From positions 1,550,001 through 1,614,000 of the forward strand of contig JAHLKI010000001.1 in NCBI GenBank assembly GCA_025602905.1: a stretch of 64,000 nt of DNA. The letters run 5' to 3'. Under the pieces are notes generated by a model. That model did no database searches and was not told the DNA's origin. It saw nothing but the letters and a program-made list of their open reading frames with translations. Shown piece by piece: positions 1 to 64,000 of the stretch. Every line of letters begins with the position of its first letter. Positions within the stretch are counted from its first letter, which is position 1. Both the position numbers and the translations under genes were made by a program. Source of the stretch: Phlyctochytrium arcticum. Its lineage: Eukaryota; Chytridiomycota; Chytridiomycetes; Chytridiales; Chytridiaceae.

Positions 1-319
1 TATTCTTCTTCTCACTAGTCTAAAAACTATATCCCCAGGGACTTTACCTCGAAAAAACTGTCACAACTGTCACCTACATGTAAAGTGGAGGGAAATAGAT
101 AATAGGAAGTGTCTCTGACTCGAGACGTGGAGTAAAAAAAAGTGTCACGAAAAGTGTCACCTTTTTTTTGGGATGACATCGATATCGATATGTCTTATCC
201 AGAAATGAATTCAGAATGGATATCGATAACAGAGAATGTTATAAAGGATTGAAAGTCCCGTAGGGAGGCCGCTCCATTATCCGAATTATCCGAATCAGAA
301 TCATCACCACTCGAGAAAG
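1..319. other. AT-rich intergenic, palindromic ATCGAT motifs
   Basis: No gene seen. Two ATCGAT-type palindromes lie at 179-190 and 221-230. A 15-bp sequence, ATTGAAAGTCCCGTA (248-262), recurs exactly at 714-728, on the far side of the next ORF. Confidence 0.6.
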
Positions 320-661
320 ATGGAGCGATTGGAACAACGAGTACTGGACTTTATCAATTTGGACATATCGGAGGAATTCAAAGCAGCGGATAGAATCGTG
401 AAGAAGCATACAGCGGCTCTGGATTTTATCAAGGAAGAGATGAAGAATTTCGAAATAACCAAGGTGTCAATAAAGGATGGGAATAAAATGAAGACATTAT
501 TCTTCAACATTCGAAAAATGAACCGAGTGGATGTGCGGTCTTTACCAATGGATATACGAGACGCCCATATGAAGCCGTCAGTTGTATGGATGAGAAATGT
601 TTCAGTAGAGGAATTGGAGGAAGCCCAAGAATCACTGCCAAAAAGGACAAGATTGGAGTAA
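320..661 (+). CDS. orphan 113-aa basic protein
   Basis: Single-exon ORF, ATG to TAA, with no family I recognise. It is rich in Glu, Lys, Met and Ile, has no signal peptide or membrane segment, and ends in a basic patch (PKRTRLE). The N-terminal half looks helical (EFKAADRIVKKHTAALDFIK). Its AT-rich composition and lack of introns differ from most genes in the window. It sits between two exact copies of a 15-bp sequence (248-262 and 714-728), so it may have arrived with a mobile or viral element. That origin is inference; the reading frame is directly seen. Confidence 0.45.
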   Translation: MERLEQRVLDFINLDISEEFKAADRIVKKHTAALDFIKEEMKNFEITKVSIKDGNKMKTLFFNIRKMNRVDVRSLPMDIRDAHMKPSVVWMRNVSVEELEEAQESLPKRTRLE

Positions 662-1120
662 AGGCTTTTAATAAATCGTTGTAATAAATCGTTGTAATAA
701 ATCGTTGTAACAAATTGAAAGTCCCGTAAATGAGCGTATTACACGGTGTAATGAGCGTATTACACCGGTGAAGACTTGTAAATGGGGCGAAGAATATTCT
801 TCGCCGACTTGTAAGGTGTGAAATTTTGACAGAAGAAATTTGTGAATTTTCTGGAAGTCCCGTACACAGCGTATTACACGGTGTAAAGCCCGGTGTAAAG
901 TCCGGTGTAATGTGGCCCATAGTTGGCCCATAGTTGGAATCTCCCCTGTGATAGTGCATAACCAAATCCCATAGTATATACTATGGGATTTGGTTATGCA
1001 CTATCACAGCCATAATGCCCTCATTCGCGATCTCATGCAGATGCAGATCAGTCAGGTCTGGTTATGCCTGTTGTTGTTTCACTTGAAATCACAAGTTTGA
1101 CTAGTTTACCCTAGGCAAGA
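662..1120. repeat. cluster of short tandem and inverted repeats
   Basis: No gene. It holds three tandem copies of a 13-bp unit (AATAAATCGTTGT, 670-708), then several GTGTAAT/ATTACAC pairs that form small inverted repeats (about 735-775 and 868-912). A third copy of the AAGTCCCGTA motif is at 853-864, and CCCATAGTTGG is doubled at about 916-937. A 64-bp perfect palindrome follows at 946-1009. Confidence 0.7.
946..1009. repeat. 64-bp perfect palindrome
   Basis: Two 32-nt arms are exact reverse complements with no spacer; the axis lies between 977 and 978 in CATAGTAT|ATACTATG. It could extrude as a cruciform or fold as a hairpin. Pairing breaks at 945 and 1010. It lies about 110 bp upstream of the next start codon. 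Confidence 0.9.
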
Positions 1121-1755
1121 ATGGAAACCACCACTGCCGAAAGTTCTCGCGTTACTTCATTTGTTGGATCCTTCATGGCAGCGGCACGCACACCAGAGGG
1201 ACAACGTGTCATTTCTCATTTGACTGGTCCGGTAGCAGGTATACTATATCAGCATTTGCCCTCTCCATTCGACATGGCGCTGCAGAGTCACAGATTTGCC
1301 GAAACTAATTCAATGAAATAGGCGCATCCAACTCCCATGCCACAGCTGCCCACAATAGTGCACCCTCAACAACAGCATCAGCATCAGCATCAGCGGCGTC
1401 AGCAAATCGTCCCATCCCCCCGTATGTGATGGACCGCAGCCTCCGAACAGTGAAAGACGCGTGGCTTGAGTATGCAGAAGGGTTTGAGAGGTCGAATGGT
1501 GGTAGGTCCATCCGTTACATGGACACGACTTATGGATCCGTGTGGAGAAGCTCGCAGCGTCAATGGTATTCGCGCAGGAATCAGTTGTGGAAGGCCATCA
1601 AGGCTAGGGCTACCATCAGCAACTTAACCGAGCTCGAGATTGCAGTAATGATGGACCATGAAAGAGCGTTCGATGGAACAGAACGGCGAAAGCCTGCTAT
1701 TTCCCTGGCTCACTATCAAGACATTACTCTGAAAGGAGCAGCTTCTGCGGAATGA
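1121..1755 (+). CDS. Gcr1-type DNA-binding domain protein, 183 aa
   Basis: Two exons, 1121-1238 and 1322-1755, with an 83-nt intron (GTATAC...AATAG) that restores one frame. The N-terminal half is low complexity (Ala/Ser/Thr repeats). The C-terminal ~100 residues, from MDRSLRTVKDAWLEYAEGF through YGSVWRSSQRQWYSRRNQLW, match my recollection of the fungal Gcr1_C DNA-binding domain. That domain has a W-x2-Y/W-x2-G motif and a conserved G-x-x-W-R followed by Y-S-R-R. Yeast Gcr1 activates glycolytic genes. Across fungi the domain also occurs in many small proteins of unknown role and in Crypton-type recombinases. No recombinase is visible here, so this is either a short transcription factor or an element remnant. 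Confidence 0.55.
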
Positions 1756-2614
1756 TGGTGTGTTGCCCTTGACTATATTGCATTAGTGTGGGACCTAATC
1801 TGCAACTCTTTTAGTCGTAGCTTGTCTCATCAGCATCTTGCCCTGCCTTTGTCCATCTTTGAACTTCTCGTGCGGTTTCCCATTTTTCAGTTGTTAGTTT
1901 TTGTTTGATTAGCTTTTCCTAGCTCAGCTTTTAGGCAGTTCATCTCTAGTCTTTTCTCTCTTTCTCTGTTCTCGTTCTCATTCCCTTCCCCATCAGTTTA
2001 CCTTTTCATCTATCAGTTTTGTTTCTCTTTTGTTTCTCTTTTCTTTGTTGTTTCTTTTCCCCTTGTTTCTTTTGTTCTACTTTTTTTTCAATTGTGTCAG
2101 AGTGTTGTTTCAGTCATTCAGTTCCCGGAGTCGATGAGTGTATAATGCGTATGTGTGCGGAATGTCAAGATGTTCTTCTGGCCATGGTCTGAATTCTGAT
2201 CTGGAAATGTTGAACGCGATTTCGGAGTTGAGGCCGATCCGCGAGTCTGGATATAGCAGCGCTCAACCCTGCAAAAACCTCAGTGACAAGACTCAACCCA
2301 GAAAAACCCGAGGTTTTTTCAGAGTTGAGCCCACCGCTCTAGTTGAAATCGAGGTTTTTTCGGTGCTGAGCGCGTGGCGCGGTGTCACTGGGAGTGACAG
2401 CGCAGTCTGTCACTCGCCAAAAATCTGTCACAAGACCTGGTGGAGTGTTGAAGAACTTACTCGATAACTGAATAGACAACGAGATCGAGAACCAAAGCAT
2501 ACGCACACATAAGTTGGCTGTCAAACAGTGATCTCCATAAACAACATTACAACAGGATATGTTTCTATGGTGGGATCCTTGTTTTTTGTTTTTTTTGGGG
2601 GGGGGAAAAAAAAA
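1756..2614. other. intergenic; pyrimidine-rich, then GAGGTTTTTTC repeats
   Basis: No gene supported. 1830-2100 is strongly pyrimidine-rich. Around 2270-2420 the motif GAGGTTTTTTC occurs twice and CCTCAGTG/GTGACA words recur. The 27-nt block at 2555-2581 is shared with the 3' flank of tRNA-Ile and is listed separately. Confidence 0.5.
2555..2581 (-). repeat. 27-nt block 3' of tRNA-Arg, shared with tRNA-Ile flank
   Basis: Read on the minus strand, it begins CAAGGATCCCACCATAGAAA and matches 14971-14997 at 26 of 27 positions. It starts 34 nt after the tRNA-Arg discriminator base, the same distance as the copy after tRNA-Ile. Between tRNA and block lie T and C runs that would terminate Pol III. 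The match ends sharply. Confidence 0.8.
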
Positions 2615-2687
2615 CGATCCTACCAGGGGTCGAACCTGGAATCTCCTGATTCGTAGTCAGGCACCTTATCCATTTGGCCATAGGACC
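2615..2687 (-). tRNA. tRNA-Arg (anticodon ACG)
   Basis: A 73-nt cloverleaf without intron. The acceptor stem GGTCCTA pairs with TAGGATC, with one G-T pair and a G discriminator. The anticodon arm is CCTGA-CTACGAA-TCAGG and the T arm contains GGTTCGACCC. A long T run follows on the minus strand and serves as the Pol III terminator. Confidence 0.95.
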
Positions 2688-3887
2688 TCGATATGTTGGA
2701 AACACACATAGGACTTGTTCTCTCGTTCCCAGATTGAGCTCCACCGACATCAGATCCCCGAACTGTTTGGCGTCTCGTTCGTTGAACAAATCAGTTTAGT
2801 CCCTCTATCTTTCTTTCCGCTACCCATATTCCATGTGTATGCCTTTGCACAGCTTTGGACGCTGCAACACATGTTCTTTTCTTTATGTACTATACATTTG
2901 TATGGGTGATTTTGGGGGAGTTTATAAGTGCAGACATCCCCCCGCCCCCTCTTCTTAATACATGCGTTTTTCTCAGTACCTTCTTGCCCAAGTCTTCTCC
3001 TACTAAGTAAGACTGGCAAAATCCAACACGATATTTTCGACTTTACCGTAAAGGGTATATTGCTTATGGCACACCTCATCGCATTTTGTCTCCTGGCAGG
3101 CTCAGGTCGTTTGAGGTGACCGAATCCTGGACCTGGTCTACACCGCCATCTCCTCGCAAAGAGTTGGAAGGCCCAAGTAGATGTCGAAAATCTGTTTTGG
3201 GGTGATTTATATTCTGAAATGATACGAAGTGGGGTCGTCCGTATATTTTTGCAAACCTTCGAGCAGACCTCCGCCGACGTATCGGGCGCTGTGGAATCCC
3301 GCTGGATCAAGCGGATCTTGAATGTGTGTCTTGCAGATCTAAAAAGTGCAGTCCGATAAATTTGCCCCAACGGGGCGTTGCGGCATGCCACCACCTATAA
3401 CTTTGACAAACCCCAACCAGACCCCCGACGAGTCTATTTTGAGTGTTTCTTTTCCTGTACTGGGATAGCTGTTGCCTGGATGTGGGTTAAGGAGTTGTCT
3501 TGCCTGGCAGGCAGTGGGAGCCAAACAGGCCATTCGGTTGTCGAAACCACAATGGTGATCTACAACGAAACCGTGACAACTCCCATTTTGTGAGATGTTC
3601 TGTTTTCATTTAGAATGAATGTTCATCTTGCTTGCGGTACGAGATGCCACTTGCGAGTGGGGGCCGTGGGGAAAATCAATCAGTGACCTATGTTGGTGGG
3701 TATGAATGCTAACAAAGAAAATCCCCCTTTCGGCCCCTCAAATCCCGGAAATCCCTCTTTTCCTCTGTCTTTTCCTGCATCTATTTTGGGCGACGGAGGA
3801 GTTTAATCCTCATTTATATAGTTCTCCGAATTATGCAGGATGTGACTTTCCCTGTCTTGACTGCCAGGTCAGCCAATTTGACGCAAG
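2688..3887. other. intergenic, no supported gene
   Basis: About 1.2 kb. A 214-codon minus-strand open frame crosses it but has no recognisable domain and lacks coding-like composition. No repeats noticed. Confidence 0.4.
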
Positions 3888-5651
3888 ATGAGCCTTCCAT
3901 TACCCGAACCGACCGACGAAGACCAGCGTTGGGCGCGATCGGTCACCTGCTCCATCTCGACCGTACGTGAGAACGGTGAACCCGTTGGCGGTCTCGGGTA
4001 TCACCTTGGCTGCGGTTGGACACTGTCGGCCTCACATCTGCTGCACTCGCAAGGGCATATTGAAAACGCAGAGTTCACGTTCCTGAAGACCCAGGACAAG
4101 ACCCAGGACGATCCAACCCCGAATGAGATTACTCCGGACGAGCTGCTGGTGTTTCCTTGGCATGAAGGGCGACATGCGTACGGTCACAAGATTCCCACGG
4201 TTTGGGAAGGTGCAGAAGAGCCTTGTCCAGATCTAGTTTTGATCCAAGTCGGTAATCCAGTGCCGCCTTACGCCGGTGCAAAGAGCCTTAACGCTAGGTC
4301 ATGGGCATCGGCTGACGAGGTCATCACAACCCTCAATTCAGTTGCTGAACGCTACTTACTCAACTTCATGGGAGATTTGTCGGACATATAAGGTTGCGTA
4401 CCTGCCGGTGCTGCGCACCATTGCCGCTCAGCGGGCTCAGCCCGGACCAAAAGACCTCAAATGGAAACCTTTTAAAATTTTCTGGGATTCTGTGAGCGGA
4501 TCAACGCACAGGGTCGCCCGCGTCGATGTTGGATTGCAATCAGGATACAGTGGTGCACCCGCATTTTTCAAAAACCTAAACCGCTTGGAATTGCTGGGCA
4601 CCATATATCAATCCTACGACGACGCAACGTACGTTTGTGTCAAACCGGATACTCTACAGTCGGACAAGATCTGGCCACGGAAATCAACCAGCTGAACGGT
4701 ATTACCAAAAACCCAACTCAGCTTTGTTCGCAAGTATCGACGACAGAGTAAAAGATGCGGAGGGAAAAATTGCGGATCTGCTCAAGAATTACAACGCACA
4801 TTGTCTCGCTGGGCCAGATGCGTTGAAACCGTTCCTCCCACTAAGGAAGAGCTGGCCCTCCATCAGGCTCGCGTTTGCTTCAACAACGTGCTGCAGGCCG
4901 CAGCCTGGTGTCGGTACTACGAACTACTACCAAAGGCGTTCAATCCGTCGTGTGTCTTCTGGTATACATCCGTTCCCTACGAAGACTCGCTCGAGTTTTG
5001 TCTGCCATTCACGCTTCTGTCAAAAGCAGTGCTAATTGATAAGTATGGACAGCCACTACCTTGCTTGAAGGAGAAGGCAGACACGCACCAATTTTGCTTC
5101 ATGCACGTACATACCAAAATCACCCAAGAAGAGGTTCAAAATCGAGGCAAGAAATTGGTTATCAAGGAGTCTGACCTGGCCGAGACAAACTTCCGCTTTG
5201 CGCGTAAAAAAATTTCGTCAGGCCCAAGCTCAACTACTAATTACGAGAAGATTCAGAAGCGGGGCGTGCAACAGGCGCGGCAGGAAGCGACTCCACCAAA
5301 GCTCAAAAAGAAAAAGAACCAACCTATTTCGTCAAAGGACTGGGCAGAAATACGGAAATCCGAAGACAAGAATGTTCAAATTGCCTGGATACCGCGCTCG
5401 CCGCGTTAAACAATCCCGAGTTTCGAACGGACATGTTGTTCCGCACGCGATGGAATTCACTGTGCGAAGCAGCTGGAGCCTCGGGAAATCTTAAAGACGC
5501 ATTCGATGAGCTCAAGGACTCCTGGTTTCGGGGAACAACCACAGAGGATGAACGAAATGAGCTGATAGGGAAAGAGAAAGTGCTGAAGGTGGATGCAGCT
5601 CAGGCGGCGGACCAGTCGACCAGTACTGACAACCCAGAGTCCAAGTCTTGA
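3888..5651 (+). CDS. trypsin-like serine protease domain protein, 514 aa
   Basis: Four exons: 3888-4319, 4393-4628, 4722-5203 and 5257-5651. The introns are 73, 93 and 53 nt; the last has a CTAAT branch site. Splicing joins four frames into one protein. The N-terminal ~200 residues carry a chymotrypsin-fold triad in order: His50 (LSASHLLH), Asp115 (CPDLVLIQV) and Ser197 in GYSGAP followed by LELLGTIY. There is no signal peptide, so it is probably intracellular, as are many fungal trypsin-like domain proteins. The C-terminal 300 residues (FNNVLQAAAWCRYYELL and a Lys-rich linker) match nothing I know. Without splicing the locus looks frameshifted; with it, it looks intact. The second intron's acceptor is the least certain. 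Confidence 0.6.
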
Positions 5652-6909
5652 TTTGAGAGCCAGTTTGTTCGTGAGGTCACCACTACGTACATCAGTAGAG
5701 GGTAAAGCGTATGTACGTATGCGACGCCCCAAAACTCTCCACACTGACAAGGGACGTCCGTACCCAGTATTGAATTTGAAGACACTTGGTGAAAGGCGCG
5801 CTTGACAAGTCTTATTTGTCATGGTATTGAGCTATATGAAGGGGTTGCAATGTCGCTCATAGTGGTCCGTTCGTTGGTAATATACATGTTTGATGGTCAA
5901 TGTACATCACTGGGGTGTCCAGTGTGCGGTGTGGGTTATGTGGGATGTACAAAACTCATGAGGTCCGGTACACTTTTATAGTGAATCTACATATCCCATG
6001 GGTGCGAACGGTATGCATACATATACAAACTATCCCACGCGGTCGGTCAAGTATTGTATTGTGTGATTGAGCATATCATATTATTCCCGGTATGGTTTTT
6101 GTGGATGGTTGGCGTGGGAAAAATCGTCAATTCAAGCGCAGCCCATGCGCTAGCCATGTTTGGTGGCGAGCTGGGTGAGAATGCTAAATGCGTGCAATCG
6201 ACTATCGGGGTCTGACCTCATGGGCACTTCTGTATTCATAATTAATAGTGATAGCCCCTCCTCACTCTCGACACATCTTTATCGATTTCTACATCCAGGC
6301 ATACGTTGCATCTGTTATAGTGCGCAGTAACCCTTGGATGTTTTTGTCCTGCCACTTTCTTTCTGATCATATCGTCCCATATTTGAAAGAAATGAGCAAA
6401 AACTCCTGTCATGCTCTTATGTTGAGCGATGAAGTAGGCTTTCTCATTGCATATACCAAAAACTTTACATATGCATGCTTGAGACATTGGAACTCAATTG
6501 CTTTTCCACAAGTCTACCCCAACTGACATACCCTTTTGTTAAACTGCCAACCATAAACCGTACCTGTTTTCCGACTGGTTCATCCTTTCGCGTCGTTTTC
6601 CACTTTGCTGAATTGCAATAAAGGTAGGAAATCAAGAAATCCTGCCGGGCCGTATTTTTTCATCAGTGATCGTCTACCGGTGTCACTCAAAATGAGAACA
6701 TCAAGGGGGCCTCCAGCGAGCAGTATCAAATATAGTGCTAATGCGGTTCAACACATAACTCCATGAAGAACCGTTCAGGTCGTTTTACAGTGAAATTCCT
6801 CGCTTCACTTGACATAACATAACCCCCATAACCCCGCATACCCTCAGACATCGGATATGGTCAACTATTATATGTTAATATTGGTGCAAGGCAATCCGAA
6901 ATCCATCAA
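5652..6909. other. intergenic, no supported gene
   Basis: About 1.25 kb of AT-rich sequence. Open frames near 6242-6526 overlap on both strands and look spurious. Confidence 0.45.
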
Positions 6910-6981
6910 GGTTCTATGGTGTAGCGGTTAGCACTCAGCACTTTGAATGCTGCGACCCGAGTTCGAATCTCGGTAGGACCT
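6910..6981 (+). tRNA. tRNA-Gln (anticodon TTG)
   Basis: A 72-nt cloverleaf. Acceptor GGTTCTA pairs with TAGGACC, the anticodon arm is CAGCA-CTTTGAA-TGCTG, and the T arm has GAGTTCGAATCTC. T runs directly downstream act as terminator. No intron. Confidence 0.95.
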
Positions 6982-7045
6982 CATTTTTTGATTTTTTTTT
7001 CCTCATACCTATTCCTACACTCTCTATGAGCCTTGCTGATTTGGG

Positions 7046-8998
7046 ATGCCATCCATTTGTTTCTACTTCTTACAGCAGCGGCATACTCGAGTATGCGAAA
7101 TTGGCGGGAAGGATAGAGTTTTTCGAGGTCTGCCGCAACCCACTTTTATTGAGATTTACGGTGAGTTTACCTTCCACGCGCAGCAAAATAGAATTTGGCG
7201 CGAAAACGTTCCATCGGCAGTCGGCCGTGGCCTGGAAGGAAGGGTGCAAGGCGTTAACATCGAAGATTGGTCAACAACAAAGGAGGTGGAACAGGTATGT
7301 GAGCAACATCCAAGTCTGCATATACAAGTTCCATTCGCTGTCAATCCGATCTTGCAAAACTGACGATTCGCCATTCTCGAACTAGGATCTTGCTTTTGAC
7401 GCGTTCGACAGTTCGCGTGTTCTACGAGCAAATCGGGGCGTCAAAAAGACCTTTCGACCCAAGGACGTTTCCTCGAGTATGGCTCATCACATCAAGAGGA
7501 CAGCAGGGCTCTTGGCAGCAGCTATGAAGGCATCCTCAAAAATCAAAATGGATCGCAAGGGCAAGCGCAGAAAAGGCCATCTCTTCTTCTTTCGGATGCA
7601 AGTTGTTTTGCTATACGTGTGTCTATGCGTGATGTGTATCATGATGTTGAGCCCCTTTGCGGATGCTTCCCGGTTGGGACGATATAAATTGCGGGCTAGG
7701 CAGGTTGGGCAGGTACTGCATTCTATGTTTTGTCGTTTTGTATTTGTGAAAAGATTTGCTGACTTTCGGCATGTGGTTATTATAGGCTATTGCAGCGGCG
7801 GAACCGGTTGTGACGAGGGTCAGTGAGCAGCAGCAGCCATTACCCACCGTTATTGGCACCTCTGCGCCATCCAGCGCACTATTCACACCTACATTGTCTC
7901 CTTCCCAGCAGGTGCCGGCACCTTCAGCAACAAGTAATAACAACAGTCCAGTTCCGACAATCTCCAATGTCGTTTCGAACCGAGTCCCGGTTCCTACAAA
8001 CGAGCCAACAACACCGCCTACTTCTCCATCTGTAAGTTATGAGATCGTACATAGTCTTGCAAACATCAAATTGACTGACTGCGCATCTTGAGACACCGGC
8101 GGCGAGTCCCGAACCCCTCATTAGTAGTGTAAACACGCCATTACCATCTGTCGTCGTTACTCCTACCGAGCCTGTTCCAACCAACACTCCCATCGCCCAA
8201 GTACCATCTGTCACTCTCCCGGTGACAACGCCTGCGGTCGTTGTACCATCACCCAGTATTTCCATATCTGGGACCCCAACTGCCATCGGCGTTGCTCCTA
8301 CCCCATCTCAACAAATCTCTTCTCCCTCTGCGGCCATACAAACTCCCCAACCATCATCCATAGCAGCGGGCGCAGGCGCAACAACACCACTAAAAACACT
8401 TCTTGCCCCCCAAACGCGCACTCAGACCGACATTGTACCTACTTCCACCTCCAATCCCGAACCGGTGATCCAACCCATCTCATCCCAATCCCTGACCACC
8501 CGCGCCATAACCGCTCTATCCTTATGCGCCTCCTGCGTCTTTATCGCCGCCGTGTCCATCTACGTCTTTCGCAAATGGAAACTCAAACCCTCGGGCCAAT
8601 TTCGGCGACGGATGTCGGGTAGCGGACTCCTTCATCCATCCAACAACACCAAAGAATGGCTGGCCCTTTCTTCCAATTCCAAATCGGGTACATTGACATC
8701 TATCGAAACCAGTACGAGTTCAGTCGGTGGTCGCTCAGATTCATTGTCGCATCCCACTATGGGATCTACATTACCGTACCGGTCCCATCAACATCCCATG
8801 CCAGTCTTGCTGCATCATCAGAATTCTGCATCCCCTTTCCAACAACAACATCAGCGATTCCCGACGATTGACCCTTGCCCGCCATCATTTCCGGCAGCCT
8901 ATTCGTACGGCACCCCACCTCGGTCTCCATCGCCGCCTTTGCCACCCTTACCACTGCAAGTTGCTGACATTGGCGGTGGATCCCCTTACCCTCACTAG
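7046..8998 (+). CDS. Ser/Thr/Pro-rich membrane protein (cell-wall sensor-like)
   Basis: Four exons: 7046-7294, 7386-7712, 7786-8031 and 8093-8998 (575 aa), all phase 0. A hydrophobic stretch in exon 2 (MQVVLLYVCLCVMCIMML, then FADA) could be a signal anchor, or a signal peptide if translation starts at an internal ATG such as 7479. About 300 residues of Thr/Ser/Pro/Val-rich sequence follow, likely O-glycosylated. A clear transmembrane helix (LCASCVFIAAVSIYVF) and a basic, Ser/Pro/His-rich cytoplasmic tail complete it. This layout resembles yeast Mid2/Wsc-type surface sensors, but no WSC or other named domain is visible. The first exon is the least certain part. Confidence 0.6.
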
Positions 8999-9303
8999 TC
9001 TCTTTACATGTTTGCTTTGTTTTACTCTATCTTGCAGCTACACAGGCTATAGTTACCTGTAGCTTGTTCTTTTGTGTGCCTCTGTTTTTGATGTATATAG
9101 TACTTATCCGTGTTTTCTTAGTTCTGATATCTTGTACTTTCGTTCTGTAAATATGTCGTCTATCCGAGCCGTTCTTTGTATCATCTCAAACCCCCTCTCA
9201 TTCAAATTTTCGTAACCAAAAGCAAAACCATACCATTCCATAACGAGACTATCCGAGCGCGCACAAGTACAGCGACTCGAAAAAGGCAAAAAGAATGTTG
9301 TAG
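8999..9303. other. 3' flank of membrane protein gene
   Basis: T-rich sequence between a stop codon and tRNA-Ser. Nothing else seen. Confidence 0.5.
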
Positions 9304-9385
9304 CGACGCGAGCAGGATTTGAACCTGCGCGGGCAGAGCCCAATAGATTTCTAGTCTATCGCCTTAACCACTCGGCCATCGCGTC
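9304..9385 (-). tRNA. tRNA-Ser (anticodon AGA)
   Basis: An 82-nt class II tRNA. Acceptor GACGCGA pairs with TCGCGTC, with a G discriminator. The anticodon arm is ATAGA-CTAGAAA-TCTAT. The long variable arm (GGGCTCTGCCC) is characteristic of tRNA-Ser. A T5 tract downstream on the minus strand is the terminator. No intron. Confidence 0.95.
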
Positions 9386-11008
9386 TTGATGTTTTCTGTT
9401 GCGGGGTAGACAATATAAACAAACGAGTAGTTGTTGATGTGTGATCTACATTCAGTTCATCGAGAAGGCATGGATTGATGCAAGAAATCTATACACCTTG
9501 AACACCGTTCTGAATGCACACCAGTGAACACCAGTACTCGAGTACTCTCATGTCAGTCCTGTTCAATCAAAGTGCATCATCATCATCAACATATGATAAT
9601 CAAGTAGATCATCGCAGCATCCGAAGCAGATCTTGACAGGAAACCCCCCGCCGCTCCGATCTGTTTTGGCTGTGATCTGCGACCTTTGGGATCCGGTACA
9701 CGCGGAGCCCACCGGTGTTGTGCATGAGAACAATTAAATTAGCTGCAAAGCTTTGGCGGGCCAGGCGGGGTGGTTGTTTTTTGGTGGATGCCCACTGGGG
9801 GGGCATTTTGTGGAATGCATTTTCCTTTCTTTCACTCATGCGCGTAGTCTCCATACGATATCATTCTCGTTTACGCGAGTATCAGAATACCCAGACTATG
9901 CCCACAGGAATATGTATAGCTGCCCATATATAGACGAGTATAAAGACGGCCCCCGCGACTGTCACTGTCAGGTCAGTGCCCAGAATGAATTCTCTGCGCC
10001 CTGCCCAACTGTCAAAATGGCCGCAGCGGCGGGACCCCAGCGGTGCCACAAGCCGAGCACACGGACCGCCGCTGATCCCTGACGTCACAACCCAGCGTCC
10101 GAATGCGGCTAAATGAACACCTCCAGCAGAGCCCAAAAAAGTTGCATTTTTCCCGTCGTGATTTTCTGGCATTTCGCTTCCTGTTTTTCGTTCACCGCCA
10201 TTAGCAACATTAACCGTAAGTATCCCCGCTAGAATGTCCAGAAATACCTGTGTATTAACCCACAATATCAACAGGGACCCCTATCCAGATCCGCAAAATC
10301 CACTATAAACAAAACGCAGAGCCGCGGCTCACGGACATATATCCCAAGAACCAGCAGCGCACCAAGCAAATGGCCACCGCCATCAAACGGGCTGACGATA
10401 CATATAGAAGTGGAGCTTTTTCCATCAGCCTTATTTAAAACAGAAAGCAACTTTTGTCAAGTTTGCCGAGAAAAATTCCACTGTCCAACGCTCCAGAAAC
10501 CAGCGAGATCGGATAACCCTTTCGTTTACCTACCGGCTCGTGAGCACTGAGGGTCTGTGGGGATTGGGATTGCAGGGTCGGAACGAATTCCACTGCAAAG
10601 GACTGCTGGCATCAATAGAAACGGGCTTGGAAACAGAGACAACGTTCATCGAGGGAGAAAAAATACTCCGCCCCGAAACTCCCATAATCCGGTTGGGATT
10701 TCACCCAGATATTCTCCGTACCAAACCAAAACTGTGTGGGTCTTTGCGAAGTACGCAAAACCCAACAGAAGCTAACGTCTTTTTTGGGGCGCCGTTGGTA
10801 GACTTGCTTTGCCCTACAAGGTTAACATTGTCGTACTGTCAGCTCGAAAGTGGGCTTTACCACAGGACCAGGGAACCTCCAATCTCCTCAGCCAGACCTT
10901 GAGAACAAACAATCGTACCTGGGCGTCATTAGATTAACCCCGTCAACCGGACGAGCGGTTGCGAGGATTATAGAAAATCCTGGAGCAAGAAACAAAGGGG
11001 GATCTGTC
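9386..11008. other. long 5' region of the Gln-rich gene
   Basis: About 1.6 kb without a supported gene. The frame of the next gene is open from 10850 but with no ATG before 11009. CA/TC-rich stretches at 10120-10540 suggest promoter and leader sequence. A leader intron is possible but not demonstrated. Confidence 0.4.
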
Positions 11009-14000
11009 ATGACTGCCGAGTGGACATCACATACGCCGCCGTCGTCGTCGCTCGGGCAACCGTATCTGCAGCAACAGCAGCAACAGCAGCAGCAACAACA
11101 ATCACAACATCAGCCATACCATACGCAGTATGCATATCAACCGAATGACTACCAGAAACTGCAACAGTCATTCTCGGACCACCACCCAGCACTGCAGGCA
11201 CATCCTTCATTTGCCATACCAGGTCATGACAACTTTTTATCAATGGCTAGCTATGCCACGCTCGAATCTCCCACCGCCACTCCTCCACCCGCTGCCGGCA
11301 CGGATCTCAAAGATTTACTAAAACAGCCGGGACCGTTTCAACCAAAGTCTCTGCCTCGCCCAACGCCACCGCAAACACTACCTTTGCAGCAGTCAAATTC
11401 AAGCATGTCGGCAGCAGTGTCAGCGATTACACCTCTGTCTCCCTCAGCCGCAGGATCTCCCACCTCGTCAGCATCGTCCGCGGGAATGCCAGTCATGGCA
11501 GGACACATCTCCCCAGCAACTACCATCACGGCGACTCCACCGTTGCCGAGCACATCTGCTTCAACAACTCCTACTCCGGCGCAAGCTCCTTCAGGTCCAG
11601 TCCGTCAAGTTTCCGCTGCTCGACGAGATCGCCATGGGGCAGAGCTGGCCAGTTTTCAAAAAGAGCGATTCCCCCAATCATCTCGCGACAACCGATACCC
11701 TGCATTCTTGGAACAATTGCTGCAAATGTTTGAAAAGGCAAAGGATAAAGTGGGTGATGGGCAAGACGTGCAGTTTTCGCGGGATGCGCTTCGAGATGCC
11801 CGCTCGCGAGTCGCTGCTTCTAGCAGTAGCAGGGTATGTTTTCCCATACATTTATAGACAAAAGTCATACCGATCTGACGCGTAATTGAACCTTTAGGGA
11901 TGGCGGATATGGCTCAAGGAACCTCTTTTCAATCGATTCAGAGACGTCAAACAAGCGTGCACCCCACCCGATACAACTCACGCCGAATTTGTCGAGCTGT
12001 TGTTGGATCTATACTATCTAGTACATGAAGATGAAGAAAAGTGGCAACAGGTCCGCGAATCCCTGCTTCAACCGCGGTCAGGCAATAGTCTGGGGCGAGG
12101 CCTCAATGACCATGGGTCACAATTTGGATTTGATCCGTCGGCCGGTGCCTCAGCCATCACGGCTAATGCCATTGCCTTGCAAAACTCTGCAGCCGCTGTG
12201 GCTGCCGTACGATCCATGATGAGTGCTCAGCAGTTGCAAGGTCTCGGCCAGGCTACAGCTGCGCTCCTCGATCCCGGCGGGTCCATGCAGCAACAGTCGA
12301 GCTATTATATTGGAACGAATGGGCAACTACAAGACATGTCTACGTCATCCCAGGCGACGGCATCCTTGCTAAACCTTCCCGTGTTGAATGGCGGCTGGCC
12401 GTCATCCGTCACGACCGCGGGTACTGCCAGTCACATACTGGCCACGGCGTCCGACTTTGGTCATCTGTCTGGTACAAATAGTAGCATGAGCACTGCCCCG
12501 CAAGCGGCCCTGTCGGGTCAAACCCTCGAAGCTGCGGCTGCCGCAGGGATGGCTGCAGGAGCTACTCCAACTGCTTTACCCGGCCGGCCAGTTCGTCGCT
12601 CCCTGTCCTCACCTGGAGTCAATCGCACCCGGACGATGCTCCGCACCCAACCTCTCCCCGTCCATTCTGACTACCCTCCAGTCAGTATGAACCTGAACCG
12701 GTCCAAAACGTTAGGTGCTGGTCACCGCCGACGGAGAGACGATGGCAGCCCGGGAAGTACTGCACCTGGCTTGCAACGACGAGCGTCCCTGCGAGGATCT
12801 GGTGCAGCGGGTGATGACGGATCACTAGGTCGTCCATCCAATTTTTTGCGGCACCGGCGCACGGGAAGTACTACCAGTAATAGTTCGGCGGCGACCAATA
12901 CAGCGGCATCGTTGTACCAACAACAACAGCAGCAAAAATCGTCGGAATCACCGGCAGTACAAGCCGTATCTGCTAGTCCTGGCATGAAAACATGGCATCC
13001 TGAATCCGAGTCCATGATGCAGGGAATGGAAACTTTTTCATTGGGTGGCGATTCCGCGATGGCGGCCTATACCATTCTGCAAGATCAGCAGAGTCAACAA
13101 CAGGTCACTCAGCAACAACAACAGCAACAAGTCTTTGACCCGTACCAACAGCAGCAGCAGCAGCAGCAGGCGTTATTGGCGCAACATCAGCAATACCAAC
13201 AGCAGCAAAATACCCAAAACATGCAGGCTCATGCCATGGGTGTCGCTGCTTCTTCAGTTGGACAATCGATGTTTGCGCCGTCTTCTGTGATGCAGAATGC
13301 TAGCATGCTGGGACAACCCGATACCCGCCAGCAGCAACAACAGCAATTCTTTCCAACTCAGCAGCAGCAACAGCAACAACAGCAGTTGGCCGTACAACAG
13401 TATGTCCAGCAACGGATGTTGGAGCAGCAGCAACAACAGCAACGAATGGCCAATCTCGTTCAACAACAGCAACAGTTTGCTCAAACGCCGTTTGGACAAA
13501 GCATGAATCATGGGGGAACGGTCGGTGCTGCATCCGATCTCCCCAAGCCATACTATGGCGACTACCGAGTTGGCGTTGGGTCCTTTTCGGATACGGCCAG
13601 CACAGCCGCCCCCTCCACTCGTCCGTCCGTTCAATTAGGAGGAACTACCCTCCACGGCGAGTCCATCGTCGAAGAAGAAGCCTACCAGTCCACCCACAAT
13701 CTTCTCGACACCATGATCCTCGACGACAAAATGACTCTCGGGTTGACCGCCTCTCCCACCATGCTTGAATTGACAGCCAGTGAAACATCGCTGAATGAAG
13801 GCTTGAATGCGGCCGCTGTGGCTGCAGGCAACCATTTGGGATCGTCTTGTACTTCGAACTCCATGTTTTTGGCTCCCCCCGCACAGACCATCCAGTCCAC
13901 GAGTCTGGATAACATTATTAGAGGGATCCTGGACTCGGATGCGGGGGCTACTGCTGCTGCTGGGGACCAATCGGCACCTGCTCCATTGATGGTGCCAAAT

Positions 14001-14648
14001 TTAGTTCAGGAGAGCATACCGATGGATTCGCCTATGGCGGGTGTGTATGCCTCGGCCGCTGCGTTATTGCAACCCGATGTGCCCCAACACCACCCATCCA
14101 ATCAAAATCAAAATCAGCAGCAGCAATTACACGGTCTCCTCCCCTCCCAACCCCCCGCACCCCCCTCCTCGATCCTTCACCATCATCATCACCGCCAACA
14201 ATCTCTTTCCGCCACCCCACCCACCGGCACTCCCTCCCCCCCAACTCCTAAGCCTGACTTGAATAACCACCACCAACAGAACAGTACCTCTCCCACGGGT
14301 GCCTTCACGTACGCGTCCATCCCCCAACCGACCGCCTACGCCCACCACCAGCAATACCACCACCACCATCAGAAACAACCCCAGTACTCCTCAAGCGTGA
14401 TTAACCCCACCCCCGCCCCACTCCCTCCCACGGGATCTTACCCTACCCCCTTCTCCCAATCAGGTGTCTTCAGGCAACCCACCCCCCTCGAACAACAACA
14501 ACAACAGTACTCGACTAGTACACCACCCACACCACCACCACCCGCCCAACAAGCTGCAACAAGTACTGCGTCGCCGTCGGCGGGTAGAGTCAAACATAAT
14601 CCGCTTACAAAGATTATGGGCCGCTTTGGGTTTATCAAGTCGGGTTGA
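11009..14648 (+). CDS. large Gln-rich protein, 1,191 aa, unknown family
   Basis: Two exons, 11009-11833 and 11898-14648, separated by a 64-nt GTATGT...TTTAG intron in phase 0. Most of the protein is low complexity: poly-Gln (encoded at 11069-11103 and 13080-13480), Ala-, Ser-, Pro- and His-rich tracts. The one ordered part, about residues 200-335, spans the splice junction: RYPAFLEQLLQMFEKAKDKV, then WLKEPLFNRFRDVKQAC and LLLDLYYLVHEDEEKWQQVR. It looks all-helical. A short basic C-terminus (HNPLTKIMGRFGFIKSG) also looks conserved-like. The composition suits a transcriptional coactivator or an RNA-granule protein, but that is inference; no domain is recognised. Confidence 0.75.
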
Positions 14649-14863
14649 AAACACTTTCACTTTTTTTTTCGTTATGGACTCTTTCTTTTCTTTTCTGTTC
14701 TTTTTTTTTATTAGTTATAATAATTACTCTTTTCTGGCATGCTTTCTCGTTTGCTATGGACGTTCTTGCGCTTGGTGGGTACGTTACATGAAGTTAATCG
14801 CCTATATCGTTGATGAACTAACATCCTAGGTATATCAGTTCTCGTTAGGAGCGAAACCTCACT

Positions 14864-14937
14864 GCTCGATTAGCTCAGTTGGTTAGAGCGTGGTGCTAAT
14901 AACGCCAAGGTCACAGGTTCGACCCCTGTATCGAGCA
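14864..14937 (+). tRNA. tRNA-Ile (anticodon AAT)
   Basis: A 74-nt cloverleaf. Acceptor GCTCGAT pairs with ATCGAGC, discriminator A. The anticodon arm is TGGTG-CTAATAA-CGCCA and the T arm contains GGTTCGACCC. A T-rich terminator follows. The 27-nt shared block begins 34 nt downstream. Confidence 0.95.
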
Positions 14938-14970
14938 TTCTTTTCTTTTTTTTTTACCAAAAAAGAAAAA

Positions 14971-15136
14971 CAAGGATCCCACCATAGAAACACATCCCGA
15001 ACATGAGAAACAATTTAAAGAGTTGGCAAAAACAAAAATTGAAGATATGATACGGGCGGAATATAGGGACAAATTGTCGCAACGAGATTACAATAATATC
15101 AACCAGCACTGTTTACTAGCTATTGAGTCAATGTAA
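14971..15136 (+). mobile_element. tRNA-flanking element remnant with short ORF tail
   Basis: 14971-14997 repeats the block found at the same distance after tRNA-Arg. In this copy a frame runs from the block (KDPTIETHPEHEKQFKEL...) to a TAA at 15134-15136. It gives about 54 charged codons ending LLAIESM with no start codon, which looks like the C-terminus of a larger protein. Position-specific placement 3' of two tRNA genes suggests an element that targets Pol III genes. The protein family is not recognised. Confidence 0.5.
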
Positions 15137-15380
15137 TGGTTTACTGATAGTTAGCGGAGTGCGAAGGATCAGATGGGACCCAGCTTATTCAGAATGTCTT
15201 CGACATCGTGACGAGTGATGAGTCGGTTACAGGTTGTATCTTGTAAAGTAGACGGTTCGTGACTGATTGCTTCAATCATAGTTGCAGTTGTATCTGTATT
15301 TGTAGTTGTATGTATTGCATTAGGTTTAAACAAGCTGTTCCTCCTTGCGAATTAAGGAAAGCTATTATCGATAAACTCAT
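15137..15380. other. AT-rich spacer
   Basis: No gene. Short GTTGTAT/GTAGTTG repeats lie at 15280-15320, and a TTATCGATAA palindrome at 15365-15374. Confidence 0.5.
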
Positions 15381-15815
15381 CTAATGCTTGGATTGGCGAC
15401 AAGACCCTGACTTGGACCGTCTGCGACTGTGAGAACCGCTAGACCGCGACTTGGAATGGGCCTTGGATCGTCTGAGACTGCGAGATCCGCTAGAGCGTTT
15501 CCGCGGCCTCAAAGAATATCCGGGTTGGCCTACGACAGCGGATGGCGTGTGGCTCACAATCTTAAATCCTTGGCATCGTCCTGTATCTTGATTTCGTGTA
15601 CCTCCAATGGATCCTTTCGGGGGAGAGGGCTTCGGAGTAAACTTGCGACACCGCCAAGAAACTCGACTGCGACGATGTCCGGATTTAGTAGTACACTGAG
15701 GGAAGTTGCGACAGAAACCGGTCTTGAACGAACGGGCTCGACCAGCACCACAACGTTTCCGGCACGATCCGTGGTATCGTTCATATCCTGAGTTGCATGC
15801 CTTGGCTTCCAACAC
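15381..15815 (-). pseudogene. Cys-rich basic protein with Arg/Ser tail, likely frameshifted
   Basis: A 145-codon frame without its own ATG. The N-terminal half has spaced motifs of the form C-x2-G-x2-R...G-x-C-R (CNSGYERYHGSCRKR, CGAGRARSFKTGFCRN). The C-terminal 45 residues are almost pure Arg/Ser/Gly/His. An ATG upstream on the minus strand (about 15895) opens a neighbouring frame that encodes another such motif (SRCKKGQERVG) but is one base out of register. This suggests a frameshift or an unusually short (31-nt) intron. Similar Cys/Gly/Arg motifs occur in some large DNA viruses; that resemblance is from memory and weak. Function unknown. Confidence 0.4.
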
Positions 15816-15949
15816 GTTCCTGACCTTTCTTGCACCTAGATTGTACCATCAATGCGAATTTATTACCTTGTGAAACTCTAACTCTACTTAACATACAAGT
15901 ATACAAAAAAAAATCAAACAGCTCCGATTTGGAATCCTGATGCCACAGA

Positions 15950-16245
15950 GTTGTACTGTGTACCTCAGTAGTGACAACTTGTTATCGATAACAGCATTAC
16001 TCTCAAGGAACCAAAGAAGGAGATAGAGATCTATGTTTTGTTCTGTGTACGTCAGTAGCGACAACTTGTTATCGATAACAACGTTTCTCTCAAGGAACCA
16101 AAAGAGGGAGATAGTCTATGTTCTGTACTGTGTACCTCAGTAGTGACAACTTGTTATCGATAACAGCATTACTCTCAAGGAACCAAAGAAGGAGATAGAG
16201 ATACACATCTATGTTTGTACTGTCTCAAGGACCTACTATGTTTGC
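15950..16245. repeat. ~85-bp tandem repeats around TTATCGATAA
   Basis: Three near-identical units start at about 15950, 16038 and 16120, with a truncated fourth at 16214-16245. Each has CAGTAGYGACAACTTG, the palindrome TTATCGATAA (15982, 16069, 16154), then CTCTCAAGGAACCAAA. Units 1 and 3 are closest to each other. The array abuts the 3' end of the SKP1-like gene. The same palindrome also occurs at 15365 and 19743. Confidence 0.85.
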
Positions 16246-16249
16246 AAGT

Positions 16250-17044
16250 CTACAAAGTTGTATCTGTCACCCATTCATTCTCCTTTCTTATGGTTTCTTC
16301 TTCCTCCGGGGTGAAAACGTTCTGAATGTTGAACATGGTTCGTATCTGTTCGACACTTTTCCCTTCTATCATACTCGCTACTTTGAAACAGCCCAAGTCT
16401 AACAGATCTTTGATATCAAGATAGCTGGCTGCTAATATCAGCGCAAAGATCTCTTCTTGAGGAATAGAGACAAACTCGCGATCCCAATCTGGGAGGTCAG
16501 AAAACTTGCCGGGACTGGAATCGGGCTCGGCTGATGATGAATCTAGTGGGGCTCCTTTGTATTGGTCGCAATATGTGATGACTTTTCGCAGCACCGAAGC
16601 GTCCACATTAGTTAGCGGAATTGAATGCTGCTCGTCCTCCATATCACCGATGTCTTCCAGTAAGTTTCGAAGCAGTGTTGACCGTATGGCAACAGCTTTC
16701 TCGACCGTCAACACCTCGCCATATGCTCTCCTGCGTTCGGGTTGGAGGAACAGCCAGAATTTCGTGTGACAGAGGAGACCCAGAGCTATTTGGGGATTGG
16801 TGAATGTGTTGAGGTCCACCGTATAGAACTCTCCTGGCCCTGCCTTCATGCCCGATACGCGGTTTGTTCCATTGATGGAAAGAATGGTACCTCCAAACAT
16901 GTAGTACGTATAACAGCGGCATGATCGAAAGAGGAATGCATTTCGGCATGAAAAAAGAAGAAGAGAAAACGAAAAGGTTAACGACCTGCTTGTCTGCCAC
17001 TGCATTAAATCAGCCAAACGGAAAATCTCCTGCAGACATGGCAT
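16250..17044 (-). CDS. SKP1: SKP1-like SCF ubiquitin ligase adaptor, divergent N-terminus
   Basis: The C-terminal ~165 residues are clearly SKP1: GEVLTVEKAVAIRSTLLRN, PLTNVDASVLRKVITYCDQY, WDREFVSIPQEEIFALILA, and the end FNIQNVFTPEEEETIRKENE. SKP1 links F-box proteins to cullin-1 in SCF ligases. The usual first strand (M-V-x-L-x-S-S-D) is missing; LFLQPERRRAY stands in its place, and ~100 unrelated residues precede it in the same frame. The true start may be 16849 or an unseen upstream exon. The absence of introns in the core fits a retrocopy or paralogue rather than the main SKP1, but this is inference. Tandem repeats flank both ends. Confidence 0.75.
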   Translation of the reverse strand: MPCLQEIFRLADLMQWQTSRSLTFSFSLLLFSCRNAFLFRSCRCYTYYMFGGTILSINGTNRVSGMKAGPGEFYTVDLNTFTNPQIALGLLCHTKFWLFLQPERRRAYGEVLTVEKAVAIRSTLLRNLLEDIGDMEDEQHSIPLTNVDASVLRKVITYCDQYKGAPLDSSSAEPDSSPGKFSDLPDWDREFVSIPQEEIFALILAASYLDIKDLLDLGCFKVASMIEGKSVEQIRTMFNIQNVFTPEEEETIRKENEWVTDTTL

Positions 17045-17062
17045 CCCAATTTGCCATCGTAT

Positions 17063-17390
17063 AACCGAGATACAGCGACAATGGCACTAAGCTCAGCACT
17101 GCGCTCGGCGGACGAGTATTCCCTGTTTCAGCGAATCTTGCCACGAACAGGCTCGGCAGTCACAGCTGTCGTCCTGCCCGGTTTGCCGACGAGATCGGCA
17201 GGGACCAATACGAGGGCGAAGGTGTCTATATGACCGAGATACAGCGACAGCGGCGATAAGCTCAGCACTGCGCTCGGCGGACAAGTGTTCCCTATTTCAG
17301 CGAACCTTGCAACGAACAGGCTCGGCGGCCAAGGCCGTCGTCCTGCCCGGTTTACTCCTTCGAAGTCAAAAACTTCTCAAGCAGGGACCA
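17063..17390. repeat. ~170-bp tandem duplication
   Basis: 17063-17206 and 17233-17385 are imperfect direct copies with a 170-bp offset (ACCGAGATACAGCGACA..., GCTCAGCACTGCGCTCGGCG, CGTCCTGCCCGGTTT). They lie directly upstream of the SKP1-like gene. No conserved reading frame was found across both copies. Confidence 0.85.
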
Positions 17391-17819
17391 AAACATATAG
17401 AGACCCCAATGAACGTCCTTCATGTAAAGCGGGCTTTCAGTACTCACCTCGATGAAAGAACGCCGTTTCTCTTGATCTCCCACAGTCCGCCCTTCAGACT
17501 TTGAAGCATACTGGTTGACGCTTTCTGCATGCGCAACGTCTATCGTCTAGATGAGTGAAAACGAATCCAGTCACGAACTCGCGAGACTGGGCTCGATGGA
17601 ACACCCACAAAAGGGCAAATTAAATTTGAATGGTCGCGGCCCGCGTGGACGCGTCTCTGGACGCGTCTGAGGACGCGTGCGTTTCCGCAAGATCTAAACC
17701 CAGGATCTAACCTCCATCAGTCTCCACCAACCCCATGCTTCATTTCCAAAGGTTCCAGTCCTGAAGGATTATGTCAAAGAAAAAAAAAACCTTCGCAGAT
17801 TTCGAAGAGAGCAGATCTA
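17391..17819. other. intergenic
   Basis: No gene seen. A small cluster of ACGCGTC words lies at 17649-17675 (GGACGCGTCTCTGGACGCGT). Confidence 0.5.
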
Positions 17820-19450
17820 ATGCGCGCAGGAGTTGAAGAAACTGGCGGAAGGCGAAGGCGATATGTCCAAGACATCCAAGGAAATTCTCGGAAGACGCCG
17901 TCGGCAGCTTGTGAAAGCGATGGGAGTAGTGAGTAGAGCAGTGGCATTCTTTCGATGAAGAACGTGTTGATAGCTCCAGAAAACATACTAATTCTCTCTT
18001 TATTGACTAGGATTCAACAGCTTTCGATGCCGAAGTGAACAGACAAACAAAACAGCAGGGTCGATTGAAAAAGCATATCGAACCAGAAGTAAAACCAAAA
18101 GATCGACCGAACGAGGCATTATGAGGGCATTGAAAACCACGCAGCAAGTCGTTGCGGAAACGCAACAACACACTTTGGAAAGTGTGAACGAGTTGGATCA
18201 GCGGAATTCGGATGATTTTCGATTCACGGTAACCAGCTTGCAGCAAGGGGCCACCACTCCTTCCCCATACAGTTTGAATCAAGGAAAGCTGGAGAATTAC
18301 GATACTTTGGCGACAAGTGCAGCAAGCACCACTCCTTCTTCGAACAGCTCGAGTCAAGGAGAGCGGGATACCCTCACCGGGAAGCTGGATCAGTATCCCC
18401 AGTATAAGTTGCGGATCAAGTCGTTACCGCGGGATCCAGATGAAGACAACGCCCAGATGGGCCGTCGACTCTTTCAATTTGCACAATGGAATATTATCCA
18501 TTCGAGCGTGGCAAACATCTTGACCGGTTATGATTCCCGTTGGAGCCGATTGGCGAAGCCGAAGATCTCTATGATGGATGTGGATGCTATTTTGGCAAAA
18601 CTTCCCAATGTGGGTGAGTTTCGGCTTGCACTGTCGGCAATCTTAAGGCAAGGTCAGATTGTTGGCGGCGCAAGCTGGCTGCGCAGCCTGTTTGGCGGGC
18701 GGGTGGTTTGAGAGCGACAATACAACGTCGCTTCCTTCAGAGCTGGTTTTGTGCGCCATCTTTGCTCTGGACACTGACAAGTCACTTCATTGCCCCACCC
18801 CGGTCGAAGCACAAACCAAGTACTTATGCAGCCGCCTGTTAGTAGATGCGTTGCACTACCTTGCCCCTGCTCTCAAGGTGAGGTTCGAGTACGCCCATCA
18901 CGTTTCGGGGCCTGCCACCAAGGGCAGAGCCATTTCGGACATCTCAGTGACAGCCACATCTCGGGTCTACTCGCGACAAGCTGGAGTTCTGGTTGTTGAA
19001 TTCCAGAGGGAGGTTCTGGCAGAACACAAGGATCTGGTCGTGTGTGCAGCGGAAGCCGCCTGGGAAAGCAAAATCTCTTTGAGATACGTGCAGGATGTGG
19101 AGGACGCCAAAGTTCATATCGCCCTGGTATCGAGGACAACGATACAGTTCGCCTTGCTGCAGCCAAAGGGCGCAGGGGGCCTATTGCATTGGGTCCTCGA
19201 TCTGAATGGGCCCGTTTTCGACATCTCGGCGTGGCTCAACGCCGAGCAGCGGTTACTGGCGGTTCTGAAAATGTTCACCTTTTTGAACAATACAGTCATT
19301 CCAGACGGTCTCCGCATCCAGGACGCATTTGACAACAGCGCGGACAAGGGGTTTGTGAGGGATTTGCCCAAATTCCCCAGGGAGGCGCCGGTTTCGCGAG
19401 ACACCACCAATGCATACACTCCGGTAGCAAAACGAGTTCGGTATCATTGA
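17820..19450 (+). CDS. orphan protein, 491 aa
   Basis: Three exons: 17820-17928, 18011-18613 and 18687-19450. Introns have GTGAGT donors (82 and 73 nt) and join three frames. The N-terminal third is basic and Ser/Thr/Gln-rich. The middle (KLDQYPQYKLRIKSLPRDPDE) and the C-terminal 250 residues (VRFEYAHHVSGPATKGRAIS, VVEFQREVLAEHKDLVV, HWVLDLNGPVFDISAW) look folded but match no family I can name. There is no membrane segment, signal peptide or zinc motif. Without the second intron the locus would read as frameshifted near 18690. Confidence 0.5.
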
Positions 19451-20158
19451 GAACCACATAGAGTATGCAAAGCCTAACCGCACAATCACGTCATTTGTTT
19501 GGCTGGTGAAATTGATGGATTGGAGAACGTCAACATTTCAGTAAATAGAAACTTTCGTTGTATTGCCAAATATACACAAAATAATTGTACTCATTACAAA
19601 TGTAAAAAATGCTTCATCTTCATTTCTTGATAGAGCAAAGCCTTGAGCCTACGTGACATCGTGTACTCCTTCCTAAGATCCAACCCAATCCTAGAATGTA
19701 ATCAAGATTGATGCTTGTCGAAGTAAGCTATTCTCATCTAGTTTATCGATAACACAACATTCCACGTGACTACATCTTTTCCCTTGTGAGAGCCCACCTA
19801 TTCAAGTTTTGTTTGCTACCACCAAGTCTTGAAAGGGACAAAGAGCATCACTAAAAAATTTCTTATTGGATGTATACAATGAGGCAAAACACTTTTTATG
19901 CTATGAGGATGGGGGGAGGATTACTTTTTGTTTTTTCCGGGTGTATCGACCAAACTTTGGGTCTTTTAGAGATTAAAGAAGACTGTTAAAGCGGGAACAA
20001 ATATGTAAAATAAAGAAAAAAAGCACCAGAATGGTTTTGTTTTACAGAAGAAGAAGAAAGCGTAGTAAATGTTGCTTGAATTTGTTGATTTTTTTTTTGG
20101 GTTGGTCTTGCATTAAAATAGTTGCATCAGGGTGGGTGTGCGGGGAGTTGATGTGCTT
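19451..20158. other. AT-rich intergenic between convergent genes
   Basis: About 700 bp of AT-rich 3' flank. It contains one TTATCGATAA (19743-19752) and several poly-T/poly-A tracts consistent with 3' UTRs. No gene. Confidence 0.5.
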
Positions 20159-23100
20159 TCAAGTAAAGACCCGACGAGGCGCCATTTTGTGGACACCCTT
20201 GAACAAGGCCGACAATTCCTCTTCCTCGAGGTAATGAACCGGAAACCGCACCGCATGTCCTCTAACCCGTCGTCGTAAAATCTCATGCGCCAGTGAATTC
20301 TCTTCACCCTGTTTCAACAGCACAGGCCCCGTTTCCGTCGTGGCCGCATCCAATTCCTGATCATCAATCAAATCCTGGAGTCGTAAAGCGATGGGAACCC
20401 CCTGTTCCTTGGCCATATCCGACATATTGCGTTCCATATCGTCTTCCAGGGCCCCGCCGCGGGATTTCAGGAATTCTTTGTAGGTGCGCCAATTGGTGAC
20501 GGTGTCGTCGGGGACAACGTGGAATACGTGGCGGAGGGTGCGGGTGTTGACGTCTAGGGTGGTTTGCCATTTATCCCAGCAGGCGTCTGAAACGGGGTCG
20601 AGAATGGATGGGTCGGAGGTGTAAGAGGAGGCGGGGAGGTGGGTTGCGGTGGAATCAAAGACGTCGGTTAACGCTTCGGGAAAGGGGATTCCTAAATGTT
20701 CGTGAAAGAGGCGGAGACGAAGGGCGAGGGGGAACCGCGAGGCCGAAAAGGGTTGCCCGGCCATTTTGGTGGGCACGGCCGCTGTATCCGTCATGACAAT
20801 GGCCAATTCCGAATCGCGAGAACCCATCAGTGACCGATCATTAATATTGGCGCTCCCAATCAGTGCGCATTTATCATCCACAATCATGACTTTGGCGTGG
20901 ACGTAAATCTGTTCCGTGACCAGTCGTTCACCGAGGACATCCCATTTGCGTAGGCCGATAAAGGCGACATATTTGCCAATTTCGCCCCGGGGGATCCCGC
21001 CCTTTTCGAGTTGGGTGTAAAATCCGCGGATACATTCCGTTTGAGCGCAGAGGACGTAGGCCAGTGCCGGGTCCGAGTCGGGTTTGCTAATATCGCCGTG
21101 GAAAGCGGGGTAGAGTGGAATCACCACAAAGGCTTTGAAGGGTTGGTGGGCCTTGTGGGCGCGCAGAATACGGTAAGCGAGCGCAGAGGCGATGGGGTTG
21201 TGGACTCGCACCCGAGAAATGGGCAGTTTTTGACCTCGGCCGCGACGGGAGGGGATGTGGTGGGAGTGGGATGAGTGGGGGTCGGTGCTGGCATTCCCGC
21301 CCTTTTCGCCTGGGATATGCGACGCCGCTGGCTCATACTTTGTAATAAAGAATTGGTTCTCGATGTAGACGTAGTGTTGGGCTTTATGGATCAGATCCAC
21401 GTAGGCGTTACTAATCGATTTTTCGCGGGGAGCACCGGCCGACCATTGTGAAGCTGACCGCAGGATTTGGACTTCGACTGAATTGCGGTCGACCATTTCT
21501 TTGGTGGCGGGATGCAGACCTTGAGTCGGGTACAACCATGGAATAACATGATCCGTCTTCTTTTTTTCCCATTTGGCGAAATTCCAACGCTGGATAAAAT
21601 GCCATACCAAATCGTCCACGGGCCCTTCCACGTTTTCTTCACCCGGGAGTTTGCGGAATTGACAGGCGACGTCGTGCCAGGGCATACGGGCTGTATGGTC
21701 TCGAGGGATGGATTCGTCAAAGGGTGCTTCGGCCAATCGGACAAAATCTCGAACGCGAGGGTTGGAGTAATCCTGGCCCGGGAAAATATTGGCAAGTGGA
21801 CGCGAAGACTCGTCCAGATCGTTTAGGGCCCGTCGAGGCGCGTCCCCGCGTTTACCCTGATGCGTCGTCATCCGTCCCGTGGTGGGAAGATACACGGATG
21901 TCGGCATAATATTGGGGTCATCAACACTCCCGCTCGACATGGTCCGACTGACTACCCCCCGCGCAGGTCGGAATCCAGCAGCCGCATTTCCACCACCTAA
22001 TTTGGGAGTGTCTAATTGTGGGCCCGCGTAAGGGTTTTGTGATGATCCTTCGGCAGCAGGAGCCAAGAACTGACCATTCTGGATACTCCCGTCCACTTCC
22101 TGATTGTCTTTCATGGGCACCGGGGGAGCCGGGTAACTTCCTCCTGGTCCAGTCCCGTCTTCGGCCTTGTGGGGTTCAGTCATGGCAATAATCTCATGAA
22201 CCAGGGGTGAACACTCGACTTGCGAATGGGTGTGAGCAGTCGAAGTTCCGCCCAATGGGGAGAGAAGACTGGGAGGATCCTTGACGATGGGTTTGACGGC
22301 CGATAGGTCTTCTTCTACATCACCGTGCTGGTTGTACATTAGGTCGTCACGGAGTGTATGTTCTGCCGTGTCAAATCGCCCAACACACAGATCGATACCA
22401 CCAATAAATCCAATTTTTCTAATTAAATGAAAGACGAGTCAGCTCCCCATAAAACTTGGGCGTACACATCACAAATCACAAAACTCACCGATCAATCACG
22501 GCAGCCTTTTCATGATGGGCCCACATGACTGTATCCAAAACCGGGCCAATAAAGCCACGACCCTGATCGGGATGCCTCAAAACCACAATATTCTGCGGTT
22601 GCTTGAGCTCAAAGTCATGATCCGGGTCCTCAATGGCAGCATCCAAAAGATAATGAGGTTTTTTACGGCCCATAAAGACTTCTTTGGCGTGCATACTGGC
22701 ATTCGGGAGATTCAGTTCCTTGTACAGTAAAATATAAATCCGGACGCCTTCATTAGCCTTTTTGTAGAGGAGTCGGTCGAGTCGGGTAGGCAAATTTTCG
22801 GGATGAAGACCGTCAGCTCCCCTTCGTAAAAAGATTTCGGGGGTAATAAACCAATCGGCAATCAAGATTTCGTGTTCGGCGCCCGCAATGGCATGATACA
22901 TTTGTTCGAAATGGGCACTGCCGTCCACCATCCAACGAAGGGATTCAGAAGGGATCCCCCGACGAACGGGCGCAAAGGAATCGTAGCGAGCACCGGGAGT
23001 CCCAATTTGAGTATCGCGGAACCAGGATGTATTGTGGCGACGGTATTCGAGTTGTTCGACCCATTCTCGGGCTACGCGGACTTGCCCGCGTCCACTCAAT

Positions 23101-25076
23101 ACATGTTCACAGTCAATCAGCAAGTCGCGGAATCCGTTCAGGATGGCAATACGGTGTTTGTCTTTGACCCAAATTTCGTTGGTGCGTCGATTGAAAGGGC
23201 GGAGAACGATTGCGTTGCGCATGGCGTGGTGTTGCCGTCCACCCGGGTGATTGGATACGCGATCTTCGTCGTTGCCTGTAGGATCTTCGTCTTCGGGGTG
23301 CAGGTTGATTTGCCGTTTTTGCGTATCTTTGTGCAAGACTTGGAAGTATCCATCAATGAGCATGACTTCTTGAGGTGTCAAGTCCATGGGAGAGTAAAAA
23401 TAGAGCAAGTAATTGGATCGGAGCGCCAACCAGCGATATTGTGAGGTCCGGGGTACGAGGAAATCGGGAAAGCAAAAGACCTTTTTTGTTGGTTGTGGGT
23501 TAGCCAATGGTATTGGGGTAGGCAAATTATGAGAAACTCACATCATTCTTGCGTCCACCACGTCGTTTTTTGACCCATCCTTCCTTGCCCTTCATTCCAT
23601 ATTCCCATACACCGATTAAAGAGGTTCGAGACAGCTCGATAAATCCACAGACGACCAAACCCCTTCGTCGCTCTTCGAGAGCATTCCAGTCGGTGCCCAT
23701 GGTATTCCACGGCTCGACGACTTCGGTCAAGACATCCCGCAGCCATTCTACGAGTGCTTCACCGCCGCGGACCGTCTTTGGCAAGGCACGGGGAACAGGT
23801 CGTTCACGTTCGGGTGTCCAGTGAACTGACGCGGCGTCTGCCTCTTCTGGCTGACCTTCGGATACACCTTCCGTGTCATGTTTGATGTGTTCGCGCATTT
23901 TCGGGCTCAGGCCAGCACGTCGACGTAACCGTTTTTGGGTCGGTTTGGACCGCGGGTCTTTGCTGTCAGGCTCCCGCAACAGTGTGGCGAACCGACGAAA
24001 GTCTTTGGGCCGGAAACTCAACGTCCAGTGCGTGCCGGTAGGAACGTGTCGGAATAATACTTCGTGCAAATCCTTTTCGTGGGGCATGGCCTCGGTCGCC
24101 GCAAATGAATTTTGTCGAAACGCATCGAAATTTCGCCATCTGCTCTTCAAAAATGGCGTAGTCTTGACAAACTTGACCTATTAAATTATTTTGAACGTTA
24201 GTCCATGAATGTATAAATTCCCTCACTCACTCCCTCCATCCCTCATCTACCATCCAGTCCTTCAAGTCCATAAAACACTCATCCTTCAACTCCATAAAAC
24301 ACTCATCCTTCAACTCCATAAAACACTCATGCCACCCCCCCCCCCGCTTCGCTCGGCGTCCTCCTCGCTGTCGCTCGCATTCGATTTTGCTTCGCAAAAT
24401 CATTCGCCCTCGCTTCGCTCGGGCTCATTCCGCGCCCATCCATTTTTCCTTCGGAAAAATGTCTGGGCCAAAGGCCCTCGGCATCACTTCGTTTGGCCTC
24501 GGGAGCCTCGCTCCGCTCGCCCAATTTCCCTTCGGAAAATTGTGCGAGCTACGCCAATGCTTCGCTCGGGCTCGGGGTACCCACCTCTAAATCCTTGAAT
24601 CTGGGTTCGGGATAGCTGGCGTTACTAGCAGCCGTAAACTGAACTTCCGGGCTTTCACCAAAGGGTTTAGTAGAGTCACCATCACTCGAAGAAGAATCAC
24701 GTCGAAATTTGTGACGATCGGGTTGACGATGTCTGTCACGCCAGGCCTTAATGTCGGAAGTGACATTACGAGCAAGGTATTGAAAGGGATTCCCCCGTAA
24801 AGTAGAAGCAGTAGATTGAGTGGAAGGATTCCCCAGAGGAGCCGGGGGCCGTGTGGTCTGCTGAGTGTGGCGAGGCAGGGATGAAGTGTTGAGAGCGGAT
24901 GGAGAAGCGGCGAGGGGGGATGAAGTTGTGGGGATGTGGTGATGTTGCGGTGGCCGCGGGAGGGAGGTTGCCGTTGCCTTTGGCGGAGTTATGGGTGGAC
25001 CGCCGTCCATGCCGGTGTCCATCGGAAGCTCTGCTATTTCGCAGAGAGAGAATCCAAGGCTTTGTGTCACTGGCAT
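20159..25076 (-). CDS. PLD1: phospholipase D, PX-PH-PLD type
   Basis: Four exons on the minus strand: 24585-25076, 23542-24177, 22489-23480 and 20159-22418 (1,459 aa). It hydrolyses phosphatidylcholine to phosphatidic acid at membranes. Exon 2 reads like a PX domain (FDAFRQNSFAATE, THWTLSFRPKDFRRF). Exon 3 starts with a PH-like region (RTSQYRWLALRSNYLLYFYS), then the catalytic core. HKD motif 1 (HHEKAAVIDR) runs across the exon 3/4 junction and continues KIGFIGGIDLCVGRFD. HKD motif 2 is HAKVMIVDD with IGSANINDRSL, around residue 1213. The order matches eukaryotic PLD1/Spo14. The start is set at the first in-frame ATG, just after an 11-C run. A 57-nt intron (25094-25150) can join an upstream open stretch in frame, so a further 5' exon is possible. 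The first coding intron (407 nt) is hairpin-rich. Confidence 0.93.
24178..24584. repeat. hairpin-rich PLD intron
   Basis: This intron is 407 nt in a window where most are 50-90. It holds three tandem copies of a ~24-bp unit (CTCCATAAAACACTCATCCTT, 24256-24330). A set of inverted repeats with a TTC loop follows: 24383-24401 (GATTTTGC/GCAAAATC), 24441-24461 (CATTTTTCC/GGAAAAATG) and 24522-24542 (one mismatch). GGGCC-AAA-GGCCC lies at 24465-24477. The phrase GCTTCGCTCGGGCTC occurs twice. Confidence 0.85.
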
Positions 25077-25801
25077 CGGGGGGGGGGGTTTCCCTGTAGA
25101 CCATATGTTAGTTATGCTGTATTTAAAGTGCACCCCATCGCTGAGCTCACCTTTGTTGGCTGTCCAGTCCTCCAAAGGGTACTTTCTTTACGGTGCAGTA
25201 CTGTAAGTCGGAGCTAGCGGGGTTTTGCGGTTCACGCACGGTTCACGGTCCAAGTCAAAGTCGCGGCAGCAGCCGTAAGCGGTTCGATCGCGGCGGCTGG
25301 AATTGCCCAAACCTCTACGGTAGGTGGTAGGTTCAGCGGAATAGACAGTGCTTCTACTTAAGCGAAAGTCATGTTGCGGCCGGCCGGAAAGTTACTAATG
25401 CTGCTGCTCCCCCGGAGAATTCTTCGCGGGATTTCGGCCTCAAGAAATTTCGTTCAAATTTCGGTTTTTTGGGAAATTTCGAAAAGAAGCGCCAAATTGC
25501 GCAGCACCTGACGTCAGGCTCAACCAACCCCTCATTTACGCTCTTTACGGTTTAATGACATTTACCCTCTTTCGGGAACTCTCAGAGGCACAGTCATTTC
25601 TCGAGAGGGCTTTACTCAAAGGCGTGGGAGCGTTGTTTTCATAACATCCATCTCGGTCTCAGCCAGACAAGCATCTCCATCTCCATCTCAGACAACAGAA
25701 ACCCCAAAAGTGCAGGCAGGGCGAGTCCGACAAGGGGGACCTGCGTCGGGCTCGACCCTCCCTGCGGAACTAGCACGTTGCAATCTCGCGATCACATTGT
25801 T
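25077..25801. other. intergenic between PLD and the AP2 gene
   Basis: Probably a shared promoter region for divergent genes. It includes a possible 5' exon of PLD (25151-25175). AATTTC/GAAATTTC words are dense at 25430-25490. Nothing else supported. Confidence 0.4.
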
Positions 25802-26661
25802 ATGACCCGTCAGTGGCCCAGGGGTATGGTTCTTTTTTCCTCGGTCAGCCCTTTTCACACATCAAAAACTCACGTCTTTCCCTCCCAAGGAACTTCACAC
25901 ATTCTTTACAAGTGTCATGATCTACTCAGTATCAAAACCAATACTTGTGGAGAAGAACCTGAGGCACAGGTCTTTAATGCTCCTCCGACAACTCTGGTGG
26001 AGCATAGATTTGCTCTACCTCTTAAGTGACATAAATGTCCCTCCTGGCCTCGACGCGACTACCCGACTGCTCAGGCTAAACGACAGCGCTGGTCTCAAGA
26101 CGTCGGACGAATCATTCAAGACGGTGACCAGTTGCTGCCTGCCATCAACAATGACCCCCGCCATAGCGGTTTTCTGAGGATTTATGCCGCAATAGCCAGG
26201 GGGTTGTATTGGCATGCAAGAGGAGAGGAAAGTTGGCAAGCCTCCGTGACCTTCGAAGGGAAGTGGTACCTCTTTGGGTACTTTGCCGATGAAGGCGATG
26301 CCATTACACGAGCACGAGCTATACGCGCGGACCTCAAGGGGGCTGTTGAACAGCTGATCAAGAGAAACAGAGAAATCTGGACGTTCTACATGCCAGTGGT
26401 CGAGCCGAGGAGATTGACCTCCTTGAAGACAGGGACAAGAGAGGCGGCAGAGTTCGGGCAGGCTGAGCGCACCGCCGCTTCGGCCCCCAAACTGGCTGCA
26501 GCGATATCGCCAGGTGAGGTTCATTTTACTTGTTTCATTTGTTGTTGTGATATATTTCTGAACTTTTTTTTTGGGTTGTAGACGGAATAGTCTTTCACAT
26601 CCTACAAGGTGTGGCCGAGCTGAAATTCCTCTTTTGCGTCAAGTACGAAACGGAAGCTTGA
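25802..26661 (+). CDS. AP2-domain protein, 237 aa
   Basis: Three exons: 25802-25996, 26075-26513 and 26582-26661. Residues ~107-152 (RGLYWHARGEESWQASVTF, EGKWYLFGYFADEGDA, then ARAIRADL) match the AP2 DNA-binding fold. That fold has Y-W, W-x-A-x-I/V, G-K-x-x-x-x-G-x-F and an Ala-rich helix. AP2 domains are typical of plant ERF factors and of some homing endonucleases. No HNH motif is visible here, so this may be a transcription factor or an element remnant. The third exon (DGIVFHILQGVAELKF) is duplicated about 250 bp downstream. The start and first intron rest only on splice logic. Confidence 0.5.
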
Positions 26662-28367
26662 GCTCGGAGGACGGCTTACAGAGAGCCCTTCGGCAGCTGA
26701 AAAAGGACGCCATACAGTATGACTGGGGGTTATACTCCTCCCCAGCTGTTCACCGCGATTTCCCCGGGTGAGTATCATTGGTGTTTGTACTAATGCCGCG
26801 ACATACTTATTTAGCTTTTTTTTTGGTTGCAGACGGAATAGTCTTCCATATCTACAATCATGATTTTGGACCATCCTTGCACCTTTGTGCAATTGGGGAA
26901 AGTCCCCATTGTCAATTCGTTCGGAAATAGCGCCAATCTGGGGGGATGCCTCATTGGATTTGGCCAACTAGGGGTGAGGCTGGCATCCCATTTTTTGAAT
27001 GACATTCGCTCATCACTTTCTTTATAAGGAGATCTTATCAAAGCACGCTTGACCTACTGAGGTCTCAGCAACGGCGGAATCCATTCCACCCGCTACTGCC
27101 TTCCTTCCCCGACACCCCCGACAGAACAAAATTACTGGCAAATTTACGCCGAATATATCGGGAGGCCGTATCACCGACACGCAAGACACGCAGGCGTACC
27201 CTCGGTATACAAGAGAATATCGAAGTTTGGTCCTATCCAGTACTCGAGTAAGTATAAAACAAATTCAACCTCTATATTGCTGTGCTAACATCAAATGAAA
27301 GGAAGCATCCATTCTTTGTTATTTTTAGTCGTTGACGGTTTTCGAAAGCGAGCGTTGCTTAATTCGAGGACTTTCCGTTGTTGAGTAATTGTAACCGCGC
27401 TGACCGGTGTGTCTCTCATTTCTTTGGTTCCCACACGTCTTTCCAATTACTTTGTATAAATCTGCTCTTTCTTACTCTCCTGTTTGACGGCCTCTACATG
27501 TATTTTTCCCCATCTTCTCAATATTATCCTGAGTTATCGCTTCGCCCCCAAAGTTTTGAATTCGGCTGTAGACACTGCTTCGGAGTGGTGGTATACTGCT
27601 CATTATACGATTACCACCTCTTTTGCTTGGGAGACAACCAGAATGGATAACAAAACGCTGAGAAACTAACGAAATATATGGACGATACTGCACTGGCATA
27701 GTGGGATCTGACAATATGTACAAACTACAGAGGGGTGGTCGTAATGATGTGAGGAAAGACCAAAAAAGACTCAGTATGATGTACGAAGACGCTTTCTTTT
27801 TTGGCCAAGGGCCAACCATTTTTCTGCCGCATGTATGCCATACATTTCCCCGACGTGGTCTCGCTTTCTGTCCATTTCCAAGAACTCTAGGAAACTTTTG
27901 ACCTGGGGCTCGGAAGTCACCTTTTTGCCCCAAAAAAAAAGAGAAAGTATTTAGTGAGTTTTTGCGTTCGAGTTTTGCTTGAAATTCTCGATCTTTGTTA
28001 CATTTCTGATATATTTCGAAATCGCCTTCCTAACGGTGTCTTCCTTGGAATACATGGCCCGAAGAGCCTGCATCCCCCTAACGAGGGGTGCGTATCGGGC
28101 GTAGAAGAACCAGAAATCGAACCAGTTGTAATTTGTTCCCAAATTAGTTAAATGATCAAAATTCAGCCTTTGACGCGAAGGTCCGAAGGAATTCAAGTTA
28201 TTCAACAGACGCAACGCGACGTGCTGCAGGAAAAATGGACGCGAACCCGAGAACGGACGAGAACCACTGCAATAATTGGCAAAACATATACAACCTTGCT
28301 ACCCGCAATAAGTCTATCTGCTGGAAGTAATGATGGCAAAAGATCCCGATGCTATCCTGATTCTAGT
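26662..28367. other. degenerate duplicated pieces of the AP2 gene, then spacer
   Basis: 26672-26767 encodes RALRQLKKDAIQYDWGLYSS and ends before a GGTGAG donor. After a T-rich intron, DGIVFHIYNHDFG (26833 on) repeats the AP2 gene's exon junction. 27070-27246 encodes a stretch ending ENIEVWSYPVLE, similar to REIWTFYMPVVEP just after the AP2 domain. 27250-28367 holds no supported gene. Confidence 0.5.
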
Positions 28368-30412
28368 CTAGTTTTCCTGATGGAAAGTGTAGATAGTGTT
28401 GGTGGTTGTAAAGCTCAAGAGGTCCGCAATAAACTTGTCCAACTTGCCGCAGGCCAGCGGATCTTGATCCTTCACTTGATCTTCTAGACGGAAATAGAAA
28501 TTCATAATCTCCTCACCTGCGGCTTTAACCTTTCTCTTTCTGGAGTCACGGGCAACATCAATCTCGGGCAGTACGACCGGTACAGACACTGTCTCCCTTC
28601 CTTCGTAAACCTCGTACCCACACTCTTCGAACATAATGGCGTAACTTTCCCATCGCTCGGGTGTCAATATGCGACTGTCGCTGCAACTGTCTGCATGGAA
28701 CACATGCTTACATGGTAGCTGATACTGTCGCGCAAACAAGCAGTGACAATCACCCTCTAGTTGAGGGATGGGTTTTCCTTTAGCGATACGCTTCTCCACC
28801 GCCATATACTGATCGATCAGGAGTCTCTGGATGGGGTACGGAAACTTCCCGATTTCGGGGTAGGCGTTGAGGCGTTTCAAGGTCTTGGTACGAAATACAG
28901 TCGCTGTACGGTCGGCCTCTAGCCAGCGTTGTTTATTGACCTTCACCAGAGCGCGGGCTGCTCGCAAAAGACTGCATCGCTTCGTGCATTTCCCCGGGGC
29001 CTTCACCAATCTATGGTATGACTCGAGGGCATTTGTAGAGGTGATTTGCAGTAGAACAGGCGAGTGGTGCCTTGCGGCCATTGACCAGCTCTCGATATCG
29101 GTCGATTTCGACCAGTACGTGGTGAGATAGGTACTAATCGTTTGGGGTGCGCCGGCAATCGCCTCTTCCACCAATTGACGTGCCCCAAGTCGAGTGGTTT
29201 TGTTCATGGCATGTAACATCTTTCGGAACGTTGAAGGGTGTGTTGATGTTTTTCTCATCAATGTCCGAATTAAATGTACCTAAGAATCATTCAACAAGTT
29301 GAATTCCAAGGTAACTCAAAATAGATCACATTACCTTGCAGAACTTCACGTATACCTCCTCTTCTCCAGCCTCCATTCCCCGAAAGGTTTTGTGGATTCC
29401 GTTCGTTTCCACATGCGATTGATCAATCAAAAAGTAGCGTGGTTGCCAGGTGCCGAATCCACCAGCAGATACCATATCGCGCAATGTCTGAAGGCCCCCG
29501 TTAACCGCGCAAGCATTTTCAACGCTAGTATAAAATTGGCCGGCAGGAATCCAGCTGTCGTGTTTGTCGCGGACCATCACCGTGAAGAGACGCCAATCGT
29601 AGATGTTGGTCTTGTGGCAGCTGTACCAGATAGCTACTCGACACCAAAGTCTCGAGGCCACGAGCAGTTGCAAAAGCAAATCCCTCCGGGACATTCCCCT
29701 CGTCGGATGCAATCAAAAACCGCTTAACTTCATAGCCTGCACCTTGAAGATCTAAGATTGCTTGGGAGACGTCCTCGTCAAGCGATGAAGGGGGTGCAGC
29801 TGCAACCTTACGCGCCTTCCATCGTTTGTTCCAAACGGCTCGAGCCGTGATGCGACTAAGCCCAAGGGCCGCAGCTCTGCAAGGGGAGGTGGACCGCGCA
29901 ATAATCTCTGGCAAAGCGTCAGCAATCTGGCAAGGCGCATATGGTTGATTGGCTTCTTTCTGGATGAATTCGTTAGCTTGGGAGCACAGGGTAACGTCAT
30001 CCACATCTGATATGTGGTGGCCGGCGGAATGGGTACTGTAATCCGGGTGCATTTGAATAGTAACGGTCCCGTTTGCGGGATTTTTGATCACTAGCAAACG
30101 AGCCGCACAATCGACACTGTTGAAAACAGACGTGATGCGTCTCTTCTTTGAAGGTTCTCCCTCCTTGTCGGCACGAGGCCCGGACGACTTTCGATGTTTC
30201 TTCAATTTGCATTTGTAGCTAGTTGTTAAAACGCCGTCGGCGCGCTTGTTAGTGTCGTATACGTTCCAAAAGTTGTCGCCCAGCTTCCATTGTTCGTTGA
30301 AATCGTGAAGACGTAAAGTGAAGGGTTGACCTGGATTGAACAAACGCTGGCGTAGTGGCCAAATACTGGAGTCCTCTGCTCTAAGAGCATTCGCGCGGAT
30401 TTGTGCGGACAT
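28368..30412 (-). pseudogene. MULE-type transposase with SWIM finger, broken
   Basis: Minus strand, reading down from 30412. It has an N-terminal Cys/His region of FAR1/FLYWCH style (YKCKLKKH...DCAARL...HPDYSTHSAGHH). A DDE transposase core follows (FTVMVRDKHDSWIP, YFLIDQSHVETNGI, KFCK|VHLIRTL across an intron at 29280-29334). A SWIM zinc finger (DCHCLFARQYQLPCKHVFH) closes it. Two defects are visible. A one-base frame change near 29640 separates AFATARGLETL from WYSCHKTNIYDWRL. The expected first catalytic Asp of the D-S-T-H-K-T-N motif is Tyr. Terminal inverted repeats were not located. This is a dead copy, unless the frame change is an unrecognised splice. Confidence 0.8.
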
Positions 30413-30936
30413 GGTTCTAAAGAGTCGGCAATGTTAAAATAGCGAAGAAGTTGGTAAAGAGCACAGTACATGACAGATATTGAGTAAAACTGATTCTTTG
30501 TGAGTGAGTAGCAAAGTGCAAGGGTGTCTGGGGGTAATACGGGCCCGCGATCTTGAACGTCGAGTATCGCAAAACTCACTCAACGCGACTGGCAAGATCC
30601 TGGGCAAGATCCAAAATCCAAATTTCCAAAACCAAAGTCCGCTCCATTTAACGTTTTGGGAAGAAATGAGTTGGATCAAACCACTGGTTCTTCTACGCCC
30701 GATACGCACCCAGTTTCTGGAGTTTATTTCTGGAACGATGGACAATTTGTTTTTGCGCCGCTATCAACAGATACCCCAAAGAGGACAACCATTTTGTGTT
30801 GGCTGTGTGTTGGCGAGCTACCGTGAGTTTTCACATATAAAAGGGTACGCTTCGGCCCCCCCGCGGCCCACCATGACGAAGAAAGAATTTTTCCACACAA
30901 ATCGGATTACCTGCCGGATAACATCCAATCACAAAG
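30413..30936. other. intergenic, promoter of arrestin gene
   Basis: No gene supported. An open frame at 30504-31013 overlaps the arrestin start in another frame and shows no domain. Confidence 0.45.
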
Positions 30937-32368
30937 ATGGCAATTATACGTCTCTCAATGCCAAGTTCATTTTCTGCTGGTCAGGGCCCGCTGCGCGGCG
31001 CGGTGCTAATTGACACTCCGTGCGCAGTGGATGTCAAATCTTTGCAAGTTAGCTTCTACGGTGAAGCTGAAGTCGAGTATAATTATACCGAAACCGAAGA
31101 CGGTCCGAATGGTCAAAAAGTCATCAAGACCCGTCACTTCAAAAAGGAGAAGAAATTCAATAAGGTGAAAGTCACTGCCGCGGGAACGCAGGTAATTTGC
31201 GACCTTACCCACCAGCACAACCAATCCTAATGAATATATATAGATCATTCCGCCCGGTCGCCATGAGTTCCCTTTCGAGATCAACGTTCCCAACGATATT
31301 CCTCCCTCGTTCAAATTCAAGCAAAATACTACTGAGGCGGAGATAAAGTACAAGGTCCACGCGAAAGTTCTCAAGGGAGCTCTCAAATCAGATTGCAAAT
31401 CGGAAAAACATGTCATATCTATTGCTCCTGCCTTTCCGGCCGCATTGCCAGTGCAAAGAAGCGACACAAACAAATTTCTCCTCGGCAAAGGCAGCAGCAC
31501 TGTTTCAGTTACGCATCCATACAGCGCTTTTCAACTTGGACATCCAATCAAGTTCATTGCACGAGTTGCCAATGACTCCAAGAAGGATAACAAGTCCGTC
31601 AAAGGTCGTCTCGAGCAGTCTATTGTATTGAAGAGTTGCGAGTCGGGTGTCCCCTCTTTCCACGCTACCAATGTCATCTCTGAATTCAAAACAACTGGCA
31701 CGGGTGAGCAGCGGGAGACCATCGAGCGTGAAATTATTCTCGAAACCACCAATATACCCCCAACCATCAAGCACCCGATGATTGAAATCTCTTACCGCGC
31801 CAAAGCGTCCGCCGAATATAGCTTTGCGCAAGACCCAGAAGTGGTATTTGACACGACTCTCATTCCCCTTTACGCAGCGCAGTCTTTGCCAGCTGCCCAG
31901 CTGCCGCAGCAAGTGGCCAATTACAGCTATCATTCTGCGGGACCGTCTCTGAACGCGGTACAAGGACAAATTGCAGTCATGCATGAAACATCGAAACAGT
32001 ATTCTGTCATGCAGGAGAATCAAGGGCCTGGCCCTTCCATTCATGCCCACTGGCAACCGGCACAAGTGCCACCACCCCTTGTTGCGCAGGGGCACCTTCC
32101 ACCCAACTACATTGCGCAAGGACAGTTCCCTCCCCCATATGAGGCGCAAGGGCAGTTTGGTGCGCAAGCGCAATATGTTTATTATGCTGCACAAGGACCT
32201 GCACCTTCCAATTATGTACCCCAAGGACAATATCCGCCCATGTCAACGGGACAAGGACAGGCTCCTCCACCGCAAAATGGTCAACAGCAATATTCACCTA
32301 CCGGCGGACCAATGCCCACTGGTCAAAATATACCCAACATGCATCCTCAATTTGCGAATCCTTATTAA
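30937..32368 (+). CDS. alpha-arrestin, 459 aa
   Basis: Two exons, 30937-31191 and 31244-32368, with a 52-nt phase-0 intron. The N-terminal arrestin fold reads GPLRGAVLIDTPCAVDVKSL, VSFYGEAEVEY, then IIPPGRHEFPFEINVPNDIP. The C-terminal arrestin domain includes QLGHPIKFIARVAN and PTIKHPMIEISYRAK. The last ~150 residues are Pro/Gln/Gly/Tyr-rich repeats (AQGQFPPPYEAQG) with one PPxY motif (PPPY). In yeast ART proteins PPxY recruits the Rsp5/Nedd4 WW domains so that membrane transporters are ubiquitinated and internalised. That role is inferred from family knowledge. Confidence 0.88.
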
Positions 32369-32816
32369 AACTGAAATGGTTGTCCTTTAAACAGATAAAA
32401 ATGTGCTAGATAAAAAAAATATTAATGTTTACAGAAGATTTTCCCCCACCCCACTGTGACTTGCCAATATCTGACCACTGCCAGACACGAATGCGAAATA
32501 GGTATATATATAAATATGTACAATGCGATGTTCTATTCCTCCATCGTTACCCCGCTGACGCCTTCCCACTGCATGCTGAAATCCCGGTCCGTGAAGCCAG
32601 GTGCGTCGGCGTAGTGGTTATGCCGGGTAGGAGCATTCCGTCTTTTTGGGGCGGAGGTGTTTAGAAATCCGCTAGAGCTAGATTGACCTCCACTGAATGA
32701 TCAAATTTGAAAGCAATAGATGAGTATCTGCAGGTTCCGATCGATGTAAAGGAATCTCATCCACGGACCTCGATTCCCGACGATCCCCCCCTTTTCCACT
32801 GCCAAACAGTAGCCAC
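32369..32816. other. spacer between convergent genes
   Basis: 3' UTR-like AT-rich sequence, then ordinary sequence. No gene seen. Confidence 0.5.
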
Positions 32817-35573
32817 TTACCCTCCTCTTTTCTTGCGATATCCACCGCGGCCTTTACCGCGCCACGCCTTCTTGGGTTCATACGGTTTACTCGCGGCCGT
32901 GTATTTATTCTCGAATGGTTCGTCATCCCGAGCCATGCCAGCCGCTGTGACTGCGTCAAACTGCTTGAAGTACATGGCCATGTCATTCCCATCATTAGCC
33001 CTTAATGGTTGAAAACCTTCTAGGGGTGATAGGTTCTCCATATCATTTTCGTCATCAAGTGGGTATCCATAATCATCCTCCAATGCATTTTGCCACAAGT
33101 CCTCTTCCCGTGGGCGTGTTGGTTGGGTCTCCTGGGCCACATAATTTGGAATATGCGTGTCTTCATCAGAAAAGGGTTCATCAAAAATGGCATCGGCCAA
33201 GTTCATATCGCCGAATAGATCTTGATGAGTAGAGTTTTCAACTCCGGTGGTGTAGTGAGCCTTGCTGCGTGGTGGAGATTGATTACTGCTTTCGGAGTGC
33301 TGCGTGTCCATATGTTTCTGAAACTCTGACTGGAGAAATCGTTGGTTACAATGCAAACACTTTTCAAATTTGGTCTGCGTTCGCTGTTGGGGGTAAGTAT
33401 CAGTTTTGTCCTGCTGCTTTGAAGCCCGGCTGCTTGCAGCTAAGTCTGGCACGCGGAGTTAGCAGTTATACATTCACAAACACGTATAATCCAAATTACC
33501 TTTCAGCGGCGTCTTCTTTGGGGGTGTCTTCTTTGTCTTTGTGTCCTTTGCTGGAGGCTTATCCTTGCCTTTTGGGTCCAAAAATCTCAGAATGCTGGGG
33601 CCAGGCATGTTGTCAGGATCCAAGTTCCGATCGTTCTCATCTTCGTCACTGGAAATCAAACGTGCTGCTTTTCCACGAGATTTTCGGGACTTTGTCAGCG
33701 CAGAAAGACTCTTCTTTCGCTCCGCGATATTGGATGCAGCCATACTCTCCAGATCTGAAGCAGGAGTGGGAGATTTCCCAGGAGCAGTATCACATTCATA
33801 CGCATGGGTGTTGATCTCGGATCCTGAAAAGTGATTCCCACAAATTGGGCACTGCAAAAGCAAAGCATTAGTCACGTCTCGCAGAATTACACATTGATCA
33901 CACACTTACCGGGAAGGTTGCAGTTCGTGGCACATTTGTTGGTTTACCATCGCCTAACAATATCTCATCATCGTCAGATAGCGATTGGACTCGGCTGCGG
34001 GGGGTTGAAGTTCTTTTCGATGCTCCGCTACTGGAGCTACCAGGCATGTTGTTTTCTTGTAGGAGCCGATTCATAAAAGGCTTACGACCGGCCTCATGAC
34101 TAGTTCCCCCGTACGCATAAACGTCGTCATCAGAAGAGTCTTGTGGATCGGCAACCCTCGATTTCCTGGGCTCCGATTGAATTTTTCGAGTATTGAAATA
34201 ATTATTGGCGGATTTTTCAGTAGGGCCCGCCTTATCTGTTTGGGGTGGTTTGACACTTATATCCAAAAAAGAGGATGTAATCACGCGGGGTGTTGTCGGG
34301 TTATCGATGTTTTTGCGGGATGCAAGGGTATACTTGCGCTTGGGTGTTGGTTCCTTGGCACTTTCTTGACCACTTGTTGACGGATTCAGTGTTTTGGATA
34401 GTGATAGAGATGGGTTTGCGGTGTGGGTAGTGGTATTTATGAACTTGGCGGATGTTATGGATATTTCGTCGTCGTCTGAGTCGCTATCGCCCAAAAGATG
34501 CTTATCGGTACTATGGATACTCGGTCGCTTGTAGGGCCCTGATTGACGATTATCAGGGTGGTGTCCTTCCACGTCTTGAGAATCTAGAGATATCTCAGAA
34601 TGCACTCCTTTCCGTTTCAGTCCTCTCGGCGGCGTTGGAGTTGGATCTTTTGATAAATCAATTTCAATCTCTACAGAAGGGGATCTTTGCGAGTAGGCAT
34701 AGAGTAGAGGCGAGCTATGGTCGTTGAAATCATCAGTAGGAACCATGTCGTCTGCAGGTTGGCCATTTGTATCATTGATCAGTACATCGTTGAGCACAGC
34801 ATCATTATCCTCAACAATGTCGTCCGCCAATGTAAGTAAATCCACGCTTTGGGCATTCCGTTGCGAGGATGAGCTTATTTGGCTGGGTCCACGGAAATTG
34901 CTTGGTGAACTTGTCCGAGCAGCAAACTTTGAGAAAGGATTTTGACTGACATCGCGCTGCTTCTTCGCTGGGGGCTTTTTTGGTGTTCCAAGGTCATTCT
35001 CCATTCCTTTGTCAATATCGGATTCGTCACTCAGTGCGAGGTCCAAATCCGGGAGCTTCCGGGCAGACTTCATATGGCTAGCAGGCTTTCGGGGGGACCC
35101 TCGACCTCGCTTTTCGGGTTTGATATCATAGCGGGTGTAAAGTTCAGCCAAGAACTGTCGTTGTCGCTTTCTGCGTTCCATTGCGCTCATGACCCCAAAA
35201 TCGGCCTCCTCGCCAGATTTGGCACGCCTCCCTGGGGTTACTACACGGCTACTGGTCTCGCCTTGAATTGTATCTAGCACTTCGGGGGAGCATTGTCGAG
35301 ACTTTCGAGGAGTGGTACCACAATCTCCCAATGAAAGTGCTATTGTTTTCTCCAAATCCTTCTGATATTCATCTTCACTATGTGTAAACGAACTCTGTTG
35401 TGGGACTGTTGATACTGTTGAGGACGATTTACGGTTCGCCGGGTTGCATGTTAGCCACTCACCGTTAGCACTGGTTGAAAAAACATAGGTTAGCGTTAGA
35501 AAGTGTTGACATTGTGGAGGCAAAGTACATACTAGGTTTGCTGGGAAGCCCGCCGGCTGCGGCGGCTGATCAT
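32817..35573 (-). CDS. UIM and UBZ-type zinc finger protein, 860 aa
   Basis: Four exons: 35533-35573, 33910-35470, 33500-33851 and 32817-33445, with introns of 62, 58 and 54 nt. Near the N-terminus (residues ~46-63) HSEDEYQKDLEKTIALSLGD fits a ubiquitin-interacting motif. A long disordered, Ser/Asp/Lys-rich middle follows. Two Rad18/UBZ4-like fingers come next: CPICGNHFSGSEINTHAYEC (residues 535-554) and CLHCNQRF...KHMDTQH (681-701). The C-terminus is basic (KKAWRGKGRGGYRKKRGG). UIM plus UBZ in one nuclear-looking protein recalls the DNA-damage adaptor RAP80, but no other RAP80 feature is recognised. The stop codon overlaps a perfect GTAAGT donor, so a further 3' exon is conceivable. Confidence 0.75.
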
Positions 35574-35981
35574 TGTACTGCTGCCTCCCCTATGGACAAG
35601 AACTAGCTCTGCGTTGCTGATCTTTCATTATCCAGACTAAGACATTGACACACTCCTCCGTGTCACTTCTTTGTTTGTCTGTGCCATTGACGAGAGGGAA
35701 ATCTTTGAGCACCCAGAAATTCCAAGTTCCGCGCGCAACTTTCAATATAGCCCAATTTGCGTTTGGTACTCTGACTTTCGTGCAAGTTTCGGGAGCACCT
35801 GGAGACTGACCTAAAGACCTGACTGGAGACCTGGAGCACTGGGTTGTGTACAGGGTTGTGTAGGAGGCCGAAATGAGTGGCAAATGAAAGGCTTTATAGA
35901 ATCTGGTTGACGAATGGCAAACCCGTTCTGCACAATCGATCACATCCACAAGTACCGCAACTAACCGCTAAGACATATGAA
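35574..35981. other. intergenic upstream of tRNA-Glu
   Basis: No gene supported. GGAGACCTG-type words (GACCTGACTGGAGACCTGG) are repeated at 35814-35835. Confidence 0.5.
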
Positions 35982-36053
35982 TCCGCATTGGTCCAGTGGT
36001 TAGGATCCCGCGCTTTCACCGCGGTGGCCGGGGTTCGATTCCCCGATGCGGAG
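35982..36053 (+). tRNA. tRNA-Glu (anticodon TTC)
   Basis: A 72-nt cloverleaf. Acceptor TCCGCAT pairs with ATGCGGA, the anticodon arm is CCGCG-CTTTCAC-CGCGG, and the T arm contains GGTTCGATTCC. A T-rich terminator is downstream. No intron. Confidence 0.95.
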
Positions 36054-36662
36054 CTACATTTTTGATTTTTGATGATATATTTTTTTGAGCACTTCTCGCC
36101 CCAGTCTCGCCCCCTGTGTTGAGGCGTATACTGCAGCGTTATTACCGCTGGTCTCCTTTTTTCAAAAACGCTATTTTGCGACCAATGTCCACTAGCAGAT
36201 CGCGTACTGTACCGTACGCGTCAAATCTTAGGTCAAATGGCGATATCGTCGGTCACAGATATTACTGTATACTGTCTTCAGATCACAGGCATCGTCATTT
36301 GTGTATGGTGGAGAGGACACAACTATCAAACAGAAGCAGAAGCAAGCTGTTGTGTTGTTAGTTATTGATGATCTGATGTGAACCTTCATGCCCTTGGAAG
36401 ATAGCAGATGGGTGACTTTGACTCAAATCGGTGAACTGTAAGAAACAGTGAATTCGTCCACCTGATAATATATCAGCCGCCTTCCTATGCTACTGCATTT
36501 GCAGGACATTGCTGTCCCCATGTTAGATGTTTGTACGGAATACATATAAGATCTGAGCATACGCGCGACGCGATTTACTCGCAGAACTTCAAATAAACGT
36601 AATCCTAATTCTGATCTAAAGTCCCCAGCTCCAAGTGTTATCCCGGCATAGTTCCCACAATA
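36054..36662. other. intergenic, promoter of CEP83-like gene
   Basis: No gene seen. AT-rich, no obvious repeats. Confidence 0.45.
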
Positions 36663-39467
36663 ATGGTTGACGAAAAAGAGACGGTACTGGACAAGCTCAA
36701 AGTTGCCCTGGGATTGGTCGAAACACTCAAGCAGGAGAATGATGCTTACCGAGATAATTTTGAACAGGTAAAAACGCGTAAAACACACATTTTTACTCGA
36801 TGCCCAACGGCTAACAAATACATTGATAAAAATTTCAGCTCAAGAATGGAAATGAGCAGTTGCAGGAGCAGTACGAGAACCTGGAACGAGAATGTGAAAT
36901 CTCAGTCAAAGAGAAGGTATGTCTATGAGATCAACTTTCAACTCCAAGTAAGTACATCACTCATTTCCTTGCCGGTAGGCTGCACTTGACGCGCAAATGA
37001 ATGAGACTACCACCTATTTGAAGACTCAAGTGGAGGAGAAAACAAAAGAGTTGAATGATATCCGATCAAAAGCACTGAAACCAAAGTATGTCTTGCTCAA
37101 CCTGCATGTAGACGGATGGATGGCTTATCGAATTGTAATTCCAACTAGGGATCTCGATATCATCAAGTTCCGAACCATACAAGATATGGAAGAGCAGAAT
37201 GAGAAGAGGTGGAAGGGCTTACAAAAGGTCCGGTGCAACTCACAATGCTTTACGTGACACACCAAGTGATGGGGTATGACAGGAGATGGAAAAGTTTCGT
37301 TCCGCGTATTATGCCCTGCGAAGGGATCATGAAGTCGCAAAAGCTGACATTGATCGAGAGGTAGGAGAGCATCTACTTGCCAGCACGGGTGGTCGCTCAA
37401 AGTCCTTTGGCGCTGCAGCGAGCCACCATGGAAGCAAAGGCCCGAGAGATGGAGGCTGTGTATCAGGAGGAGACGGCAGCATTGGAAGCGCGGACTCTAG
37501 AGCTGCGGCAATGCCTAGACACTTCAACAGATATTAAGCGCCATCGCGAGATACAGCGAGAGCTTGCCGATCTGCAAATAAAAATGCAGACGATGCAGCC
37601 GGAAATTGATGAGCTGAGGTGGGAAAAACTGGTTCTCGTCGAAATAGTCCGTCACACTGAAGTGGTTTACGACAGGGCCGAGCGAGAGAAGCTGAGGGTA
37701 GATATTGAGCAACAAGCAAGGGTGCACCAACGAAAATTGATGGACGAGGTGTCCCACAGCAAGCTGCTTCAAGCTGAGAAAGAGTCGCTACTTTCAAGGG
37801 TACTTCTTCCGCTGACATGAGGCGACCTGTTACTAACCCGCTGTTGATGCAGATAACATCATTGGAGACAGAGGATACCCAAAATCTGCGGAAACTGGAT
37901 CAAATGTCTGAGCAAAATACCATTCTGACCAAGGAGCTGGACAAAACGAAGAGTAGACTTGAAGAAGCGACGCATAAATTCAAGTGAGCTTTGAATTGAA
38001 CAGTGCGCATTCTCAAGATTATTTTCTTATGCCAACGGGATAGCACGGCCATGTCCGATCAAAAATTGGAAGGGTTGAAATACAAAAATGAATACGAAAA
38101 CATCATCAGTGACCTGAAAGACAAGAAGGCTGAGATCGAGAGGTACAGTAGCTTCAAAACTTCTACTCTTGTCAAGCACAAGCGTTCTGACACCATGATA
38201 TAGCCGGCTAAAACAGGCAGAGGAAGTCATCGGCAACCTCCGAGAGCGTGTCGCTCACGGCGAGAAGGACTTGCTGGAAAAACTGCGCATCGCTCGCGAG
38301 GAAGAGTGGGCAAAGCGGGCGCAAATTGAGTCTGAAAAGTGCGAGGTAAAGAAGATGCAAAATTGGGGTTCCCTGGCTTTAATGCTGATTGACATCATTC
38401 GCGCACTCGTTAGCTGGAAAAACAACTCGCAGCTTCCAAGCAGAAGGTGACTGAAGATGAAACATGGAATGACACGGCGAGAAAAGAGCTTCAAAATGTT
38501 GGTTTCGACGTCGTTACACATATCTGCAAACCTAAGCTAATGATTCACTTACAGGAACTTGCGCAGCTAAAGCAGACCGTGCGTATTTTGCAAACGCAAA
38601 AAGACGGCTTGGCGCAAAAGGAGCAGGAGAACACAATCATGATTGACAGAATGAACGTGGATTTGACGCAGTTGCGGTCAAGTTTGTTGGAAGCAGAGTC
38701 GATAGGCAAGGATGCCATGAAGGACGTAGAATTACATAAGAAGGCGGAAGAGGTGCTCCGGTAAGTGACACTCCGCACTACGAGAACGATCTCTCTCATT
38801 AAGTTAATGATAGAGATAAGCTATCAACATTGGAAGTTACCCTCTCAAATGTACAAGCAAAGCTGACGGACTTGACGGAGCAATCAGAGAAAGAACGAGA
38901 AGCATATATTCATAATGCCGAGCGGCATCGCGTAAGGACTTGCTGTGGAACAAAGCTCAAACAATGAAACTCATCTGAATTGGGAGCAGGGCATATGGGC
39001 CAAAGAGAAATTAAGTCTTCATCAACAAGTGGAAGCCTTAGACAACGAAAAAGACGATTTACTCAGCCGACTCCAAGATTTGGAGAAACTTATGGCAAAG
39101 GTTGGTCATGATATACTCATCCCAGGTTTCGTGCCACTGCTAACAACAGTGATAGTCTCAATCTGTTTTCAAATGCAAGGCGCAGACTTGGAAATTGAAG
39201 ACCAAAACCTACAAAGAGGAAATCCAGCGACTGAGGTATGTTACCTGTGTTTAGTCAAACGGTCCGCTTAATCACCATAATGTCCTCCAGGAGTGCCGCA
39301 GAAGCCGAAACGCGGCGTGTAGAAGCTATCAATAAAGAGGTACGCATCCAACATGTTAGCGTGCTGACAAAGCTTGTCTGATGGTCGTCATCTCTCAGTT
39401 GCATCAACGGCAAGTAGATTTCATGGGCCTACTGAGGACAGAGGGAATACTAGAAGCATCAGCGTGA
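36663..39467 (+). CDS. CEP83: CEP83-like coiled-coil protein, 16 exons
   Basis: Exons: 36663-36767, 36839-36916, 36979-37085, 37149-37227, 37283-37360, 37419-37799, 37853-37983, 38044-38142, 38204-38345, 38414-38497, 38555-38760, 38814-38931, 38990-39100, 39180-39235, 39291-39339, 39399-39467 (630 aa). All junctions are GT-AG and in frame. Nearly the whole protein is coiled coil. It recalls animal CEP83 (about 700 aa) in order and spacing: an early EMEKFRSAYYALRRDHEVAK segment, TDIKRHREIQRELADLQ, SEQNTILTKELDKTKSRLEE, and a late WAKEKLSLHQQ helix. CEP83 anchors basal bodies to membrane through transition fibres. The similarity is recalled, not computed; another centrosomal coiled-coil family is possible. 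The 57-nt intron at 38498-38554 is a multiple of three and could be retained. Confidence 0.7.
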
Positions 39468-39748
39468 TAAGCCACCCCTCCACACAGCATCCGGGCTCCC
39501 ACATGTTCACGCTTTCGAACATAAATTGTATCTGATTCAGCGATAAATAGTCGCGCACGGAGCACTTCATATGAGGTCATCAAGGAACCATGTTGATAGA
39601 GTATAAAATTGTATTTTGGTTCTACAGATGACTGCTACATTGCCAGTGCGTCATTCTCCAGGAAGGGATTATAAACAGGGCTGCAAGTATCGAATGTTAG
39701 TCCGCGGTTTCTTGGGTGCGAAGGAGTTGAATATCACTCTTACGTTAT

Positions 39749-40273
39749 TTAGTACGCGTGGAACTCAAGGGACTTGAGGTATTCTTGGCGCTTCATGAAT
39801 TCCTTCTTCTCAGAGGCAGGTGCGTATCTAGATCGGGATTGAAAGAGACAATGTAAGTGACGGTCATAAAGCACAGATCTCTCTCCCACATTCCATCACC
39901 ATCCTTTTCCACCACATATAATCACACGGTAGGTGTTGATCGCAAAGCACTGCAGTAGGTCTACCCTTCCAAACGTCCTCGGAAACCTATCAGCACAAAA
40001 TACTTACGGGACCCAGAGTTGGTAGTACAGGAAAGCGACCCAAGCAATGATGGGGTAAGCCAAACGGTACTGGTACTTGACATAAGCCTTCTCGTAAATC
40101 TCTCCCAAGGTTGTTTCAGGGCTCAGCTTGACGGGAGGAACAAACTTCTTCAAGTTGTCGAGAGCAAAGACAGATGTGCTAGCTGCTCGACGCTGGGGAG
40201 CGACAAGAGCTCGCGACGTGGAGGCCATTGGGCGGGCGGCAGCGGCCGTGCGGAGAGCGGCTTTGAAGAGCAT
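39749..40273 (-). CDS. small mitochondrial membrane protein, 114 aa
   Basis: Two exons, 40008-40273 and 39749-39827, with a 180-nt intron. The N-terminus is a classic mitochondrial targeting sequence: MLFKAALRTAAAARPMASTS with many Arg and Ala and no acidic residue. A linker follows, then one membrane helix (AYPIIAWVAFLYYQLWV) and a short charged tail (EKKEFMKRQEYLKSLEFHAY). Size and layout fit an accessory subunit of an inner-membrane complex such as ATP synthase or the respiratory chain, but I cannot say which. It diverges from the next gene across a 299-bp promoter. Confidence 0.7.
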
Positions 40274-40572
40274 AGCTGTTGGATGCAAGAGTGGAAAAGA
40301 CCAGATGGCAATAGCTCCGTCGTCGGGTTCTTGAGTCGTGATAATTGGCTTTTCCAGACTGGCGAGCGCTGCTATGGCAACTTGCGGTGGCCCAGTCTCG
40401 AGAACAACAACCATTGCGCGTGGTAGTCGGCGATGCAACCTGCATCTCTGCATCTTGAATAGGTTTACTGACAGACAAGGCATAGTAGCATACGAGAAGA
40501 CGGAAGGTGCTGCAGGACCGGACGGCCTGAGTACGAGCTAGCGTGTGGACCCGATTCGTGCGGCGATCAACC

Positions 40573-41088
40573 ATGTCAGACTCACCCTACATCGGTCGAA
40601 GACAACCCCTCCACGAACGATCAGCCTCAGTTCGAGCCCAGTATGCCGGCTCCGAAACGTCCGACAAGAGCGACACTCCCGACGACCCAGGCGCCATCAT
40701 TGTTCCCGCCGTGCGCGAGGAGCCACTCGAAATTGGACCAGAAGATGCCGGATTAATGTCGCATCCCATCGACTATATGGATTCAGAAGAGCGCGAGATT
40801 AAGCGGTCGATTGCAAGAATTCTGACGGACCCCGAACTGCTGCTCTCGCACGCTCGAAAACAGGGAGAGGTAATATATTCACTCATTCACTATCTGGTTT
40901 GTTGGTATGAAACTTGTCCCTAGTCTTTGTACATTACCCGCTTGCGTTATCAATACCTCATGACTGGGAGATCGCTTCCTAGGCACTGGGAGCCCCGTTA
41001 CTCGGGTGAAGGTTCGTTCGATGCAAAAGCACCAGGTTTCTACGAACAGTTTGTCGAAGCCGAAGAACCCGTCGTGAGCATGACTTGA
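40573..41088 (+). CDS. orphan protein, 153 aa
   Basis: Two exons, 40573-40869 and 40924-41088, with a 54-nt phase-0 intron. The N-terminal 75 residues are Ser/Asp/Pro-rich and disordered. The C-terminal half (EREIKRSIARILTDPELLLS, then SLYITRLRYQYLMTGRSLP and HWEPRYSGEGSF) looks helical and conserved-like, but I do not recognise it. No membrane segment. It is divergent from the small mitochondrial protein gene. Confidence 0.6.
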
Positions 41089-41230
41089 ATAAGTTTTGAA
41101 ATTTGTAAATAATTTGATTGAGAAAATCCGTTTCATGTACAAAAGAACAACAACGAAATAAAATAGATTTGAAAAAATTCTTTACTTTCCCTTCCGCATG
41201 ACATGTGTGTGTGTGTCTTCAGTATGCCGC

Positions 41231-44200
41231 TCAACGCTTTGGACCATCTTTGGACATTTGCATCAAAATGGCTTGATTTATCTTGCGTTGCATTTCGTCA
41301 TCTAATAGATCCATGGGGGTCGCTTCGCTCGGACGGGTTGGCATGCTTGTTGGTGGACCGGCAAAGGACGAGTTGGAGGAGGGTGGTTGTAGTATAGGGG
41401 CTTGAGTTGGAGGTACGGCGGGATAGGAGAGTGGATGGGACCCTGCATGAAAGCTGTCGTACCCGGAACCAGGTATAAGGCCTGCAGGGGTGGTATTAGC
41501 AAAACGCCCACCTGTTCCGGTTGGGTGGTTCACCGCGCCAGGCAGTGAAGCACCGGATGCCATTGGAGCCGGAGCAGCAATGTTGACAAAGGAAGGACTA
41601 GAAATACCTGATGGCCGCGGCAAAGGGACAGATTGAGCTTGTTGAAGAGAGGCCATTTGTTGCAACATTTGTGACGTCGCACTGGCGTACATTTGCTGCA
41701 TGGACTGGGCAATGGTTTGCTGCCAAGATTCAAACAGGCTGCGGATACTAGGCTGTAACGCAGTCAGCGCAGCATCTTGTTGCACAGGCCGTGGACCGGA
41801 ACTGGTAACTAAAGCTTGTGAGAACTCAGGAGCGACTACCTGATGAGCGGAACTTTCGTTGCCAGGCATGGGTGCCATAGTTCTTGGCCGTTTGGATGGA
41901 CTCGGGTTGTCGGGCAACTCCAAATCGGGTATGTGCATTCGATGTGACGATGCTGCTTTTGGAGTGGGTGAGAAATTTTCGTAGGGAAGACGGGGACTGT
42001 AAGCAGCTTGCTCGTCCTTGATGGAAGCCGAGTTTTTGCGCGTGCTAGTGTATTGAGGGGTGGGATTTTTGCGGGCGCTTGAGGTTTCTATAGAATGGGT
42101 ACTGGTGTTCCTCCGCGGGCTCGAGTGCTCGGCATTCGACTTGCGCGATACTTTGTGCTCTGCACAAGCAAAGTCAGAAATCACTCCACCAATAAACGAA
42201 AGCTTACCATTTGGCTTCTTCTGGGATTTTGCGGGAGGTTGGCGTGGTGGAGATCCTGGTACAGGCGTTGCTATAGCTGACTCTGGTATCTCACCATCCT
42301 CCAATTCGATCGTCCGACGCAATTTGGCCTGAGCGGTTGTACCCTGGACATTATTTGAACGGAGGGGAGACGACTTTTGTTGTGGCTCGGTTTGACGTGG
42401 CGGAGTCGACATAGGGGACGTATTCTTTGGGCTGCTCAGGCGAGCTTGCTTGCTCACCATCAGCTTCTGCCGTAAAGCTTCCGCGCGCCTCTCAACAAGC
42501 GCAGTAGACTAAGCAAAAATCAATGAGAGGAAAGTCTTGAGCATTAGGAGCGATTTTACCCACCTCATCAATTTGCTCTGCATTCTGTTGTTGGGTAGTG
42601 ACCCGCCGTTGATCTTCCACAAATTTATCAACATCTTGCAATAACGACGACATTTGCTGACCGGTGAGCTGCGGTGTCACCTGTCTGCCTTGCGGTGGTG
42701 GGACATCGGCGACTGGCGGTTGCTGCTGAGCGATTCGGTTTGCGACCGCGCCCGCGAAATCCTCTTGACGAATCTGCTTCAAATGGTCTCGCTCGGCTTC
42801 TAATTGGGCGACAGCTGCCTTTTGTTTTTGTAGCGCTTCGTCGAGTTGCCTCCGGTTGTCCAAGGCCTGCTTCTGACGCTCAGCCTCCCGCTTCAAAGTG
42901 GCTGCTCGGGCCTCCATTTCCTTCCTCAATTTCGAACGAGCTTCCTCGCGTTTTATGGTATCTTCTTTCAGTTTCCTGAGTGTCTCCAGTTCTTTTGCCT
43001 GAGCATCGGCTGCTTCTTGCAGTTTTCGCTCGCGTTCGTCATCTGCCGCCTTCTTGGCAGCGAGGTGACGCTGTTGTTCTTCCAATTTAGCTTTGGCGGC
43101 AGCTGCCTCTTGCAGTTTGCGTTGTCGTTCAGCCTCACGAGCCTTTGCCTCCGCTTCAGCAGCTGCAGCTTTAAGTTGCCGCTCCATCTCGCGAGCTTTG
43201 GCAGCTGCTTCTTCTTGTCTTCTAGCCTCTGCCTCTGCTTCCTCCTTCAACTTTCGCTGACGTTCTGCCTCTTTAGCCGCAGCCTGTGCCTCTTGCTGCT
43301 GCATAAACAGGCGCACTGCTTCCATAGCCTCGGCGTCCTCTTGGCGCTTACGCTCTTCTTCACGAGCTCTGGCTTCAACAGCTGCTTTCAATTTGCGTTT
43401 GCGCTCTTCTTCACGGGCTTGGGCCTCAGCTGCCTCAGCTGCCTCCTTCAACTTTTGCTGACGATCTGCCTCTCTAGCCGTAGCCTCTGCCGCTTCCATA
43501 AGCTGGCGCAACCTTTCCTCTTGCCGAAGGACACGCTGGCGCTCTTCTTCGCGGGCTTGGGCCTCAGCCTCTTCTTTTAACTTGCGCTGGCGCTCTTCTT
43601 CACGGACTTTGGCCTCAGCCGCCTCCCACAATTTCCGCTGACGCTCTTCTTCTCGTGCTTTGGCCTCGGCAGCTTCTTTCAATTTACGTTGGTATTCCGC
43701 TTCGCGGGCTAGAGCTTCCGCTTCCTCTTTCAATTTCCGCTGGCGCTCCACTTCGCGAGCTACAGCTGCTTCTGCCTCCTCCTTGAGCTTGCGCTGACGC
43801 TCGGCTTCTTGAGCTCTGGCCTCCGCTGCTTCTTTTTGAATTCGCCGGCGCTCCATTTCGGCCTCAGCAGCTTCTTTCAACTTCCGCTGCCGCTCGGCTT
43901 CCCGCGCCTTGGCCTCGGTCTCTTCATTTAGTTTCCGCAGACGCTCGGCTTCCCGCACCTTGGCTTCAGCCTCTTCCTTCAATTTCCGTTGACGCTCGGC
44001 TTCCCGCGCCTTGGCCTCGGCTTCGTCCTTCAATTTCTGCTGTCGTTCCGCTTCTCGTGCTTTTGCTTCAGCTAATTGGATCTGCAGCTGTATTTCCCGA
44101 GCCTTGGCTTCCTTCATCTTGCGGTCCCGCTCTTGTTGTTCACGCGCTTTGGTCTCAATTTCGCGGATTCGGCGTTGTAGCTCCTCCTCATCCCGAGCCG

Positions 44201-47200
44201 CTCGTTGGCGCTCTGCTTCCCTGGCCTTGAGCCGAGCAGCCTCCTCCAATTGCTGTATCCGTGATTGTTGTTCAGATCGCGTGCGTGCCGCTAACTGCTC
44301 TAGTCGTGATCCTTCGCCGACATCCATGGAAGAGGTACCTCGACGACTGGCAGCTTCCATGTCTTCGCGGCGTTTAGCTTGAAGTTCCAAATCCCGCCGC
44401 AAAGCATCGCGCAAATCTATACCTCCGGGCTTCGGGACAACCCTCCCGACGACCCTAGTATCAGGTTGCGTTGGCTCATCCGAATCATCTTGAGTTAGAT
44501 CGATCAAATTATCATCAGCGGCGGGAGGGGCAGTCGTGGCCTGAGTACCGACATTTGCTAATGACTCGCCCGAAATGGCAGACATCTTTTGCCTGTATCC
44601 AACCATCGTACTTTGATATGGGCTAAAACTGGATGCGGAAGCCGCAGACGTCGTTTCCTTTGCCCGAGGTGCATGTCGGTCGAAAATTGGAACCACTTTT
44701 GCGGTCGCCTTTGCTGCCGGCACGGGAGCTGATTTGTCCGTCGCTTGGGATGGTCCAGCCGACGATTCGGGAATGCGGGGCGCACTTTGAGATGCAGCTG
44801 CCTCTGTCACAGGTCTTCGCCGTTCTTGCTCTCGTTCTAGAGCTTGACGCAAATCCCCAGGTCCAGGCGCCGGCACGGGAACTGATTTCTCCGTCCCTTG
44901 TGATGTAACAGCCGACGGCTCGGAAGGACGGGGTGCACTTTGCGCTGCTATTGCTGCTGCTCCAATTGCCTCTTTTACGGCTTTTCGTCGTTCTTGGTCT
45001 CGTTCCAACGCTTGGCGCAAGTCCCCAGGTACAGGAGCCGGCACGAGATCCGATTTCTCCGTCACTTGGGATGCTCCAGCCGAGGATTCGGAGAGACGGG
45101 GTGGTTGTTGAGCTGCTATAGCTGCCGCCGCCGCTTTCACTGCCTTTCGTCGTTCTTGGTCGCGTTCCAAAGCTTGGCGCAAGTCCACAGCCGGTCGTTC
45201 TGGAGGGGCGGCAACTTGACTCTGTTGGGCCTTGCGCGTCGACTGCAGAGTGGGAAGTGCTGCCAAAGCCGCCTTGCGCCTTTCGTGATCTCGTTCCAGT
45301 GCCCTGCGGACCTCTGCTTCTCTTCGCTGTCTACTGGAGAGGATGGCCGCCTCATTTTCCACCGGATTGTCCCTTCTTTCAACAACATTCGTGGCTCCTG
45401 TAACGGCAGCTGATGGGGCGCTACTGGTAGGTTGCGTGGTGGTGACTGCTGCGGCTTGACTGGGTGCTGGCTGAGCGGTAATGGGCTTGGCGCTTGGGAC
45501 TGATCCGGCATGTGTAGCAGTCGATGGGGCATTGGTAGGCTGGGAGGTGGCGACCGGTACAATTTGCCGGGGCACCGACGGGGCGGTTGCCGGTTTAGAA
45601 GTAGTGACCGATGCTGCCTGACTGGGTGCTGGCTGAGCGCTAGTAGGTTTAGATGTTGGGGCCAATGCTGCCTGACTGGGAGCTGGCTGGGCACTTGCCG
45701 GTTTGGATACAGGAGCGGACGCAGCAGGTACCCCAGCAGCAGGCGTAACAAGCTTACCATTCCCACCAATCTCCACCGGACCCGTAGCAAACCCAACTTC
45801 ATCATCATCCTCCGTCATCACAATATCCCAGGGAAGGTTGCGCACGGGCTGGCGACTTTCCACAATAATCAGTTTGGCCCTGGGCCCATCTTCCACCATC
45901 GCGTAATTGGTTGACTGAGTTTGTTGCGGGACGGCAGGTGCTTGTCGTGGAGTGACAACAGAAGTTGTCGTAACTTCAATCGGTGTTGGAGTGGAAGATT
46001 GCTCAACCGCAAGCGTTGCTGATGGCTGCCGCGTGCCTGGTACACCGTTCGATGATGTTGGTGCAGATGATGGTGGTTGTGGACCTGGAACGCCATCTGT
46101 TTCCGGCTGCTGCTGAACTCGTTGTTTCTTGCGCGAAGCTGCTGCTGCACCACCACCAGAAACCGGTGGCTGAGAATCTTTCTCTCGAGGACTGGACGGA
46201 GCGCTATCGTCGCGGTGTTTACGTTTCGAGACCAAAGCGGAACGAAGCCTTTCCTCCTCTTGTTCAATCAATTCCAATTCCCTTCGAATTTTGGCGCGCT
46301 TGGCCTCGGTTTGGCTCAAAATGCGTTCCAATTCAGTCTCTGTCATGGTAGAATCGGTAGATGGCTTATTTGTGGTAATTTTCGTTGCTTGAGAAACAAC
46401 GGCCGCCCCTGGCGCCGACGCACTGTTGGTAGTGACTGCTGAAGATGAAGCAGCCCCAGTATTGGTTGTCTAAGCAACAAAAAAACACTTAAAATCCAGT
46501 CAGGCTGGGTAGCTCCAATACATGCTCTCACCTGAACATTCGATGAAGTAGCCGGAGCAGGTGTATTTCTCGGCGAGGGAACAGGTTTCGGCAACGGTTT
46601 GGGTAACTGCGGAGGTGGTGGAAGTGCTCGTGGACGAGCAGTTTGTGGGGGAGTAGGTGCAACAGCTTTGCCCTTTGATTTTGAATTTGCTGTCGCGGCA
46701 TTGGCAGCTGGAGCGGTGGTGGTACTGGCGGACAGTTGACCAGTGGTAGCAGGAACGACGGGCGCCAAAGCCGCAGGCTGTTTCTGGCTTAAAGCAACAT
46801 TATGTGCAGGCGAAACCGCTGGGCGATGTTCTCCGGGCTCCAACGGCCGAACAGGCTCAAATCCAGAGTTGATAATCTTGGCCGCAACCGCCTTCATCGA
46901 TACCCCATTTTGACAATCTCGTCTTTTAAAAAGATTTTATTCAGCACATTCCCCCGCTATACCATTTATATGTGACTATACCTCGCTTTAGCCATCGTAT
47001 GGAATATCGCTTCGTCGCTATTGCCCCATTGTCGTAACAATTCCACAATCGTCAAAGCATCCGGACGGTGCTGCGGAACGACTTCAGAGTTGAGCAGCAG
47101 GTCAAGCGTCTGCTTGTAATCCATTTGGCCGCCTATAAAGGGAAAAGGTACAGTGTGAGGGGGTGTGTTTTCGCATTATCGGCAACTGGGTTCAGCTGAT

Positions 47201-47257
47201 CTACGTACTTGACGGCGCAGGAGCAGCCACTTCCGCACCATTGCTTCCACGGCTCAT
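41231..47257 (-). CDS. giant protein with long charged single helix, 1,908 aa
   Basis: Six exons: 47209-47257, 46982-47132, 46532-46922, 42564-46469, 42208-42508 and 41231-42159. All five introns (76, 59, 62, 55, 48 nt) preserve the frame. A short helical N-terminal module (QTLDLLLNSEVVPQHRPDAL, IVELLRQWGNSDEAIF) is followed by a Pro/Ala/Ser/Thr-rich region. Five imperfect repeats of the form DLRQALERDQERRKAV come next. Then, from about 44300 down to 42740, there are ~40 repeats like AKAREAERQRKLKEEAE. Such alternating Arg/Lys and Glu runs form stable single alpha-helices, as in caldesmon and myosin-type stalks. The C-terminus is Ser/Pro-rich. The family is not recognised; a cytoskeletal or scaffold role is plausible. 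Confidence 0.8.
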
Positions 47258-48050
47258 TGGAGGAACCATACACAACAAGGCGGGAAGTATCGTCTTCTTT
47301 CAACAAGCGGTGCCTTTGGATCGTTGATTCGTTGTCCAAAATGTGGTTTTCCCACCAAGTGGAAGTAGGGTAGGAGCTTTGGTTTCGACAGGTTTCGCGC
47401 GACACGTGTTTTGTTCATGCGCAGCAACAGAGTTTGCAGATTCCAAAAAATCATTTCCCCATCAGGGAATCGAACCCTGGCCGCCACGGTGAGAGCGTGG
47501 AATCCTAACCACTGGACCAATGAGGATTTATGAAATGGTGAGTCTAAATGGTGAATAAATACTTATTTTAGGCTCCGGCCTTGAAGTTACATTTCCCTGT
47601 TTGTCATTTGGGAAGGGCAAATGAGTGCCTGTAATGCGTTATGTCAAGTCAGGATGGGGGTGGACACTCTGGACCCCGATGGAATCGAGAGGTCAAGCTG
47701 ATGGTGTTGATGGTGAACGATATGTGCTGGACGGTACGGTTCCGGCAGCCAAATGTCCCAAGAAGGCAAAGAATTGCGGAAGGAGAGCAAGGTATCAATT
47801 TCATTGAGGACGCCAAAATTATAGCACCAACGTTTTTTGGCATTTCCAATTGAAAGTGCTCACCTGTTTATAATAAACTTGTTGTAAAGCTGGTTCTCAG
47901 CTTCAATCCGGCAGTCTCATTTTTCATTTGTGGCGTATGTGGCAAAATCCCAAGACTGGCCAATGACTGTCCTTTATTTAGGACAGTAGGAAAAAAGGAG
48001 TATAGAAAGGGCAATTTCTGGAAGTGACAAGAGGGGAGTGCAGCATGTGT
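47258..48050. other. intergenic with tRNA-Glu
   Basis: Apart from the tRNA at 47455-47526, no gene is supported. Overlapping ~65-codon frames at 47625-47853 show no domain. Confidence 0.45.
47455..47526 (-). tRNA. tRNA-Glu (anticodon CTC)
   Basis: A 72-nt cloverleaf. Acceptor TCCTCAT pairs with ATGGGGA (one T-G pair). The anticodon arm is CCACG-CTCTCAC-CGTGG, and the T arm contains GGTTCGATTCC. A T run follows on the minus strand. It resembles the tRNA-Glu(TTC) at 35982 over most of its length. Confidence 0.95.
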
Positions 48051-48449
48051 TTAGGTATAGATTATGTGTGAGAGAGAGAGAGGGAGAGAGAAAGGGAGAG
48101 CGCGGGACGGTTTGTTTTGGGATTCTGCGGAATGCCAAGGGCCTCTGATCTCTCTTTCATGCCAGAACAAGAAGCCGAGGTTTCTGGCCGCATTCGTGTC
48201 CCTGTTCCAAGTCGTCCTGCAGCGGTTGCAGCGACGCACGCCGTACAGCTCTGACTTGGTGCCATCCTCGTGAAGGATCGACAGCGCTTGCAAGTCCCTA
48301 ACAACCGACGAATGTCTGAATGTCAGTCCTCTTGCAACCACTAGCTGGGATACCGCGACAAACCTACCATTTCTTCTGCTCCTCCCTTTCGTTGGTGTTG
48401 TCGTCAAGCTGCATCCCCTCACGCATCGAATCATCCTTCCAACGTTCAA
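48051..48449 (-). pseudogene. degenerate Fanzor C-terminal fragment
   Basis: The frame carries YGVRRCNRCRTTWNRDTNAA followed by RNLGFLFWHERE. This is the second zinc half-site and the RuvC-III Asp motif of TnpB/Fanzor nucleases. It aligns with YAVRHCPKCETNWNRDVNAA and GNIGFVFWYER in the intact gene about 1 kb upstream on the same strand. The preceding residues (VVRDLQALSILHEDGTKSEL) also align. No RuvC-I motif or first zinc half-site was found in the frame. The stop lies beside a 48067-48108 GA-rich run. It looks like a decayed relative, not an exact duplicate. Confidence 0.75.
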
Positions 48450-48921
48450 CTAAAGTGGTCTTTTGTTCTTTTCTCAAACTTCATCAAGGACCATTCATTG
48501 TCGCGTGTACTCCGGCTCGGTTCTACCCGGTTTTATGCTGGGTTTATGCGAATGGAGAGAGCGGAGAGAGCTGGCAAGATCATCGACATACACAAAATCG
48601 ATCTTGTGCAAAAACTTGGGTGCTTCACTTTGGATGTCGAGAAGAACTTCAACGTTATACTGTATTGGTGCTCACTGGCAGTGCGTGCTGGTATATATGA
48701 CTTGTCAAAAACAGCTCTCGAAACCGAGGCAAACTTATTGTAGGTGTCTCTGACGACGACAAAGAGCATATCATATGTGACAGAATGCACTCGACAGGTA
48801 CATCATCTCCCGCCATCAAATCAAATTGCTCTGTTGAGAGCAGAGGAGAAATCTGGACCATCCCGATGAGTGATGTAGTCAAGAGAGATGATTTTAATGA
48901 CTTTAAGAAAGGCAAGGTTGG
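48450..48921. other. spacer between Fanzor gene and fragment
   Basis: No gene supported. In TnpB and Fanzor systems the guide RNA is commonly encoded at or just past the 3' end of the nuclease gene, so this is where one would look. I did not identify a specific RNA structure. Confidence 0.4.
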
Positions 48922-51900
48922 CTATAGATTGTGCGAACAGGGAAAATGCCGAAAATAATGATAGATATACAATTTAAAGATCTCGCTCAAGCCCTGCGAC
49001 GTCTGGCGGCTACTCAGATCAAGATATTGACGACTGGGAAACCCTGTGTACTGATACCCAAGTGGGCGGCGGCCCGCGCCATTGCACCGCTCATACCAGA
49101 ATACAAATCCAATATTTCCCGCAGCGTTGACGTCGCGGTTCCAATTTGTTTCGCACTTTGGGCAATGGCGTACCGCGTAGATGGTGGGACCATCTGAGTT
49201 GTTTGAATCGACAAGCTGCGCCCGCACGTCCCATCCTTTATTCGCCACGAGCATGGCCGCATTGTCGTCGTCATCCGGCTCGTCCAACTCCTCGACAACT
49301 TCCTCTTGCTCCTCATCCAGCAAGCCGACCGGTGCCACCACGCCCTTCTCTCCCACATCCCCCTCCTCTTTGAAATTCGTGATGCGGCATTTGTAACAAA
49401 CCCTTGAAGTCCGGTGCTCGTTTACCAGGACTAGAGTCACATGCCGGCTAAGATGTTGGCGTATGGCTTTATGAGGGGCCCCCCGACCGCCCCTTTTAAC
49501 ATTGAATTGTGCAGCTCCGTAGGCCACTACAATTTCGGATCTTGCCCTATGGGCATTGCTTGGACCCTTGACCCGTTTTGCCAGCGCATGCAACGTCTTT
49601 TGAAGTCGGATGTGCTTGAAAAATCGCCAATTGGCTTCTTTGGCGTGATACGCACGCAAGTCTGAGTAAGAAGCCAGGATGCTGCTCAGATGATTTCGGA
49701 AGCGCGCCAGGTTGACGGTTTTGGCTGAGGGTATGATGCTCTGGAGGGCATCCACATTCGTGTTCACAGAAAAGGCTTTCTTGTGCGCAAGCCTCAACTT
49801 GTCGACATAGTTGTGTCCTGCACTGTGTGCCCATTCTCTGCCCGAAAACGTCGCCGTGTGTGGTCTTGCCAGCTCCCTCATTCTCCTTTTGGCATCCGGT
49901 TTTAACGGGTACTTAGACTTGATGTGGTTGGTTTTAAAATCTTCCTCGAAGGACGGCATCCGGGAGCAAAGTGAATCGTCCTCTTCAAACTTCAACTGCG
50001 GCTCATAAACTGTCACCACGTCACTATGTCCGGGATCTACGGCCTTGAAGATTGTTTGGGTTGTAACCGACACATTTGATGGTGTGAGGGGTGTGGTTGA
50101 TCTTTTTGGTCGCGAACACACAAATGAACAGGAATGACCATCTGTGGTCATGAAAAAGGAGAAATTGCGCTTGGAATTGCGGTTTGGCGTACTATGGAAT
50201 GAATGAAGCAGCTAAGAGTTAGGGGTCTTGCTCTGGTTTGCCACAGCGACTTTTCTTAACCTACTTTGCATTGAAATATGGAACGCGGATGCCACGGAGG
50301 CGCTCCAGTTCGAATGAGTCCAACCATAACCCGAATTTCCACGACAGAGGTTGCGTTTTATCGGCAAAAAACGTGTAACGTTCAGTGTCGATATACCGCC
50401 ATAGATGGTGAAGGCACTGCGTATCGATCTTCATATTGCGCGGAGCCAATGATGGCCGTGGCAGCAAGGTCCACAGACGGATTGGGCTGACTTTTACTTG
50501 ATCGCTCACGCCAGGTTCGTGAAACTTTCCATTGTGAAGTTCACTACGTGTTCTACTTGCAAGATTCTGAACAAGCTTCAGGATGCTTCCAGGAACACAC
50601 CCGCGCCGTTTTTTATCTTTTCCCCGGCTCCTTCCATTCTGAAGACTGTCGGGAACACTCTTGGTGTCATTGTTCGCCGCTGAGAGCAATGCTTTCGAAA
50701 GGCGCCGGCGCATATGTTTCGAAATCCGAACCGAGTCCGCAATCTCTGCGTCGTGTACGATACGCTCCACTTGGTGTCGAGCCCAAGAGACCGAAACTTG
50801 AGATTTGGCTTTGGTGCTCGCACCAATTTTGTCAATGTTTTTGGACGATGCTGATTGGTCGTTGAGCTCCTCCAAATATCTGAGCATGTGAATATGGATT
50901 GGAAAGTAGGATTGGCACCAGTTTCCTGATGAGTCCATCTTCGACTTGCATATGGGCAATCCATTGGGATCGTTGTCGACTACACGTTGCGCGATTTCGT
51001 TGAATATGGCGAGAATACTTTCGCCAGCAGCAGGAATCGCGAGAAGGGCAATCCGACGCTTTGCGTCCGGCTTCTCTCCCGGACGACTCTGCAAGAAAAC
51101 AATATCACCAGCGCTTGAGGGGGCACGCCATTGGGGAATCGGTGGGACTTCGACATTGTTTTGGCGGGCAAGGATATATGCCTGCCCCTCGTTGTAGTAC
51201 ATCTTCTTGGCCATGCGTGCGGCCAAGAATTTGCAGTCGGACGCTTGCCATTTGCCGGCCAACTCCTCTCGCGATGTTAGAATGATCTCCAGCCGTACTG
51301 CAAAGTACTGCGCGATCCTCGTCAGGAGATGCGTAGTTACGTGCTGGCGAGTAAGCTCGCCTAGCTCCTCCGCCGCGTATGTCAAAGGATTTGTCAGACC
51401 GGCACGCGATGCCCAAGAGAGGGTGCTTGGGCGCGAGTTGCAATGCAATTCGAAGGCTGCGGATACACGGCCATCTTCAAATTGAAAGTTCGAGAGGTCC
51501 GGGGTGTCTCCGTCAACAACAGACACGGATTGAAAACATTTTGTTATCAATGCCGCAAGCTCGGTTTTGTTGCCGAAAGGAAGTCGTTTTTGGGGGGTGG
51601 CGTTGATCTCGGCCAAGGTGTATAGTGAAAACACCTGTCCACCCTCGAACACGATCTGATTGTATCTGTGATTACAAATTTTAGTGGATGTGAAGGATTA
51701 AGGGCTGGTCGTCAAAAAAGTCCAATCTCCCACCTGTAAACAGCATCACGGATGACGGTGACCACTTCTGGATACCGTGCGATTCCCCCTGACCCGTCAG
51801 CAGTACCTGCGAGGCCAATCTTCACAGCAAAAGTTGCCCTTGACTGTGGCTTTTGTTCATTGCCTTCTGTCGTTCTGGCGCCCCCATCGTCTTTGGGATC

Positions 51901-52658
51901 GTACATGGCGTCCATCGGTAGCAGTTCCCGCTGAAGACGTGCAATCGGAACATTGGCCCGTTTACCTCTCGTGGTCTTGTCCTTCTTGGAAGCCAGGCCA
52001 CTGGTTGTACTCGAAGTATTTTGAAGTTCGGCTTTCAAAGCCGCGATTTCAGCCTTTGATTTACCGCGGAACCGGCACTTGGCAAAGGTGCTTCGACTGT
52101 GGGGCGGAATTTCTTCCTCGGAAGCTGATGGATTCATCCGGCGACATGGACATTTGGAAGCTTGGTTCCCTATAATATCGAATTTGCGTCAGACTTTCTG
52201 CAAAACATTACCCTGACGAAAAAACTTACTTTGTCGCTGGATTTCCTTTGCCGGAGCAAATGGAGACGAGACTGGGATCCAACCTCCTGGGCTTCTGTTC
52301 GGTGGTGTAGTCTCCCTTTCCGCCCCTTCAGCTGCCGACTCGGCGTTCCTTTGACGCGTGCTGGAAGACGCTGCGGCCGTCCCCAAGTCTGGACTACCGC
52401 TCTCTAGTGACAGCAAACTTATCAGAAAAGAAATGACGTAGATTGTAACATCAATAGTAGAAACGCACCTCGCTGATGAATGGACCACGCCAGTGCCTCG
52501 TCGGCTTCCAACTGCTCCGGCATTGTCGAAGTCGGAGGTGTGTGGGTTACTAGTGAAGGAGACCCGGGCGTCACTGCCTTCTGTTTGCCTTTCCATCTCG
52601 CGGGGGGAGGAGTCGCAGAGGTTGGACTGGTAGCCCGTCGTTTTCCCTTTCCCGACAT
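48922..52658 (-). CDS. Fanzor1-type RNA-guided nuclease, 1,156 aa
   Basis: Five exons: 52469-52658, 52230-52403, 51734-52169, 50265-51665 and 48922-50191. Introns (65, 60, 68, 73 nt) are all GT-AG and in frame. The first 100 residues are disordered and basic. Residues ~210-735 form the recognition part (VTVIRDAVYR|YNQIVFEGGQ). The C-terminal third is the RuvC nuclease. It has RuvC-I AVDPGHSDVVTVYEP (Asp ~786) and VVAYGAAQF. Next is VNEHRTSRVCYKC, with Glu ~992 (the position used by TnpB/Fanzor proteins with a rearranged active site) and the first zinc half-site. HCPKCETNWNRDVNAAGNI supplies the second half-site and RuvC-III Asp ~1087. All three acidic residues and four cysteines are present, so the gene looks catalytically intact. 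Fanzors are eukaryotic TnpB relatives; one from the chytrid Spizellomyces punctatus is an established RNA-guided DNA nuclease. Activity here is inferred. Confidence 0.9.
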
Positions 52659-52669
52659 GAATGAGACGA

Positions 52670-52965
52670 GAGACGGGAGAGGAAGGATGGATAATCAAGT
52701 CGAGACGAGAGAAGAACGATGGATAATCAAGTCGAGAGACGAGAGACGAGAGAGGAACGATGGATAATCAAGTCGAGAGACGAGAGAGGAAGGATGGATA
52801 ATCAAGTCGAGACGAGAGACGAGAGAGGAACGATGGATAATCAAGTCGAGACGAGAGACGAGAGAGGAACGATGGATAATCAAGTCGAGACGAGAGACGA
52901 GAGAGGAAGGATGGATAATCAAGTCGAGACGAGAGAAGAACGATGGATAATCAAGTCGTTTCCGA
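52670..52965. repeat. minisatellite beside the Fanzor start codon
   Basis: Eight copies of GATGGATAATCAAGTCGAGA, each separated by 1-2 units of GACGAGA or AGAGGAAC/AGGAAG. Unit lengths run about 32-42 bp. The array begins within about 15 bp of the Fanzor ATG (minus strand), so it lies in its 5' UTR or core promoter. The last copy ends at about 52960. Confidence 0.9.
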
Positions 52966-53379
52966 ATGGGATGGACCTTCTCAGGTAGATCTTTGACGCG
53001 TGAGGCGACTCCGACCGCACGCCGCAGACCCGGCTGCTTACGAAACGGGGACTCTAGCGGCTAAAACCCCAGCTGAAACAACGCGGCGACGGGCGACTGC
53101 TTACGAAACGGGGACTCTCGCGAGACGTGAAACGACGCGGCGATGGGCGGCGGCGCTTTGCCCCGGTTTTCCGCGCAGCCTCTGAATCCTCTCGCGAGCC
53201 GCCCCGCCTTCTTCCGCCTTCTTCCGATCGTGGCCTCAGTCCTGCACCAAAGCAATCAGGGTCTTTCTTTTTTTTTCGTGCGGGCACGGCAGTTCTCGGG
53301 TGAGTTTAATTGCCAAGCTTTTCTGATCCTTTTTTTTCGCAGGACGCCATCTCCCCTCCAGCAGTATAAAAGGCCGAGG
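52966..53379. repeat. GC-rich ~60-bp imperfect tandem repeat and spacer
   Basis: TGCTTACGAAACGGGGACTC occurs at 53035 and 53098, each followed by a GAAAC-ACGCGGCGA segment. CTTCCGCCTTCTTCCG is doubled at 53208-53226. A TATAAAA box lies at 53365-53371. No gene. Confidence 0.6.
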
Positions 53380-53855
53380 ATGGGCTCTGCAACCCGCCGC
53401 CTAAGTTATCTGTCATCTCCACCGCACCGTCTTCCACCCTCATCTACACTCTGCGGACCGTCCGCCTACCCATCTGTGACCCATGCAACATGCATCATTC
53501 CGCTTGCGACTCACCCTCCTTCGGCCTTTGGTTGTTCAGCATCGTCTTCTCTGGAAACTTTCCCGGTTCGTATCCTGTTAAATTTATTTGTTGTAGACTC
53601 ATCACTCACTCACTTTCTGGTTTTCAGAGCGTGTCGCACCTTACCCGGATGAACCAGATGACTAGGAGAAGCAGCACAACCTCACGACACATCTCTGGCT
53701 GCAGAAGCACTATTTCCTTCCTTTGCCACAAGAAATCAAAACTCTCTCCCTCGCCACAAGGATACAACCACCTAGTCGGCACGATGCGATCTCCTGACTG
53801 CACGAATCTCTTTGGGCTACCAGCGAAACTGACTCAAGGCAAGGGGGGTCATTAA
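53380..53855 (+). CDS. possible small spliced gene, 137 aa
   Basis: Exons 53380-53565 and 53628-53855, joined by a good 62-nt intron (TTTTCAG acceptor), keep one frame and end in TAA. The product is Ser/Pro-rich without a known domain. A TATAAAA box at 53365-53371 is only about 10 bp before this ATG, so transcription may start inside the ORF and the true start may be later, or the unit may be non-coding. Confidence 0.22.
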
Positions 53856-55414
53856 ACTACCTTTCCCGGCGTAGGCGGGACGCGGCTGTATTGGAAGGCG
53901 TCGTCATACAATTTGTAGGAAGCCGCAGGGTCGAGGGGCACGACTCAATGGTAAGGTGTTTGTCCTTGTATCTGGGTCCTACGAGGGTATGCTAATATTT
54001 TCCCATTTTCAGTCTATCCCCTCCGACCAAATGGCCGCGTACGCCATTCCATTAAAAAATGCTTTACGCGGCCCGTGTCGATCTCGATCGACGTAAAGAG
54101 TAGTCAGTGACGGCGGCTCTAACTAAACCCGAGGTAATTTCCGTCTCTTAGTTTCAAATCTCGCTCATCATGCGCTAATTATTTTTTCATCCAATTGTTT
54201 CCTCATTTGCCTCTTGTAATTTTATCATCTTGTATCTCCGTACTGTACATTTTACCTACGGGCGCGTTTGTATTTTCTCTCTCTCTGTACTGTACATTTT
54301 GCCTCCGGGCGCGTAAGGGTTACATATTACAGTCGAAAAAGGCCCGAGGGGAGAAAGCAGTCAATTTCAAAGACAAAAAGATGGGCTCCAAATCGGGGAA
54401 TTCGTTTCATCGGCTACGCTTGCTCCGCAATCCAAAGGGATATTCTTTTGTAATGTAAATTTCGTGTGGGGAAAATATGAAAATTGGGGTCAACCGGAAA
54501 CCTCTCTGCTAAAATCCGGAAAAGCAAGACAGAACCTATGAAATACTTGAATCTACTTTTATTCCTCTCACAACATCGAGATCCGTAGTGTCATCAAGAT
54601 TGCATTCCAAGACCGCAACGAGTACATCTACACTGATGAGAATGACAATAACAGCGCCTTTTTTTCCATCTTTCCAACTAAAAGTATGAAAATCAAACGA
54701 TCCCTATATCAGTGACATTGGTTGTCCATTTACTTTGTCGAATCAGGTAACGTTCCTGTTCAATTCTTACACAGCGAGACTTTTTGTCAAAGTCCGTGGG
54801 AACATTTTCCGGGCGATAAATGGAGCGCGCGCGGTTTTGCATTCCGGATGTGAGTTGTTCTTTCCCTCTTGTTGATAACGACATGTATCGTTGAAACTAC
54901 TTAAACGATAATTTTAATCCCTACATTCACAATACCAGTATTACCCGTTTATCTGCTTCGCACTGCCCCCTCGACCACTAACCTATCTATGCATCATACC
55001 GCATACTTCTCTCGCTCAAAGTCTTCCTATTAAAACACCCGAGTGGCACGGACAGCATGTATGCTGGGTTTTGAGCAGGCGGCGGGTGATGAGGTTGACG
55101 GTTTTCCGGAATTGACGAGGATAGAGGTGGTGATGTGGATCGAGTACAGTACACAAAGACGGTATGATCATCGTTCGTTACGTCTTCATTCTTGGGTGTT
55201 CCTCGAGCAGAAATACTGCCTCACTATGGGGCTCTTATTAATCTCCCACCCCGATTAAACAGGATCTTTGCCATTTCAACAAATACTTGATTGACCCCAA
55301 AAAAAAGACCAGATATACAAACGAGGAAAAAACAACCAACCCCAAAACCCAAAAGAAGAGCATATACTATTTACACCCAAACCACAACAAAGTGTAGAAC
55401 ATATACATCACGGA
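53856..55414. other. long intergenic, no supported gene
   Basis: About 1.5 kb. CTCTGTACTGTACATTTTRCC is nearly duplicated at 54236-54256 and 54284-54304, each followed by a C/T-C-GGGCGCGT word. Open frames at 54195-54458 and 55043-55258 show no domain. Confidence 0.45.
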
Positions 55415-57051
55415 CTATTTGGGTAAAGAGTCCACGTCTACAATGGTGTGAATGGAAGTGGTGGAGGCGAGCGGGTTGTTGGTTGATGATGATGGGGGTG
55501 AGGAAGTGGGGGCAGAAGCAGACGTACTTGGATGTGGAGAAGTGGTGGTGGATGGGGTGCAATCCAGGGCTTGATGTTGTTGTTGGGGGATGGGAGATGG
55601 ATCTTCCCGTCCAATCAAGGTTGTAATATGGTTGAGTTCGACGCTGTCTTCTCTTGGTATGGAAGAAGGTTGTTGTTGGTTTGGAGTAGGTGGAGTATCG
55701 CGGTTATTGCGGCGGTCCAGGATGTTTCGGAATAGGCCTGATCGGGCCAAAGGGGATGGACCGCGTGGGCCTTGGCGGGTGGTGGTTGAAGACGGCAGAT
55801 TGGGATGTCGGGTGGGGAGGAAACGCTGATGCCATAGTGGAGAAGCTACGGGTCCGCCCGTCGCGACGACTCTGACCCCATCTGCGCCCGGTGTCGTTTT
55901 GCCAATTAGATCTGTGCGGCATAGAGGGCAGACTCCAGCGACTTCAGTCAACCACCGATCGACACATTCGGCGTGGAAGCAGTGCTCACAGGGGATAAGC
56001 TGCCTGACTTGCGTGTCGGGTTGAAACGCGTCAAGACAGATGCTACACTCTGTGTTTTCAGAGCCTTGGACCTGTTGCCATTGGCATGTTGGGTGATTTG
56101 CCAATTGTGCGACGGGGAGTGTCAGGGAAGGAGGGGGGACAGGGGGGTCAGCCACCATGAAGCTGCTCACTGCACGGCGTCGCATAAAGATGAGGACGGG
56201 AATGGATAGCGCAGTGAATAAGCCCACGGAGACGAGGGCAAATTTCCATAGAGGTGGGTTGAAGCCTTGCTGGCCGCGACGAAGACCGATTTGGACCATG
56301 ATGGAGACGTTTCCAGCTGGAATGGGGGCAGGGAAATTAGGAGGAAACGGCTGGCCGACATACAGGACGACGCCGGATTGGGGTTCATAGGAGAAATTGC
56401 TGGGGGGTTGGGTGGACGCCAAAACCTTTTCCAAATAGATGCCGAGGGACAATTCCATGTAATGGGTAGGAATCTGTGCATCGGCCGGCCAGGATGCCTT
56501 GACACCGGTAATCAAGGCTGGATCGCTTCCACTACCGTATAAGATCATGCCTTTTCCGCGATTAGCCAAGAGATGACGGGCGGTGTTTGTTATACGTTCT
56601 GCGAGGGTGCAGGGGGAATTGGATACAGTGGCATTGATCATGCCCACAAATGTCATGCCGAGGGAAGCGTTGGCCATCAATGTGGGGGGTGGTCCGCAAC
56701 CATCACCATAATGAACCAGAGAGCCCTGTAGATGCGTGCACGTTTAGCCATTATTTCTTTGATTACATGCTTCATAAAACGCACCTCGCTTTTATCGTCT
56801 GGTGGGGGCATGCCTGCAAAGGGAACGATATCTCCGCGGGCAGATGGGGCATTCGAAAACGTTCCAGTCACGATAGGGCTTTTCTGATTATTGGTCCCAG
56901 GAACTTTGTATGTTGATTCGACGGCACCGTTGAGAACGAGTCCGTAGCCGTATTCGATGGATGCATCCAGGAACTGGGCCTGTACCGACGAGACGAGTGA
57001 TACCAGGAGCAGACCGATGGGGAACCCGCCCGCGCTGCTGCCAATCATCAT
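55415..57051 (-). CDS. PA-TM-RING E3 ubiquitin ligase, 525 aa
   Basis: Two exons, 56785-57051 and 55415-56725, with a 59-nt phase-0 intron. A signal peptide (FPIGLLLVSLVSSVQAQ) leads into a luminal domain of PA type (GSLVHYGDGCGPPP, NRGKGMILYGSGSDP). One transmembrane helix (FALVSVGLFTALSIPVLIFM, ~251-270) and a RING-H2 finger (CSICLDAF...PCEHCFHAECVDRW...CPLC, ~316-358) follow. A Pro/Ser/Thr-rich tail completes it. This is the layout of GRAIL/RNF13 ligases, which ubiquitinate membrane cargo in the endosomal system. The ligand or substrate cannot be told. Confidence 0.9.
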
Positions 57052-58912
57052 TTCTTGGTCCGTTTGCCTGTCCTGCCCGCAGGTCTGGATTCTTCGTCCT
57101 CCAACTGCGAGACTGCTTTAGCCGACACCTGCACCAATAAAAACTCTGGTGATAGCCTCGTCGTCTCGTCTATAGCCGGTGCTCTCCCTCTTCCAAGAGT
57201 GTCTTCCAATGTTGAAGTGCGCAGATTAACGCAGCAAATTTGTCGGAGTCGGCAAGCAGTTTTCCTGGAATCCTGGCGACGTTCTCTCCAGAAGCTCAAT
57301 GGAAGCTCATGAGGTGACGGCACGGAGCCTGAGGGTAGGGTTCCGCCACACGTGTTTCTTCCGCTTCAGCTTTTGCGGCCATTCTGGGGCTGTTTCTCAG
57401 CGGTGGCGATCTTTGAGCATTTCTAATGGATAATCTATCCCAGGTTTTTACCTGCTGCAGATGCTATACCCATGGTGCCCGAGGATATCTATGTGTGTGT
57501 GGATGGAAGGAGTGGCAAGCAGACGAGGACGTACATGGCGAGAACTTGGGGGCAAGGCCATTGACCGCTCGAACGAGTACACAACTAACATCTACCAGAA
57601 TCATACACACAGACTTGCATGCAGGCCATTGGGAGCTTTCGAGCAGCGCAACGGCGTCTCACGTTTCACCTCAAGAGTCAAGAACTCGCTTCCAACTTTC
57701 CACTGAAGCCGTCCTGATGTCGTGTGTCGTGTTCTTGTGTTTTTCGCAAGTCGCGTGATTTGATGGAACATTTGTCCACAATGTCAATTGTCACAGAGGT
57801 CCAAACACGGCTCACGTTCGGCAAACGGAGAATCATATCTGCGGCCACAGATACACCCAGGGTAAACGCAAAAGGTTGAACGAGTGTATAGATCTCTGCG
57901 CGAGCGGTCTCCTGTACTCACCCGCAGTCTGGATCTCACCCGCAAGCACAGATCCAGTGTGCTGACAAAAGTGATTCTCTGATGATTCTCGAGTTTATCG
58001 TTGACTAGCTCTGCCAACTCTGGACAGACGCATATACATCCCAACCCAACTCGGCACACCATCTGCTGGTTGTGAAGATGCCACAGAATGCCTGCAGTTC
58101 TGTGAGATGAGACGAGTCACAATGAATGTGTAGAATGTTTTTTCTTGAATTGAATTGATAAGAAGAACTGCATTTTGTTGAATGAGCGGGGGTGTGTGGA
58201 TAACCACCGTCCCATGAACAGTGTGGATTCGCAGTTTCCAGAGTCCGGATGAGCTGGAAGAACCTAGTAGCTCCGGGGTTGTGCCCGTCCACCGCACCTC
58301 TCCAGTAGATCCTAGAGCAAAAGACTTGGTAGATCTACAGTTATACGTGTAGAGCACGATCTCAAGCAACTCTTGGAGTAAGACCCGAGATGGATCTACG
58401 AGTCAATGTATCAAGTCCTAATACGCAGTACTATATAACTCGAGTAGATCCATAGACCGCTCAGACCCACCAGAAAGAAAGTTGGTGTATAAGAAATGCA
58501 GCCACAACGTGCGGGGCACGCGTCTGCACAACGTTTTTATCGCCGTCTTTCCCTTGGTTTTTGGGTTCAATCACTTTTTTATCAATCACTCGGAGGTCGT
58601 GTGTCGGTCGTTCGGGGTCGTTTATTTTTTAGTACGAGCAGATCTACGCGAGTACATAAGGGCGGAAGTCGTCGTCGGGAACTCTGAATTAGCAACGGGC
58701 GTCCAGAGACTCCGAGCAATTACAAGAACTCCAACTCACGCGACTGGGCCGGGCGAATCTCCGACGATTTTTTTTTCTCAGCCGACCTCTCTACAAACCC
58801 CAACCTCCCTTTTGGCCAACGATCTACTCACGACAACCAAGGGACTTGAAAACAACGAGACCAGAACAAGCATCAAGAGCATTAAAGCATAAGAAGGAGA
58901 GTGGTATTTGAC
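57052..58912. other. long intergenic between divergent RING and GATA genes
   Basis: About 1.86 kb with no supported gene. Several 60-130 codon frames overlap on both strands without domains. The last 450 bp likely include the GATA gene's promoter and leader. Confidence 0.45.
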
Positions 58913-61779
58913 ATGCCGCCCTTACTGCTCAGCGTCAAGGGCCTCCAGCAAAGCAGCCATTTCTCGCCCTTTGCCGACCTCGATTCCGGCGACGACCTTG
59001 CCCACGCCTGGAAAACTTGCACAAAGGTAAGGCCATCACCACTTAAACTCAGGCCCTGTTGAATTATTAGGCCTCCGGGTTTGGGGTTCTAGCACGCTCA
59101 GGTGTTTTGTTGCTGTTCATCGAAAAACTATGGCTATGTTTCGTTGGGGGGGAGGGTCACCAGCACTTCTTTTTTTTCCTTTCAAATCTAGTAACTAGTA
59201 CTAATCTATATACGCTTTCCCATCCACACAGGTCAGAGACACGCTCGAAAACGGAAACCGTCTCGAAAATCTCTCCTGGCGACTCTGGCACCTCCATCAA
59301 TCCCTCTGCCAGTCCCGCTGCCCACTCAACCCGCCCAAACGCTTTCGCCACATTTCCAAAAAGGCCACTCGCAAACTCGACGAAGCGGATGCTCGACAGC
59401 CCGACTTTAGACAGCTCAGAACTCAGCAACAACGGCATCGGCAACTTGAGCAGGAACAGCAGCAAGAACTTTGGGAGACTGGACAACGGGATCAGCAACA
59501 ACGGGATCAGGAACAAGAGCAACGACAAAAGGACGAGGAAGAGTTAGATTACCAGAAGCAGCAACAGGCTTTTCACCAGGATCAGGATCAGGAACAACTA
59601 CCGCAACCAGAAGCCTTTATCTCAGATCCCAACGTGCAATCCTCTTCTGCAGAAACATCACCCATGCTCCTATCCCATCCACTCACAGGAGGAGGAACCT
59701 CTGAACCGTATCAACTCAACAACATGTACTCGTCCCCAACTCTGACACTCCCCGACATGATGCCCATGAGCGAGCCAGAATTTGGACGAGACCCCGGATT
59801 CAATGATGTGATGCTCGTCTCCCCGCCCTCCTCGGTCCTCACCGAAGCAGATTTCGCCGAACTCAGCATGACCATGGACGGCATGGACTTTCACCCCTCC
59901 CAATCCATCTACATGTACAACAACCCCCCCGCAACCACGCTTCTCCACCCGTCCAATCTGATTCCCTCCAATCCATCCAGCTCGGCCATCCAATTTGGTG
60001 CCGGAGTAAAACCCTCGCAGAACCCGACTTTCGGCGCTCATTCGAGTTATGGGACCGGCGGGACGGGCGGATACTCGGAATTGCTGCTGGATGATTATAT
60101 TAGGGACTCGGCGGCGGGGTGGCAGGCTTCGATTGGGGGTGGTGCGCTCTGGCAGGAACCCGAGAATGGATCTTTGAGTCGGAGTTTGGGACTTGTGCCT
60201 GGTGGACGGATGGCTGCTACTGGGTATCAACAGCAACCTCGTCAGTTCCAGCAACACCACCACCACTCCTCACAACAACAACAACCGTCAAGACCACCCG
60301 TACAAACTACCACCAACCAATCCATTGCCATCCCAAGCATACCAACCAACAACCCCCATCAGCGCACCCCCTACCCCACCACCAACACCAATAACAACCA
60401 ACAACAACAACGCTCAACGGTACCTTACCCCCAAACCAACAACCCCTGGATCACGGCCGCCGACACGTACGTTCTCTACGATGGCCCCATGGGAGTCTTA
60501 CCCGCTACAGCCTCCTTGGCATCCATTGCTCCTTTGACCCGGTCTATCACTACCGTTCCCAACAACCCCCAACAACAACAACAACAACCTGTAACAAACT
60601 CACATTTGAGACATCATCCCGTCTTGGTACCCGCATTGTACGGGTCATCCTCGTCATCCTCTCCTGTCCCCTCTGTTGTGTCAGATACTTATTTGCCAGT
60701 TGCGTCTTCTAGTAGCCCTTACTCTGCACCCCACACCCACCAACAGCAACAACAACAACACCAACACCATTCATCACAAAAACCTGACACATCTTCTACA
60801 TCCCAGCAACAAAGTCCCATATTGCATTCTCCAGTAGTGTTGTCACCCCCACCGGTATCCTCCTTCTCTCCATCTGCAACACAGGCCTACCCTCCCCTCC
60901 AACAACAACAACAACAACCCCTCTACAGTTCCTACACATCTATCCCACACTCCCCAGCCGTCGCACTTCCATCCTCCACCCCCCAACTTACCCACCGCCC
61001 ATCCACACGTCCAACCCCAACTCCAACCCCCCGCCCCCGCACCATCCCAAGCGCCGGAAACAGCGACGGAAAACTCTCCTGCGAAAACTGTTCAGTGACA
61101 TCCACACCCCTCTGGCGCCGCTCCTCCACTGACCAACTCTTATGCAACGCCTGCGGCCTCTACTTAAAACTCCACGCCACCCATCGCCCCAAAAACCTCA
61201 AATCCAACAGTGCTCGTACGTCCACTGGTACGAATGAAGCCGTTGACCCACCCGCCACCTGTTTCAACTGCTCGACGCAGAATACACCCCTCTGGCGCCG
61301 CGACGAGGCCGGGAATAATTTGTGTAATGCCTGTGGGTTATAGTAAGTCCTCCTCCTCCTCCCCCTTTTTATCTTTTCATCAACCATTCTAACTGTGTTT
61401 TGATTTTAGTTTGAAACTCCACGGCTCAATGCGTCCCCTATCCATGAAAACCGACGTGATCCGAAAACGACAACGGTACGATACAGGTAATACCCATACC
61501 CCACTCTCTATCCGGACACCCAAGAAACGATCCAACCATAAACCGGATCATATCAAAATGGAAGAATGGGGGTATCATCATCAACAACAACAGCTGAACC
61601 CGTTTGAGGGGTTGACGTTGCCGGAAGGGATTACGCAGGGGCCGGCCATGTTGCAACTTATTCAGTCTGCTGTGGCGGCTGCACAGCTCTCTCAACAACA
61701 GCAATCACAACATCAGGGAGGAGATATGTCTTCACCGACACTTGTTCCTTCACCACCACCTTCTTCTTCTTCTTCGTAG
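58913..61779 (+). CDS. two-finger GATA transcription factor, 864 aa
   Basis: Three exons: 58913-59026, 59232-61342 and 61410-61779, with introns of 205 and 67 nt. The N-terminus (FADLDSGDDLAHAWKTCTK| then NGNRLENLSWRLWHLHQS) matches the AreA/GATA N-terminal motif of fungal nitrogen regulators. The middle is Gln/Pro/Ser-rich. Two GATA fingers follow: CENCSVTSTPLWRR...CNACG (~655-679) and CFNCSTQNTPLWRR...CNACG (~714-738), the second interrupted by an intron inside GLY|LKLHG. The linker between fingers lacks the Cys c4 cluster of iron-sensing SreA/Fep1 factors, so a nitrogen or developmental regulator is more likely. DNA target GATA is from family knowledge. Confidence 0.92.
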
Positions 61780-61909
61780 TCATATATTCTTTTGCAAAGC
61801 AGTCTAGTATTTTACATACAATTCCAATGTATTTACACACATACCCTACAAATCAAACTATAAACATGAATCTGAAAATGCAATCGTCCTACCGACATAA
61901 AAAAAAGTC

Positions 61910-63626
61910 TCAAGACATAACCCGCGTCATGGGTGCATAACTCTCACTCCGTAACCGCTTATACCCTTCCTCATGCACCGTTTTCGCTTGTGGGGCCGTG
62001 GTATCCCATATCCTCGGATCGGGTCCCAGGGCAAACACGACATCTCCCAGGAGTTTACAACTCCCATTGGCACGAGCCCATCCTGTTCCCATGGGCCAAA
62101 ACGGCTCGACTAATGCATCGCCTACCAGGGATATCAGTAAATGTTTTGGGACTGAGTTGTTGTAAGTGTCTGATAGGAGTTGACTGGCTTCAGTCGCCAT
62201 AGTCTTTCCCGTAAAATCAAAAATGGCGACATCATCCCGGGTGGTTCCGTCCCGTCCCTTCATTTGTAAGAACGGGGCAGAAGGGTCAATCCCCACATGG
62301 TCGGCCACCCGTCTCGCAAACTCGCGGAGTTTATCTCGGTCCACATTATCTTTCTGGACAAGAGCCACAGGGTCGGCCCTGTCTTCCCGCACAACACCCT
62401 GGGAGAGCAATGTCTGTCGTTTGGGCGTCATGACCAGGTACTGGGATTCATCCGTATGATAATTGGCAAAATTTTCCAGCTCCAGGCCGGCCGCTTTGAG
62501 TTTATTGAAGAAGGGGACGTTGAGGTAGGAGACTAGACCGCCCTGCATGGATTCAGAGTGGGCGGGAGGGGGCGCTGATGTGGGTGCGAAATTGGCGGTG
62601 ATGCCGGTTGCACAGCCGGCGCGGAATTCGGTCCGTGAGAAATTGAAGTGGGTGGGTAGGGGGGATTTTTCGCCGGTTGCTAGAATGAGAATGTTGAAGG
62701 AGGGGGAGGGGAGGTGAGGTAAGGTTGTTGTTGTTGGGGAGAAGATGGGCGTCCAGAAGGGAGTCGTTGGGTCAGATTTGATATCCGTCATTTCCACGCC
62801 TGGAAAAACTGTAACGTATAATATGTTAAGACATGTATACGCGCGGTTCGAGTCAAACCAACAGAAAAGCACGTACTCTCAACTCCCAGAATCAACGCCA
62901 TCTTGCACAGGACAATCTGCATGCGTCGAATCGCAACCACATCCCGATCCTGTAACGAAAACCGGCGGTATAAGTCCCGCGCTCCAAATTCTTTGACCAG
63001 TTCATCCATATCCTCAGCATGGATCCGCATCACGTTGGCCCGGGAGAAGGACTCGCGTTTTTCGAGGACGGTGATGCGGGGGAGGCGGTAGAAGGCTAGT
63101 TCGATGGCGGCACGGAGACCCGCGGGACCTGCCCCTGAGATGAGGGCGTGTCGGGATGGTGAAGAAGGGGAAGAGGGTGCAGAGGTATATCGGGCATCGG
63201 CGAACCGGGCTTCCATCTTGGTGTAGAAGTCTTTGAGGTGGTGCGTAGCATGAAACGTGTGTTTCCGCATGAGCGTGTAGGCTGCGTACGGGGTCGTGGT
63301 CGTGATAACCGGTTGCTTTATCGTTGTCCCCGTGGCATCATCTCCCAACCCCCGCTCAACCTGTTCCATTTCCAGATCCAAACACATTTGTTTCCAATTC
63401 TACACCCATCAAACATCAGCAGAAACTCCGGTCCTCAAGAGTACAAACTAAGACTGACCGAAAACGCATTCAGGATATCCACCAAATCATCTGCCTCCAA
63501 AAACTTTCGGACGGTCGCAAAGAGTGTGCCGGGGCCACCACCCGACACGGGTGATGCCGATCCGGATGTGGAGCTGGGAAGGTGCGCCGGGTGCGGGAGG
63601 AGGAGGGAGAGGTTTGGGTCGGCCAT
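61910..63626 (-). CDS. stand-alone MICAL-type flavin monooxygenase, 529 aa
   Basis: Three exons: 63459-63626, 62877-63399 and 61910-62808, with introns of 59 and 68 nt. It carries the MICAL flavoprotein signature. A helical start (LFATVRKFLEADDLVDILNA) leads to the FAD-binding GAGPAG at residues 145-150 within HALISGAGPAGLRAAIELA. QYLVMTPKRQTLLSQGVV, then AIFDFTGKTMATEAS and LVGDALVEPFWPMGTGWAR follow. Animal MICALs use NADPH and O2 to oxidise actin methionines and disassemble filaments. Here the protein ends about 70 residues past the GD motif, so calponin-homology and LIM domains are absent. The start is the ATG of MADPNLSLLL. Confidence 0.88.
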
Positions 63627-64000
63627 TTTCTTGTGGGGTGTTTTGCTGGCCTGAATATACTCCTCTTTTTTGCTTGTGGTTTGAACGATGAATGCCGTGG
63701 GATCTTGCCAAGAAATCTGTGCTGTCATCCAACATCGATTCCACAGATTCCACAAACTATCTCGTCACGTGAATTCACAAATCTGTCGGCCTCTGTCGGA
63801 GATTTCGCAACGACTTTTGACAATGATGGCAAGATGGCTACTAGTACTATGGCCAAGTAGTATATGCCAACCCAGAGTCCCCTGCAGGCTGTTAAGCGAG
63901 CGATACAGGTAGTAAGAGTGGGGGTATGATAGTAAAAGTTGCCACTTTTCTGTTCTTCCCTCCAATCACAGACGACCATTTTACATATCCTCCTACTGTA
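63627..64000. other. window edge, no supported gene
   Basis: Upstream region of the MICAL-type gene. CACAGATTCCACAAAC-like words appear, but nothing is annotated. Confidence 0.4.

Follow-up and report, generated by a model that had tools for sequence, protein, structure and literature searches.

Gene Structure at the Locus

The window analyzed here, a stretch of 64,000 nucleotides from Phlyctochytrium arcticum, carries on its minus strand (52658 to 48922) a gene of five exons that, after splicing, has an open frame of 1,156 amino acids (Table 1). Its four introns are all bounded by GT-AG. They were located by scanning the four expected regions for GT-AG pairs, for which filtering of donors and acceptors left 3, 1, 2, and 2 candidates, respectively. 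Two stop-free splice models remained, and their sole difference is the acceptor of intron 1, where an alternative site 15 nt downstream likewise preserves the frame. The original prediction of an intact five-exon Fanzor gene without lesion agrees with this outcome, as GT-AG splicing gives a frame that is unbroken over its full length.

Table 1. Positions of the gene, its functional residues, and neighboring features in the window.
Feature	Position	Strand	Basis or remark
Exon 1	52469..52658	minus	start codon at 52658; N-terminus basic, low-complexity
Intron 1	52404..52468	minus	GTGCGT..CACTAG, 65 nt, phase 1; phase-1 intron at the corresponding place in L009
Exon 2	52230..52403	minus	splice scan and translation
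Intron 2	52170..52229	minus	GTAAGT..TTATAG, 60 nt, phase 1; counterpart in L009
Exon 3	51734..52169	minus	holds conserved C-x-C-x22-C block
C128, C130, C153 codons of the C-x-C-x(20-22)-C motif	52075..52152	minus	motif also in L009, L012, and L045
Intron 3	51666..51733	minus	68 nt, phase 2; same in public model, phase-2 intron in L009
Exon 4, recognition (REC/WED-like) half	50265..51665	minus	39% identity to L009 over 466 aa
Intron 4	50192..50264	minus	GTAGGT..CCATAG, 73 nt, phase 2; retained in public model
Exon 5, RuvC nuclease and zinc-ribbon half, through stop codon	48922..50191	minus	SpuFz1 homology, PF07282
D786, RuvC-I, in DPG motif (D786-P787-G788)	50035..50037	minus	motif
A957, at canonical RuvC-II glutamate position	49522..49524	minus	placed by motif
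E992, alternative RuvC-II glutamate	49417..49419	minus	aligns with SpuFz1 E541
Zinc half-site 1, C999-x-x-C1002	49387..49398	minus	motif
Zinc half-site 2, C1077-x-x-C1080	49153..49164	minus	motif, PF07282
D1087, RuvC-III	49132..49134	minus	motif
Expected right end and guide RNA of the element	48700..49030	minus	suggested by analogy with clade B and SpuFz1; no signal found
C-terminal fragment of a second, degraded Fanzor	48153..48296	minus	tblastn 46% over 48 aa; PF07282 21.8 bits, below cut-off

Support for the five exons comes from L009, a diverged paralogue and the closest one in this genome (39% identity in the recognition half and 44% in the nuclease half). L009 can be spliced at corresponding places with intron phases 1, 1, 2, and 2, identical to those of the window gene. 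As resemblance to the window protein was among the criteria by which its junctions were chosen, the choice is biased toward matching introns. For intron 4 of L009, the top-ranked alternative pair (314 vs. 309) leaves an in-frame stop, and GTAAGT..TATATCAG (4071-4139), of phase 2, keeps the frame open as far as the natural stop. The region of the start codon in exon 1 is also similar to L009 (47% identity over 32 aa in tblastn). At the other end, the last ~43 residues of the window protein (after RRPLGY) have no L009 counterpart, and this C-terminal tail may be due to a shifted stop.

The public annotation presents the locus differently, as a hypothetical Phlyctochytrium arcticum protein of 720 aa (DFS34DRAFT_30699) that matches the recognition half, lacks the nuclease half, and terminates at a TAG within intron 4, which is left unspliced. 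Intron 3 is common to the two models; the public one has a different start and a later intron-2 acceptor, by which the first part of exon 3 is skipped. As both L009 and L012 conserve the part left out, the public model is unreliable here, and the intron placement in L009 together with the conserved exon-3 motif makes the spliced model the better supported one. Were the public stop codon nevertheless real, intron 4 would be retained in the transcript and the product would be a recognition-only protein, which might be a relic or might serve naturally as a regulator that binds guides or DNA. We consider this very unlikely, given the splice sites of intron 4 (Table 1), the possibility of setting an intron of equal place and phase in the 39-44% identical L009, and the open and conserved nuclease half with all its catalytic residues, besides the doubtful exon 3 of the public model itself. 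One missed intron can evidently cost an automatic gene model its nuclease half, and surveys of annotated proteins may therefore undercount Fanzors.

Active Site and Fanzor Membership

A RuvC D-E-D triad, divided over three subdomains (D786, E992, and D1087), and both half-sites of a four-cysteine zinc ribbon (C999/C1002 and C1077/C1080) are encoded by the spliced frame. The three acidic residues fall exactly at the positions first claimed, and the two half-sites are present after splicing, as had been proposed. Alignments to PDB sequences fall short of D786 and D1087, and both aspartates were assigned by motif position and paralogue alignment. E992 is found upstream of the zinc ribbon with a spacing of six residues to C999 and aligns with E541 of SpuFz1 (the numbering offset was counted from the alignment), while an alanine, A957, occupies the canonical place. 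This bears out the earlier suggestion that the glutamate sits in the rearranged TnpB/Fanzor position.

Profile and sequence searches point in the same direction. With the nuclease half as a single sequence, phmmer retrieves SpuFz1 (8gkh) from the PDB with E = 1.7e-4, and with a four-member family profile SpuFz1 is found at E = 1e-7; in either search it is the sole match up to E = 1. The Pfam profile PF07282 (TNB) scores 29.5 bits on the window protein against a cut-off of 26.3, the best stretch corresponding to profile positions 42-60 of 60. A profile match of the RuvC/TnpB kind, which the original prediction had named as its check, is thus found. An hhalign comparison with a TnpB profile gave a probability of 4.5%; it paired the alternative glutamate/zinc motif, and no support is drawn from it.

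A DPG motif in RuvC1 combined with a glutamate six residues before the zinc finger has been described as a Fanzor fingerprint that occurs in <1% of TnpB-family homologues (PMC10711439). The window protein carries both published fingerprints, that is, DPG and the alternative glutamate with the canonical one absent. Taken with the zinc ribbon, the Pfam match, and direct homology to SpuFz1, these sequence features support Fanzor membership. We consider it highly probable that the locus is a P. arcticum gene of the Fanzor1 lineage, predicted to encode an unusually large omegaRNA-guided RuvC DNA endonuclease.

Size and Novelty of the Recognition Half

The RuvC-I aspartate is preceded by 785 residues in the window protein vs. 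382 in SpuFz1. About 230 aa at the N-terminus are low-complexity and basic, with the cysteine motif of Table 1, and the recognition half, as counted from an estimated core start, is ~170-190 residues longer than that of SpuFz1. The whole protein would have ~1,110 aa if the C-terminal tail absent from L009 is discounted. Fanzor1 proteins are described as mostly 600-700 aa long (PMC11423790), some reaching about 800 aa (PMC10711439). If the protein is active, its longer recognition lobe would allow the role of additional REC mass in the handling of R-loops to be tested.

No significant match of the recognition half was found among PDB sequences. Elongin-C matches (E of 0.85 and worse) were dismissed as chance, and single-sequence structure models of exon 5 and exon 4 were discarded at mean pLDDT values of 33.8 and 33.4, respectively. 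Outside this genome, only the gene's own products were recovered among the best 7,992 and 7,997 of 5.8 billion proteins ranked by shared words, in searches that reach fairly close kin and could miss distant Fanzors; in the second of them, the nuclease half turns up solely in P0002, the frame of the window gene itself. None of the 24 stretches that two peptide patterns matched in viral contigs was a relative. The earlier statement that the recognition half resembles nothing else accordingly stands in part: paralogues in the same genome do match it, and no match outside the genome was found. As these outside searches scored about 8,000 candidates or used two peptide patterns, a new Fanzor subfamily is plausible only.

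In the open-access papers covered, Fanzor was not found named together with Phlyctochytrium; one of these papers mentions Fanzor along with chytrids. One large survey reportedly includes intron-bearing Fanzors, so that introns alone would not be new. What the locus appears to add to the family is a large, divergent, intron-bearing chytrid group that is Fanzor1-like, for which a guide RNA and cleavage are predicted by homology.

Relatives in the Genome and Their Decay

Genome searches with both protein halves returned at least 17 other matching places, an insertion-split copy being counted once, and PF07282 matches at 21 genome places in all. Nine of the 17 are of the long type, all of them broken or partial: L009 itself, on contig C28 (a frame change in exon 3 and a TAA in exon 4); those on C12 and C48, and at C2:694k and C13:394k; a copy at C13:320-330k that is split by an LTR pair; the nuclease half alone on C7; and the copies on C15 and C56, which are without it. 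For L012, the frame change is seen from the tblastn frames. A tenth place is the C-terminal fragment next to the window gene (48153-48296). The places on C5, C16, C14, C2:594k, C32, and C4 are short matches, and the one on C6 covers the nuclease half only; these seven were left out of the count of intactness. At C2:594k there is a 355-aa open frame, apparently of another Fanzor clade. Of the copies of the long type that were judged, none but the window gene has an unbroken frame. It had been put forward as the best candidate for a programmable nuclease, which holds within the window; elsewhere, on C8, the genome also carries L055, a conventional Fanzor-like frame of 623 aa.

In the nuclease half of clade B (which includes the copies L010, L011, L013, and L014), dN and dS are 0.17 and 1.09 for L010/L013, and 0.23 and 1.15 for L010/L014. 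These values point to earlier purifying selection on the RuvC half. Between the window gene and L009, dS is saturated, and replacement differences (pN 0.40-0.43) lie well below synonymous ones (pS 0.80-0.87). In closer pairs dN/dS approaches neutrality (0.57-0.59 for L009/L015, 0.67 for L010/L012), and these copies look partly relaxed, as expected of decaying ones.

The window copy may also be decaying, since nine of its long-type relatives are broken or partial, and it could be a transposon relic, functionless today, that was inactivated too recently for its reading frame to have decayed. Neither a transposase nor convincing terminal repeats nor a second copy were found for it (see below), and its C-terminal tail perhaps follows a shifted stop. 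Weighing on the other side is the intact frame, which neutral substitutions at a level of a few percent would in most cases break: with simulated random substitutions, the conserved part stayed stop-free in 30% of cases at 1%, 8% at 2%, and 0.9% at 4%. The copy has therefore been constrained until recently, or arrived recently. On balance we regard the relic as a serious possibility, if somewhat short of an even chance.

An intact frame among broken kin, with neither the gene nor its flanks duplicated at the DNA level, could also point to a domesticated single-copy Fanzor with a host role, for example in element control or genome rearrangement. Such a role is unlikely in our judgement, as no orthologue in other species appeared among the best 7,992 and 7,997 of the 5.8 billion proteins, and a degraded Fanzor fragment adjoins the gene (Table 1). 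Equally doubtful is a more elaborate proposal, in which the gene is the intact founder of a Fanzor1 subfamily in chytrids whose recognition lobe is enlarged and whose N-terminus bears an additional C-x-C-x(20-22)-C module. The gene, now single-copy, would then have been domesticated by the host once its transposon kin had decayed.

Element Ends and the Place of the Guide RNA

The boundaries of the window element gave little signal. For the upstream flank (52500-54700), no second copy was found in the genome with a tool that skips very common words, and the region 47500-49100 gave three partial genome matches (331 bases at 88%, 37, and 30), all of which begin at the tRNA end of that region and none of which is at a Fanzor. 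Comparison of 47300-48930 with 52640-54600 revealed no convincing terminal repeats, the exact inverted matches being of 11 nt or less: five are GA-rich and of low complexity, and one of 10 nt (47616/54202) is taken as chance. No transposase domain was found in five flanking frames. Together with the single copy, these results make the window copy look immobile now. A minisatellite lies immediately upstream of the start codon. The tail of the window gene shows no similarity to seven other tails beyond that of shuffled sequences (the best pair, with L013, was reached by 11 of 200), and its folding is ordinary (z-scores from -1.6 to +1.8).

Comparison of copies, proposed earlier as a way to define the element ends, yielded a right end for clade B and none for the window copy. 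L010 and L011 (97% identical) share their sequence through '..ACATTACT' and are entirely different beyond it, which places the exact right end of clade B at this point. The conserved right end contains 'ACTMGCTGGGATTGYCACGTGAMGRCATC' and is situated right where the gene finishes, the stop codon of L010 falling within its first bases. A solo LTR is inserted between the gene and the right end in L011; the 239-bp repeat there was also considered as a MITE, a reading rejected because its paired spacing points to an LTR. Over 31 bases, 29 are identical between L010 and L013, 28 between L010 and L014, and 26 between L013 and L014. Synonymous sites of L010 and L013 differ by 57.5%, a rate at which two or fewer right-end differences would have a chance of 3e-9, for a block that was picked post hoc. 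Both of the L010/L013 differences form one stem pair (TGCC/GGCA vs. TGTC/GACA) in which pairing is kept; L014 retains the stem of L010 and differs elsewhere. A 25-nt right-end pattern with up to three mismatches occurs at four places in the genome, all behind Fanzor copies, and its reversed control at none. No ghost loci of the right end were thus found with this pattern.

The guide RNA of SpuFz1 derives from the interval that separates the stop codon from the right end, together with 14-15 nt of adjoining DNA (PMC10432273). For this reason the 3' part of a guide RNA is most naturally sought in the clade-B block, and by analogy the right end is where the guide RNA of clade B is expected. Minimum-energy folds of the clade-B tails contain a 4-bp stem in L010 and L014 and lack it in L013; folding energies are ordinary (z-scores from -2.0 to +1.3), so that what argues for an RNA here is conservation plus a single compensatory pair. 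The same block could instead be a DNA end recognized by a transposase. Read as the 3' part of a guide RNA, the clade-B right end amounts to a concrete prediction.

Proposed Mode of Action

If the gene acts as its homology suggests, the recognition (REC/WED) lobe of the spliced protein would bind a guide RNA that is transcribed on the gene's 3' side and has a 3' tail copied from flanking DNA. The resulting ribonucleoprotein would locate target sites that match the guide and adjoin a short target-adjacent motif. One strand would pair with the guide, and the RuvC site formed by D786, E992, and D1087 would cut both strands. Cuts of this kind might help the carrying element to persist or to copy itself, a role that has been proposed for TnpB. 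Calling the protein a programmable nuclease is in this sense an inference from homology.

Comparison with Known Systems

Spizellomyces is a chytrid, as is P. arcticum, and among the closest known counterparts of the window protein is SpuFz1 of Spizellomyces punctatus (PDB 8gkh, 9ceu-9cez), with which it shares the RuvC core, the alternative glutamate (E992 on E541), and the zinc ribbon. In SpuFz1, D383, N385, E541, and D606 coordinate the catalytic magnesium ions (PMC10432273); by motif position, N385 corresponds to G788 of the window protein. The SPu-1 protein is encoded by a single frame of 633 aa (PMC3627910), and the SpuFz1 element is ~2.1 kb long, is bounded by inverted repeats of 30 nt, and is represented by 42 loci, full or partial (PMC10432273). 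The window gene differs in its 1,156 aa and its five exons, and inverted repeats were not found in its flanks.

The pairing of DPG and alternative glutamate is shared with the cyanobacterial 'pro-Fanzor' TnpB proteins (PMC10711439) and is also present in the A3 alignment consensus, in which the named rows are cyanobacterial. These proteins are shorter (347-608 aa in the A3 rows), and their profile match to the window family is not significant. Within the same genome, L055-type frames have in common with the window protein the DPG motif, the TEEYTTKQCPFC motif, and PF07282, but differ by their 623 aa in one open frame and by an hhalign probability of 0.2% against the window family; their relatives are found in Borealophlyctis, Geranomyces, Thoreauomyces, and Rhizophlyctis. 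PpFz1 of Parasitella parasitica is another enlarged Fanzor1, with a domain of ~100 aa inserted inside RuvC (PMC11423790), whereas the extra length of the window protein lies mainly in its N-terminal region of ~230 aa and its longer recognition half.

Other Fanzor Copies and Their Surroundings

About 5.65 kb is common, at 98% identity, to the Fanzor copies on contigs C2 and C13 of P. arcticum (stretches L011 and L012), with the upstream sequence and its RCC1-like frame counted in; this shared sequence looks like a segmental duplication. A 239-bp repeat, of which the genome holds at least 37 further copies (96-97% identity), is probably an LTR, because at least 10 same-strand pairs, among the copies listed, lie 5.09-5.13 kb apart. 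The Fanzor copy in L011 holds a solo repeat, and another, on C13, is interrupted by a full pair.

Features in the window and in other stretches of the P. arcticum genome (G000)
Feature	Location	Strand	Remarks
Sequence shared by C2 and C13 copies	L011:1-1575; L012:405-1975		RCC1-like frame (by eye) in upstream sequence
239-bp repeat	L011:5719-5952; pair at G000 C13:322275-327602		
Second Fanzor, degraded C-terminal fragment	window 48153-48296	-	directly downstream of intact gene, same strand
Minisatellite, 36-39-bp units, ~8 copies	window 52663-52958		immediately upstream of intact gene's start codon
Two MULE/SWIM-type transposase-like frames	window 28368-30433	-	by eye
Fanzor-like open frame, 623 aa	L055:195-2066 (G000 C8:349k)	-	single exon
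Open frame, TnpB-like C-terminus	L053:383-2026 (G000 C2:1679k)	+	after polymerase/RNase H-like part

Within the window, a Pfam search of the two frames that resemble a MULE/SWIM-type transposase matched no family. Elsewhere in the genome, the L053 frame appears to run from a polymerase/RNase H part, which by eye we take to be Copia-type, into its TnpB-like end. Relatives of the L055 frame occur in Borealophlyctis, Geranomyces, Thoreauomyces and Rhizophlyctis.
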